From IMG/VR virus record IMGVR_UViG_3300045825_000357, positions 1 to 42,687 of that record: DNA of 42,687 bases, one strand, 5' to 3'. Made by a program: the position numbers and the translations under genes. The notes under the pieces are model-generated. The model worked only from the letters and a program-made list of their open reading frames with translations. It was not told where the DNA came from and searched no databases. Positions 1 to 42,687 of the stretch are shown here, one piece after another; position 1 is the stretch's first letter; every line of letters starts with the position of its first letter. The stretch comes from a virus.

Positions 1-120
1 CCCGCATCCCCGACGGCAAGCTGCAGCTCAAGGCCCTGGCCGAGGCCACCCGCACCGACGGCAACAGCGACGTCACAACCGTGCGCGCCCTGCAGGTCTG
101 GCTGCGGCAAAACGTCATGC
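1..120. repeat. Terminal direct repeat, left copy
   Basis: These 120 bases are identical to 42568-42687. They fall inside the ParB-like reading frame, which continues in frame across the join. The simplest reading is an assembly overlap of a circular molecule, not a biological terminal repeat. The unit genome is then 42,567 bp. Confidence 0.95.
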
Positions 121-1244
121 TGCGGCTCGATACAGCACCTTTTCGCATTGCCGATCCACGCCTGCTACCGGCCGCCGGCAGCTGCCTCGACTGCCCCAAG
201 CGCACCGGCGCCAACCCCGACCTGTTTGCCGACATCGACGGCGCAGACCTGTGCACAGACCCGCCCTGCTACAACAACAAAGCCCTCGCACACCACGAAT
301 GGCTGATCGCCAAGGCCCATACCAAAGGCCTGCAAGTCATAGACGGCGCAGAAGCCAAACGCATCTGCCACAAAGAGCAAGGTCTGGTCGGCTACAGCCC
401 ATTGAGCCAGGTACGCGAGGATGCCATTGGCGGTTGGAGCGGCTCGCGCCTGGGCCAGCTGCTGGGCAGCGACTACCCCGGCAAGGTGCTGATAGAAAAC
501 CCGTGGACCCGCGAGCTGATAGAAGCCGTGCCCACCGAAGAGGCCGAGGCCTGGCTGATCACCATGGGCCTGATCAAGAGCGGCAAGGCCGACAAAGCCG
601 GCAAGCAGACCAACGCCGACCACGACATCGCGGACCTCAAATCCCAGCTCGACAGACACATCGAAGAGCGCTTTCGCCACACCGCCTTCGACGCCCTGCT
701 GGCCGTCATTCGCGCCACGCCAGAGCAGGTCGCGCCCGCGCTCATCACGCCCAGGCTGCTGCGCGCCTGGTTGACCGACGTGGTTGCCGACTACGGCGCT
801 GACACGATGGCCACAGCCTTTGGCATCCCCGAAATCCAGGATGACGAAAAGATCACCGATTACGAAACTGCCCTGCGCCTGCACATCCAGGCCTGCCCCG
901 CCGGCGCGCTGTACCGTGCTCTGGCCCTGTACATGATCGAGGCAGACAACCACGTCCACGCTTTCGGCGGCAACGCACCGCCCACCATTTTCGAAGCGCT
1001 GGCCAGCGACCTCCAGGTAGACCTGGCCGCCATCCGCGCCAGCGCCACCACCGAAGTCAAGGCCGAGCATCTTGAGAAAATCCGCCAGATCAAGGCCGGG
1101 GCAAAAACCGGAACCAAGGCCAAACCAGCGCCCAAAGGCAACGGCAAGAGCAAACCGGCCAAAGTAAAAACCGCAGAGCCCGAACCACCAGCAGAGCCGG
1201 TATCAGAGGAAGACTGGCCATTTCCCAAAACGGGTGCGCCATGA
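1..1244 (+). CDS. ParB-like protein, C-terminal part (continues from 41964)
   Basis: This is the C-terminal part of a ParB/RepB/Spo0J-like protein whose N-terminus lies at 41964-42687. Joined across the circle it is 615 residues. The first codon here is mid-gene; a GTG at 81 is only an internal codon. After the ParB nuclease-like and HTH parts comes a cysteine cluster (SCLDCPK, then DLCTDPPCY) that could bind zinc. A long alpha-helical region follows, then a Lys/Ala/Pro-rich tail. No ParA is encoded in the window, so plasmid-style partition is not supported; a DNA-binding role in replication or early regulation is as likely. The stop overlaps the next start by 4 bp (ATGA), as in a coupled operon. 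The family call is firm, the role is inferred. Confidence 0.9.
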   Translation, partial: RIPDGKLQLKALAEATRTDGNSDVTTVRALQVWLRQNVMLRLDTAPFRIADPRLLPAAGSCLDCPKRTGANPDLFADIDGADLCTDPPCYNNKALAHHEWLIAKAHTKGLQVIDGAEAKRICHKEQGLVGYSPLSQVREDAIGGWSGSRLGQLLGSDYPGKVLIENPWTRELIEAVPTEEAEAWLITMGLIKSGKADKAGKQTNADHDIADLKSQLDRHIEERFRHTAFDALLAVIRATPEQVAPALITPRLLRAWLTDVVADYGADTMATAFGIPEIQDDEKITDYETALRLHIQACPAGALYRALALYMIEADNHVHAFGGNAPPTIFEALASDLQVDLAAIRASATTEVKAEHLEKIRQIKAGAKTGTKAKPAPKGNGKSKPAKVKTAEPEPPAEPVSEEDWPFPKTGAP

Positions 1245-1453
1245 CCACCGCCGCCGACGGCACCTACGCGGCAGCAAGGCTGCGGAACAACCCCGAAGGT
1301 AAGCCCATTGGCCACTTCACAGGCCGCTGCATGCGTTGCGCTAACAGCGATCTGTGGGATGACGAAACCGCCTATGGCTGCAATGCCTGCGGCGCGATTT
1401 ACATGACCTCAACCATTCCGCCGCGGTGGATTACCAATGGGAAACAGCCATGA
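1241..1453 (+). CDS. Small zinc-ribbon protein (copy 1)
   Basis: A 70-residue protein with two CxxC pairs (CMRC and CNAC) separated by the segment DLWDDETAYG, a typical zinc-ribbon knuckle pair. No enzyme domain fits in this length. It is clearly paralogous to the 69-residue product of 5795-6004 on the other strand: both share GRC, SDLWDD, TAYGC and CGAIY. The gene is translationally coupled to ParB upstream (ATGA overlap) and to the next gene downstream (ATGA overlap), so it belongs to the early operon. Zinc binding is inferred from the cysteines; the function is unknown. Confidence 0.8.
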   Translation: MTTAADGTYAAARLRNNPEGKPIGHFTGRCMRCANSDLWDDETAYGCNACGAIYMTSTIPPRWITNGKQP

Positions 1454-1749
1454 AATCCACACAAACCACCCAAAAACCAGCGTTCTACAAAACACCGTAT
1501 CGCATCGCCATCCGCGCCGAAGGCAAATTCGTCAACGCCTACTGGACGCGCAGCAACACGATGCAAGGCGCCGAGTTGATCGCCTCGATCCACCGGGACA
1601 TCGGCGACGCCAACAGCGAAGCGTTCCAAGGTTTCAGGATGTTGATGGAAGTGGTCGCCGTCATCCTGGGCGAAAGGGCAACCGGGCAAAAAGTGGAAAG
1701 CGTTGAAATCCATGATGCACCGGAGCATGAGAGAGGTGGTAACGCGTGA
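1450..1749 (+). CDS. Hypothetical early protein
   Basis: A 99-residue protein I do not recognise. I chose the ATG at 1450 because it overlaps the upstream stop (ATGA); an upstream in-frame start at 1426 would overlap the previous gene by 28 bp. The N-terminus is basic and polar (KSTQTTQK). The middle looks like a compact alpha/beta fold, and the C-terminus is acidic and His-rich (EIHDAPEHE). The stop overlaps the GTG of the next gene (GTGA), so it is part of the tightly packed early operon. No motif suggests an enzymatic role. Confidence 0.7.
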   Translation: MKSTQTTQKPAFYKTPYRIAIRAEGKFVNAYWTRSNTMQGAELIASIHRDIGDANSEAFQGFRMLMEVVAVILGERATGQKVESVEIHDAPEHERGGNA

Positions 1750-2717
1750 GCTCCGACACCAAAATCGAGTGGTGCGACCACACATTCAATCCGTGGTGGG
1801 GTTGCCAGGAGATAAGCCCAGGCTGCGACCACTGCTATGCCAAGCGCCTGGACAAGCGCACGGGCGGCACGCACTGGGGGCCGGATGCCGAGCGCAGGCG
1901 CACAAGCGAAACCAACTGGAAGCTACCGCGCCGCTGGAATGACCAGTACCAGGCTTTCCACAACCAGCACGGCCGCCGGCAGCGCGTGTTCTGCGCGTCC
2001 ATGGCGGACGTGTTTGACAACAGGGTGCCAGTCGAATGGCGCATGGACCTGTTCAGCCTGATTGCCGACACGCCGCACCTTGATTGGCTGCTGCTGACAA
2101 AGCGCATCGGCAACGTGATGCCCATGTGCTCCGGCGACAGCCTGATGTTTGATGTGATCTGCGAACGGGTATGGCTGGGCGCAACAGTGGTCAACCAGGA
2201 AGAAGCCGACCGTGACATCCCCAAGCTGCTGGCAGTGCCTGCGGCCAAGCGATTTTTGTCAATGGAGCCGCTGCTGGGACCGGTGGCTCTGACGAACATT
2301 CGGCAGCAGCTGGCGGGCGGGAGCTACACAGAGGGCAACGTGCTGGTGCACAAAAGCAGCCTCGACCGCGGCCGTCCACGCCAGGCGCTTGATTGGGTAA
2401 TCGTCGGCGGCGAAAGCGGCCCCAGCGCGCGACCTATGAGCATTCAGTGGGCGCGCAGCCTGCGCGATCAATGCGCGGCTGCTGGCGTCCCGTTCCTGTT
2501 CAAACAATGGGGCGATTGGGCTCCTTACATAACCGCTCAGGAAGGCGAGCCGGGCCGCTTTGCTTTGAACTGGCCAGGCGAGCAGCACTGGTCTTTCATT
2601 GAGTACTCACCACGCCAATTCATCATGTTTGGCGCGACAGGACGTACTACATGGGCGGGAAAGAAAGCCGCCGGCCGCCTGCTCGATGGCATCACACACG
2701 ACGGGTTTCCATCATGA
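1746..2717 (+). CDS. DUF5131 / phage Gp37-Gp68 family protein
   Basis: A 323-residue protein of the phage Gp37/Gp68 (DUF5131) family. The N-terminal signature KIEWCDHTFNPWWGC, followed by SPGCDHCYAKR, is visible within the first 35 residues and gives three closely spaced cysteines (C-x6-C-x2-C). Further family-like segments are FCASMADVF, WLLLTKR, SMEPLLGP and WVIVGGESGP. Members are often compared with radical SAM proteins because of the cysteine triad, but the reaction is unknown. In many genomes the family lies next to a TcmP-type partner; none is seen here. It starts with GTG at 1746, overlapping the previous stop, and its own stop overlaps the next ATG. Full length for the family. Confidence 0.9.
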   Translation: MSSDTKIEWCDHTFNPWWGCQEISPGCDHCYAKRLDKRTGGTHWGPDAERRRTSETNWKLPRRWNDQYQAFHNQHGRRQRVFCASMADVFDNRVPVEWRMDLFSLIADTPHLDWLLLTKRIGNVMPMCSGDSLMFDVICERVWLGATVVNQEEADRDIPKLLAVPAAKRFLSMEPLLGPVALTNIRQQLAGGSYTEGNVLVHKSSLDRGRPRQALDWVIVGGESGPSARPMSIQWARSLRDQCAAAGVPFLFKQWGDWAPYITAQEGEPGRFALNWPGEQHWSFIEYSPRQFIMFGATGRTTWAGKKAAGRLLDGITHDGFPS

Positions 2718-2968
2718 GCCACACCCACCCCCTCGCAAACATCATTCAAGCGTTTCTGACGGAGCGCCACGGCGCGCTGTACGCCACTGAAAAGGTCGCT
2801 GACCTCAAGGATATGAGTTACGCCGACATCCTGGCCTGGGCCGTGGTGTACCTCGACCCGTCCAACCAGCGCACGCTGGCCATAAAAATTGGTGTGGACC
2901 CTGACAGCATGAGAGTGCTCAGGCGGGTCTTTGACGCGGCACGCCGGGCCGGAAATCAAGAGTCATAG
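2714..2968 (+). CDS. Hypothetical early protein
   Basis: An 84-residue protein starting at the ATG that overlaps the DUF5131 stop (ATGA). It is soluble and mainly helical. Residues 45-75 (YLDPSNQRTLAIKIGVDPDS onward) look like a small helix-turn-helix-like unit ending in the basic helix RVLRRVFDAARRAG. I know no named family for it. Position in the early operon suggests an accessory or regulatory role; this is inference only. Confidence 0.65.
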   Translation: MSHTHPLANIIQAFLTERHGALYATEKVADLKDMSYADILAWAVVYLDPSNQRTLAIKIGVDPDSMRVLRRVFDAARRAGNQES

Positions 2969-2977
2969 GAGCCACCC

Positions 2978-3220
2978 ATGAAAACCATAGCAGACCGCTG
3001 GACCGAATTCGGGGCAAGGGTGCTACCCCAGAACGCCCACGCGACCCAGCGCCAGGAAATGCGTCGCAGCTTCTACGCCGGTTTTTTTGAAGCGCTAGTG
3101 GCCTGCAGTGAAATGGCCGATGAATCCGGCGACAACGATGACGTCGGGGCGACGATGATGCATAGCCTGCACGATGAATGCCTGCGCTTCGCGCAAGACG
3201 TTGACGCCGGGCGGGCGTGA
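2978..3220 (+). CDS. Hypothetical early protein
   Basis: An 80-residue protein preceded by a good ribosome binding site (AGGAG, 7 bases before the ATG). The sequence is helical and rich in Met, Ala and acidic residues, with a Phe-rich segment (FYAGFFEALVACSEM). There is no TM segment, cysteine pair or recognisable domain. It sits between an unknown gene and the excisionase-like gene in the early operon. Confidence 0.65.
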   Translation: MKTIADRWTEFGARVLPQNAHATQRQEMRRSFYAGFFEALVACSEMADESGDNDDVGATMMHSLHDECLRFAQDVDAGRA

Positions 3221-3248
3221 TGACCACGTCGCCAATCAGGAGTAAACC

Positions 3249-3509
3249 ATGAAAACCCAACAGAGCGTGATCCGGATCAAGCCGCTCTATCTGGCCAGAG
3301 AAGAGGCAGCCCAGTTCTTGTCAATCTCAACCGGCATGCTCGACAAGCTGGTCGCCCAAGGCGCAGCGCCCAAACCGCGCAAACTCAGCGCCGGGCGGTC
3401 AGCGTGGCTGGTTGAAGAGCTGGAGGCCTGGGGTAAAAGCTGCCCGGTTTCTGACCTGCTGCCACCGCCCAACGCCGGGCATCACAGTCGCCCCGACAAA
3501 CCGGTTTGA
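3249..3509 (+). CDS. AlpA-like excisionase / MerR-type HTH protein
   Basis: An 86-residue protein with the layout of AlpA/excisionase-type winged helix-turn-helix proteins: YLAREEAAQFLSISTGMLDKLV, then a basic wing (PKPRKLSAGRSAWLVEELEAWG). Such proteins bend DNA at att sites or act as transcription factors. It is the last gene of the rightward early operon, and its 3' end overlaps the convergent integrase by 28 bp. That places it where an excisionase is expected. A CAGGAG site precedes the ATG. The fold call is good; the excisionase role is inferred from position. Confidence 0.75.
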   Translation: MKTQQSVIRIKPLYLAREEAAQFLSISTGMLDKLVAQGAAPKPRKLSAGRSAWLVEELEAWGKSCPVSDLLPPPNAGHHSRPDKPV

Positions 3510-4780
3510 ACGGGCACCTGGCGCTCCAGGTGAGTTGCCATCTGCGTCAGCCAGTGCCGGCGCTCCGCATCGTATTGGTAGGCGTTATACGTGCCCACAA
3601 GGTCTTTGGGCAGGTGCCCGATGATCGCCTCGGCAATTTCATCACGACACCCCAAAGATGCCAGCAACGTGCGCCCGGTGCGCCGCAGATTGTGAGGCGT
3701 CCAGCCCACCACCGGCAGCACCAGCCCGACGCTCTCACGGCGACTCACCTTTTCAGAATAAGGCTGCAGACCATAGATATAGGTCGAAAAGTCTTTTTGC
3801 TCATACTGCGCGCCCCGTGCATCTTCAAACAGCCAGCCAGAAGCGCCGACCGACGCCATGCGGCGCTGCACAATCTCCAGCGCCCGCCCGACCAGCGGTA
3901 CCCGAAAATCAACGCCGTCGGCGAAACGCGCATTTTTGGTCAAGGACTTCGGCACCGTCCACCACCAGCCGTCCGCTTCCTGCGTCACATGCTCAGGGCG
4001 CATGCCCAGGATTTCGCCGCCTCGCGCGCACGTCCATAGATACATCTGGGTTGCATCCCGGCCCAGCAAGTGCATGTTCGGCAACCACTTCAGCAACTCG
4101 GCAATTTCAGCCTCGCGCAACACCCGCCGCTGCTGGCCCTGATGCTGGCCGCCTATTATTTTGCCCTTGCTTTTCAAGCGGCCTTTCATGACCATGCGCC
4201 ACCAGTTCGGCACCTCACCGTCCAGCCGACCCGCGTCGAGCATGTAATCCCAGGCCGCGCCGAGCAGCGAGCGTAGTTTTTGGGCCGCCGTCGGCGTAGC
4301 TTTTTTAGACTCCAGCACCTGGAACGCCACCGACCGCGTTACCAGCGCTGCCGGCATCTGCGCAAATTCTGGCTGCTCATCGAGCAGCTGCAGCAGCGCG
4401 GCTTCTGCCGCACGCGCACCGGCGGCCTTGCGCTGGGTTTTCAGGTGGCCGGCAATGTAGGTTTCAACCACCACGCGAACGGTCAAGATTTTGGGCGTCT
4501 CAGCTTCATTTTTTCGGAGCGCCTTGCGCTGGGCGCCCGGGTCCACGCCATCGCCACGCTGTTCACGTAGCGCCTGCCACTGCGCCGCTGCGGCCTGCAC
4601 CGTCACCGCCGGCCACTGGCCGAAGGCAACCTGCTTCATACGCCCGTCAGCGGGCGATTTATAGCGGTAAATCCAAGTCTTCCGGCTGACGGAAACCGCC
4701 AGCCTCAGACCAGAACAGCCCTCGATCACCATGTGCTCACCAGCTTTTAAAAGCTTGGCAGCTCGCGCGTCAAAGAACAT
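3482..4780 (-). CDS. int: Tyrosine site-specific recombinase (phage integrase)
   Basis: A P4/DUF4102-type tyrosine integrase. The N-terminal arm-binding region (KAGEHMVIEGCSGLRLAVS, then TWIYRYKSP) is followed by a core-binding domain and a catalytic domain. Catalytic motifs are visible: first Arg in LWTCARGGEILGM, HNLRR in the second Arg box, and GH followed by the tyrosine in LVGTYNAYQYD. I chose the ATG at 4780 (432 residues) because GGAG lies 9 bases upstream; the frame is open to a TTG at 4816 and an ATG at 4795. The gene lies beside the attP-like repeats and converges on the excisionase-like gene, overlapping it by 28 bp. It integrates the phage circle into the host chromosome. Confidence 0.95.
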   Translation of the reverse strand: MFFDARAAKLLKAGEHMVIEGCSGLRLAVSVSRKTWIYRYKSPADGRMKQVAFGQWPAVTVQAAAAQWQALREQRGDGVDPGAQRKALRKNEAETPKILTVRVVVETYIAGHLKTQRKAAGARAAEAALLQLLDEQPEFAQMPAALVTRSVAFQVLESKKATPTAAQKLRSLLGAAWDYMLDAGRLDGEVPNWWRMVMKGRLKSKGKIIGGQHQGQQRRVLREAEIAELLKWLPNMHLLGRDATQMYLWTCARGGEILGMRPEHVTQEADGWWWTVPKSLTKNARFADGVDFRVPLVGRALEIVQRRMASVGASGWLFEDARGAQYEQKDFSTYIYGLQPYSEKVSRRESVGLVLPVVGWTPHNLRRTGRTLLASLGCRDEIAEAIIGHLPKDLVGTYNAYQYDAERRHWLTQMATHLERQVPVQTGLSGRL

Positions 4781-4973
4781 AAACGTACACTCCATGCATT
4801 GAAGAAAATGCGACAACGTAGGCCCGGCGTAGCAATCAATGAAAGCTACGCCGAAAGCTACGCCTAAAGCGTGAATGTATACGATCTATTATGATTGGGT
4901 GTGAGTAATTAAAGGTAGGTCGATTAGGTAAATTACCGTTTAACTTCAACGACTTAGGTGAAAAATTGTTATA

Positions 4974-4986
4974 AATCAACAGGTTA
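4974..4986 (+). promoter_or_regulatory. Candidate IHF binding site in attP
   Basis: AATCAACAGGTTA fits the IHF consensus WATCAANNNNTTR without mismatch. It lies 7 bases before the tRNA-Gly fragment, between the two groups of arm-type repeats, where IHF bending is normally needed. Binding is not shown. Confidence 0.55.
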
Positions 4987-4993
4987 GCAAAAT

Positions 4994-5014
4994 GCGGGTG
5001 TAGTTCAATGGTAG
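4994..5014 (+). other. tRNA-Gly 5' fragment, candidate att core
   Basis: These 21 bases match, from memory, the start of betaproteobacterial tRNA-Gly (acceptor strand GCGGGTG, then the D-arm TAGTTCAATGGTAG). The match then breaks off; there is no anticodon arm or T arm, so this is not a tRNA gene. Downstream bases ACACCC (5019-5024) can pair with GGGTGT, giving a small hairpin. It is the best candidate for the core of recombination with a host tRNA-Gly gene. Confidence 0.6.
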
Positions 5015-5067
5015 CAAAACACCCACCTATGAAAAATACAAAATTCTCCTAAAAGCTACGCCAAAAG

Positions 5068-5526
5068 CTACGCCATCAGAGACCAATCAGTCCCCACAAA
5101 CGCAAAAACCCCCGCCAGCCTTGCGGCCAGCGGGGGTTGCAAATCTAAAAATCCAGGCTCAGCAGCTCCGGCTAAGCCGTGATTAAAACCCATCAGCTGG
5201 GCGAGTCCCCAGCTGGCCGAACTCAGCGCCATCGCGCGATTCAGCTTCATGGCCCGCTGCAGCCGGTCCTGCTCAGCCTGCCAGCTATGGCCGTACCAGC
5301 GCGTAGTCCACACCGGATAGCTGATATCCGGGTGCGTATCGTCAAAGCGCCCACCCGTGAATTTTGAAAATTTGTGCCCCTCGAACAGCGTTACCGGGCT
5401 GCCGTCCAAGTTAAAGCCGCGCCCCAGCGCCTCGACCTGCAGCACCGCCCGCACGGCTGCCACGTCGCAGTCAAGCGCCAGGGCTGCGTCCAGGTAGTCG
5501 CGCGGCTGAAGGGTGGGCCTGCTCAC
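5068..5526 (-). CDS. N-acetylmuramidase-like endolysin, probably C-terminally truncated
   Basis: A 152-residue protein whose residues about 15-120 look like the N-acetylmuramidase (DUF3380) domain. Visible motifs are the glutamate of LQVEALGRGF, TLFEGHKF, TTRWYGHSW and SASWGLAQLMGFNH. The family domain normally runs on for several tens of residues after the MGFN motif. Here it is replaced by an unrelated tail (about residues 122-152) encoded by the terminator hairpin and attP-proximal DNA; the TAG stop lies inside an arm-type repeat. The GTG start overlaps the upstream stop. It cleaves peptidoglycan if active, but truncation makes this doubtful. It is the second putative muramidase; the other is at 8946-9455. 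Confidence 0.7.
   Translation of the reverse strand: MSRPTLQPRDYLDAALALDCDVAAVRAVLQVEALGRGFNLDGSPVTLFEGHKFSKFTGGRFDDTHPDISYPVWTTRWYGHSWQAEQDRLQRAMKLNRAMALSSASWGLAQLMGFNHGLAGAAEPGFLDLQPPLAARLAGVFAFVGTDWSLMA
5105..5140 (-). terminator. Intrinsic terminator at the end of the late operon
   Basis: Read on the minus strand, CCCCCGCTGGCC and GGCTGGCGGGGG pair as a 12-bp stem with two G-U pairs around a GCAA tetraloop, followed by TTTTTGCGTTTG. It lies inside the 3' part of the muramidase frame. It ends the leftward late transcript before attP. Confidence 0.85.
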
Positions 5527-5753
5527 GGCGCCGGCCGCGCGGCCACCACAGGCGCAGCCCGCTCGGCCGCCGTGCGCTGCGCGATCAGCAGATCCAGCCG
5601 CGCCAGCGCAGCATCCTTGCCGTCCAGGGCCGCGCGCACGTCCTCATCCGTTACCGGCTTGCCGCCGGCCAGGCGCTGCTGGATCAGCGGCGTCAGGGCT
5701 GATGCGACGCTCATGGCATCCGTAAACATGGTGATCAGGGCCAGGGTGTCCAT
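5523..5753 (-). CDS. Small protein of the second lysis-type module
   Basis: A 76-residue protein. I chose the ATG at 5753 because GGGAGA lies 7 bases upstream; a longer frame would cross the terminator at 5765-5789. The N-terminal half is moderately hydrophobic (DTLALITMFTDAMSVASALTPLI), perhaps a weak amphipathic or membrane-associated helix. The C-terminal half is charged and helical, then Ala/Pro-rich. It is coupled to the muramidase-like gene by a GTGA overlap. Its place next to an endolysin suggests a lysis accessory, but no family is recognised. Confidence 0.6.
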   Translation of the reverse strand: MDTLALITMFTDAMSVASALTPLIQQRLAGGKPVTDEDVRAALDGKDAALARLDLLIAQRTAAERAAPVVAARPAP

Positions 5754-5764
5754 AAATTTCTCCC

Positions 5765-5789
5765 AAAAAAAGCCCGCAAGGTGCGGGCT
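5765..5789 (-). terminator. Intrinsic terminator inside the late region
   Basis: On the minus strand the sequence reads AGCCCGCA-CCT-TGCGGGCT followed by seven T residues: a perfect 8-bp stem. It lies between the zinc-ribbon gene (5795-6004) and the last two genes. Late transcription would therefore partly stop here unless antiterminated. Confidence 0.9.
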
Positions 5790-5794
5790 GGTGT

Positions 5795-6004
5795 TCATTG
5801 GCTGTAAATCGCCCCGCAATTTTTGCAGCCGTAAGCCGTACAGTCGTCCCACAAATCACTCGACCCGCACTGATGGCAACGCCCAGTAAATGCGCCTACT
5901 GGCTCGTTATTCGGGTTGACCTCGCTATACGGTCGATTGGGGTATTTGCTACTAATATGCGCTGACATCGGCCAGGGTTCGGGGTCTCGGCGTGGTTCAG
6001 ACAT
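5795..6004 (-). CDS. Small zinc-ribbon protein (copy 2)
   Basis: A 69-residue protein with two CxxC pairs (CHQC and CKNC) around SDLWDDCTAYG. It is paralogous to the early zinc-ribbon protein at 1241-1453; the C-terminal 35 residues are nearly alike, the N-termini differ. The ATG follows the upstream stop directly, and the upstream coding end supplies GGAAG as ribosome binding site. It is the last gene before the terminator at 5765-5789. Function is unknown; zinc binding is inferred. Confidence 0.75.
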   Translation of the reverse strand: MSEPRRDPEPWPMSAHISSKYPNRPYSEVNPNNEPVGAFTGRCHQCGSSDLWDDCTAYGCKNCGAIYSQ

Positions 6005-6376
6005 CTACTTCCCCGCCTGCGCCTTCAGCGCGCTCTCAATCTGCGTCAGCACCCCCAGCGCCAGATTAACGTCAGTCGTTACCGTTACAGCGCACGGATC
6101 TGGCACCGCCGCCGGCGCGCCACCAGCCGCCGTGCGGCAGGCCCGCAGCGTGGCCGCGCTGCCGTCCAGTGCCGCGCTGGCCGTGCCCAGCATCGCCCGG
6201 TAAGACTGCGCCTGCACCAGCGTGATCTTGTTGCGCTCCAGCAGATTGGCCGCCAGGTTGCTGGCCGCTGTGTGCGCTTGGGCCCCCTGCGTGATCTGCG
6301 CTTCTGGCGTGCTGCCCATGACCGCACAGGCGGCGAGCACCGCAGCAAGTAAAAAAATCGTCAAAAATCTTTTCAT
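6005..6376 (-). CDS. Predicted small lipoprotein of the lysis region
   Basis: A 123-residue protein starting MKRF, with a hydrophobic stretch and the lipobox LAAC near residue 17. It should be exported and lipidated. The mature part is Ala/Thr-rich and helical, with two further cysteines. Lipoproteins in this place are often outer-membrane spanins, but a clear Rz/Rz1 pair already exists at 8309-8949 and this protein is longer than usual Rz1 products. It overlaps the upstream gene by 4 bp. Call: lipoprotein of unknown role. Confidence 0.75.
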   Translation of the reverse strand: MKRFLTIFLLAAVLAACAVMGSTPEAQITQGAQAHTAASNLAANLLERNKITLVQAQSYRAMLGTASAALDGSAATLRACRTAAGGAPAAVPDPCAVTVTTDVNLALGVLTQIESALKAQAGK

Positions 6377-6618
6377 ACCGGGTTCTCCTGGTTGTGTTGT
6401 TCAAAAGACGGATTCATTTTTTTCATTAGTTTTTTGCGGCAATTCATAGCTACGCTGTCGGCTATATAGCCGCGCATATGCAGCCGCACGATGGCCTCGG
6501 CGTCGGCCTGAAAGTGCGCCAGCTTGGCCGCGTCTTTGTAGACCAAGCCCTGCGCGGCCAGCTGCTCAGCTAAGGGCAGCGCCAGGGCGCCAAAGTCAAT
6601 CTCCAACATCTTGCTCAT
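6373..6618 (-). CDS. Hypothetical protein of the second lysis-type module
   Basis: An 81-residue soluble protein, mainly helical, ending in a basic patch (CRKKLMKKMN) and a polar tail. It overlaps both neighbours by 4 bp, so it is translated as part of the same unit. No domain is recognised. Its neighbours, a holin-like protein and a lipoprotein, suggest a lysis-time role, without direct evidence. Confidence 0.6.
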   Translation of the reverse strand: MSKMLEIDFGALALPLAEQLAAQGLVYKDAAKLAHFQADAEAIVRLHMRGYIADSVAMNCRKKLMKKMNPSFEQHNQENPV

Positions 6619-7097
6619 GGGTTTTTAGGCGGTGGCGCTGGGTTTTCCACACGCCCACCGGCCTTGGGTTGGTAACCGCTGCTGTAGGCCGTCACCCGCA
6701 CCACCCGCTCAGGCGGCTTGACAAACGCGCCCGCCACCTCCGGCGGTATCGCCAGCACTTGCGGCGCGACCTCGGGCGATAGCGGCATGATCACCAGCGG
6801 CTCAAACGCCTTGATCAACTCAGGCGCTTTGGCCGCCGGCACCGACGGAGTCTTGCCCACGGTCACGTCAGCCAGCGCCACGCCCACATTTAGCGCCAGC
6901 GCGGCCTGCGCGGCGGCGGCACGGTCGGCCTGCACTTTTTGCACCATGCCCCACACGGCCGGGCCGATGATCAGCACCGCGCCGACGATCTGCTGCACCA
7001 GCTCGGCCGTCAGCCAGCCCTGCGCCACCAGCACCCCGCCGACCGCAATCAGCAGGCTACGCACTGCGCTCAGAGTGCTCTCGCCGGCGGCGGTCAC
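6615..7097 (-). CDS. Holin-like membrane protein (copy 2)
   Basis: A 160-residue protein with two hydrophobic segments near the N-terminus (about residues 10-28 and 34-52). A soluble part follows that contains VTVGKTPSVPAAKAPELIKA, and then a Pro-rich tail. It is paralogous to the 119-residue protein at 9452-9811: both have a TM hairpin and the GxxxAD-TVGKTP block. It resembles small phage holin-type proteins, which open the inner membrane for the endolysin. The longer C-terminal tail is a difference from copy 1. It overlaps the GH12 gene and the next gene by 4 bp each. Confidence 0.7.
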   Translation of the reverse strand: MTAAGESTLSAVRSLLIAVGGVLVAQGWLTAELVQQIVGAVLIIGPAVWGMVQKVQADRAAAAQAALALNVGVALADVTVGKTPSVPAAKAPELIKAFEPLVIMPLSPEVAPQVLAIPPEVAGAFVKPPERVVRVTAYSSGYQPKAGGRVENPAPPPKNP

Positions 7098-8305
7098 TGT
7101 GACACCTTGTAGCCATACACAGCAATGTCGCCGCTTCCTTCCACCGGCTCCACGCCCAGCTCGACGCTGCTGACGTACTCATTGCCCAGCGCCCACGGAT
7201 TGCCTTTTACGTCTTTGCGGGTGGCGACGTGGTTAATGAAGGCGGCCAGGTCAAGCTCGCCGGCGGGTACGGGGAACACATCGGGCACGAAAGCAATCAT
7301 CTTCCAGCCGGTCCTGCCGTAACGCCCGTTCAGCATGCCCGCACAGAAGTTATACAAAAAGGCCCCGTCCCCTCCCTTGGTGGCATAGACGTGATAAAGC
7401 CGTCCTCCAATTGTCACGTCATGGTCATACCAGCCGGGATTTCTTCTATTCGGATGACCCCCATAGTTGCCCCAGTTCTGCAAGGGAATCATGATTTCAT
7501 GGGTGATCGAAGAATTGGCCTTTGGCGAGTCCTGCGCCGGTGTTGACTGGAGCCACAAGTCGTAGGTCAAGTGACCCATGCCGGTTGGCGCCGTGACGTT
7601 CTTCACAGCAAATTTAGTCTTGAGCGATTTGAGCGGCATCCGAAGCGGAAAGAACGTCCCTGGCGTCACACCCGAATTTGCAGTCATGGCGCCATTGGTC
7701 TGCATCACGGGCTGGCCCCAGCTGTAGCCCGGCCTCTGACCGCTGATGATCGCAGGGTAGGCCTTGACCTCGTTGGGGCCTGCCGGCCAGCGCCACTTCA
7801 AGCGGTACGCCACTTCCCCGCCAGCGCCCACGGCCGGATCAACGCCAACTGCCTGCTGGTACTGATTGGCAGCGGCGCCCTCGGTCATGGCACCCAGCCC
7901 CCAGCGGTTGTCTTCAACGTAGTAGGCGTCCGTGGGGTTGCCCACTTGCAGGAACATGTTGTCGTGGCTGCCGACTGCGATGGCGGCCGGGTCAAGCGCA
8001 CCTGCTGGCGGCGGCGGCGGCGTCGGCGGCGGGGCCGGTGGATTGACGGCCGCGTAGGGCTCCCAGTAGTAAGTGCTGACGACTGGCGAATAGCCCGGAT
8101 TGGCAGCTTTGGCCCGGTATAGCTTGCCGTCGATATAGCGCACGATGGCGCCCGCGCTGTACTGCGCATTTTCAACCCAGGCCGGGTAACTGATGGGTGG
8201 TGGTGGAGGGGGTGGAGGGGGCACGGGCGCAGTCTGCGCAGCTACGAATTTCCCCGCTACGTCGAGCCCGGCTTGGGCCTGTTCTTTTGTCGGATCATCT
8301 GGCAT
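7094..8305 (-). CDS. Predicted GH12 beta-glucanase with chitin-binding-type module
   Basis: A 403-residue protein with three parts. Residues about 1-37 end in a run of Pro. Residues about 38-85 look like a CBM5/12 (chitin-binding type 3) module: YPAWVENAQYSAGAIV, YIDGKLYRAKA, YYWEPY. After a second Pro linker, residues about 105-403 resemble glycoside hydrolase family 12: NRWGLGA, LKWRWPAG, EVKAYPAIISGQRPGYSWG, then HEIMIPLQNWG for the nucleophile Glu and VELGVEPVEGSG for the acid/base Glu. GH12 enzymes cut beta-1,4-glucans such as cellulose and xyloglucan. No signal peptide is visible, so it is either released by lysis or virion-bound. It lies between the spanins and a holin-like gene, in the late operon. 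Recognition is by motif only. Confidence 0.75.
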   Translation of the reverse strand: MPDDPTKEQAQAGLDVAGKFVAAQTAPVPPPPPPPPPISYPAWVENAQYSAGAIVRYIDGKLYRAKAANPGYSPVVSTYYWEPYAAVNPPAPPPTPPPPPAGALDPAAIAVGSHDNMFLQVGNPTDAYYVEDNRWGLGAMTEGAAANQYQQAVGVDPAVGAGGEVAYRLKWRWPAGPNEVKAYPAIISGQRPGYSWGQPVMQTNGAMTANSGVTPGTFFPLRMPLKSLKTKFAVKNVTAPTGMGHLTYDLWLQSTPAQDSPKANSSITHEIMIPLQNWGNYGGHPNRRNPGWYDHDVTIGGRLYHVYATKGGDGAFLYNFCAGMLNGRYGRTGWKMIAFVPDVFPVPAGELDLAAFINHVATRKDVKGNPWALGNEYVSSVELGVEPVEGSGDIAVYGYKVSQ

Positions 8306-8308
8306 TTC

Positions 8309-8623
8309 TTACTCCTTGGGGTTAATGGGTGCGATGCAGGCGCGCAGCGCGGTGACGAGCTGCACCTCGTAGCCTTGCCTGCGCTCGATTTCAGCGGCCA
8401 CCGCCTGCACGAACTGATCGAGCGTCGCGTCGGCGGAGAGCTGGTCGGTCGGCATGATGGGCACCTCGGGCTCGGTTTCCCGGCACGCCACGGGAATTGG
8501 AATCTTGACCTGCACCGGCAGCGGCGCAGCGCAGGCCATGAGCATGATGGCAATCAGCGCAAGCATGATGACCGTCGCAATGTTGCGCACCGTGTCCATG
8601 CTTACTTTCGGCTTTTTAGCCAT
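8309..8623 (-). CDS. Outer-membrane spanin (Rz1-like lipoprotein)
   Basis: A 104-residue protein with a charged N-terminus, a hydrophobic stretch and the lipobox LMAC at about residue 31, followed by a Pro-rich region. This is the layout of o-spanin lipoproteins. It overlaps the 3' end of the Rz-like gene by 22 bp in another frame, as is usual for Rz/Rz1 pairs. With Rz it would fuse inner and outer membranes at lysis. It is longer than lambda Rz1, with a helical C-terminus, so an embedded or extended form is possible. Confidence 0.8.
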   Translation of the reverse strand: MAKKPKVSMDTVRNIATVIMLALIAIMLMACAAPLPVQVKIPIPVACRETEPEVPIMPTDQLSADATLDQFVQAVAAEIERRQGYEVQLVTALRACIAPINPKE

Positions 8624-8949
8624 TGCGCCGCCCGGTCGCCAGCCGACTTGCAGTCATCGCCCGGCGTGCTGGCCGGTGCGCTCAGGATGGCGTCCGCACG
8701 TTGCTGGCGCCCTTTGCTTGCGGCTGCGGCTTGCGCCCTCGCCGCCTTGGCTTGTTCCAGGCGCTTGTCGGCCAGCGTGAGTAAGTTGTCTGTGGCGTCA
8801 GAGCATGCCTGCGCCGCGACCCCGGCCGCTTTTAGCTGTACGCCCTGCTTGGCTACCGTATCGCGCGCACCGAGCCAGAACAAACTCAGCGTGGCATTGC
8901 CGGCCAGGCTGATGCCCAAAGCGATCAGCACCATGGCGACGGTGGTCAT
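8602..8949 (-). CDS. Inner-membrane spanin (Rz-like)
   Basis: A 115-residue protein with an N-terminal membrane anchor (residues about 4-26, VAMVLIALGISLAGNATLSLF). A long Ala/Gln/Lys-rich helical region follows that can form a coiled coil, with two cysteines (ACSD, DDCK). This is the usual i-spanin layout. It overlaps the endolysin upstream by 4 bp and the Rz1-like lipoprotein downstream by 22 bp. It should span the periplasm with the o-spanin and complete lysis. Confidence 0.8.
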   Translation of the reverse strand: MTTVAMVLIALGISLAGNATLSLFWLGARDTVAKQGVQLKAAGVAAQACSDATDNLLTLADKRLEQAKAARAQAAAASKGRQQRADAILSAPASTPGDDCKSAGDRAAQWLKSRK

Positions 8950-9455
8950 GCGAGCGTGCCGCCCGAATCGCGGTAAAACGCCTGAAGCACTTCAAGCGGG
9001 TTTTCCCGCTGGCCGTAATTTGCGCCGGGCAGACTTGCCCAAATATTTTTTACACGCCAGACAGCCGCCGCAAAATAGCCGCTGTCGATGAAATCTATCG
9101 CTTTGCGTTCGCGGATCAATTGAATGGCCCAAGCGTCTTGCGCGGCCGGGCTGAAGGCGCCCAGCGGATACTTGCTTTTGTCTTGCAGGCCCAGCAAATC
9201 GCGGTAATGAATCCAGTCCCGGAGCATGAACTGATAGCGGCCGCTTGCGTTGCTGGTCAAGCCTTTTTTGTTGATGATTTTCGAGCGCCTGCCCTTGGCA
9301 AATGGGTGGTCTGAGTAATCGGTGAATATCTCGGGCTTGCGGTCCAGGCCGGTCACGATCACATCGTAGCCATTGTTTTTTGTGATCGGATGGGTGGACG
9401 TGCCTTCTGAAAATGCAATCATGTCGAGAAACGCCGCACGGTTGCCGGGGTTCAT
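8946..9455 (-). CDS. Endolysin, GH104 / lambda R-like lytic transglycosylase
   Basis: A 169-residue protein that resembles the lambda R (GH104, phage lysozyme) type throughout: FLDMIAFSEGT with the catalytic Glu, NNGYDVIVTG, FTDYSDHPF, SNASGRYQFM, FSPAAQDAWAIQLI and VWRVKNIWASLPGA. It cleaves the glycan strands of peptidoglycan. No signal or SAR segment is visible, so it depends on a holin. It overlaps the holin-like gene upstream by 4 bp and the Rz gene downstream by 4 bp. It is full length and is the more trustworthy of the two muramidase-type enzymes here. Confidence 0.9.
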   Translation of the reverse strand: MNPGNRAAFLDMIAFSEGTSTHPITKNNGYDVIVTGLDRKPEIFTDYSDHPFAKGRRSKIINKKGLTSNASGRYQFMLRDWIHYRDLLGLQDKSKYPLGAFSPAAQDAWAIQLIRERKAIDFIDSGYFAAAVWRVKNIWASLPGANYGQRENPLEVLQAFYRDSGGTLA

Positions 9456-9811
9456 GAGGGCTCCAAAACGATGGGTGGAGTGGTAGGCGCGACGACCACG
9501 ATCTGCGGTGCTATTGCCTTGATTGCGGCGGGCACGTCGACAGGCGCGATGGTCGGCGTTTTTCCCACTGTCGAATCAGCAATCACGATGCCAGCAGTGA
9601 TGGCGACTACCTCTCTGGCCTTGGTCTTTGCTTCCGAAAAAAACTTTTGCCAAGCTCCCCAGGCGACCGGCAACATCACCGCGATGGCGCCGATTATCTC
9701 TGTAGCGTTCGATTCAGACACATAGCCGCGTGCGGTAAACCAGGTGCCCGCGACGATGAGCATAGAGCGCAAAAACGACAAAACGGCTTGAAGATTGGCG
9801 GGATTTCCCAT
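9452..9811 (-). CDS. Holin-like membrane protein (copy 1)
   Basis: A 119-residue protein with two TM-like segments (about residues 9-26 and 38-55), a short charged linker with Lys residues, and the block VIADSTVGKTPTIAPVDVP. It lies directly before the endolysin and overlaps it by 4 bp, the classical holin position. It is paralogous to the product of 6615-7097. It would form the inner-membrane lesion that releases the endolysin. The call rests on topology and context. Confidence 0.75.
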   Translation of the reverse strand: MGNPANLQAVLSFLRSMLIVAGTWFTARGYVSESNATEIIGAIAVMLPVAWGAWQKFFSEAKTKAREVVAITAGIVIADSTVGKTPTIAPVDVPAAIKAIAPQIVVVAPTTPPIVLEPS

Positions 9812-9838
9812 TGGGTTTCTTTCGTTAAAAAATTGGGG

Positions 9839-10729
9839 CTACTTGCCCGGCTGAATCACCACCGGCGCTGGCGTGGTCTGCTGCGGCTGCACGTAAATGA
9901 TGGCCGGCGTCTGCGCTGCGCTCTTCTCGCCATTGCTGCCGCGCATGCTGACAATCAACCCACCCAGCGCAATCCCGACCGTCACCACAGCCACCATTAC
10001 GCCGGTGCTGGTGCTGATGCCCTCGGCCTTGCCGCTGCCAGAGCTTTGCGCCGCGCGCAGCGCCTTGATCTCGCTGAGCATTTCGACCTGCGCCGGATCG
10101 GTCACGCCCGCTTTGCCCTTGCTCTCATATTGAGAGCGCTCAAGCAGCGCCAGCCGTTCCGTGATCTGGGTTTGCAGAGACTGCTGCTGCTGGGCAAAGG
10201 TCGTGGCGGTGGTGGCCACCAACGCGCGCAGCGCATCGGCGCTGGCCGCTACCTGGTTGGCCAACACGCTGGCCTGCTGCGTCGCCCGCTCGCTGGCCAC
10301 GGCCACGGCGGCTACGTCGACAGACCGGATGGCATCAATCCGTTTGGCTTCGGCAATCGCCAATTTCTCCTGGTATTCAGCCCTCAATTCCTCGGTGATG
10401 CGGACATGCTCGGTGTTGGACTTGTGCAGCTCCGTGATCGCCTGGCGCGACTCCATCGTGTGTCGCGCCTCCGCGTCCTGCTGGCGCTGCGTGTACTGGA
10501 TGGCAAGATTGCGCAAATCGTCAACGCGCCGCGTCTCAGCGCTGGCCAGCTGCTCAATACGTCGCACCTCGGCCTTGACCAGGTCGTCGATGCGTGCGCC
10601 CTGTCCGTCGCGCAACGCATCGAGCCGCTCGATGGCGGCCAGCATGAGCGCGCGGACGTTCTCGCTCGGGTCTTTGCCCTGGGCTCCCAGGACTTGATTA
10701 GAGCCTGCGGCGTTTTCAGGGGACGGCAT
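9839..10729 (-). CDS. Coiled-coil protein with C-terminal membrane segment
   Basis: A 296-residue protein. Residues about 20-215 are charged and helical with many Gln, Ala and Arg, consistent with a long coiled coil. A Gly/Ser-rich hinge is followed by one TM segment (about residues 242-260, GVMVAVVTVGIALGGLIVS) and a Pro/Gln-rich tail. Similar proteins occur between the tail fibre and lysis genes of other phages, but I know no established function. It may tether a complex to the inner membrane at lysis. The start ATG follows shortly after the tail fibre gene. Confidence 0.8.
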   Translation of the reverse strand: MPSPENAAGSNQVLGAQGKDPSENVRALMLAAIERLDALRDGQGARIDDLVKAEVRRIEQLASAETRRVDDLRNLAIQYTQRQQDAEARHTMESRQAITELHKSNTEHVRITEELRAEYQEKLAIAEAKRIDAIRSVDVAAVAVASERATQQASVLANQVAASADALRALVATTATTFAQQQQSLQTQITERLALLERSQYESKGKAGVTDPAQVEMLSEIKALRAAQSSGSGKAEGISTSTGVMVAVVTVGIALGGLIVSMRGSNGEKSAAQTPAIIYVQPQQTTPAPVVIQPGK

Positions 10730-10787
10730 GGGGTCCCACCAGCAGCGCGACCGGGTAACCGAGATTTTGCAGGGTTCGCGGGGTCAT
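10716..10787 (-). CDS. Possible 23-residue peptide between fibre and coiled-coil genes
   Basis: A short frame (MTPRTLQNLGYPVALLVGP, then HAVP) fills the gap between the tail fibre stop and the coiled-coil gene, overlapping the latter by 14 bp. It looks protein-like, with a hydrophobic centre, but has no clear ribosome binding site. It may be a small gene or a remnant. Confidence 0.3.
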   Translation of the reverse strand: MTPRTLQNLGYPVALLVGPHAVP

Positions 10788-10793
10788 GGCAGG

Positions 10794-13700
10794 TCATCGC
10801 AGGAACTGGATCAAGCCCATATAGGCATTGCCCATCTGCTTGAAACCGTCAAGGCCCAGGTGAGTGGTATCCGCCTTGAACAGGTCATCGCCTGTTGCGC
10901 CCGAGTAGTCGCTAAACGGCTTTTCATAGGCATTGTCAAAGCCATAAAAACGGTCTACAACCGAGTGGTAATCAAGCACGTAAATGCTTTCCGCTTCACG
11001 CCCGCCATAGTCGGCACTGAGCTGCTTGGCAAGTAAGTAGTAGCCACGCTTCCTGCGCTCCGTATCCAGCGTACCCTGCCGCCCCTGACGGCCCGAGCTA
11101 ACCGGGATGCCGACGATGAACTTGACCGCTGGCGTATCGGCTTTGACACTGGCAATCAGGGCGTCATATTGGGTTTTGTAAGCTGCGTAGCTTGCTGTAA
11201 AGGTGACGTCCGTCGCACCGGCAAAGTCATTTGTGCCAAGCAGTACGTGCACGATCGTCGGCGCTGCGATACCCCATGCCGTCCGGTATTTGGCATAACC
11301 GAATGCCAGCCCGCCGAATGTGGCCGAAGCGATTGCTACCCACGCGGAGCCATCCCAGCGAATGAACCCGCCGGCCTCGCCCATTACATCGTTGACGTTC
11401 GGCGCGAGTTTGCGCCCAGTCGCCGCATTAAACAGTGCTTTGGTGCCGGTGAAACTGTCCGCGTTATAGCTGGGGACTGTAGCGTTGGCGTCAATCCAGC
11501 AGCTTGTCGGCCCATAGAACAAATACCCAGCGGTCACCGGCTGCATGAAGGGCGAGAAGAACCCACCCGAACCGCCCTGGGCATCAGCCGAAAAGAACGT
11601 TGACATTGCCCATCCGCCCTGTCCTTCGCAGCGCACTGCCGCCACATTGCCGGTACGGGTTCCGCCGAACGTCAGGCCCGCAGCAGCGGTAGTTCCAAGA
11701 ATCACATTGGCCCAGGTCATTCGCCCGGTGTAGCTGTCACCAATGTTCTGGATATTCACCGCCGTGGCTTTCGCTGCGTCTGTCACGATGACACTAAATG
11801 CTTTGACTATCAGCGCAACAAAGGCAGCATCGGCAGCGGTGGCGGTGCCTGCAATGGTCGTGCCAGACTGGCCAATGAACGGTGTAAGTTTGGTGGCTGG
11901 CCCGGCCTCTTTGCCACCGGCAAATGCAATGCCGGTGCGCCCCTTGTACGCGGAATAGTCCTTGGTGATGTTCTCGTGGTAAACAGCAATCTCTTTGCCG
12001 TAAGGTACATATTGCTTGGCCGCTATCGCCAGATAGTCGGTGTCGGGGGTGACCGGTGCGCCTGTCAGTTGCGCATAGGTTATTCGCAGAGGTAAACCAG
12101 ACGCATCCTGCAAAACGAGGCCATAAGACTCATAAGCCGTCGCCGCAGTCCCTAGTTCCATTTGATATGTGTTGACGGTTGCATGGGACACAGAGACACG
12201 CATAAACACAGCGCCAATAGGGGGTGTGAAGCCGGAGACTGCAACACTCGAACCACCAGCCACTGGCGCCTTGTTTACATCGAAAAATACGGTGAATCTG
12301 CTTCCCGTAGTCCAGTACGCCGAACCGGGACTAACTGGGATGTAGTCCGACAGGTCATACGACGCGCTGGCGCTAAGCACCAGGGGCGCACTTGGGTCAA
12401 TAAAGAATCCGGGGGTTACCGTTGCTTTGTTGAACTTGTTCTTGCCGGCCTGAAAAAAACTTGTCTTTTGTAGCGTCACGGCACCATCTGCCAAGCTCGG
12501 TGTATTTATGGAACCGGCGGTCATCGGTATCGACACGGGAGCGCCGCCAGGTCCGCTCAGCACCAGCTTGAAGGCTTCATACGCTGTTGATACCGCCCCG
12601 GCCTCTACCTGAAACACTGCCCATTGCGTATTGGCCACCATCGCCCGCAGATAACAAGCTCCTGCTGGCGCTGTTTGTGTTTTATTGCTATCTGCAAATA
12701 GGCTGCCAGAAATGAAGACCTTGCTGGCATCGAACCAAGCAAGTTGGTTTTTATAAGAAACCGTGTAGGCAACGCCAGCGGACACGGGGATAAACCCCGT
12801 TTCGTTGTAGCTTGCATTGGCAGTCAGCAACCCCGTATTGCCATCAATGAAAAAACCAGAGACAGCGTCTGGGTCCAGCGGGTTGAACAGGTTCTTGCCG
12901 GGCTGGAGAAACCTGGTATGCCGGTACGCTACAGAGGCCAGAGCATGCTTCGATTCAGACACACCGCCATCAGGTAATTGCGCAGGCAGCAGAGTAGGCG
13001 AATACGGCACATATACGGTCGTAGCGCTGCCCAACTCCACCTGATAAATACCCCACTGTGCCGGGGTAACGTCTGCCCGCATATAAAACGCACCGGCAGG
13101 CGCAGTCAGTGTGGCCGTGCCGCCCGTAACCGTAGCATCACCGCTCAAGAACAATTTGTTGGTGTCATACCACGCCAAAATGCGCTTGTGCGACACCGTG
13201 TAGACAGTGCCTGCCGTCACGCGAATAAAGGGCGTCACGTTGTAGCCAGCATTGACGCTAAGAGCGCCCGCTGCGTCCATGAAATAACCCATCACCGCGC
13301 CATCAGCAGGGTTGAACAGGTTCTTGCCAATCTGCAAGTCAGCCTTTAGCTTTTGCCTCTCAGTCAGCGCGTCTTGGTCAGTGCCAGTTGCCTGACTCAT
13401 TACAAAGGTCTGCGTCGTGCTGGTGTTGCGCAGGTAGTTGGTGAAGCGGGTAAGACTGTCCGTAGGGTTGGGCTTGACCCAAAAAGTCGCGCCGTCAGCC
13501 ACTGATGCCCGGCCCAATGCAATAGTGTCTTTTGCGGCCAGGGCTACGGCGGAGGCCAGGGACGCAGCCTGCGCCAGGTCGCGCGCGGCTTCGGCTGCTG
13601 TCCTGGCTGTGGCGGCCAGTCCAGCAAACACGCCCGAGGCTACGCGGCTGACTTCGGATGCTGTGGCGCTACCAGTCGCCGCCGCCGAAGCTGCAACCGA

Positions 13701-13946
13701 TGAGGCCTCGTAATTAATCCATGCACCAGATCGATAGACCATCATGCCGACCGGTGCGCTGGTGCGGAAATACATGTCTCCATCGATGATGGCCCCGCCC
13801 AGCGGGTTGACCGTGGGGTCGGCGTTCAGGGCGCCGTAATAGCGCAATTCAAAGTCGGCCGTGTGGTCATACAGCCGCATCAGCCAGGCTTTAAACGTGG
13901 GCCAGCTTTGCTGCACGTCAAGCGCTTCTCGCATCGGTAGTGGCAT
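10794..13946 (-). CDS. Tail fibre / receptor-binding protein with SGNH esterase domain
   Basis: A 1,050-residue protein. The N-terminus (about residues 1-80) looks like a tail-docking region. An Ala-rich helical segment follows (about 82-150). Three tandem modules then begin at about residues 206, 349 and 499. Each opens with GKN and FN, continues with a GxFID-type turn and an AWxD or VFFD strand, and ends with QxELG or QVEAG. These look like carbohydrate-binding beta domains. The C-terminal part (about 700-1050) has SGNH hydrolase blocks: IGDSYT, LLGTNDF, and DTTHLGLDG with the Asp-His pair. It probably binds and deacetylates a surface polysaccharide. Confidence 0.85.
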   Translation of the reverse strand: MPLPMREALDVQQSWPTFKAWLMRLYDHTADFELRYYGALNADPTVNPLGGAIIDGDMYFRTSAPVGMMVYRSGAWINYEASSVAASAAATGSATASEVSRVASGVFAGLAATARTAAEAARDLAQAASLASAVALAAKDTIALGRASVADGATFWVKPNPTDSLTRFTNYLRNTSTTQTFVMSQATGTDQDALTERQKLKADLQIGKNLFNPADGAVMGYFMDAAGALSVNAGYNVTPFIRVTAGTVYTVSHKRILAWYDTNKLFLSGDATVTGGTATLTAPAGAFYMRADVTPAQWGIYQVELGSATTVYVPYSPTLLPAQLPDGGVSESKHALASVAYRHTRFLQPGKNLFNPLDPDAVSGFFIDGNTGLLTANASYNETGFIPVSAGVAYTVSYKNQLAWFDASKVFISGSLFADSNKTQTAPAGACYLRAMVANTQWAVFQVEAGAVSTAYEAFKLVLSGPGGAPVSIPMTAGSINTPSLADGAVTLQKTSFFQAGKNKFNKATVTPGFFIDPSAPLVLSASASYDLSDYIPVSPGSAYWTTGSRFTVFFDVNKAPVAGGSSVAVSGFTPPIGAVFMRVSVSHATVNTYQMELGTAATAYESYGLVLQDASGLPLRITYAQLTGAPVTPDTDYLAIAAKQYVPYGKEIAVYHENITKDYSAYKGRTGIAFAGGKEAGPATKLTPFIGQSGTTIAGTATAADAAFVALIVKAFSVIVTDAAKATAVNIQNIGDSYTGRMTWANVILGTTAAAGLTFGGTRTGNVAAVRCEGQGGWAMSTFFSADAQGGSGGFFSPFMQPVTAGYLFYGPTSCWIDANATVPSYNADSFTGTKALFNAATGRKLAPNVNDVMGEAGGFIRWDGSAWVAIASATFGGLAFGYAKYRTAWGIAAPTIVHVLLGTNDFAGATDVTFTASYAAYKTQYDALIASVKADTPAVKFIVGIPVSSGRQGRQGTLDTERRKRGYYLLAKQLSADYGGREAESIYVLDYHSVVDRFYGFDNAYEKPFSDYSGATGDDLFKADTTHLGLDGFKQMGNAYMGLIQFLR

Positions 13947-13986
13947 GTCGGTGAACTCCTGTATTCAAAAAAATTCTGTTTCTAGC

Positions 13987-16134
13987 TCACGCTGTCAACA
14001 CCAGCTGCACTGCGGCCACTTCCTCCAGGCCCTGCACATAAGTGCCCAGCGCATTGCGGCTGGTCACCTTGACCCACAGGGTGCTGCCCAGGTCAGCCGC
14101 CGCCACATCGATCCTGGCCAGCGCATCATCCAGCCGCAGCCAGGGCGCACCCAGGCTGTGCGCTGGCGATGCGGTGCCGTACAGCGCCCGGTGCAGATAG
14201 ACCAGCTCGTAGCGCGCGCTGGCCACCAGCGTGGCATCGCGGTAGCTCATCAGCTCGCCGTTGACCCACAGCAGGCTGCGGTAGGCGTCAGCATCCACCT
14301 GGCTGGCGCTGCCGATCTGCACCGCGCCCGTCACCAGCACATCCAGCAGTTGCGCTGGGTTCAGCTCCACGCTGGCGCTGACAATGCCGGCGGCCAGCGT
14401 GCCCATGCGGGCGCGCACATTCAGATCGGCCACGCGCCGGTAGTCGCTGCCGGTGCTGCTAACCCAGACGCTGCTGCCGCCCCAGTTGTCGCCGGCGCTC
14501 ACGCCCAGCCACAACTGCTGCACGCCGCCGGTGGCGGCCGTCGGCATCATCACCGCGCGCAAGCTGACTGCAGATGGCGGGCCGCTGGCATAGACCCAGC
14601 CGCTGCTGTCCTGGCGCGCCTGCACCACCGCGCCGGTCGCGCGCACGTCTTCGGCCACGATCTGCAGCGCGCCGTCGTCGCCCGCCTCGCTGATCTCCAG
14701 GATGCGCACAGCGCGCGGCGCCAGGTCAATCCGCGCATCCTCGATCTGCACGATGTCCAGCGGCTCCAGCAGGTCGTAACTGATGGGCACCGTGAAGCGG
14801 TATTCACCCGTGCCCGTCAAGACCTCCCGCAGCAGCAGCTCAGCCACGACGGCCGCCGTCGCGGGCAAGGCCACCTCGGGCGCCGCCACCACCTCGGCCA
14901 GCTCGATCAGGCCAAAGGCGTCTATGCTGGCCCGGTCTTCGGCGCTTTCCACCGCGTCGGCGTAGTCCAAGGTGCGGCTGCGGTAGCGCACGCTGACGCG
15001 GTTAAAGCGGTCGGCCGGCGCGCTGCGGGTTTCTTCCACCGGCTCCCGGATGTCGTCGTCGGTGATGGCCACCACCGCCGTGCTGTGCTCAAGCGCGGGC
15101 GTGTAGCCGCCCAAGGCCTGCGTCGCCAGCGGCACCAGCTTGAGCGTGTTGACTGACCACAGCGGCCGCGCGTGCGTCAATTTGGCCAGCTGGCTGACGT
15201 ACTCAAACACGCCTTTGCGCTCAGCCCACACCGGCGACACCCACAGGCCCATCGCATTGCACCAGGCGCGGTAGGTGCTCAAACCATCCAGCAGCCCGGC
15301 GGCAAAGCCCGCGCCATAAATCGGGTCGGTCAATAAATCTGTCACCACATCGGCCGGGTTCGCGTCGACATTGCCTCCACCCATCTGGGCCCGGCCATCC
15401 ACCTCAAAAGCCAGCTGCGGCAAGCCAGCTACGCCGCCCAACAAAAACTGGTAAGCCGCCACATAGCTCACCCCGCTATAAGCAATCGCCTGGTCCGGGT
15501 GCGCGCCCGTCAGATAGGGCCATACGGCCTGGCCAATGGCGCCAGCGGCAAATTCACTGAAGCCAGCCACCTGCAGTGCCGTCAGGGTTTCCAGGATAGG
15601 CGCCAGCATGTAGTCAATCTCAACCGTCGTGCCCTCGGCAATGCTGGCGCCGAAGGTGTAGCTGCCCGCCGTAACGCTGTAGTCGCTGGTCAGCTCTGAG
15701 CCAAAAAGAATCACCGAAACGGTCGAGGCCCAGCGCTCGGCACTGGGCACAGTGATGGTCTTGCCGGCCGGCACCAGCGCGGTGTAGCTCTGCTGGTCGG
15801 CCGGCAGGGGGCGGGTCAGGCCCAGCGTTTTGTCTTTGTTGCGCCAGACCGCCGACACACCGCTGCAGACCCCGGCGCACAGGCCCAGCAGCACACTGGC
15901 ACGGTAGGTAAACGTGACGTTGGTCATCGTCGTGCCGCCGCCCTTGCCGGCCTCTTGCGTGGCGCGATGCTCTATCGCCTCGAAGTCATCAAACCACAAA
16001 ATATTGGGCGACAGCCGGTTGCGCCCCCACAGCAGCGCAATCGGCACGCCCTGGCTGCTTTGCTGCAGCCGCAGCGAGCCGATGCGCGGCTCCGTGGTGG
16101 TGATATCGCTGCCGCCACCGAACATCCCGCTCAC
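13987..16134 (-). CDS. Tail tip / host-specificity protein (GTA and lambda J-like)
   Basis: A 715-residue protein starting MSGMFGGG, followed by a segment typical of the phage tail-hub (Phage-tail_3) family: GVPIALLWGRNRLSPNILW. The middle has family-like features such as DVVTDLLTDPIYGAG and RFNRVSVRYRSR. The C-terminal part is beta-rich. It forms the tail tip baseplate hub to which the fibre attaches. It starts at a GTG overlapping the upstream stop. The set DUF2460, DUF2163, NlpC/P60, hub is the same order as in gene transfer agents and many siphoviruses. Confidence 0.85.
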   Translation of the reverse strand: MSGMFGGGSDITTTEPRIGSLRLQQSSQGVPIALLWGRNRLSPNILWFDDFEAIEHRATQEAGKGGGTTMTNVTFTYRASVLLGLCAGVCSGVSAVWRNKDKTLGLTRPLPADQQSYTALVPAGKTITVPSAERWASTVSVILFGSELTSDYSVTAGSYTFGASIAEGTTVEIDYMLAPILETLTALQVAGFSEFAAGAIGQAVWPYLTGAHPDQAIAYSGVSYVAAYQFLLGGVAGLPQLAFEVDGRAQMGGGNVDANPADVVTDLLTDPIYGAGFAAGLLDGLSTYRAWCNAMGLWVSPVWAERKGVFEYVSQLAKLTHARPLWSVNTLKLVPLATQALGGYTPALEHSTAVVAITDDDIREPVEETRSAPADRFNRVSVRYRSRTLDYADAVESAEDRASIDAFGLIELAEVVAAPEVALPATAAVVAELLLREVLTGTGEYRFTVPISYDLLEPLDIVQIEDARIDLAPRAVRILEISEAGDDGALQIVAEDVRATGAVVQARQDSSGWVYASGPPSAVSLRAVMMPTAATGGVQQLWLGVSAGDNWGGSSVWVSSTGSDYRRVADLNVRARMGTLAAGIVSASVELNPAQLLDVLVTGAVQIGSASQVDADAYRSLLWVNGELMSYRDATLVASARYELVYLHRALYGTASPAHSLGAPWLRLDDALARIDVAAADLGSTLWVKVTSRNALGTYVQGLEEVAAVQLVLTA

Positions 16135-16418
16135 CGCAACACCTCACCAAACAGGTCGCACGGCCGGCTGTCTAAAACGGCTTGTGGGGCGTTTTGCGGG
16201 GGTGTGGCTGTGGTAGTACCGACCAGCCCGTCGTCGAAGCGCCTGCAATGGATAGCGACGCCTGGACTGTTCACTTGCCAGGCCCGCTCCCGTGCCAACA
16301 GGTCGCAGCTGACAAAGCCCAGCACCACCATTTCTTCCAGCCATCGCGAGCCACTGAGCCTGACGTGGCAGCACGCGTGGCAGCAGCGCCCCGCCTGTTC
16401 AGCCATCAACTCAGCCAT
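16131..16418 (-). CDS. Cys-rich hypothetical tail-region protein
   Basis: A 95-residue protein. The ATG at 16418 overlaps the upstream gene by 8 bp and the stop overlaps the hub gene (GTGA), which supports translation. The N-terminal half has a cluster CCHACCH and a further cysteine. It is not a typical shadow: it fills the only space between two real genes. No family is recognised. Its position equals that of small tail-tip assembly factors. Confidence 0.6.
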   Translation of the reverse strand: MAELMAEQAGRCCHACCHVRLSGSRWLEEMVVLGFVSCDLLARERAWQVNSPGVAIHCRRFDDGLVGTTTATPPQNAPQAVLDSRPCDLFGEVLR

Positions 16419-16623
16419 CGAGCGTCTCCTGCCCGGATTTCTTGGCATCCAGGTGCCGCGCCAGCCAGGTCCTGGCTTCGGCCAGCGTCTCGAATTTTTC
16501 GGTCGCGTTGTTTTTGCTGCAAAAGTAGCGCGCCATCAACCGGCCCGGTTGATACACCCGATAAAACAGAAAGCCGGCCAATACGAAGCGGGCGCGCAGG
16601 CTATCGAATTTTTTGTCACGCAT
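16411..16623 (-). CDS. Small hypothetical tail-region protein
   Basis: A 70-residue basic protein starting at the ATG that overlaps the upstream NlpC/P60 stop (TGATG). It has an aromatic, hydrophobic middle (FVLAGFLFYRVYQPG) and an ARTWLARHLDAKK-type helix near the C-terminus. The upstream TTG at 16626 is less likely. No family is recognised. Confidence 0.65.
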   Translation of the reverse strand: MRDKKFDSLRARFVLAGFLFYRVYQPGRLMARYFCSKNNATEKFETLAEARTWLARHLDAKKSGQETLDG

Positions 16624-17060
16624 CAAGGCACCCGAAACAGCGGCCCCAGCCGCCCGGCAAAGCCAGCGGCATCGGCCCGGTCCAATATCACGCGGCCGGC
16701 CGGCAGATAGGCGTGCACCATGAAAGGCCAGTCGGTGATGATGCCGGCGTGCGAAAAAGTGCGGCCAAAGCGAAAGGTCTGAATGTCGCCGGGCTCGGGC
16801 GGCGTGCCAGGGGCCAGCTGCTGCGCGTGCCCTTCCAGGCCCATCAAATAACGTTCGTCACTGCGGTGCAGCATCCAGTCGCTGGGGTAGGGCCGTGGGT
16901 CAGTCCAGGGCGCCACGCCGGCCTTGAAAAACACGCAGCACAGCAGCATCAGGCAGTCCACGCCGCCATCCTTGCCCTGCACCGCCGCGCCGTGGTGGTA
17001 AGGCGTATTGAGCCAGCGCTGGGCTTCGCGCACCACCGCCAGTTGCTGGGCTTCGTTCAT
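16623..17060 (-). CDS. NlpC/P60 peptidase of the tail tip
   Basis: A 145-residue NlpC/P60-type cysteine peptidase as found in GTA and lambda gpK-like tail modules. The catalytic Cys is in GGVDCLMLL and the His in TFSHAGII; TPYHHGAA precedes the active site. It cuts peptide cross-links in the cell wall during DNA entry. It lies between DUF2163 and the hub, the usual position. Full length for the short phage form. Confidence 0.9.
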   Translation of the reverse strand: MNEAQQLAVVREAQRWLNTPYHHGAAVQGKDGGVDCLMLLCCVFFKAGVAPWTDPRPYPSDWMLHRSDERYLMGLEGHAQQLAPGTPPEPGDIQTFRFGRTFSHAGIITDWPFMVHAYLPAGRVILDRADAAGFAGRLGPLFRVP

Positions 17061-17063
17061 GAC

Positions 17064-17939
17064 CTAAAGCGCCGTCTCGGGTAGCGGAATAAACGGCGTG
17101 CCGCGAAAACGCAACCGGTTGTTAAACCGGGTACAGCCGCCAGCGCCCAGCGAGCGGTCGCAGCCGGGCGTCAGCGTAAACGCATCACCCACCGCCGGGG
17201 CCTGTGGAAAGTCTTCAAAGAAAATCATGCGCCCGTCCGCCGCGTCGTAATAACGCACGGTGCGCGCGAGGCCGGCCAGCACGCCGCCGCTGAAGGTGAT
17301 CACGCCACCGGCAAAAAAACCGGCCGCCTGAAAAATGCCGGTGCTGATGTTAGCCGCGCTGCTGCCTGCCTGCACCGTACCGGCGAAGGTCCACGCCGCG
17401 CGGCTGACGCCACACCCCACGTCAAACAATGTGTTCAGGCAAGCCGCCTGGTACACCGGCGGCACCGCGCGGTTCAGCGTCTGGCTGGGCGGCTTGAGCG
17501 TGATCTCTATGTCGCCACCAGCCAGCTTCATGGGCGCCAGCTGGCCCTGATAGCGCGGCAACACTCCGCGCAACACGCCGGTGCTGTCGAAGTAGGCGCG
17601 GCTCAGTAAAAAGGTCGCATCGTCCCAGGCGCGGGCGCGCAGCGCGGCGGCCACCGACATGTTGTTGATCGTGTCGCCAGCGCGCGGGCTGAACGTCAGC
17701 GTGCAGTCGCTCAGCTCGATGCCGGCCTTGAACACCAGGCGCGAGCGCCGCCACAGCAGCCCGCCAGCGCTGCCCGAGCCCAGGTACACGCTGCCGCCAC
17801 CACTCACATCAACCACCTTGTCAACGCTGCTGGCATAACGCCACAGTGCGCCCGACGGCTTGCTGACGGTCAGCAACTCGACCAGGTCAACCAGCCGCGC
17901 CGTCGGCAGCCAGGCAGACAAGGCGGGGTGGGTGCGCAT
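17064..17939 (-). CDS. DUF2163 / BR0599-type tail protein
   Basis: A 291-residue tail tip protein of the DUF2163 family. The N-terminal half is beta-rich. The C-terminal part has the cysteine pattern of the BR0599 domain (FDVGCGVSRAAW, then CDRSLGAGGCTRFNN). In related siphoviruses and GTAs it is the second baseplate hub protein and carries an iron-sulfur or metal-like cluster region. The start follows the DUF2460 gene by 10 bp. Confidence 0.9.
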   Translation of the reverse strand: MRTHPALSAWLPTARLVDLVELLTVSKPSGALWRYASSVDKVVDVSGGGSVYLGSGSAGGLLWRRSRLVFKAGIELSDCTLTFSPRAGDTINNMSVAAALRARAWDDATFLLSRAYFDSTGVLRGVLPRYQGQLAPMKLAGGDIEITLKPPSQTLNRAVPPVYQAACLNTLFDVGCGVSRAAWTFAGTVQAGSSAANISTGIFQAAGFFAGGVITFSGGVLAGLARTVRYYDAADGRMIFFEDFPQAPAVGDAFTLTPGCDRSLGAGGCTRFNNRLRFRGTPFIPLPETAL

Positions 17940-17949
17940 GGTGACAAAC

Positions 17950-18627
17950 TCAAAGAATGTTTTGCAGGCTCATCACCAGAGCTATTTTTTTGGTGCTGAA
18001 CAGCCGGTATAAAAACTCGGTGCTCTCCAGCGAGTCGTCGGCAAAACGCGCGCGGTAAAACCAGCGCCCGGTCCACAGCAACAGCTTGCCGGCGGGTGGC
18101 GGCACGGCAAACTGCACGATGCCGTTGGGCAGCAGCGACCAGCCGCCATCGGGCACCTCATACTCATTGCCCAGTGGCCAGACGCCGCTGGGCTGGGGCC
18201 AAAAGCCGGCGTCGTCGCCAATAAATGGAAACCAGAGCCGGCCGACGGCCAGCGTGACTTCAGGGTTGTGCAGCACCTGGCTTGCATCCCCCAGCTGGCG
18301 CGTGAGCTGGAACTGCGTGGTGACGCCATCGCCGACGCCGAAGACCCGGTTGCTGACCTGCCCTTCGTAGGGATCGTGAAACAGAAAACTGTCATACGCA
18401 CCCGAACGTGCCTCATAAAAACCCGCCAGCGTCTGCAGCTCGGCCCAGCCCTGGCCCTCGCGCAGCACCTCATAGCCCAGCTCGATGCGCCGCTTGGCGC
18501 TGGGCCGGTGCCGTATGCGCCGCTCGGCCCCGCTCAGCGCCTCATAAATCGCGGTCTTGAAAGTCGCCGTGCGCACCCGGTCCCACTTGATCCCCGGCAA
18601 GTTCGACGGGAAAACTTCGTCGGACAT
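17950..18627 (-). CDS. DUF2460 distal tail protein
   Basis: A 225-residue protein of the DUF2460 family: FPSNLPGIKWDR at the N-terminus, then GYEVLREGQGWAELQTL and FYEARSGAYDSFLFHDPYEG. In GTA-type tails it is the distal tail protein joining the tube to the hub. It is full length and lies directly after the tape measure gene, as expected. Confidence 0.92.
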   Translation of the reverse strand: MSDEVFPSNLPGIKWDRVRTATFKTAIYEALSGAERRIRHRPSAKRRIELGYEVLREGQGWAELQTLAGFYEARSGAYDSFLFHDPYEGQVSNRVFGVGDGVTTQFQLTRQLGDASQVLHNPEVTLAVGRLWFPFIGDDAGFWPQPSGVWPLGNEYEVPDGGWSLLPNGIVQFAVPPPAGKLLLWTGRWFYRARFADDSLESTEFLYRLFSTKKIALVMSLQNIL

Positions 18628-18633
18628 GGCGCA

Positions 18634-20952
18634 TCAGAACTTGGTGAACGCAAAATCACGCTGCGCCGTCTTCAGCGCGCTGACCAGGTCGCCCCGGTGC
18701 ACCATCAGCCACTCGCCCGGCGGCATGCCGCGGATCTGGGCTTCGCTCTGGCGACCGGCCGCACCCATGGCGCCGGCCGCTATCGATTCGCGCAGCGGGT
18801 TGGCAATGCTGGCGGGCAGCACCATTTCCTGCTCGTGCAATTGGGTCAGCGGGTCCAGCCCGCGCGGCACGCTGTAGCCCATCGCGGCACTGGGCACCTG
18901 GCTTTTCATCGCGCCCACCTGCGACAGCAGCATCATCATCGCGGCCACCGCCAGCACCGGGCCGACGTAGGGGATGCTGGCCATCGCGGAAGCGCCACCC
19001 GATCCGGCCTCGGCCGCGTTGGCGCCTATGCTGGCCATGGTCAGCGCGCGCTCCCGGGCCCAGGCGATGATCTTGGCCTGCAGCGGCTTGAGCACCACTT
19101 CCTGAATAATGCTTTGCCCGATGTTGGACAGCACCCCGCGCAGCGCCGTGCCCAGGTTGCGCCAGTTGGTCAACAGGCTGGTGGTCATGGTGCTGAAGCT
19201 CTGGTTGATGGTGCCCAGGATGGCGTCCATCGGCCCGCGCTGCTCGGCCGCCGCCTGCAGGCCAATGTCACGCGCCAGGGCGGCATACTTGCGCTTGAGC
19301 TCCAGCTTTTGCATTTCCAGTTGTTCGAGCGTCACCACGTTTTGCTCGGGGTCCAGCTTCGCGACCTCGATTTTTTGCGCGATGAACTCCAGCTCTGCCT
19401 GCAGCCGCATCTGGTGAAAGGCGGCCAGCCTGGCCAGGAAGGCGGCCTGGGTGCTGGTGCCCTCGTCGCGCTCAAAAACGGCGCGGGCTTCCAGCTCGGC
19501 AATGTAGTCCAGCGTTTCGGCCTTCCAGTCTTCGGCGTGCAGCTGGGTGATGGCGGCTTTATCCTTGGCGCTTTCGCGCAGCATGTCCAGCTCCAGCTTG
19601 CCCATTTTTTGCGCTATGGCGGTGCGGTCCTTGCTGCCCACGGTGTAGGTGTTGATGATCTCGCGCCAGTAGTCCAGCTCGCGCTGCTTGCTGAACTCCA
19701 GCAGCGCGTTTTCCTGCTCGAAGACCAGTTTGTGCTGCGTCAGCGCGGCCTCGTAGGTCTGCATCGCGCTGGCCTCTTTGGGCTCGCGGTCGATTTTTAT
19801 TTTCAGGGCCTTGTCGGGCGCATCGGGAGTCCTGGGCGCGCTGCGTGTGCCCTGCCCCGGCCCGCCGCCGCTGCCGGGTGCGGTGTCGGCAGAAAACAGC
19901 TTGTACACCTGGTCTGCGGTGTCGCGTGAGCTCTGGGTCATGCGCTCCATGGACCCGGCCCAGACATCGCCGACGTTTTTGCCGATAGCCTTGAAGGCGC
20001 TGGCCGCGCCGGCGAAGTCACCTACCATGGCCTTGCCGAGCATCTCGTTGAGGCCGCGCAGCGGTTCGATCACACTGTAGATAAAGGCGTTGATGGTTTC
20101 CCATAACACCACGACGCCGTTTTTGACGAACAGGAAGCCGGCCGTCAACCCGCTGAGCGCGCCGCGCACCGCCACGATAGCCGCCGGCATCAGCGACGCA
20201 AACATGTTAACCAGCGTGGTGGCCACCGGCATGAGCGAGTCGCCGATCGCTTTTTTCATGCCCTGCACGCCAAACCGGGCGGTGTCGGTGGCGTCGTCAA
20301 AACGGTGCCAGGCCTCGACCGAATTTTCGCCCACGGTCAGGCCCATTTTTTCCATCGTCGCCGTTGCGTCGTCCTGCACCTCCTGGTTGTAAAGCATCAG
20401 CTTGCTCGACGCGTCCAGGCCACGGCCAAAAATGAGCTGTGACGCCAGCATGCGGTCGGTGCCCTCTTTGTAGGTGCCAAGCACCTTGATGGCGTCGGCC
20501 ATCAGCTCGTTCATCGGTCGCAGGTTGCCCGCCGCGTCGCGCGTGGCCAGGCCCATGGCGTTGATCTGCTCTTCGTTCTTGGCGATCTGGCGCACCATGC
20601 CCTTGGCCGCGCTTTCAAACTCGCCTTCGGCCGCGCCTATGTCTTCCAGCGCGATCTGGATGGCGCGCGCCTGGTTCGTCGACACACCCAGCGCGCGGCC
20701 CAGGTCCATGGCCTTTTCGGTCATCAGCGCGGTCTCGGTGATCGCGCCCGTCATGAAACCACCGGCCAGCAAGGTGCTGATGGCGGCAAAAGCCGTTTTC
20801 AGCCCGGCCAGCGGACCGGTGGCCAGGCTGCCCAGCGCACTGCCCACACCGGCTTGCCCGCCCCGCGCGGCGTCCACCATGCGGCGCATGGCGGCTTCGA
20901 AAGGGTTGACGTCGGCGCCGACAGCAAAGCCGGTGGCGTTTTGCGTGGCCAT
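18634..20952 (-). CDS. Tape measure protein
   Basis: A 772-residue protein with the character of a tape measure: Ala/Gly-rich N-terminus with hydrophobic stretches (LAGLKTAFAAISTLLAGGFM), long helical regions, a mid-protein hydrophobic segment (about residues 255-290), and a Gly/Ala-rich C-terminal membrane-like segment (ASIPYVGPVLAVAAMMMLLSQVG). It sets tail length and helps DNA cross the inner membrane. At about 1.5 angstrom per residue the tail would be roughly 115 nm. Its leader (AGGAG before the ATG) lies next to repeat copy A, which is shared with the HNH gene upstream. Confidence 0.93.
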   Translation of the reverse strand: MATQNATGFAVGADVNPFEAAMRRMVDAARGGQAGVGSALGSLATGPLAGLKTAFAAISTLLAGGFMTGAITETALMTEKAMDLGRALGVSTNQARAIQIALEDIGAAEGEFESAAKGMVRQIAKNEEQINAMGLATRDAAGNLRPMNELMADAIKVLGTYKEGTDRMLASQLIFGRGLDASSKLMLYNQEVQDDATATMEKMGLTVGENSVEAWHRFDDATDTARFGVQGMKKAIGDSLMPVATTLVNMFASLMPAAIVAVRGALSGLTAGFLFVKNGVVVLWETINAFIYSVIEPLRGLNEMLGKAMVGDFAGAASAFKAIGKNVGDVWAGSMERMTQSSRDTADQVYKLFSADTAPGSGGGPGQGTRSAPRTPDAPDKALKIKIDREPKEASAMQTYEAALTQHKLVFEQENALLEFSKQRELDYWREIINTYTVGSKDRTAIAQKMGKLELDMLRESAKDKAAITQLHAEDWKAETLDYIAELEARAVFERDEGTSTQAAFLARLAAFHQMRLQAELEFIAQKIEVAKLDPEQNVVTLEQLEMQKLELKRKYAALARDIGLQAAAEQRGPMDAILGTINQSFSTMTTSLLTNWRNLGTALRGVLSNIGQSIIQEVVLKPLQAKIIAWARERALTMASIGANAAEAGSGGASAMASIPYVGPVLAVAAMMMLLSQVGAMKSQVPSAAMGYSVPRGLDPLTQLHEQEMVLPASIANPLRESIAAGAMGAAGRQSEAQIRGMPPGEWLMVHRGDLVSALKTAQRDFAFTKF

Positions 20953-20968
20953 GTTTCGTTTGCTCCTG

Positions 20969-21018
20969 TTTTAATAGCTGCTTACGCCCGTATTCATTGG
21001 GCTAGAGGCCGATTTCAT
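20969..21018. repeat. Dispersed repeat, copy A
   Basis: About 50 bp closely matching 21511-21560: TTTTAATAGCTG, a variable 4 bases, then CGCCCGTATTCATTGGGC and TAGAGGCC. The part GCCC-GTATTCATT-GGGC can form a hairpin. I recall this family as an abundant intergenic repeat of Comamonadaceae. It lies directly upstream of the tape measure ribosome binding site. Confidence 0.85.
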
Positions 21019-21497
21019 GCCCGCATCAGGCCGGCAAACGGGCTGGAATAGTCCTTCCAAACCGCCCCGGCGCGAATCTTGTACCAGTGCATGAGCTTCA
21101 CGCCGTGCAGTTCTGCCGACACTTTCGCTGGCTGGTCGCAGGCGCGTATCTGGTCAACTCGCTCTTGCGTCAGATGGCTCGACTGCTGCCTGCGGGTTGC
21201 GCTGATGTGCTGGGCGCGCAAGACGCCACTGAACAAACCCTGTTTTCCGCTGCGTCTGACGATCTCCCGCTTGCTCGCCAGCCGCAGGTGTTCGATGTTC
21301 AGGCACAGCTTGTTGTCGCATTCCCCCACCGTGACGCATTTGCCCTTGGGTATCTCACCCTTGTAGTGGCGCCAGACGCTACGGCGAACGCTGCCGGACC
21401 CGCTGGTGCTCGGTGTCCCGTTTTCGTTCCGGTAGCCTTGCCATTCGAGACAGTCACCGACCTCGATGCACTTTTTGTTGATAGCATCGATTTTCAT
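21015..21497 (-). CDS. HNH endonuclease (homing-type insertion)
   Basis: A 160-residue protein with an HNH-type core: CLEWQGY, VWRHYKGEIPKGKCV, CDNKLCLNIEHLRLASKRE. The C-terminal half has a short DNA-binding-like part (LTQERVDQIRACDQPAKVSAELHGV resembles a helix-turn-helix). Such free-standing HNH genes are often homing endonucleases. It interrupts the usual order tail chaperone - tape measure and is flanked by repeat copies A and B. SD AAAGGAG precedes the ATG. Role: mobile nuclease, not a structural part. Confidence 0.85.
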   Translation of the reverse strand: MKIDAINKKCIEVGDCLEWQGYRNENGTPSTSGSGSVRRSVWRHYKGEIPKGKCVTVGECDNKLCLNIEHLRLASKREIVRRSGKQGLFSGVLRAQHISATRRQQSSHLTQERVDQIRACDQPAKVSAELHGVKLMHWYKIRAGAVWKDYSSPFAGLMRA

Positions 21498-21510
21498 TCT
21501 TTGATGCTCC

Positions 21511-21560
21511 TTTTTTAATAGCTGATAGCGCCCGTATTCATTGGGCTAGAGGCCTATTTC
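21511..21560. repeat. Dispersed repeat, copy B
   Basis: Direct copy of 20969-21018, with few differences. It lies between the chaperone gene and the HNH gene, immediately upstream of the HNH ribosome binding site. Copies A and B bracket the HNH gene in the same orientation, 542 bp apart. Confidence 0.85.
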
Positions 21561-21562
21561 GC

Positions 21563-21871
21563 TTAAAAATCACCCGCTGGCGGCGGCGGAATCAAGTCCA
21601 GCATCGGGTCATTCGGCCGGCCCTCGAACACCGGCAGGCCGGCCAGCGCGCCCGCCATGGCGACTTCCTGTGCGCTGCTGGGCTGCGTGGACGCTGCCGA
21701 CATGCGCGCCGTGCCGGGCTGGGCCTGGTCCTTGATGCCCAGAAACTGCGCGATGCGCCGCAGCTGGACGGCAGGGGGCGGGACCGCATGCCACCAGTCG
21801 CACAGCGCGAAATAGATCGGCAGGTCGCAGTGCTGCATGACGTGCTGCCAGGTCCAGCCGGTGCCGCTCAC
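21563..21871 (-). CDS. Tail assembly chaperone, downstream frame (gpT-like)
   Basis: A 102-residue frame starting at a GTG that overlaps the upstream chaperone. The frame is also open upstream: translated from the shift site it reads DWDRIAAHL before VSGTGWTWQHVMQHCDLPIY, which continues as one natural domain. This is typical of the G/GT arrangement, where a -1 frameshift makes a longer fusion. The fusion protein coats the tape measure during assembly. The separate GTG start may be used little or not at all. Confidence 0.75.
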   Translation of the reverse strand: MSGTGWTWQHVMQHCDLPIYFALCDWWHAVPPPAVQLRRIAQFLGIKDQAQPGTARMSAASTQPSSAQEVAMAGALAGLPVFEGRPNDPMLDLIPPPPAGDF

Positions 21872-22278
21872 GAGGTGGGCGGCGATGCGGTCCCAATCGG
21901 TTCCCCCAGCGTGCCGCCCGCCCCGGCGGTGGCGGCGCCGTTGCCGGTGGCTGCGGACGGTTTACGCATCAGCCCAGACACATCCATCGCGGCCTGAAAG
22001 GTCGGCATCAGCTGGTCCAAGCCCAGGTTTTCAGCCACAAAATCGGCCGTGATGTCGGGGTAGTTGCGGCGCAGCGCCTCAAACACCACGGCATGCAGCG
22101 TGTCGACCGCGCCTTCGGAAAAATTGAAGCTGCTGCCCATTTTGGCGAAGGCGTCTATGCCCTTGGCGTGGCGCTTGAGCGTGGCCAGGCTGCACGGCGG
22201 CAGCGTGTAACTGACGCCGCCCAGCATGATGGGCACGCCATCATGCTGCGGCACCGGATCGGGTTCCATGGGGGTCAT
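21868..22278 (-). CDS. Tail assembly chaperone, upstream frame (gpG-like)
   Basis: A 136-residue protein with family-like content: PIMLGGVSYTLPPCSLATLKRH, then a helical part (FVAENLGLDQLMPTFQAAMD). A low-complexity tail rich in Gly and Ala follows. Position after the tail tube and before the tape measure fits a lambda gpG-type chaperone. A slippery stretch (21901-21907) near the end allows fusion with the next frame. Most ribosomes should end here. Confidence 0.8.
   Translation of the reverse strand: MTPMEPDPVPQHDGVPIMLGGVSYTLPPCSLATLKRHAKGIDAFAKMGSSFNFSEGAVDTLHAVVFEALRRNYPDITADFVAENLGLDQLMPTFQAAMDVSGLMRKPSAATGNGAATAGAGGTLGEPIGTASPPTS
21901..21907 (-). other. Candidate -1 ribosomal frameshift site
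   Basis: On the minus strand the message reads G-GGG-GAA in the chaperone frame, 12 codons before its stop. A -1 shift here yields GTDWDRIAAHLVSGTGW, joining the next frame without a gap. The heptamer is not a perfect XXXYYYZ site: the second codon re-pairs with one mismatch. Confidence 0.6.
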
Positions 22279-22514
22279 CAGGCAACCGCCACGAAGTCCA
22301 CGTAATACTCTTTGCTGGTTTCAAAAAACCCGGCCGCCGGCTTGCCCTTGGCAATCGTCATCGTCACGCTGGCCGCTGGCGTGGCATCGCTGAACGCCTT
22401 GTTCTCGCTGGCCGGGTCGGTGCTGTAGACGGCGTACAGACGGATTTGACTGTTGCCGTTGCTGTCCATTTCATTGGAGCCGCATTGCATCTTTGCGCGT
22501 ACGGTTTGCATCAT
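22278..22514 (-). CDS. Small tail-region protein
   Basis: A 78-residue protein (77 if the second ATG at 22511 is used). AAAGGA precedes the start. The sequence is beta-like: RAKMQCGSNEMD, IRLYAVYSTDP, SVTMTIAKGK, YYVDFVAVA. It resembles a conserved small protein found near the tail tube of other phages; I cannot name it. It is coupled to the chaperone gene by overlap at 22278. Confidence 0.7.
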   Translation of the reverse strand: MMQTVRAKMQCGSNEMDSNGNSQIRLYAVYSTDPASENKAFSDATPAASVTMTIAKGKPAAGFFETSKEYYVDFVAVA

Positions 22515-22531
22515 GCATCCTTTGTGAAAAA

Positions 22532-22870
22532 CTAGAAGCTCTTGCTGGGCCAACTTAAAAAAGCCTGTGCCTCTGCGCCGCGCGCCACCTCCCAGCGCGG
22601 CGGCACGTAGTTGCTGCCGGTGCTGCCGTTGTTGAACAGCACCGACCCGGCCTCTTCGCCCTGCGCCCGCAAAAACTGCTTGCCCTCGGGCGTGATGGCC
22701 CATACCGACTGGTGGCGCCGCACATAGCCCAGTTCGGTCAGCGCGTCGATATGCTTGCGCGCCACGTCCTCACACAATCGTTGGCCTAAATCTGGACTGG
22801 CGCAAAAATACCGCACGCCGTGCGGCCCGGCGGACAAGATACGCAGCAAGCGCTGCTGTACCGTGTGCAT
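22532..22870 (-). CDS. Winged-helix-like protein in the tail module
   Basis: A 112-residue protein. Residues about 1-68 look like a winged helix: LLRILSAGPHGV, VARKHIDALTELGYVRRH, WAITPEGKQFLRA. The C-terminal part (NYVPPRWEVARGAEAQAFLSWPSKSF) is Pro/aromatic-rich and may be a separate peptide-like tail. A DNA-binding fold here, between tail tube and chaperone genes, is out of place; it may be a small regulator carried in the late operon. Function unknown. Confidence 0.7.
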   Translation of the reverse strand: MHTVQQRLLRILSAGPHGVRYFCASPDLGQRLCEDVARKHIDALTELGYVRRHQSVWAITPEGKQFLRAQGEEAGSVLFNNGSTGSNYVPPRWEVARGAEAQAFLSWPSKSF

Positions 22871-22881
22871 GGCGCTCTGGG

Positions 22882-23244
22882 TCAGGGGTTGGGATTGGCG
22901 GGGTCAACCGGCACGGCGGGCGGCGTTAGCGCATCAGCCTCTTCGAAGCGCGTGGCCAGCGCCTCGCCTTTGGCCTGCAGGTCGTCCAGCAGGGCCTGGT
23001 CTTCAGGCGTGATGGCCCCAGGGGTCGCCTGCAGCTCGGCAATCTTGGCGTTCAGCGCGGCGATGTCGTCGCCAATGCCGGTAAGCGAGGCTTCCAGGCG
23101 GGCGTTATGTGCAGCTTGTGCTACTGCGAAGTCGGAGATAGCGGTCATGGTGTTTCCTTGCTGTTTGGAGAGTTGCGCCAGTGATTTGAAAATATCCTCA
23201 CTCACGCTGGCATCGTGAATATGGACTTCGACTTCGATTTTCAT
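22882..23244 (-). CDS. Coiled-coil protein with possible internal start
   Basis: A 120-residue protein from the ATG at 23244. An in-frame ATG at 23148 has a better ribosome binding site (AAGGAAA, 4 bases upstream) and would give 88 residues. The C-terminal part has helical, coiled-coil-like repeats (DDIAALNAKIAELQATPG, DQALLDDLQAKGEALATRFEEA) and a Pro tail. The role is unknown; it follows the tail tube gene. Confidence 0.65.
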   Translation of the reverse strand: MKIEVEVHIHDASVSEDIFKSLAQLSKQQGNTMTAISDFAVAQAAHNARLEASLTGIGDDIAALNAKIAELQATPGAITPEDQALLDDLQAKGEALATRFEEADALTPPAVPVDPANPNP

Positions 23245-23255
23245 GATTGAAAATC

Positions 23256-24014
23256 TCAATACTGGGTGATGTAGCCCACGCTGCCGGCCGCATCGGCAAA
23301 GGCCTCGGCGTCCAGGTCATTCATGGTGAAATCATCATTCTTGAACGGGAGCGCCAGCTTGCCCATGACGTTGGCGTTCAGCTTCATGACCAGCGTCTTC
23401 CCCTGGTACATGTTGTAAAACAGCGCGGCAAAAGTGGGCGTGTAGCCCATCAGGTTGTTGCTGATGGCAAACAGCTGGCTGGTCGGGCTGGCGGCGATCA
23501 GGTATTCATAGCTGATCAGCACCGGCAGGTTGGCATCCACGGCGGCGAAGGTGTAGGCCGCGCCCGTCAGGCTGTACTGGCCGGTGGCGGGGGCGCTGGC
23601 CACGCGCGTCATGATGGCGCCGGTGGCGCCGTTGGTGACGCCCATATCGGCCACAAAGGTGCCGGTGCTGGGCGGCACGACGGTGACCGCAAAGGTGGTG
23701 ACCGCCGGCACGATTTTGGGCTCGTCAATCACCGCGCTCTTGCGCACGGCAGTCGGCTGGTTGCCCAGAAACAGCGCGCCCAAAGCGGCGGCGCTGAAGT
23801 CGCCGCTCTTGGCCTTCCAGCCGATCTTGGCTTTGCCGCGCGCCACCGCGACGGGGAATTGCTTTTCGCCGTGCAGCGTCTTGGTCTCGAAATCGAAATC
23901 GACGCTGACATCCTGCAGGATGGCAATGGCGACCGGCGTGGGGGTGGTGATGGGGTTGCCCGCTGCATCCTGAATCGGCAGGCAGATGAGCTTTCCGGCG
24001 CCAAAGGTAATCAT
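23256..24014 (-). CDS. Major tail tube protein
   Basis: A 252-residue protein with the features of a siphovirus tail tube subunit: DVSVDFDFETKTLHGEKQFPVAVARGKAKIGWKAK early, an Ig-like or beta insert in the middle (FVADMGVTNGATGAIM), and GKTLVMKLNANVMGKLALPFKNDDFTMNDLD near the end. It forms the stacked rings of the tail. It lies between neck genes and tail chaperones, as in most siphoviruses. Confidence 0.85.
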   Translation of the reverse strand: MITFGAGKLICLPIQDAAGNPITTPTPVAIAILQDVSVDFDFETKTLHGEKQFPVAVARGKAKIGWKAKSGDFSAAALGALFLGNQPTAVRKSAVIDEPKIVPAVTTFAVTVVPPSTGTFVADMGVTNGATGAIMTRVASAPATGQYSLTGAAYTFAAVDANLPVLISYEYLIAASPTSQLFAISNNLMGYTPTFAALFYNMYQGKTLVMKLNANVMGKLALPFKNDDFTMNDLDAEAFADAAGSVGYITQY

Positions 24015-24037
24015 GAGTTTCTCCGTTTAAAAAGGGT

Positions 24038-24499
24038 TCAGGGCGCAAGCAGGTTGTGTTCACGCATGGCCAGGGCAATCTCGTAGCTGTGCACGGCCCA
24101 GCCGGCCGTGCCGTCGGCGTTTTCGCGGCGCCAGCTGCAGCGCCGCCAGCGCACCCGTACTGCCAGGCCGCCCAGGCTGGGGTCGGCCATCAGGCGAACA
24201 TGGGCTGCCGCCCACAGCGGATTGGTCAGCCGGCGCGTGGGCAGTTCCTGCCCGGCTTCGTTGATCGCGGCGCGGCTGTACACCGCCAGCTCGACCTGCA
24301 AGGTGGTGCGCAGCACGCTGCGCAGCGGGTGGTCGTCACCCAGCGTCTGGCTGTCGGCATCGCGCAGCGTCACTTCTATCGCCTGGTCTTGCCCAACGGT
24401 GAAGGGCTGCGGCCGGTCTTCAAACACGCCGCCCACGGCCTCGGGCGTGCCGGCGACGATGGCTACAAGGGCGTCCATCACCTGGTCAATCAGCGTCAC
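24038..24499 (-). CDS. Tail terminator / minor tail protein (gpU-Z-like)
   Basis: A 153-residue protein. The N-terminus TLIDQVMDALVAIVAGTPEAVGGV, followed by VEDRPQPF-like sequence and VTLRDADSQ, resembles tail-completion proteins that cap the tube. It lies in the lambda gpZ/gpU position between the head-tail adaptor and the tube gene. Family assignment is by pattern and context. Confidence 0.6.
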   Translation of the reverse strand: MTLIDQVMDALVAIVAGTPEAVGGVFEDRPQPFTVGQDQAIEVTLRDADSQTLGDDHPLRSVLRTTLQVELAVYSRAAINEAGQELPTRRLTNPLWAAAHVRLMADPSLGGLAVRVRWRRCSWRRENADGTAGWAVHSYEIALAMREHNLLAP

Positions 24500-24502
24500 G
24501 AT

Positions 24503-24850
24503 TCAGGCCCGTATCTCTTCAAGCTCGGCCTTGCTGAAACTGCCGTCGCCCTGCTTGCGCGGCACGTCGCGCACGCGGTAGGCCACGCCATCGACCAGCA
24601 CGGCCTCACCCGTGTCCAGGTGCGCCAGCCGGCCAATCGTCAGGCCCTCGCCGGTGGCCAGATCGGGCGCGTCGGCGGTGGCGTAGTCGATCTCGATCAT
24701 CGCGGTGTGCACCGCGTCGCCCAAGATCAACTGCTCCGGCCGCTGAAGCCCGACGACAAAGCCCGGCCCGGCCGGCGCGCCCGCACGCAGCGCGCGCAGG
24801 GCCATGCCGTTATCTTCAAAAACCTGCATGAAGTGGGACGTGTCAAACAT
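24503..24850 (-). CDS. Head-tail connector protein (gpFII-like)
   Basis: A 115-residue protein. I chose the ATG at 24850 because it follows the decorator gene by 22 bp. It ends with GVAYRVRDVPRKQGDGSFSKAELEEIRA, a pattern of lambda gpFII-type head-tail attachment proteins, often labelled 'ATP-binding sugar transporter-like' in databases without support for that role. It forms the neck that accepts the tail. Confidence 0.65.
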   Translation of the reverse strand: MFDTSHFMQVFEDNGMALRALRAGAPAGPGFVVGLQRPEQLILGDAVHTAMIEIDYATADAPDLATGEGLTIGRLAHLDTGEAVLVDGVAYRVRDVPRKQGDGSFSKAELEEIRA

Positions 24851-24872
24851 GGCGCGTGGCCTGACTGGCGGC

Positions 24873-25205
24873 CTAGCGGATGGTGCCGTCCAGCAGCACG
24901 GTGCCGATCGGGCTGGGGTTGGCCGCCGCCAACACGGTGGCGCCAATCAGCAGGTTGGTGGCGACAGTGGTGGTGACCAGCTTGGCGGTGTCGTCCCAGT
25001 ACACCTTGACGCCCACCGCCCACACCTCGGCCGGCGGCTTGGCCAGCTCGAACACGCCCTTGCGCAGCGCCTCGACCTCGGTGGTGATCGGCGCATCGGC
25101 AACCGCCACGCCAAAATAAGCGCCCACCTTGACGCCGCCGCCACTGAGCACGGCATAGGGGGCGATCAAAGTGAGCGTGTCACCTTTTTGTCTGTAGTTT
25201 TTCAT
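24873..25205 (-). CDS. DUF2190 capsid decorator/cement protein
   Basis: A 110-residue protein of the DUF2190 type: MKNYRQKGDTLTLIAPY at the N-terminus, VKVGAYFGVAVADA, and KVYWDDTAKLVTTT, ending in IGTVLLDGTIR. Such proteins decorate or stabilise capsids. It lies directly after the capsid gene. Full length. Confidence 0.85.
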   Translation of the reverse strand: MKNYRQKGDTLTLIAPYAVLSGGGVKVGAYFGVAVADAPITTEVEALRKGVFELAKPPAEVWAVGVKVYWDDTAKLVTTTVATNLLIGATVLAAANPSPIGTVLLDGTIR

Positions 25206-25245
25206 GTCAATTTACTCCTGGAGTTGGTTGTAGAAGAGAGCGCGC

Positions 25246-27429
25246 TCACGCGGTGCCGGCGTTTTTCCACATGCCGCGGAAGTCAATCGCCTTGGCGGCA
25301 AACACATGGCGCGCCTTGATCAGCAGGCCATCGACCTCGAAGCCTTCCTTGCGCTCGGTGAACAGGCCTTCCTCGCCTTCCAGGAAGGCGTATTCCACCG
25401 TGTCGATGCGGCCGGGCGCGGCCATCAGATACCAGGCGTAGTCGGTGATGCGGCCGTCGACCACCACGGTCAGCATGGTGTTGCTGGCGGGATTGATGTC
25501 CACGTTCTTCGTCGCAACAAACTGCGCGCTGGTCATCTGGAAGGCGGCCACCTCTTGCAGCGGGCCGACCACCAGGAAGGACGGCTCCAGGTTCAGCACG
25601 CGGCCGCCCGGGCCGGTCTGGGTGCGCAGCGCGGCGCGTGCCGCTGCCAGCGTGGTGATGTTGAGCGGCCCGGCGGCACCCGCCAGGTTTTTGTGCGTGG
25701 CATGGAACAGCGCCACGTTGTCGGCCAGCGGCGCATTGGCCGTCAAAATGCCGTAGACCACATCGCTCTCGAGCGCGGCGGCTTCCTCGGCAATCATCAG
25801 CGGGATGCGGTCAAACAGGCCCATGTCGTCATTGACCAGCGCTTCCCAGGTGATGGCGACAATGCCGCCGTATTTGGCCAGGCCATACTTTTCCGAGGTC
25901 TGGCCGAAGGTGAGGAATTTGTATTCCCCGCCCTCATTGACCTTTTGCAGCTTGCTCAGCTCGCTGAGCGCCATGATGGCCTGCTCACGAAAATCCTTGT
26001 GCGTGGTGCGCCGGGCCCAGCCGGTGAAGGTGCGCGGCGCGTAGGTGTAGGCCTGGCGCAGGGTGCGCGTGACGTTCACGGCCAGCATGTTGGGGAAGTC
26101 GCTGCTGCTGTGCATGCCGGCGCTGCGCACGGCATCACTGTCCAGATTCAGCGCGGCCAGCGCAATCTCGCGCCGGCTCAGGCCGTCGGCGCTGCCGCCG
26201 GCGAGTTGGATGGAGCGGCGCGCCAGGTCAATCAGGTCCATGCCCCGGTAGGCGCGCGCGCCGGCGGCGTCCACCGTGCGCTCGCCATGCGTGGCCAGGC
26301 CGGGGCGGGAGCGCAGGGCGATGGCGTCTGACATGCAGTTGCGCACAACCATGACCTCATCGCCCGCGCTGCGCACCTGGGCGGCGCCGCGTGTGGTGGT
26401 GGCGTTGCTGCGCTGGCTCAAGGCCTCCAGCACCTCGCGCCGGGCTTCGTCAATGTTGACGCCGCCGTCGATCAGCCGCAGTGCCAGCGCCTCGCTGTCG
26501 GCCCCCAGCGTGCTGCGTGCGGCCTGCACGGCGGCGCGAATCTCAAGCTGGCGCGTGCGCTCGGCCTGCATGCCGGTTTGCGTGGCGGCCTGCATGCTGG
26601 CCTGGTTGGCGGCATCGCCGGGATCAGCGCGGGTAACGACGGGTGGATCGGCGACGGCAGTATTGCCGCCACCGGATTCGCTGCGAACTTCTGCTGGCAT
26701 GGGAGCTCCTTGGTGGTTGGTTTCGGCTGGGTTCCCGGCCGCCGGGATGTTTGGCGCGGCTGCGGGGGCAGCGGCGCGCTGTTCGGGTGCAGTGGTGAAG
26801 GTGCAGGGGTAGCTGCGCACCCCGTAGCCCTGCGCGTTGCACAGACGGCCGCCTTCGCTGCGCACCTGGGCGTCCATGTCGGCGCCCATGGGCACCAGGC
26901 TGACTTCGAGCGGCGTCCAGCGTTTCACGGTGTGCACCCACATGCCGGTGGCCTCGGTGGGCTCGGCCACCTCGACCACCTGGCGCGAGTAGCCGACGCT
27001 GACATTGCGGATCACGCGGTCTTGCAGGTCCTGCACAATGCCGCGCACCGATTCGCGCCGGCTGAGCTGGCTTTGCACGGTGCCGACGCCGTTGGCAATC
27101 ACCGGCTGGTCGACCACGCCGATCTGGTCTTCAAGATCCCAGGTGCTGTGGCTGTTCAGCAGTGGCGCGCCGCGCTGCAGCCGCTCCAGGTTGATCGCCT
27201 CGGGCGTGACTTCGAGCTGCTCCATGTAATAGCGGTCGTTCATCCAGTCGTAGCGCTTGACCGGCGCGCCGGTGGTGAACACCAGCTCGAAGCGGGCGGC
27301 CGGTTCGTTACTGTCGGCGGCTGCAAGGTCTGTGCCGGCATCGGCGGCAGTGACCTTGCGCACGGCCATTTGTAGAGCAGCCAGCGGCAGGTCTGCCGTG
27401 TGGGTTGAAACGGTGAGGGGGGTTGGCAT
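25246..27429 (-). CDS. Prohead protease - major capsid protein fusion
   Basis: A 727-residue fusion. Residues about 1-190 are an HK97-type prohead protease: the catalytic His is near residue 93 (APLLNSH) and the Ser near residue 143 (NVSVGY). A Pro/Ala/Gln-rich linker and helical scaffold region follow (about 200-380). The C-terminal part (about 425-727) is the HK97-fold capsid protein: NVTRTLRQAYTYAPRTFTGW, GLAKYGGIVAITWEALVNDD, FHATHKNLAG. The protease should cut itself and the scaffold away during maturation. This fusion type is known in other phages. No internal start is obvious. Confidence 0.92.
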   Translation of the reverse strand: MPTPLTVSTHTADLPLAALQMAVRKVTAADAGTDLAAADSNEPAARFELVFTTGAPVKRYDWMNDRYYMEQLEVTPEAINLERLQRGAPLLNSHSTWDLEDQIGVVDQPVIANGVGTVQSQLSRRESVRGIVQDLQDRVIRNVSVGYSRQVVEVAEPTEATGMWVHTVKRWTPLEVSLVPMGADMDAQVRSEGGRLCNAQGYGVRSYPCTFTTAPEQRAAAPAAAPNIPAAGNPAETNHQGAPMPAEVRSESGGGNTAVADPPVVTRADPGDAANQASMQAATQTGMQAERTRQLEIRAAVQAARSTLGADSEALALRLIDGGVNIDEARREVLEALSQRSNATTTRGAAQVRSAGDEVMVVRNCMSDAIALRSRPGLATHGERTVDAAGARAYRGMDLIDLARRSIQLAGGSADGLSRREIALAALNLDSDAVRSAGMHSSSDFPNMLAVNVTRTLRQAYTYAPRTFTGWARRTTHKDFREQAIMALSELSKLQKVNEGGEYKFLTFGQTSEKYGLAKYGGIVAITWEALVNDDMGLFDRIPLMIAEEAAALESDVVYGILTANAPLADNVALFHATHKNLAGAAGPLNITTLAAARAALRTQTGPGGRVLNLEPSFLVVGPLQEVAAFQMTSAQFVATKNVDINPASNTMLTVVVDGRITDYAWYLMAAPGRIDTVEYAFLEGEEGLFTERKEGFEVDGLLIKARHVFAAKAIDFRGMWKNAGTA

Positions 27430-27433
27430 GGGT

Positions 27434-28918
27434 TCAGGTCTCCGAAGGTTGTTTCAAAACTTCCGCCGCGCTCAGGCCCAGCTCGCTGACGGCGGCGTCG
27501 GTATCCGTCACGATGTTGGCGGCCTTGAGCCGGGCCAGCTCGTAGGTGCGCTCTTCGATAAACGCGTCCAGCGTGGTGCCGTCTTCACGCAGCACGTCGC
27601 TCAGCGTACGGCCACCGCCGCGAATCGCTTCCTTGTAGGTCAGGGTGTCCTTGAGCGGATCCACCTGCGCCTTGCGCGGCATGCTCATGCGGTCTTTGAC
27701 CACCGCGCCCACCGGCACGCCGGCCAGCACCGCGGCCTCCTGCCACCAGCGGCGTATCGGCTGCAGCACCTGCGGCACCAGCGTCAGCCACTGCTCCTGC
27801 TCGATCATTTGCCGGAACTCGATCAGGCCCATACGGTTGCTGGCAAAGTTGGCCTGGCTCATGTCGCCGGTCAGCTGCGCATACGTGATACCGGCGCCGA
27901 CTGCCAGGGCGTGCAGCTGGTGGCGCGTGAATTCGCCACCGCCGCTGCTGGGTATCGGGTTGTTGAAGTTCACGGTGTCGCTGCTGCCGACGCGGGCAAT
28001 CATGCCGGGCCGCATTTTCTCGACCCCGGCCTCGCTGCCGGCCATGCCCAGGGCCTTGTCGGGCTTGTCTGAGCTGATGATGGCGACCACGCAGGCTTCC
28101 ATTTTTTTGCGGATCAGCTCCGCGTCCATATAGTCGGCCAGGTCGCGGTGCCGCATCAGGCTGACGGCCAGCTCGCTGACGCCGCGCACGGCGCTGGGCC
28201 GGTCGCGCCGGCGGTAATGGATGATTTCGCTGGCGGGCACGCGCTTGCTTTCAAAGCTGCGCAGCGTCCAGCCGGCGAGCTCACCGGGGTGTTCGCTGAA
28301 CAGCCAGTAGGCCGCACAGCTGCCGAGCGCGTCGTATTCCTTGCCCAAAATGCAGTAGTTGCCGCCGTTGCCGACCGGGCCGGTCTTGCTTTCGTCCAGA
28401 AAATCGGGCTCCAGCAGCTGCAGCTGCAGCGGTATGGCGTAGCCGTCGCTCAGGCGGCGCCAGCGCCGTCGAATCAGGCATTCGCCGGCGCTGAAGCGCT
28501 CTGTGACGCCCAGACGCAGCAGGCCGCCCAGGTTGTCGGTGCCGTCGGCGTCGCAGTCCAGGCTGTCGCTCCAGGCCTGCCAGGCCGTGGCCTCGCGCGC
28601 GTTGTCGGGTGTGACGGTGATGCCGTAGCCGACCACGTTGGCGGCAAACACGGCGGTGGCGCGCTTGGCGTATTCATTGTTGCGCACCACATCGCGGGCC
28701 CGGTTGCGGATGCGCGCCATGGCTTCGCTCAGCTCGCTATTGGCGCTGCCGCCGGTGGCCACCCAGCCCGAGGTGCGGCGCCCGCTTTTGGCGGCGTCGT
28801 AGCTGCGCGCGTATTCCAGGCCCATGCGGGCGATGCTGCGGCGCAAGGCCCAGCTGGGGGAGACGCGCTCGATCACGCGCTCGATGCGGCTGGTAGGCGC
28901 GGTGGCGGTAGCTGGCAT
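27434..28918 (-). CDS. Portal protein (lambda gpB family)
   Basis: A 494-residue lambda-type portal: MARIRNRARDVVRNNEYAKRA, YGITVTPDN, AGECLIRRRWR, DRPSAVRGVSELAVSLMRHRDLADYMDAELIRKKMEA (family core), and QLTGDMSQANFASNRMGLIEFRQ. It forms the dodecameric ring through which DNA is packed. It starts 6 bp from the gpW-like gene and ends 4 bp from the capsid fusion. Full length. Confidence 0.95.
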   Translation of the reverse strand: MPATATAPTSRIERVIERVSPSWALRRSIARMGLEYARSYDAAKSGRRTSGWVATGGSANSELSEAMARIRNRARDVVRNNEYAKRATAVFAANVVGYGITVTPDNAREATAWQAWSDSLDCDADGTDNLGGLLRLGVTERFSAGECLIRRRWRRLSDGYAIPLQLQLLEPDFLDESKTGPVGNGGNYCILGKEYDALGSCAAYWLFSEHPGELAGWTLRSFESKRVPASEIIHYRRRDRPSAVRGVSELAVSLMRHRDLADYMDAELIRKKMEACVVAIISSDKPDKALGMAGSEAGVEKMRPGMIARVGSSDTVNFNNPIPSSGGGEFTRHQLHALAVGAGITYAQLTGDMSQANFASNRMGLIEFRQMIEQEQWLTLVPQVLQPIRRWWQEAAVLAGVPVGAVVKDRMSMPRKAQVDPLKDTLTYKEAIRGGGRTLSDVLREDGTTLDAFIEERTYELARLKAANIVTDTDAAVSELGLSAAEVLKQPSET

Positions 28919-28923
28919 GGCCT

Positions 28924-29154
28924 TTAGTCGCGAGAAAATTCAGTCACGCTGGACATGCCGCGGGCACCCGCCAGCAGGCCCAGTTCAATCAGGATGCCGG
29001 CGTCAATCAGCTCGTCGCGCATCACGGCGCGCGCCTTGAGCATGGAATCGAGGTCCTGGTACTGCACCTCTTTGCCGTCATAGCGCACGCGCAGGGTGCC
29101 ACTGGCAATGGCGCGCTCCATGGCTTCGAGCTGCAGCAGGGTAAAGCCTGGCAT
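28924..29154 (-). CDS. gpW-like head-tail joining protein
   Basis: A 76-residue protein with the size and content of gpW-family joiners: LLQLEAMERAIASGTLRVRYDGKEVQYQDLDSML near the N-terminus. It binds the portal and closes the filled head. It lies between large terminase and portal, exactly as in lambda. Confidence 0.85.
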   Translation of the reverse strand: MPGFTLLQLEAMERAIASGTLRVRYDGKEVQYQDLDSMLKARAVMRDELIDAGILIELGLLAGARGMSSVTEFSRD

Positions 29155-29166
29155 GGTGGTTTTCCT

Positions 29167-31194
29167 TCAAGAAATCCAGTTGTCTGACACATCGGGCACC
29201 CAGTCGTGGTGCTGGTGACGCGGCGGCGGCGGTGCCGGTACCGCTACCGCTACCGCGATCGGTGCCGGCGGCTGCAGCGCATCGTCATTGGCGCTGACGG
29301 TCGAAATGTGGCCCAGCGGGTGCGGCGGGGTGGCAAACATGTCGACCACACGCGGCTCCAGCAGGCGCTCCAGCTCTTCCCAGTCGGCTGCCCGCGCGGT
29401 GTGAATCGCAATGCGCGGGTGGTGCGCGGCGGCGTAGGCATAGACCCAGGTGTCCAGCGGCTCATTGCGCTTGCCGGGCCGCTTGAACCACTTGCCCCGG
29501 TCGGCGTCATAGAACTCACTGGTCAGCCCTTCAAAAAAAGTGGCCGGCAGATCCGCGCTGTAGCGCGCCATGCGGTCGGCCGGCGCATCGCGCAGCAGGT
29601 CGCTGTCGATGCGCGCAAACAGGGCGAGTTTGGCGGTGTCGGTGCCGACCATCCACAGGTCCACACCGTTCTTGTCCATCGCCCCCGCCTCGTTCTTCAC
29701 GTCCTGTTTCTTGGGCCGGCCCAACACAGGTCTGTTGGGCACGCTGTAGCCTTTGACCACCATCACGTCGTCATGCCGATATTTGCGCGCGTATTTGTAG
29801 GCTTCCTGCATCGTCACACCGTCGCCGGAGTCAATCGCCGTCATGCTGACGCGCAAATCGATGCCAAAGGCGTTGCGCAGCACCTTGCGCCGGTAGGTGG
29901 TGATGCACTCCCAGTCTTCGGTGCGCGCCGGGTCGCCCGGGATCTCGGTGTAGTCCACCGTATGGAAGCGCTCGCCCCGGCCCCAGGCCACCAGGTGCAG
30001 CGCAAAATAGCCGGCGCGCTGCACGTCAACACCCAGCGTCAGCACCAGGTAGCCCGCCAGAATGGTGCGCAGCGGGTAAGCCTCGGCGCGCTGCTGCAGC
30101 GCGCTGGCCTGCACCTGGTCACTGTGGTCCTCATACGGCTCACCCAGGTGCAGATTGACGAAGGTCTGCAACTTGACCGGGTCATCCTTGGCCTCGATAA
30201 ACTTCTGCGCCCGCTCAGCCCAGGTAAAACCCAGTCCCACCGGCGAATACAAACCGTTGATGTGAAAACCGCGCTTGGCCCGGCCCGGGTGGCGGTGCCG
30301 CCAGCAGGCGCCGTTTTCTTTCGCCAGCATCCAGGGTTTGAAGCGCTCCTCGATCTCGACACCGCAGTGTTCGCAGACGTAGATGGCGGTGTCTGCCCAG
30401 TGGTGCTTTTTGCCGTCGGCATCCGTGGTTTTTTTCCAGCGAAGGTTCGGAAACTGCAGCACCTGCATGCCGGCGCAGTGCGGGCACGGTACCCAGTACT
30501 CGCCCATCGAGCTCGACTCGTATTCGTCGGTGATGACCGACGCACCGCGCACCTTGGGCGTGCTGGTTTTGAGGATTTTTCGGCGCGGAAAATTGGCGGT
30601 GCGTTGCTCGGCCAGCTTGACCGGGCTGCCCTCGTCTTTCAGGCTTACCGGGTAACGGTCAATTTCATCCATCGCCAGCTTTTTGATCGGCTTGCTGGCC
30701 AGCTCTGACGGGCTGTTGCTCCAGCCCAGATACAGCACGCCGCCGGGGAAATTCTTTTCGGTGATCTTGTTGCCGCTGTCGCGCTTGCGGGCCGAAGGTA
30801 TCTTGGCCATGATGCGCGGCATCATCCAGATCGCCGGCTCCAGCCGCTGGCTGACAAAATCCTTCACCGCCTTTTGCGTCGGCTGCACCACCAGCATTGA
30901 GCACGGGTCCTGGTCCATGCTTTCAAAAACCCAGTTCAGCAGCACCTCGGTTTTCATCACCTGCGACGCCGCCATGATCACGACTTCCTGCGTGCGCGAC
31001 ATCGAGCTCAGCTCATTCATCGGCTCGGCCGAATACGGCGTGCGGCTGGTGCGCCACTGCCCGGCCTCGCTGGACGACTTGCCGGGCACCATGCGGTATT
31101 TGTCGGCCCACTCGTCAATCCACAGCCGCTCCGGCAACACCCAGGCGCGAGCCGCGGCTTCCATCACCGCTGCATAGCCGTCGCGCAGGTTCAT
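29167..31194 (-). CDS. Terminase large subunit (lambda gpA family)
   Basis: A 675-residue GpA-type terminase. The ATPase part has EAGQWRTSRTPYSAEPMNELS, a loop AASQVMKTE in the Walker A position, and LAMDEIDRYP as Walker B. A zinc-binding pair of CxxC motifs (CPHC and CEHC) follows. The nuclease part has GVDVQRAGYFAL and MTAIDSGDG with acidic residues. It packages DNA and cuts at cos in lambda-type phages. The start overlaps the upstream gene by 4 bp. Full length. Confidence 0.96.
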   Translation of the reverse strand: MNLRDGYAAVMEAAARAWVLPERLWIDEWADKYRMVPGKSSSEAGQWRTSRTPYSAEPMNELSSMSRTQEVVIMAASQVMKTEVLLNWVFESMDQDPCSMLVVQPTQKAVKDFVSQRLEPAIWMMPRIMAKIPSARKRDSGNKITEKNFPGGVLYLGWSNSPSELASKPIKKLAMDEIDRYPVSLKDEGSPVKLAEQRTANFPRRKILKTSTPKVRGASVITDEYESSSMGEYWVPCPHCAGMQVLQFPNLRWKKTTDADGKKHHWADTAIYVCEHCGVEIEERFKPWMLAKENGACWRHRHPGRAKRGFHINGLYSPVGLGFTWAERAQKFIEAKDDPVKLQTFVNLHLGEPYEDHSDQVQASALQQRAEAYPLRTILAGYLVLTLGVDVQRAGYFALHLVAWGRGERFHTVDYTEIPGDPARTEDWECITTYRRKVLRNAFGIDLRVSMTAIDSGDGVTMQEAYKYARKYRHDDVMVVKGYSVPNRPVLGRPKKQDVKNEAGAMDKNGVDLWMVGTDTAKLALFARIDSDLLRDAPADRMARYSADLPATFFEGLTSEFYDADRGKWFKRPGKRNEPLDTWVYAYAAAHHPRIAIHTARAADWEELERLLEPRVVDMFATPPHPLGHISTVSANDDALQPPAPIAVAVAVPAPPPPRHQHHDWVPDVSDNWIS

Positions 31195-31574
31195 GATTTT
31201 TTAGCGGCCGAAGGAAAAACAAAAAAATACTGTTCCAGCAATTCCGCCGCACCAAGCCGGGCCTGGCGCAACAGCTCTTCATCACGGCCGTAAGGGTTGC
31301 GCAGCAGCGAGATGATCTCGCCCACCCTTTCTGGCGCAGCCGCCGCGTCATCACGCGGCCAGCCCATTAATTTGTGCTTTAAAAAGTCGCCCATTCGCGC
31401 GGCCACTACGCAGTTCACCTTGTCCACGCCGAAGGTCGTTACGTGCTCGCGGTTACCAACCTTTCGAGCCAGAATCAGCACTTGGTCATAACCGTAGGCT
31501 TCGGCAATCTCCTTACCGGCCGCGATCGGAATAGCCACGGTGTCTTTCGCCTGCTCAGGTGGTTCGCGGTTCAT
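31191..31574 (-). CDS. Hypothetical protein between terminase subunits
   Basis: A 127-residue protein: VAIPIAAGKEIAEAYGYDQVLILARK, GVDKVNCVVAARMGDFLKHKLMGWP, then a helical C-terminus. It overlaps small and large terminase genes by 4 bp each, so it is clearly part of the packaging operon. I recall similar unnamed proteins in this place in other phages of Betaproteobacteria. Function unknown. Confidence 0.75.
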   Translation of the reverse strand: MNREPPEQAKDTVAIPIAAGKEIAEAYGYDQVLILARKVGNREHVTTFGVDKVNCVVAARMGDFLKHKLMGWPRDDAAAAPERVGEIISLLRNPYGRDEELLRQARLGAAELLEQYFFVFPSAAKKS

Positions 31575-32161
31575 GGTGCCGTCACCAGGCTCGCGTGTTG
31601 CAGGATCTGCAGCTGCAGCCGGTCGCGCAGCTTTTCGCAGACGCGCAGCACCTCGGCTTCAATCATCGCGTGCACCTTGCCGGCGTCGGTCTCCGGCGTC
31701 ACCAGCGACGTCAGGCGGTCTGGCAACGCCATTAGCTCCATCCGGGTCGACACCATGGCGTCGTATATCGCCGATGTCATGGGCGCGATCTCAGCCACCA
31801 GGCCCTTGAGCTTGGCCAGCTCGATCTGCTCGCGCTCGGCCTTGCTTTGCTCGGTGATGGTGCGCGCCGCGACGATGGCCGCATGCGGGTGCGGCGCCTT
31901 GGCGGCCGGCGCTGCCACCGGATCAACCGGCGTGCCCAGAGGCAGCACACCAAACACCCCCGCCTCGCGCTTGCCACCGTTGAAAGGGTCAGCGCTCATG
32001 CTCATGCCCTCGCGCACCGCATCAACATCCACCGAGCCATCGGCAAAAGCCTCGCAACGCCCAGCCCGGATGGCCTGCTGCACGGCCACGCTATCGACAC
32101 CCAGCTGGCGCGCGCACTCCCCGACCGACACCCCGATCAACGGTTGCAGCAGCGCAGACAT
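31571..32161 (-). CDS. Terminase small subunit-like protein (Nu1-type HTH)
   Basis: A 196-residue protein. The N-terminus has a helix-turn-helix (SVGECARQLGVDSVAVQQAI) followed by a wing-like part. After a Pro/Ala linker comes a long helical region (KAEREQIELAKLKGLV, ALPDRLTSLVTPETDAGKV) for oligomerisation. This layout, and the place before the terminase, fit a Nu1-type small terminase that recognises the packaging site. The likely site is the intergenic stretch just upstream. Confidence 0.75.
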   Translation of the reverse strand: MSALLQPLIGVSVGECARQLGVDSVAVQQAIRAGRCEAFADGSVDVDAVREGMSMSADPFNGGKREAGVFGVLPLGTPVDPVAAPAAKAPHPHAAIVAARTITEQSKAEREQIELAKLKGLVAEIAPMTSAIYDAMVSTRMELMALPDRLTSLVTPETDAGKVHAMIEAEVLRVCEKLRDRLQLQILQHASLVTAP

Positions 32162-32285
32162 GTGTGTGCCTAAAATTTAAGCAAAAAGCAGTTCAAAAAA
32201 CCTAAAAAAAATTAAATATCGAGGTCCGAATTACCCGCATGGGGGGTGGGCGCGGGAAGGACCCGCGAAAATTTCTAAATGCGAA
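32162..32285. other. Intergenic region before small terminase, possible packaging site
   Basis: A 124-bp gap in an otherwise tightly packed operon. It holds a perfect inverted repeat CGCGGG-AAGGA-CCCGCG (32251-32267), a G-rich run (32241-32250) and an AT-rich half with T/A runs. In lambda-type phages cos lies just before the small terminase gene, so this is the best candidate. No known cos sequence is recognised. Confidence 0.35.
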
Positions 32286-33080
32286 TCAAATCAATACCAT
32301 CGCAGGGCGCGGCAGGGCGGTGCGCTCGGCCTGAGCCACGGCCTTGCCGAGCTCGTCGGCAAAGTGCTGCTCTATTGTTCGCTTGGCGATGCCTGGCACG
32401 TCCAGCTGCTGCCGATAGGTTGGCTTGCTTGCAAAAATAATCACCGGCTTGATGGCCGAGCCGGCCGCGCCGAAGCCGATGCGTTGCCATACCCCAAGGG
32501 GTAGACGCCCACCACCAGGCTTGCCGACAAAGTACGCAATGCCACGCACGCCAGTGCGCTTGTTGCCACGCGCCATTGATGCCCGCTTCTTGTCGGTCGT
32601 GTTGGCCTTGTAACCCAGCTCCCCGAAGGCCCGCAGGTAAGACAGGATCTGCACGATCTGCCCGCTCGACATGTTGCCGTAGGCGTCCACCTTGGCAGCA
32701 CTGCCAGGCATGGCCGCATACCCCGCAGGCAGCAGGCCGGTGTGCTGCAGCGAACGTTCGAAGGCCTTGAGCTTGCGCTGGCCACCGTAGACCAGCGGCG
32801 ACAGGTAATCACGCGCGTCCGAGCCCTTGCCAAATGCCGGCCTGAAGTCCACCTCAGCCTGCAGCTTGCGCTTGGTCGCCGGGTACAGCCGGAAGCCGCG
32901 CATCGTGTACGGCGTCGGCCGGTCGATCAGGCTGGGCAGCTGCCGCTCGATCTCCTCCTTGGCCAGCTTCGCGGTGCGGGTCAATGCCAGTGCCGTGGCA
33001 TAAGGCATCTGGTCCCCAGCCACCCGCGCCCACGCCGACACCGTGGCCTCCAGATCGCTCTTCACGCTGATGTGGATCAA
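32286..33080 (-). CDS. Conserved basic phage protein at the start of the late operon
   Basis: A 264-residue protein if it starts at the TTG at 33080; a GTG at 33065 gives 259. The frame is open further upstream, but there it runs through the terminator hairpin (33095-33118), so the longer start is unlikely. The protein is basic: ALALTRTAKLAKEEIERQLP, PTPYTMRGFRLYPATKRKLQAEVDFR, AYGNMSSGQIVQILSYLRAF, KPVIIFASKPTYRQQLDVPG. I recall unnamed homologues in other phages, sometimes near tail-completion genes. It is the first gene after the late promoter. Role unknown. Confidence 0.75.
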   Translation of the reverse strand: MIHISVKSDLEATVSAWARVAGDQMPYATALALTRTAKLAKEEIERQLPSLIDRPTPYTMRGFRLYPATKRKLQAEVDFRPAFGKGSDARDYLSPLVYGGQRKLKAFERSLQHTGLLPAGYAAMPGSAAKVDAYGNMSSGQIVQILSYLRAFGELGYKANTTDKKRASMARGNKRTGVRGIAYFVGKPGGGRLPLGVWQRIGFGAAGSAIKPVIIFASKPTYRQQLDVPGIAKRTIEQHFADELGKAVAQAERTALPRPAMVLI

Positions 33081-33094
33081 GGCCGACCGCCCAT

Positions 33095-33118
33095 AAAAAA
33101 AGCCCCATTGAATGGGGC
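33095..33118 (-). terminator. Intrinsic terminator before the late genes (tR'-like)
   Basis: On the minus strand: GCCCCAT-TCA-ATGGGGC followed by seven T residues, a perfect 7-bp stem. It lies between the Q-like gene and the first late gene, about 45 bases after the predicted promoter start. It would stop late transcription unless antiterminated. Confidence 0.9.
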
Positions 33119-33169
33119 CAGCTTGCCGTGAGGAATTTTTTAAGCGTTCGTTGGAAACAGCTTGCCAGA

Positions 33170-33198
33170 AATCTACCATAAAAGTCTATGTGTCTAAA
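33170..33198 (-). promoter_or_regulatory. Candidate late promoter (pR'-like)
   Basis: On the minus strand: TTTAGA as -35 (33193-33198), a 17-base spacer, and TAGATT as -10 (33170-33175). Each hexamer matches 4 of 6 consensus bases. It overlaps the end of the Q-like gene region and lies before the terminator at 33095-33118. Confidence 0.5.
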
Positions 33199-33208
33199 CT
33201 CTTTTCGA

Positions 33209-33580
33209 TTATTTTTTTCGCGCCGCCCGGTCGCCAAACCAGCCGCTCAGTGCGTGGTCCGCCTGGTCCAGGTGCGCCTTCACGCTAGATTCAGCCAGGC
33301 ATTCCAGCCGCGCCGCCTCCCGAATGCCCACGTCGTCAATGTAGACGTGGTACAGCGTCACGTACAGCTGCGCCCGCGACAGCCGCAGCGACTCGACCGC
33401 CTCATTCGTCACCGAAGCCTCGACATCATCGACCGGCACGATGGCTTCACGGTAACCACCAATCACCGATCCAGACAACAGCACCGACTGCCTGGCAAAA
33501 CCCAGGCCGCCCGCGTTTTCGCGCTCTTTCCACAACGCCCAGTTTTCCAGCTTTTGCTTCACCCATTCAATGCGAGCCAC
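33209..33580 (-). CDS. Q-like late antiterminator (putative)
   Basis: A 123-residue protein. The C-terminal half has a helix-turn-helix-like unit (VTLYHVYIDDVGIREAARLECLAESSVKAHLDQADHALSGWF in segments) as in phage Q/antiterminator or RinA-like late activators. The N-terminus (RIEWVKQKLENWALWKERENAGGLGF) also resembles short Q-type proteins. It lies immediately before the predicted late promoter and terminator, the classical Q position. GTG start with AAGGAGA 7 bases upstream. It should allow transcription of the whole late operon. Family call is moderate. Confidence 0.6.
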   Translation of the reverse strand: MARIEWVKQKLENWALWKERENAGGLGFARQSVLLSGSVIGGYREAIVPVDDVEASVTNEAVESLRLSRAQLYVTLYHVYIDDVGIREAARLECLAESSVKAHLDQADHALSGWFGDRAARKK

Positions 33581-33606
33581 GCCAAATCTCCTTCCAACTC
33601 AGCAAT

Positions 33607-33621
33607 CTACTAATTTAGTAG
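33607..33621. promoter_or_regulatory. Perfect palindrome upstream of the Q-like gene
   Basis: CTACTA-ATT-TAGTAG lies 27 bp upstream of the Q-like start. It differs from the TAAAC-N5-GTTTA operators, so it may be a site for another regulator or a simple hairpin in the leader. Confidence 0.4.
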
Positions 33622-33634
33622 CAGTTTTTCTTGC

Positions 33635-33795
33635 AAATCCGTCCAAATCCGTCCAGCCGTCCAGCCGTCCCTCTCTCCTTCGGAGTTCTAAAACGTTACG
33701 CAGGCAAAGACGCGCCTACGCGCGCGTGTGCGATCAACGCGCGCCCCTGTCTTGGGGGTCCCGGACGGCCTACCTGTGTGGACGGCTGGACGGAC
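33635..33795. repeat. Iteron-like repeats, candidate replication origin
   Basis: Tandem units ending CCGTCC: AAATCCGTCC twice (33635-33654) and AGCCGTCC twice (33655-33670). Reverse complements lie at 33763-33768 and 33780-33795. CCGTCCAGCCGTCC at 33649-33662 is the exact inverse of part of 33780-33795, so a long-range stem is possible. Between them is a stretch of alternating CGCG and a CCCC-N6-GGGG hairpin. No protein is encoded in this 231-bp gap. It lies close to the VapE-type primase-helicase gene. Confidence 0.5.
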
Positions 33796-33811
33796 AATGA
33801 CGGGGGTGGTG

Positions 33812-33997
33812 CTAGCTCATAGGCGCGTGTGTTGATTTCCCCGTCACGGCTGCACAGGGCACTAAGCCCTGCTTGTCAGTTAGCACACGAATGTTGTGAT
33901 CCCACCTCTGTACATTCGTGACTGCAGCACCGCGCAGGTCATGATGGACAAGCTTTTCGGCCATGCCAGGCCCTCGCTGCTTAAACCGCATCATCAT
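33812..33997 (-). CDS. Small hypothetical protein after the primase-helicase gene
   Basis: A 61-residue protein starting with three ATG codons in a row (33997, 33994, 33991), preceded by a perfect AGGAGG. It overlaps the end of the primase-helicase gene by 17 bp. The sequence (RFKQRGPGMAEKLVHHDLRG, then VTNVQRWDHNIRVLTDKQG) is basic and His-rich. The strong ribosome binding site is the main support. The family is unknown; a role in replication is suggested by the neighbour only. Confidence 0.7.
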   Translation of the reverse strand: MMMRFKQRGPGMAEKLVHHDLRGAAVTNVQRWDHNIRVLTDKQGLVPCAAVTGKSTHAPMS

Positions 33998-36245
33998 CAA
34001 CGCCTCCTGGTGCTGCCGCCGGCGAATCGCGGTCAACACCTTCAGCGGCCGGCGATTGCGCGCCAGCCTCGTCTTCAATTTTGGGTGGCCATACTTTCGG
34101 GCGCAAATAGCCACGCCTGCGCGGGCCCGTGTTCTCCCGGCCGACCACCCAGCCAAACTCCCTCAGCCAGGCGCAAATCTGGTTTTCCAGCAAACGCGTC
34201 GATTTAGACGCATCCGCGCCCAGCGCACTCACCAGCCCGTTCAGCGTCACAAACCGGGTCAAGCAAGTCAACTCCATCGTCAACCTGCCGTCGCCAGACG
34301 ACGCACCCTCACGCGTCAGCAATTCATACAGGCGGCTTTGCACCGCCGTTTCCGCCAGCCTCAGTTTTTGTTCCGGCGCAAACAGCTCCGCCTCTTCGTC
34401 TAGCGTCGGCGTGTAGCGCTCACCGGCCAGATAGGCCGCATACGCCTCGGCAAACAACTGCGGCCGCCACAAGCCCAGCCAGTAGCGGTTGATAGGCCGG
34501 TCCACCGGCACCGGCCAAAACCGCCGGTTGCCACCCGGGTCATGCAGATAGTCCGATTGATTGGTCGAGCAAAAGATCACGCATTGCCGCAGATGCCCCT
34601 CCACAAAATGTCCGTAAGCACTGCGGAAGCGGTCCACCGTCGAGCTGATGAACTGCTTCACCTGCTCACTGTCCGCCCGGCGCAGCGGCGTCAGCTCACT
34701 CAATTCATAACCCCAGATCCCGTCAAGCTGCTCATAGCCGTCCTTGCCCTGGCCCATTTCAAAATGCGTGTCGCTGAAGAACTCAGAGCCCACCAGCAGC
34801 TTGATCAACGAACTCTTGCCCAGCCCGGTCGGGCCCTCAAACACCGGCGAATAGTCAAACTTGCAACCCGGCTCCATCACCCGCGCCACCAGGCCCAGCA
34901 GCAAAAAGCGCCCCACCAGCGCCAAGTAGCGCCCCCGTTTGGGCGCCAGCAGCTCAGGCTCCAGGCCAAGCACCTGCATCAGCCAGCTGTCCAGGCGCGG
35001 CTGGCCATCCCACTGCAAAGTCGCCAGCCAGTCCCTGATCGGGTGGAAATGGTACTGGTCAGCCACCGTCGCCATCGCCTCGGCCAGCGCCGCGCGAGAC
35101 ACCGCCTTCAGCTTGTAGCGCACCGACAAAAAGTCACCCAGACGCAAATCATCATTCGTCCTCAGCGTCCCCACCTCATCACGCCACGGCCACGGCGCAC
35201 ACACGCACGGCGTACCCGTCAAATCATTGAAACCCAGGCAACCCTGCAGCGCCGGCGCCTTGCGCAGCGCGGTAATGATCAGCTTGCGCGAGACCGGAAT
35301 CGCATAAACGCCGCACTTCAGCGCCTCGCACATAAAAGCCAGATACGCCGCAAACGCATCCACGCCATCATCATCGTCAGCCGGCGCGTCATCAGGCGAA
35401 TCATCAGGCAGATCAACCAGCGCAGGCCTGGCGCCACCACGACCACCACCCTCGGCAAGCCGCGGCGGCAACGCCAGCGCCTGGTCCAAAAACGCCAGCA
35501 CCCGCGCGTCATCCCAGCCATCGCCGATGATGGCATCAGCGCAATCCCAGCCGTCAACCGCTGCGCCCGGCTCGGGAATCGGCAGCAGCCGCACCGTGCA
35601 GCCATGTTCGTCACGCAGCAGCGCCCCCAGGTCCAGCATCGCTTTCATGCCCACCTGCTTGTGCGCCGGCAACAAAGGCTTGCTCAGGCGCAGCGCCGCC
35701 AGCGCCGCGTCATCCCCGCACGCCTTGCGCTCAGTCGGCGTCGGCTGCTCACGCTTGCCATCGCAGTCCGGCCACAACAGCACCGCAGACGTATCCAGCC
35801 ACGACCAGTCCGCTTTGCGCCAGGTCAGCGCCCCGCCCGGCCAGCACACCACCAGGTAGGCAGCCGGCGCAGCCCTGTCCAGCACCGCCTGCAGCAGGTC
35901 GGCTTTTTTCTCACCCTCCACCACCACCACCGTGCTGTCGCTGCGCAGCGCATGCGCCGCCAGATACAGCGGACGCGGCTCATCCCACTGCCGCCAATGC
36001 CAGCGCATCGTGCCATCGCGCAAAGACCTGCACCAGGTGTAAGGCAGCGGCGCCTTGCCGCCATCGCTTTTGCGAAAGCGCACCACATAGCCATAGACAT
36101 TGGCATCAATGGCATAAGTCGCCGTGTGATCGATGTCAGCCGCGCTGTAGTGAATGTGCGTGAACGTCGGCGCAGACGCAAGCACCGGCACCGGCACCAC
36201 CGTCTGCCATCTCTCCGGTTCAGCAATTCGACGCGGCTCTGACAT
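33981..36245 (-). CDS. TOPRIM primase - VapE-type helicase
   Basis: A 754-residue replication protein. The N-terminal half has a TOPRIM-like domain (VVVVEGEKKADLL, then LWPDCDGK). The C-terminal half is a VapE (virulence-associated E) helicase domain: RDWLATLQWDGQPRLDSWL, EGPTGLGKSSLIKLLVG as Walker A, HFEMGQGKDGYEQLDGIWGYELSEL, CVIFCSTNQSDYLHDPGGNRRFWPV. The C-terminus is acidic and Pro-rich. It should prime and unwind DNA at the phage origin, possibly the nearby repeats at 33635-33795. The ATG at 36245 is 10 bp from the previous gene. Full length. Confidence 0.93.
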   Translation of the reverse strand: MSEPRRIAEPERWQTVVPVPVLASAPTFTHIHYSAADIDHTATYAIDANVYGYVVRFRKSDGGKAPLPYTWCRSLRDGTMRWHWRQWDEPRPLYLAAHALRSDSTVVVVEGEKKADLLQAVLDRAAPAAYLVVCWPGGALTWRKADWSWLDTSAVLLWPDCDGKREQPTPTERKACGDDAALAALRLSKPLLPAHKQVGMKAMLDLGALLRDEHGCTVRLLPIPEPGAAVDGWDCADAIIGDGWDDARVLAFLDQALALPPRLAEGGGRGGARPALVDLPDDSPDDAPADDDDGVDAFAAYLAFMCEALKCGVYAIPVSRKLIITALRKAPALQGCLGFNDLTGTPCVCAPWPWRDEVGTLRTNDDLRLGDFLSVRYKLKAVSRAALAEAMATVADQYHFHPIRDWLATLQWDGQPRLDSWLMQVLGLEPELLAPKRGRYLALVGRFLLLGLVARVMEPGCKFDYSPVFEGPTGLGKSSLIKLLVGSEFFSDTHFEMGQGKDGYEQLDGIWGYELSELTPLRRADSEQVKQFISSTVDRFRSAYGHFVEGHLRQCVIFCSTNQSDYLHDPGGNRRFWPVPVDRPINRYWLGLWRPQLFAEAYAAYLAGERYTPTLDEEAELFAPEQKLRLAETAVQSRLYELLTREGASSGDGRLTMELTCLTRFVTLNGLVSALGADASKSTRLLENQICAWLREFGWVVGRENTGPRRRGYLRPKVWPPKIEDEAGAQSPAAEGVDRDSPAAAPGGVDDDAV

Positions 36246-36254
36246 GGTGCAACC

Positions 36255-36536
36255 CTAACCGGAGGAATCCCACCAGTCAGGGGCCAGATCAGCCATGCGC
36301 TCCAACTCATGCGCCGGCACGTATTCAGCCACCGGGCGGTTGCGGTAATCCACCACCCGCTCCGCAATGATGTCCAGCTGGCCACGCCGCCGCATGCGCG
36401 GCACCGTGCTGCGCGCCGCCTCCTGGCCCACGCAAGCGCGCGCCGCCAGCTCCTGCAGGGTCGCGCCGTGGCCCGGGCGGGCCAGATCGCCAGCGGCCTG
36501 CAGCAGCACGAGTGAGATTTCGCCCTGAGGTCTCAC
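36255..36536 (-). CDS. Winged-helix protein of the replication block
   Basis: A 93-residue protein from a GTG that overlaps the upstream stop (GTGA). It has a winged-helix layout: EISLVLLQAAGDLARPGHGATLQELAARACVGQEAARSTVPRMRRRGQLDIIAERVVDYRNRP (in segments). It ends in DLAPDWWDSSG. Upstream in-frame codons lie inside the membrane-protein gene and are not used. It may act with the primase-helicase at the origin or regulate the operon. Confidence 0.75.
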   Translation of the reverse strand: MRPQGEISLVLLQAAGDLARPGHGATLQELAARACVGQEAARSTVPRMRRRGQLDIIAERVVDYRNRPVAEYVPAHELERMADLAPDWWDSSG

Positions 36537-36853
36537 GGCGGCGCCTTCCGTATCCACCCGGCAAAAACGCGCCCCCTGCGCGGCACGATCAAACCCTTCC
36601 AGACCCCCTGCAGACTGACAGTCGTCAGCACCAGCTGCTGCACCATCAGCCCCGTGTGCGCCTGCAGCCAGGCAAAGGCGATCCAGGCCATGTTCGCCGC
36701 CAGAAACAGCACCCAGCCCCAGGGCGCGCGCCGGCCATTGTTCGCCAGCAGCCAGGCGCCGGCTATCGTCAGCACGGCGGCCGACCATTCGAGGACAAGC
36801 GGCAGGCTGGCGGCCTGCAGGATGGACTGGCTGACCTCGCCCGTCGGTCTCAT
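36533..36853 (-). CDS. Small membrane protein with three TM segments
   Basis: A 106-residue protein from the ATG at 36853. It has hydrophobic segments at about residues 17-33 (LPLVLEWSAAVLTIAGAWLL), 41-59 (PWGWVLFLAANMAWIAFAW) and 65-80. The C-terminus is basic (VPRRGRVFAGWIRK), predicting an inside location. It resembles small nicotinamide transporter-like or superinfection-type membrane proteins only in size. Its place in a replication operon is unusual. The function is unknown. Confidence 0.7.
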   Translation of the reverse strand: MRPTGEVSQSILQAASLPLVLEWSAAVLTIAGAWLLANNGRRAPWGWVLFLAANMAWIAFAWLQAHTGLMVQQLVLTTVSLQGVWKGLIVPRRGRVFAGWIRKAPP

Positions 36854-36940
36854 GGCAGCCCTGCTACAAAAAGGTGAGCGGCCCGCCTTGCTACTACATT
36901 GGGAGCTTCCACACCACCCAATTTCACAAAGGGGCCGCCC

Positions 36941-37234
36941 ATGCAACAAGACATAGCGCAAATCAAAACAGCCATAACCAGACTCCGCGCAGACCTGATG
37001 GCCAGCAACCTGGCCATCGCAGCGCTGACCAGCGTTTTAACTGCCGAGCAGCGCCACCAGGCCTTGCAGGCAATGATCGAGCTGTCCGTGATGCAAGAGC
37101 AGACCGCCGAGACAGCACAAAAGCCAGACCTGATAGAGCTACTGCAGCCAGCGGTGCAACGCATGTATAGCAACCTGCAAGCGGCGCACAAGATGCGGCT
37201 GCACAAGGACGGCCAAGCGCCGACAGAGCCCTGA
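36941..37234 (+). CDS. Small helical protein on the opposite strand
   Basis: A 97-residue protein from the ATG at 36941, preceded by AAAGGGG. It is amphipathic and helical (DIAQIKTAITRLRADLMASN, RHQALQAMIELSVMQEQ), without cysteines, and reads like a real protein. It is the only rightward gene in the leftward replication block. It is largely antisense to the 3' part of the frame at 36963-37409. I cannot name it. No clear promoter was found. Confidence 0.65.
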   Translation: MQQDIAQIKTAITRLRADLMASNLAIAALTSVLTAEQRHQALQAMIELSVMQEQTAETAQKPDLIELLQPAVQRMYSNLQAAHKMRLHKDGQAPTEP

Positions 37235-37409
37235 GATCGCCCAGCTCGTAGCGCCAGACCTGCTTCAAAGCCGGCGGCCCGCCCCCAATCTCGATTCCCG
37301 CCGCACTCAAGGCCGCCAGCTCGCCCCGCCTTTGTTCGATATAGGCAACGAGCGTGGCGGCATCATCGTCCAGGACGTCCTGAAGGGTGCGGCGTGCGGG
37401 GATGTTCAT
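36963..37409 (-). CDS. Hypothetical protein with antisense-overlapped 3' half
   Basis: The first 58 residues (NIPARRTLQDVLDDDAATLV, then YIEQRRGELAALSAAGIEIG) look like a real protein and are coupled to the upstream gene by overlap. The remaining ~90 residues are antisense to the gene at 36941-37234 and have the composition of a shadow frame (many Cys, Trp, Arg and Ser). The original 3' end may have been lost. Length and product are uncertain. Confidence 0.45.
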   Translation of the reverse strand: MNIPARRTLQDVLDDDAATLVAYIEQRRGELAALSAAGIEIGGGPPALKQVWRYELGDLRALSALGRPCAAASCAPLAGCYTCVAPLAAVALSGLAFVLSRRSALASRTARSLPARPGGAARQLKRWSALRWPGCWPSGLRGVWLWLF

Positions 37410-37657
37410 GGACGTTCGGTGTTCTGCTGGACTGGCTCAAGGCCGAGATCAGCCAAGGCCTGCCCAAAATCCGGCTCTGAAATCAAGGCGTCCCGCAGCT
37501 CCAGCGCACAAGCCATGCAGCCGGCCACGGCGGGCGGGTGGTCGAGCAGCAGTTTCAAGCCACCACTTTCACCCGGCGGCCAAAACATCAGAGTCGATTC
37601 GCAGGCGTTTAACCACGACTCAGCCAGCGCTAAAAGCTTTCGGGTTGACACCGTCAT
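37406..37657 (-). CDS. Hypothetical protein
   Basis: An 83-residue protein overlapping both neighbours by 4 bp. Content: STRKLLALAESWLNACESTL, LLLDHPPAVAGCMACALELRDAL, then an acidic C-terminus. The pattern DHPPAVAGCMACALELR with two cysteines is distinctive, but I cannot name the family. It is part of the leftward early operon. Confidence 0.65.
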   Translation of the reverse strand: MTVSTRKLLALAESWLNACESTLMFWPPGESGGLKLLLDHPPAVAGCMACALELRDALISEPDFGQALADLGLEPVQQNTERP

Positions 37658-37920
37658 GCCCCCTCATTCGCTACATTTTCAGTAGCTGCTTGTGCTTGTC
37701 CCCAGCCGCGCGAAATCACGCGGAAGCGAGGCGGCTGGTGGTTCGGCATGGCTTGCGGCGGCGCGTTGGTCAGGTGCAGCGCGCCGGGTATCAGCGGCTG
37801 CGCTGGTTGCCAATCGTCACCACCTGAGTGCAGCCGAATTCCTTTTGCAAAGCGGCGCTGCGCGTTGTCTTGCCCCAGCCCTGCGGGGCAGTGAGAACGG
37901 TGGTGAACTCGATTTTTCAT
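37654..37920 (-). pseudogene. P-loop ATPase-like gene with two compensating frameshifts
   Basis: The frame from the ATG at 37920 encodes 88 residues, but the first ~34 are out of the ancestral frame. The neighbouring frame reads EFTTVLTAPQGWGKTTRSA, then FGCTQVV, a clear Walker A. It then fails at a stop, while the annotated frame continues as DDWQPAQPLIPGALHLTN. A run of five A instead of four after the ATG (37913-37917), and one missing G near 37817-37824, explain both. With these corrected it would be one ~88-residue P-loop protein. As sequenced it lacks the nucleotide-binding motif. Its 3' end contains a dispersed repeat. Confidence 0.65.
37670..37700. repeat. Dispersed repeat, copy C
   Basis: Contains GCTACATTTTCAGTAGCTGC followed by TTGTGCTTGTC. 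It is shared with 37939-37967 and 38493-38521 and lies at the 3' end of the P-loop gene, encoding its tail GQAQAATENVA. Confidence 0.85.
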
Positions 37921-38480
37921 GGTGGCGGTGCCTCATTTGCTACATTTTCAGTAGCTGCTTGCGCTTGATCCGTCTGGGCTGCGGCCAGTTCAGGCCACAA
38001 AAACATGTAGCGATCAGGCCAGCGCAGCTTGCGCGAAAAACGGCCCTCTGACTTGGCCTCAAGCTGCCCGGCCAGTTCGATCAAGCGTCCCTCTGGAATG
38101 CCCGTTTGCAGCCAGCCTTGCACGCTTGGCGGCTTGATGCCCAGCATGCGCGCCACAGCGGTCACACCGCCCAGCAATTTGATAATTTCTTGATCAGTCA
38201 CAGATGGTGTTTTAGGCAGCGCCGCATTGCGCATAATTTGAGCCCGACAGTCTGCACTGTCACAAAACCTAAGCAGGTGTTGCGCCCATTCCTCAGACCT
38301 GTGTTTTGCTGCCAGTGCGCGAACATTCTCCAATGCCAGCCATTGGCTGTGATTCAGTTTGGTAATTGCATCGCACTCTGCTTGAAGCCGTTCAACGCTG
38401 TGGTTCAGCTGCTCCAAAGCCATTGCAACGGGAACTTCACACGAAACCGCCGCATATGTGTGCTGCGCCAGCATCTTCAA
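37917..38480 (-). CDS. YdaS-like HTH protein
   Basis: A 187-residue protein. The N-terminal half is helical (MALEQLNHSVERLQAECDAI). Residues about 93-140 are a Cro/YdaS-type helix-turn-helix: TDQEIIKLLGGVTAVARMLG, then KPPSVQGWLQTGIPEGRLIEL. The C-terminus carries the repeat-encoded tail AAQTDQAQAATENVANE. It overlaps both neighbours by 4 bp. It is the second gene after the leftward early promoter and probably regulates the lysis-lysogeny switch or replication, comparable to cII/O-region proteins. Confidence 0.75.
   Translation of the reverse strand: MKMLAQHTYAAVSCEVPVAMALEQLNHSVERLQAECDAITKLNHSQWLALENVRALAAKHRSEEWAQHLLRFCDSADCRAQIMRNAALPKTPSVTDQEIIKLLGGVTAVARMLGIKPPSVQGWLQTGIPEGRLIELAGQLEAKSEGRFSRKLRWPDRYMFLWPELAAAQTDQAQAATENVANEAPPP
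37939..37995. repeat. Dispersed repeat, copy D
   Basis: 57 bp, nearly identical to 38493-38549. The first ~29 bp are shared with copy C. It encodes the C-terminal tail of the YdaS-like protein at 37917-38480. Confidence 0.85.
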
Positions 38481-38716
38481 TCCTCATGCCCTGCTACATT
38501 TTCAGTAGCTGCCTGCGCTTGTCCGGTCTGGGCTGCGGCCCGTTCAGGCATGAATAAATCAGGTCTTTGCACCTTCACCGCAGACGGGATGCCACGAATG
38601 AGCCAGTTTTGAACACGCTGCTGTCCGCCCAACTTTGGGAAACCCAAAAGCTGCGCAACCTTCGACGGCCCACCGAGAGCCTCGATCAATTTTTGATCCT
38701 GGATGATCTGGTCCAT
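38477..38716 (-). CDS. Cro-like / YdaS-type repressor
   Basis: A 79-residue protein with a Cro/YdaS-like helix-turn-helix at residues about 8-50: KLIEALGGPSKVAQLLGFPK, QQRVQNWLIRGIPSAVKV. It ends with the repeat-encoded tail AAQTGQAQAATENVA. It is divergent from the CI-like gene across an 87-bp region with operator repeats, so it is the Cro counterpart. The predicted -10 (38726-38731) would start the message only 2-4 bases before the ATG, so it may be leaderless. Confidence 0.8.
   Translation of the reverse strand: MDQIIQDQKLIEALGGPSKVAQLLGFPKLGGQQRVQNWLIRGIPSAVKVQRPDLFMPERAAAQTGQAQAATENVAGHED
38493..38549. repeat. Dispersed repeat, copy E
   Basis: 57 bp, nearly identical to 37939-37995. 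It encodes the C-terminal tail of the Cro-like protein. Confidence 0.85.
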
Positions 38717-38725
38717 GGGGCTGAC

Positions 38726-38756
38726 ATTATAAACGCCGCGTTTAATAAAAAGTCAA
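38726..38756 (-). promoter_or_regulatory. Leftward early promoter with operator
   Basis: On the minus strand: TTGACT as -35 (38751-38756), a 19-base spacer and a perfect TATAAT (38726-38731). The palindrome TAAAC-GCCGC-GTTTA (38730-38744) overlaps the -10 and spacer and is the likely CI/Cro operator. Confidence 0.75.
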
Positions 38757-38768
38757 TCACTGCGTTTA

Positions 38769-38783
38769 ACAACGCTACGTTTA
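38769..38783. promoter_or_regulatory. Second, weaker operator in the immunity region
   Basis: ACAAC-GCTAC-GTTTA: the right arm matches the operator, the left arm matches 3 of 5. A further single half site GTTTA lies at 38764-38768. Together with 38730-38744 this gives two or three spaced sites between cro-like and cI-like genes. Confidence 0.5.
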
Positions 38784-38803
38784 GTCCAAAGACAATTAAG
38801 GCA

Positions 38804-39274
38804 ATGTCTGACCCACATCCGTCAATGCAGCGCCTCTATAAAGCAGTCGAGGAGTTGCGCAAAATTACCCAGAAGGCAGCCGTCGCACGTTTACTCAATG
38901 TTTCACAACAAACGTTGGATACCTGGGGGAAGCGCGGGCTTTCCCGTCGAGGTGCGTTGTTGGCGCAGGAAAAGATTGGATGCGACGCCAACTGGTTGCG
39001 GGATAGCGTCGAACCTTTGACTGCGACAGCGGCCACATTGCCAAATCTACACGACGTCCGGACTTCGCAAGTGAGCGATATAAACGCCACGTCGTTTAAA
39101 GACGATTTTTGGCCCTTCCGTCTCGTAAGCCAAAAAAGGCTGATAGAGCTGCGAAGAGCTTTAGGTCCCAAATTGGGCGCTATGGCCATTCAAGACATTG
39201 ATAACCAGGTGGAAATAGTTGTCATGAAGTGGGAGCGCAGTATCGCCAACCCAGCACGGCCCAGCGCAGGGTAA
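38804..39274 (+). CDS. CI-like phage repressor
   Basis: A 156-residue protein from the ATG at 38804. Residues about 12-60 form a helix-turn-helix: VEELRKITQKAAVARLLNVS, QQTLDTWGKRGLSRRGALLA, then KIGCDANWLRDS, which resembles the DNA-binding part of CI-type repressors. There is no LexA/S24 peptidase domain. The short C-terminal part probably oligomerises. Being divergent from the Cro-like gene with operators between, it is the likely lysogeny repressor. Lack of the peptidase domain suggests induction by antirepressor or other means, not RecA-driven self-cleavage. Confidence 0.8.
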   Translation: MSDPHPSMQRLYKAVEELRKITQKAAVARLLNVSQQTLDTWGKRGLSRRGALLAQEKIGCDANWLRDSVEPLTATAATLPNLHDVRTSQVSDINATSFKDDFWPFRLVSQKRLIELRRALGPKLGAMAIQDIDNQVEIVVMKWERSIANPARPSAG

Positions 39275-39348
39275 GACCGCAAAAATTTACCTCTTTCCAC
39301 TAAGTCCACAGCCATCTAACCGACCCACGCAATAAAGCAAGGCACACC

Positions 39349-39720
39349 ATGGGCTTCCGATTTCAGAAACGCATCAAACTTTTGCCCGGCCTCACGCTCA
39401 ATCTAAGCAAAAAGGGCGTCAGCACATCCCTGGGCGTCACCGGCGCCAGGGTCACTTACGGCCATGGCAGGCGCCGCACAACAGTGGGCCTGCCCGGCAG
39501 CGGCCTAAGCAATACCTCTATCACCACTTCTTCGCAGAAGGTCGGGCTGGCCGACGACAGGAAACGCAGCACGGCAGATATCCCACGTTCCCCACAGCGC
39601 ACCGACAAGGCGCAAGCCACAGGCCGTTTTGTCGCCGGCCTGGTGCGCGGCCTTGGCCCTACTGGGCTGGTGCTTGGCATCGCTTTTACCGGCATCGCCG
39701 TGTGGTATCTCAGCAAATAA
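39349..39720 (+). CDS. DUF4236 protein
   Basis: A 123-residue protein. The first 55 residues are the DUF4236 domain: MGFRFQKRIKLLPGLTLNLS, KKGVSTSLGVTGARVTYG, RRRTTVGLPGSGLSNT. A polar linker leads to one C-terminal membrane segment (about residues 100-120, GLGPTGLVLGIAFTGIAVWY). DUF4236 has no known function. It is the first gene downstream of the repressor, on the same strand, and may be expressed in the lysogen. Confidence 0.85.
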   Translation: MGFRFQKRIKLLPGLTLNLSKKGVSTSLGVTGARVTYGHGRRRTTVGLPGSGLSNTSITTSSQKVGLADDRKRSTADIPRSPQRTDKAQATGRFVAGLVRGLGPTGLVLGIAFTGIAVWYLSK

Positions 39721-39742
39721 GCAACAAGGCAAGCAAAAAATA

Positions 39743-40075
39743 ATGGAAAGCACACGAACCAAAGGCCCTGACGAAAAGTTCTGCACCGAATGCGGGTCCA
39801 TCATCAGAGCGAAAGCCGAGATCTGTCCCTCATGCGGCGTCCGTCAACCCGCCCTGGAAGGCGTGCCCAGCGGTATTCTCAACCAGCGCAAATGTCTCTC
39901 ATGCGGCCACACCGCCGTGATGAAGACATGGCTGCGCAACTACAACCTGGCGCAGCTCATCGCCATCGTTGGACTGCTGTTATGGGTGCTGCCTGGTCTG
40001 GCGTTTATTGCCTGGGCGTGGGGTAAGTACAAATGTCCAAAATGCGGCAAAGTGGGTGAAAACGTCAGCGCCTGA
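39743..40075 (+). CDS. Zinc-ribbon membrane protein
   Basis: A 110-residue protein with an N-terminal zinc ribbon (CTECGSIIRAKAEICPSCG, residues about 14-32). A second pair, CLSCG, lies near residue 52, a hydrophobic segment at about 68-92 (LAQLIAIVGLLLWVLPGLAF), and a third pair CPKCG at the end. The gene is second in the accessory cluster. The stop overlaps the next ATG (TGATG). Function unknown. Confidence 0.8.
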   Translation: MESTRTKGPDEKFCTECGSIIRAKAEICPSCGVRQPALEGVPSGILNQRKCLSCGHTAVMKTWLRNYNLAQLIAIVGLLLWVLPGLAFIAWAWGKYKCPKCGKVGENVSA

Positions 40076-40386
40076 TGATGTTGAAGCACGCTATTTTTTT
40101 GATAGCTGCCTGCGCCCTGTCCATGGGCGCTAATGCAAGAATCCAGCGCTCAGCCGCCGAGGTGCTGGCCTTCAAGCGAGACAACCCTTGCCCCTCGACC
40201 GAACTGCGACGCGGCGCCTGCCCGAATTTTCATGTCGATCATGTTATGCCTCTATGTGCGGGTGGCAGCGACACCCGGCAGAACATGCAGTGGCTGTCAG
40301 TCGAAGACCACCGGGTCAAGACGCGCGCCGATTTACGGGTTTGCCGCTACCTAAGAAAAATTCACGCAGAGAGTTCATTAAAATGA
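40075..40386 (+). CDS. Secreted HNH-type endonuclease-like protein
   Basis: A 103-residue protein (102 from the second ATG). Residues 1-22 form a signal peptide (HAIFLIAACALSMGANA), cut after ANA. The mature part has an HNH core: KRDNPCPSTELRRGACPNF, VDHVMPLCAGGSDTRQNMQWL, then HRVKTRADLRVCRYL. Four cysteines could form disulfides in the periplasm. The hydrophobic core and cleavage site of the signal are encoded by the dispersed repeat at 40090-40136. Such secreted HNH proteins are known in phages and plasmids but poorly studied; attack on incoming DNA is one option. Confidence 0.8.
   Translation: MMLKHAIFLIAACALSMGANARIQRSAAEVLAFKRDNPCPSTELRRGACPNFHVDHVMPLCAGGSDTRQNMQWLSVEDHRVKTRADLRVCRYLRKIHAESSLK
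40090..40136. repeat. Dispersed repeat, copy F (encodes a signal peptide)
   Basis: GCTATTTTTTTGATAGCTGC followed by CTGCGCCC-TGTCCAT-GGGCGC. This has the same AATAGCTG/GATAGCTG core and hairpin layout as copies A and B. Read in frame it encodes the signal peptide AIFLIAACALSMGANA. Confidence 0.75.
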
Positions 40387-40478
40387 AAGACTTCAGGGCA
40401 CACGTACCACCTCGCCCGGTTCCGCTGCCCGCACCACGCCCGCCACCACCACCGCCATCGCCATCGCCAAAGAAGTAG
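40383..40478 (+). CDS. 31-residue proline-rich peptide
   Basis: The ATG overlaps the HNH stop (ATGA), and the stop lies 1 bp before the next gene. The peptide reads KDFRAHVPPRPVPLPAPRP, then six prolines with Ser, ending in Lys-Lys. It is too short for most gene finders but fills its gap exactly. It may be a lysis or membrane-active peptide, or a linker-like remnant. Confidence 0.6.
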   Translation: MKDFRAHVPPRPVPLPAPRPPPPPPSPSPKK

Positions 40479-40479
40479 C

Positions 40480-40947
40480 ATGAACGAGAAACACGCCATT
40501 CTGATGGGAGAAATACGCTACGCCGAGCGGCTGACCCAGCGCACTGCGCGGCTGTACCGCCGAGCCGCCACCTTGTGCACCTTTATTGGCGTTCTTGGCG
40601 GTGGCAGCCTCATGGCCTCGGTTGCCAGTGGCGCCCCTGACTGGCTGCGATTTTTCGGTCTTCTTTTGCTTGCAGTGGCCGGCGCCGCAGCGGTTGCGGT
40701 GCGTCCGCTGGAGAAGGCAATCACGAATGAGTCCGACGCTCGAAAGTACGCGACACTCAGAACCCAAGGGCTCGCAATGGACGAAATTCAGCTTGAAGCG
40801 GCACTACAAAAGGCCCGCGAGTCTGACACCGCAGAAATAGAGCTGCTGCGCGACGTGGCGTTCAATGATTTGCTGGTTGAAATTGGCCGCGACGAGCTGG
40901 TGCAGCCATTAAGCACCACGCAAAAGCTGCTGAGCGCCGTGGCCTAG
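40480..40947 (+). CDS. Two-TM protein, SLATT-like
   Basis: A 155-residue protein. A helical, charged N-terminus (EIRYAERLTQRTARLYRRAA) leads to two TM segments (about residues 31-50 and 57-76: TFIGVLGGGSLMAS and FFGLLLLAVAGAAAVAV) and a long charged C-terminal helix region. This is the layout of SLATT-type proteins, which act as membrane-disrupting effectors in nucleotide-signalled defence. The family call is by topology and composition only, and no signalling partner is seen. It is the last gene of the accessory cluster, directly before a strong terminator. Confidence 0.75.
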   Translation: MNEKHAILMGEIRYAERLTQRTARLYRRAATLCTFIGVLGGGSLMASVASGAPDWLRFFGLLLLAVAGAAAVAVRPLEKAITNESDARKYATLRTQGLAMDEIQLEAALQKARESDTAEIELLRDVAFNDLLVEIGRDELVQPLSTTQKLLSAVA

Positions 40948-40971
40948 CCACCAACACCACCCGATCCTTTC

Positions 40972-40995
40972 AACCGCCATCGGGCGGTTTTTTTT
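40972..40995 (+). terminator. Intrinsic terminator after the accessory cluster
   Basis: AACCGCC-ATC-GGGCGGTT followed by a run of T. The stem is near perfect. It separates the cI/accessory transcript from the ParB operon promoter at 41051-41090. Confidence 0.93.
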
Positions 40996-41050
40996 CGTCT
41001 GTCATCTTCGGCTGTTTATGAGGGCGGTTTTTCCCTTCTATCACAAAAAC

Positions 41051-41090
41051 TAAACGTTATGTTGACTTAAAATTAAACGTCATGTTTAAT
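41051..41090 (+). promoter_or_regulatory. Rightward early promoter with two operators
   Basis: TTGACT as -35 (41062-41067), a 17-base spacer and TTTAAT as -10 (41085-41090), 5 of 6 consensus bases in each. Operator TAAAC-GTTAT-GTTGA (41051-41065) covers the -35 and a perfect operator TAAAC-GTCAT-GTTTA (41074-41088) covers the -10. Repressor binding would block the promoter of the ParB operon. Confidence 0.85.
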
Positions 41091-41121
41091 TAGTGCCCCG
41101 CTCCCCAAAACAGGCCACCCC

Positions 41122-41436
41122 ATGCCCACACCAGCCCACACCTCACGCGTCTACCCATGGCCACAGCGCGCCGAATCCGCGCTGTCCATCGCCCGCGTCA
41201 GCCGCGCAGAAGAGGTCGAGCAGCTCTTCGCCAAGGAATTCGACCCCAGCCGTCCCCCACGCAGCCAACCCTACAAGCAAGGCGTGCGCGCCATCCTTGA
41301 ATACAAATTAGCAGGCAAGCCATTGCCCAAGCTGCCATTTGCACTCGGCACAGTAGAGGCCGACGCCTACTTTGCCGGGCAAAACGAAGGCCGTGACATC
41401 GTCCGCGCAATCCTGCTTGAGAAGCAGCAAGCATGA
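41122..41436 (+). CDS. Hypothetical first gene of the ParB operon
   Basis: A 104-residue soluble protein: VYPWPQRAESALSIARVSRA, EEVEQLFAKEFDPSRPPRSQ, PYKQGVRAILEYKLAG, YFAGQNEGRDIVRAILLEK. It is the first gene after the repressed promoter and lies about 25 bases from the expected transcript start, with only a weak ribosome binding site. I do not recognise the family. Its stop overlaps the next start (ATGA). Confidence 0.7.
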   Translation: MPTPAHTSRVYPWPQRAESALSIARVSRAEEVEQLFAKEFDPSRPPRSQPYKQGVRAILEYKLAGKPLPKLPFALGTVEADAYFAGQNEGRDIVRAILLEKQQA

Positions 41437-41597
41437 GCCGCCTCCCCCTCTGCTCAGGCCTGCACAGCCGCAACAGCGACGGCACCGACCCGCACGCCAG
41501 CGGGTATCCGCCACGCCGCCCCATGCGCATGCCGGTATGGGCCTACGCCGGCTTGTGCGCCGCCGTGCTGGTCAGTTTTCTCATTCGCCTGCCCTGA
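41433..41597 (+). CDS. Small single-TM protein
   Basis: A 54-residue protein whose ATG overlaps the upstream stop. The N-terminus is polar and Pro/Arg-rich, and the C-terminus is one TM segment (MPVWAYAGLCAAVLVSFLI). It is too short to be found by default in many gene calls. Topology is the only clue; it may be a small membrane regulator. Confidence 0.65.
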   Translation: MSRLPLCSGLHSRNSDGTDPHASGYPPRRPMRMPVWAYAGLCAAVLVSFLIRLP

Positions 41598-41639
41598 ATT
41601 TTTTTCCCCGCAACAGCAACCACCAAAAGCCCAACAGAA

Positions 41640-41834
41640 ATGCAAACCACCGGTAAACCGCTAGCACCCGCACGCGAAACCCTGCACCTCAAGCGCGTGC
41701 TGGCACCCGCCAAAGACTACCTGCTCAAGCCCAACCAACCCGCCCCGGCCGCGGATGCAAGGCAGCCGGAACCCACCACCCACCCGCCAGGGAGACACCC
41801 CCATGGAGACCAAAAAAACCCCCACCACTCTTGA
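41640..41834 (+). CDS. Small Pro-rich hypothetical protein
   Basis: A 64-residue protein: KPLAPARETLHLKRVLAPAK, DYLLKPNQPAPA, then a Pro/His-rich C-terminus. The C-terminal part overlaps the next gene by 32 bp in another frame and may be shadow-like. The first ~35 residues look real. No function can be given. Confidence 0.5.
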   Translation: MQTTGKPLAPARETLHLKRVLAPAKDYLLKPNQPAPAADARQPEPTTHPPGRHPHGDQKNPHHS

Positions 41835-41967
41835 GCGCGCCGCCACAGGCCTGCCCTGCTGCCTGGCGGTGCGCAATCCCGACAAAGACATCACCAATGC
41901 GGTGCTGACCATCACGGTCGGGTTTTTGATCAGCGCTGTGCTTTTTTACTGGGCGGTGGCGCCATGA
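41803..41967 (+). CDS. Small single-TM protein before ParB
   Basis: A 54-residue protein with a polar N-terminal half (TLERAATGLPCCLAVRNPDK) and one TM segment (AVLTITVGFLISAVLFYWAV). AGGGAGA lies about 7 bases before the ATG. Its stop overlaps the ParB ATG (ATGA). It resembles the 41433-41597 protein only in topology. Confidence 0.7.
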   Translation: METKKTPTTLERAATGLPCCLAVRNPDKDITNAVLTITVGFLISAVLFYWAVAP

Positions 41968-42687
41968 TTAAAGAATTCTCCGCAGCCACAGGCGCCGCGC
42001 TACCCGCCGACCCCGACCCCGCCCCCGAGCAGTTCCTGCACCTCCCCCTAAGCGCCATCGTCCCCAGCCCGTCCAACCCGCGCAAACGCTTTAGCGACGA
42101 CACCCTCACCGAGCTGGCCGGCAGCATCAAAACCAACGCCGTGCAGGTGCCCGTGCTGGTGCGCCCACTGCCCGGCAGCCGCTTGCAGGACACCCGCCTC
42201 CACACACCCAAGGGCCAGGCCCTGCCCACGCACGAGCTAGTCGTCGGCGAGCGCCGCTACCGCGCCAGCCTGCTGGCCGGCGCCAAGACCATTCCCGCCA
42301 TGGTGCGCAACCTGACAGACCGCCAGGTGCTCGAACTGCAGATCATTGAAAACCTGCAGCGCGACAACCTCAGCGCCCTCGAAGAAGCCGACGCTTACCA
42401 CCGGCTGCTGCACGACAACGGCGGCATGCAGCTGGTCACGGTAGCCAGCAAAATCGGCAAAAGCCGCGCCTATGTCGAGTCCCGCCTGCGCCTGCTCGAC
42501 CTGTGCGGCGAGGCCAGCGCCGCCCTGCAGGCCGGCCAGATCGACGTCAGCCGCGCCCTGCTGATTGCCCGCATCCCCGACGGCAAGCTGCAGCTCAAGG
42601 CCCTGGCCGAGGCCACCCGCACCGACGGCAACAGCGACGTCACAACCGTGCGCGCCCTGCAGGTCTGGCTGCGGCAAAACGTCATGC
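41964..42687 (+). CDS. ParB-like protein, N-terminal part (continues at 1)
   Basis: The N-terminal 241 residues of the 615-residue ParB-like protein; it continues in frame into 121-1244 because 42568-42687 repeats 1-120. Motifs: HLPLSAIVPSPSNPRKRF, ELAGSIKTNAVQVPVLVRP, the signature VVGERRYRAS, then ELQIIENLQRDNLSALEEAD and a helix-turn-helix (TVASKIGKSRAYVESRLRLL). These are ParB/Srx and KorB-type features: CTP-dependent clamp formation on DNA in family members. There is no ParA nearby. The ATG overlaps the upstream stop. Confidence 0.93.
   Translation, partial: MIKEFSAATGAALPADPDPAPEQFLHLPLSAIVPSPSNPRKRFSDDTLTELAGSIKTNAVQVPVLVRPLPGSRLQDTRLHTPKGQALPTHELVVGERRYRASLLAGAKTIPAMVRNLTDRQVLELQIIENLQRDNLSALEEADAYHRLLHDNGGMQLVTVASKIGKSRAYVESRLRLLDLCGEASAALQAGQIDVSRALLIARIPDGKLQLKALAEATRTDGNSDVTTVRALQVWLRQNVM
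42568..42687. repeat. Terminal direct repeat, right copy
   Basis: Identical to 1-120; see that entry. It marks the circular overlap of the contig. Confidence 0.95.

Follow-up and report, generated by a model that had tools for sequence, protein, structure and literature searches.

A predicted GH12-family glucanase encoded beside the holin gene in the lysis block of a temperate siphovirus and of two other phage types

The window analyzed here, positions 1 to 42,687 of IMG/VR record IMGVR_UViG_3300045825_000357 (42,687 nucleotides in all), belongs to a temperate siphovirus with an integrase, a lambda-J-like tail protein, and a head-protease-type capsid gene; a DUF5131 gene (1746 to 2717, plus strand; Pfam, 298 bits) lies beyond the integrase. 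An open reading frame (ORF) of 403 amino acids (aa) at 7094 to 8305, with an ATG start preceded by a strong Shine-Dalgarno sequence (AAGGAG), falls within a block of lysis genes, all of them on the minus strand. Directly downstream is a holin gene of the Pam3 gp28 family (6615 to 7097; PF23987, E value of 3.6e-14), and the two genes are joined by a 4-bp GTGA overlap (7094 to 7097) that combines the stop codon (TGA) of the former with the start codon (GTG) of the latter. Upstream, at a distance of 3 bp, is a gene for an Rz1-like outer-membrane spanin (8309 to 8623; lipobox LMAC, weak match to phrog_456), which overlaps that for an Rz-like inner-membrane spanin with an N-terminal transmembrane (TM) segment (8602 to 8949), assigned by position and topology only. 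An earlier note, made from the sequence of the window, had placed the 403-aa protein between spanins and a holin-like gene, and this arrangement was confirmed. The block continues with an endolysin (8946 to 9455; phrog_90, E value of 4e-51) and a second Pam3-gp28-type holin (9452 to 9811), and its upstream edge is a coiled-coil protein with a C-terminal TM segment and an IIYVQP..VVIQP tail (9839 to 10729). Downstream, past a few small genes, an N-acetylmuramidase (5068 to 5526) represents a second endolysin.

The 403-aa protein was assigned to glycoside hydrolase family 12 (GH12) by both sequence and predicted structure. A Pfam scan matched GH12 (PF01670) over aa 127 to 397 (E value of 1.3e-6; 29.2 bits, cutoff 27), and a phmmer search of the PDB returned endoglucanase entries only, led by the GH12 xyloglucanase of Bacillus licheniformis (2jem/2jen; E value of 1e-8); a profile built from eight homologues matched the B. 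licheniformis entry at 5e-12. Foldseek searches with AlphaFold models of the whole protein and of the domain gave GH12 structures as best matches (E values of 1.9e-11 and 1.7e-12, respectively), with TM scores of 0.67 to 0.69 by target length, the models themselves being of modest confidence (pTM of 0.51 and 0.67, pLDDT of 54 and 62). Together, the Pfam match, the homologue profile, and Foldseek placed the catalytic jelly-roll domain at aa 115 to 401 (7103 to 7963). The family call of the earlier note, for which a GH12 profile search and a predicted fold had been named beforehand as checks, was thus borne out by both. The match is a distant one: identity to characterized GH12 enzymes is about 22%, the GH12 profile matched 5 of the 8 homologues at an E value of ≤1, and one homologue (L021) scored 20.4 bits alone, below the Pfam cutoff.

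Both catalytic glutamate motifs that had been read from the sequence are present as well. E270, the predicted nucleophile (codon at 7496 to 7498), lies in ITHEIMIPL and aligns with Q in 2jem and A in 2jen; E386, the predicted acid/base (codon at 7148 to 7150), lies in VELGVEP. Both residues align with the catalytic residues of 2jem and were invariant among the homologues aligned. The nearby E382 is replaced by Asn in two distant homologues (L030 and L031) that retain E386, making E386 the better candidate for the acid/base. The jelly-roll, the paired catalytic Glu, and a YDxWL motif are common to the phage protein and B. licheniformis XG12, whereas the extra loops, the N-terminal carbohydrate-binding module (CBM) of the CBM5/12 type, and the predicted absence of a signal peptide set the phage protein apart. 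The product is, on sequence grounds, a GH12-fold protein with a catalytic Glu pair, and its enzyme activity is predicted.

Ahead of the catalytic domain, the protein begins with a phage-specific stretch of 25 aa (8231 to 8305; helix predicted at aa 7 to 22), whose motif MPxPTKxxAQAxLxVA was kept across all three phage types described below. It is followed by a CBM5/12-type module (aa 42 to 84; 8054 to 8182) flanked on either side by Pro-rich linkers. The module matched Pfam CBM5/12 below threshold (aa 42 to 80; 15.4 bits, cutoff 26.2), yet it was 55 to 61% identical to the best CBM5/12 modules of the genus Polaromonas, and these relatives do attain the Pfam cutoff; most of seven carrier proteins scanned matched the CBM5/12 profile, several of them at or above the cutoff. 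The earlier reading of a chitin-binding-type module with Pro linkers agrees with these similarities. Within Polaromonas, the query was matched in 30 of 87 genomes, mostly via the CBM part, and this type of CBM was found fused to galactose-oxidase-like, CE2/GDSL, and GH18-like proteins. No signal peptide was detected in the 403-aa protein, as judged from hydrophobicity only, in agreement with the earlier reading.

A closely similar gene block was found in other phages. Four IMG/VR contigs (L004 to L007) encode a GH12 protein 84 to 88% identical to that of the window; in three of these the order is coiled-coil TM protein, GH12 protein, and holin, and the fourth (L007) stops within the GH12 gene. 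In L005 and L006 the block runs on through small genes to an intact N-acetylmuramidase of 197 aa, of which the window version lacks the last ~74 aa. The complete holin-endolysin-spanin module upstream of the window GH12 gene is absent from the phages of L004 to L007 and may have replaced the damaged muramidase in the window phage. L005 represents an HK97-type siphovirus, and its HK97-type capsid and prohead protease mark it as a different phage from that of the window, yet its GH12 protein is 87% identical. A third phage type, an 86-kb phage with 48% GC (L021/L022), encodes a GH12 protein that is 50% identical and likewise has the N-terminal segment, CBM, and Pro linker. Its gene order is coiled-coil protein, small ORF, GH12 protein, ATGA overlap, holin, GH24 lysozyme, and Rz-like spanin. 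The second holin of the window is closest to the GH12-adjacent holin of this phage (54%); a separate scan with that second holin as the query found no relative. All of the phage homologues described here stem from six IMG/VR contigs in three metagenomes; the viral scans were motif-based, drew on few patterns, and were not exhaustive.

The domain order of the GH12 protein and the 4-bp overlap with a Pam3-gp28-type holin are common to the three phage types, and the location of the gene with holin, endolysin, and spanin genes is conserved in more than one phage, as it would be for a component of the lysis cassette. When the 86-kb phage was compared with the whole window (E value of ≤1e-4), the shared parts were limited to the tail of the coiled-coil protein, a 118-aa ORF, the GH12 protein, and the holin. 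The 118-aa ORF (L081, 16440 to 16796) directly precedes the GH12 gene of the 86-kb phage; its window counterpart (22882 to 23259; 54%) sits far from the lysis block, among structural genes. Because little beyond the lysis block is shared by the three genomes, the GH12 and holin genes appear, from these comparisons, to be exchanged as a unit among otherwise unrelated phages. Contamination of a metagenomic contig by host DNA was rejected as an explanation, since several other virus contigs also have the gene inside a phage lysis block.

The coiled-coil protein with its C-terminal TM segment marks the upstream edge of the block in all three types (window, 9839 to 10729; L005, 7213 to 7947; L021, 4459 to 5190), and its tail is conserved as IIYVQPQ..PVVIQP.K. 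Relatives of this protein in further IMG/VR contigs (L090 to L094) stand without a GH12 gene, and because such phages exist, the GH12 enzyme looks like an accessory rather than an essential part. In one of them (L091, 6785 to 7951), the slot behind the coiled-coil gene is filled by a protein of 388 aa that includes a polyproline segment; it matched no Pfam family and is possibly another accessory enzyme in the position of GH12.

The closest cellular proteins were a pair of secreted GH12 proteins, almost the same as each other, from one Polaromonas metagenome-assembled genome (MAG) (L001; 83 to 84%), followed by secreted GH12 proteins of Ramlibacter genomes (L002, L003, and L024), whose GH12 domains were 54 to 66% identical. 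The Polaromonas enzyme has a CBM and linkers of the same type as the phage protein, and its GH12 domain is 83% identical. In contrast to the phage forms, the cellular forms carry a signal peptide or lipobox, their CBMs, where present, are C-terminal rather than N-terminal, and no lysis genes were found around them in Polaromonas or Ramlibacter. The two copies in the Polaromonas MAG (L001, 84 to 1292 and 5569 to 6687; L028) have catalytic domains with 99.6% aa identity (dS of 0.03) and differ in export signals and CBM content, one of them being split by a contig end. Across the bacterial family, GH12 was matched in 8 of 401 genomes (E value of ≤0.001).

In the phylogenetic tree, the window type was sister to Polaromonas (99/97), and the 86-kb phage fell elsewhere within the same clade; with these separate positions, the label "phage" needs two changes on the tree. 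The simplest readings of this topology would be that the catalytic domain was recruited twice into the same phage scaffold, or once with a phage-host transfer in addition. Apparently the gene was taken from Polaromonas-like hosts, that direction of transfer being the one to which the tree and the secreted relatives point. Between the window and L005, the GH12 gene showed purifying selection (dN of 0.061, dS of 0.50, dN/dS of about 0.12), and its GC content was close to that of its phage in each case (0.615 in 0.624; 0.487 in 0.477 for the 86-kb phage). The low dN/dS and the matched GC together indicate that the gene has been maintained in phages and is not fresh cargo.

Functional glycoside hydrolases of other families are already known from viruses; what appears new from these searches is one of the GH12 family, placed in a lysis block. 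No GH12 relative was found by tblastn among 50,697 phage records, and the structural model had no match at an E value of ≤1e-3 in a library of viral structures, although it did find GH12 in the PDB at 1e-12. The literature searched yielded no paper on a phage GH12, string matches being only of the GH120/GH127 type. As far as these collections, viral structures, and papers reach, no phage had previously been seen to encode a GH12 enzyme. Its nearest precedents are glycoside hydrolases of soil viruses, namely the functional GH75 chitosanase V-Csn and a GH5 endomannanase cited with it (PMC9485262), which are likewise phage-borne polysaccharide hydrolases but of other GH families. In the portion of that text searched, neither holin nor lysis is mentioned for the soil-virus hydrolases (PMC9485262), unlike the window gene with its holin overlap.

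What might such an enzyme do? Release of phages from Gram-negative cells is usually pictured as three steps, carried out by holin, endolysin, and spanin. Because the GH12 gene precedes the holin gene in the window phage and in two unrelated virus types, its position suggests that cutting a surrounding beta-glucan may be part of the release of these viruses. We regard it as an evenly balanced proposition that the protein is an auxiliary, lysis-stage endo-beta-glucanase that sets progeny free by cutting a beta-glucan which surrounds the lysed cell. The protein would be made late, in translational coupling with the holin, and, lacking a signal peptide, would accumulate in the cytoplasm until the action of holin, endolysin, and spanins lets it out of the cell. 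The CBM5/12-type module could then anchor it on cell-surface or matrix polysaccharide, where the GH12 domain would cleave a beta-1,4- or mixed-linkage glucan, so that progeny would not be trapped and new hosts would come within reach. Secreted enzymes of Comamonadaceae in the Polaromonas/Ramlibacter group would be the source of both the catalytic domain and the CBM, and the GH12 and holin genes would move together as one lysis block that phages can exchange. Secretion of the enzyme by a lysogen is not expected, because the signal peptide is absent and the 3 bp to the upstream gene leave no room for a promoter. Of the three roles considered in the earlier note, the best fit is the freeing of progeny from a glucan matrix, given the holin overlap in three phage types and the missing signal peptide; the cellulose-like nature then proposed for that matrix did not gain support, as described below.

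Another of those roles, a carbon-supply or community auxiliary gene, seems rather unlikely. Here, enzyme freed at lysis would digest plant, algal, or microbial glucan and feed neighboring, often lysogenic, kin, a use in keeping with the secreted cellular enzymes that are its closest relatives and are likely used on environmental glucans, with the few bacteria of the group that have a GH12 gene of their own, and with the functional glycoside hydrolases of soil viruses (PMC9485262). Yet the protein is predicted to lack a signal peptide, in the window its gene lies too close to the upstream neighbor (3 bp) to have a separate promoter, and the holin overlap conserved in three phage types would be unexpected of a general metabolic cargo gene.

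The remaining role, a virion-borne depolymerase acting at entry, is improbable. Phage polysaccharide depolymerases are commonly part of the virion tail; they likewise cut polysaccharide around the host, and they resemble the window protein in combining a CBM with a glycanase, the CBM region even matching a tail-fiber PHROG weakly (E value of 0.09). The position of the gene, which in all three phage types lies in the lysis block, with its end overlapping the holin gene, rather than among tail genes, and the failure to recognize a tail-fiber N-terminal domain or trimerization region nevertheless disfavor this role, and the window virion already has a tail-fiber-like protein of its own. That 1,050-aa protein (10794 to 13946) has a C-terminal GDSL/SGNH esterase-like region, below the Pfam cutoff, and is a candidate virion enzyme against acetylated polysaccharide.

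Less probable still is an accessory wall or envelope lysin, in which the CBM would bind GlcNAc-containing glycans and the GH12-fold domain would have shifted to an envelope polymer, aiding the endolysin. Chitin-type GlcNAc polymers are frequent ligands of CBM5/12 domains, the neighbors are holin, endolysin, and spanins, and the window muramidase is truncated, but the fold and catalytic residues are of the beta-glucan hydrolase type, the cellular homologues are exported outward, and the cassettes possess endolysins of their own. Recently captured cargo without function is hardly credible: the 83% identity of the window-type domain to the Polaromonas enzyme would suit it, but purifying selection among the phages, GC adjusted to each of them, intact catalytic residues, two separate tree positions, and occurrence in three phage types all stand against it.

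For the favored role of a glucanase released at lysis, the nature of host and substrate matters. Gene relatedness points to a Polaromonas-like (Comamonadaceae) host for the window phage. Prophage G303 has the closest head genes (capsid 62 to 64%, portal 77%), but its tail is different and GH12 was not found in it. Canonical bacterial cellulose was considered as the substrate and is not supported: in five host-side genomes bearing the cellular GH12 or CBM, a search for BcsB found none, so cellulose of the canonical kind may not be a product of the presumed hosts. The substrate could instead be a glucan made independently of Bcs or one from the environment.

A broader and more tentative proposal is that lysis in these systems has an extra layer, the phages of sheath- or matrix-forming Comamonadaceae carrying an exchangeable, holin-coupled glucanase that regularly works alongside holin, endolysin, and spanins. 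By analogy, mycobacteriophages add lysin B against the mycolate layer, although the barrier proposed here would be extracellular beta-glucan rather than mycolate. The fixed place of a glucanase before the holin, in phages of three unrelated types, would indicate a further barrier to release, an extracellular glucan; if the proposal is true, these bacteria would have a beta-glucan coat built without known Bcs machinery. The finding thus predicts a surface property of Polaromonas-like bacteria and supplies a gene marker for phages of this kind.
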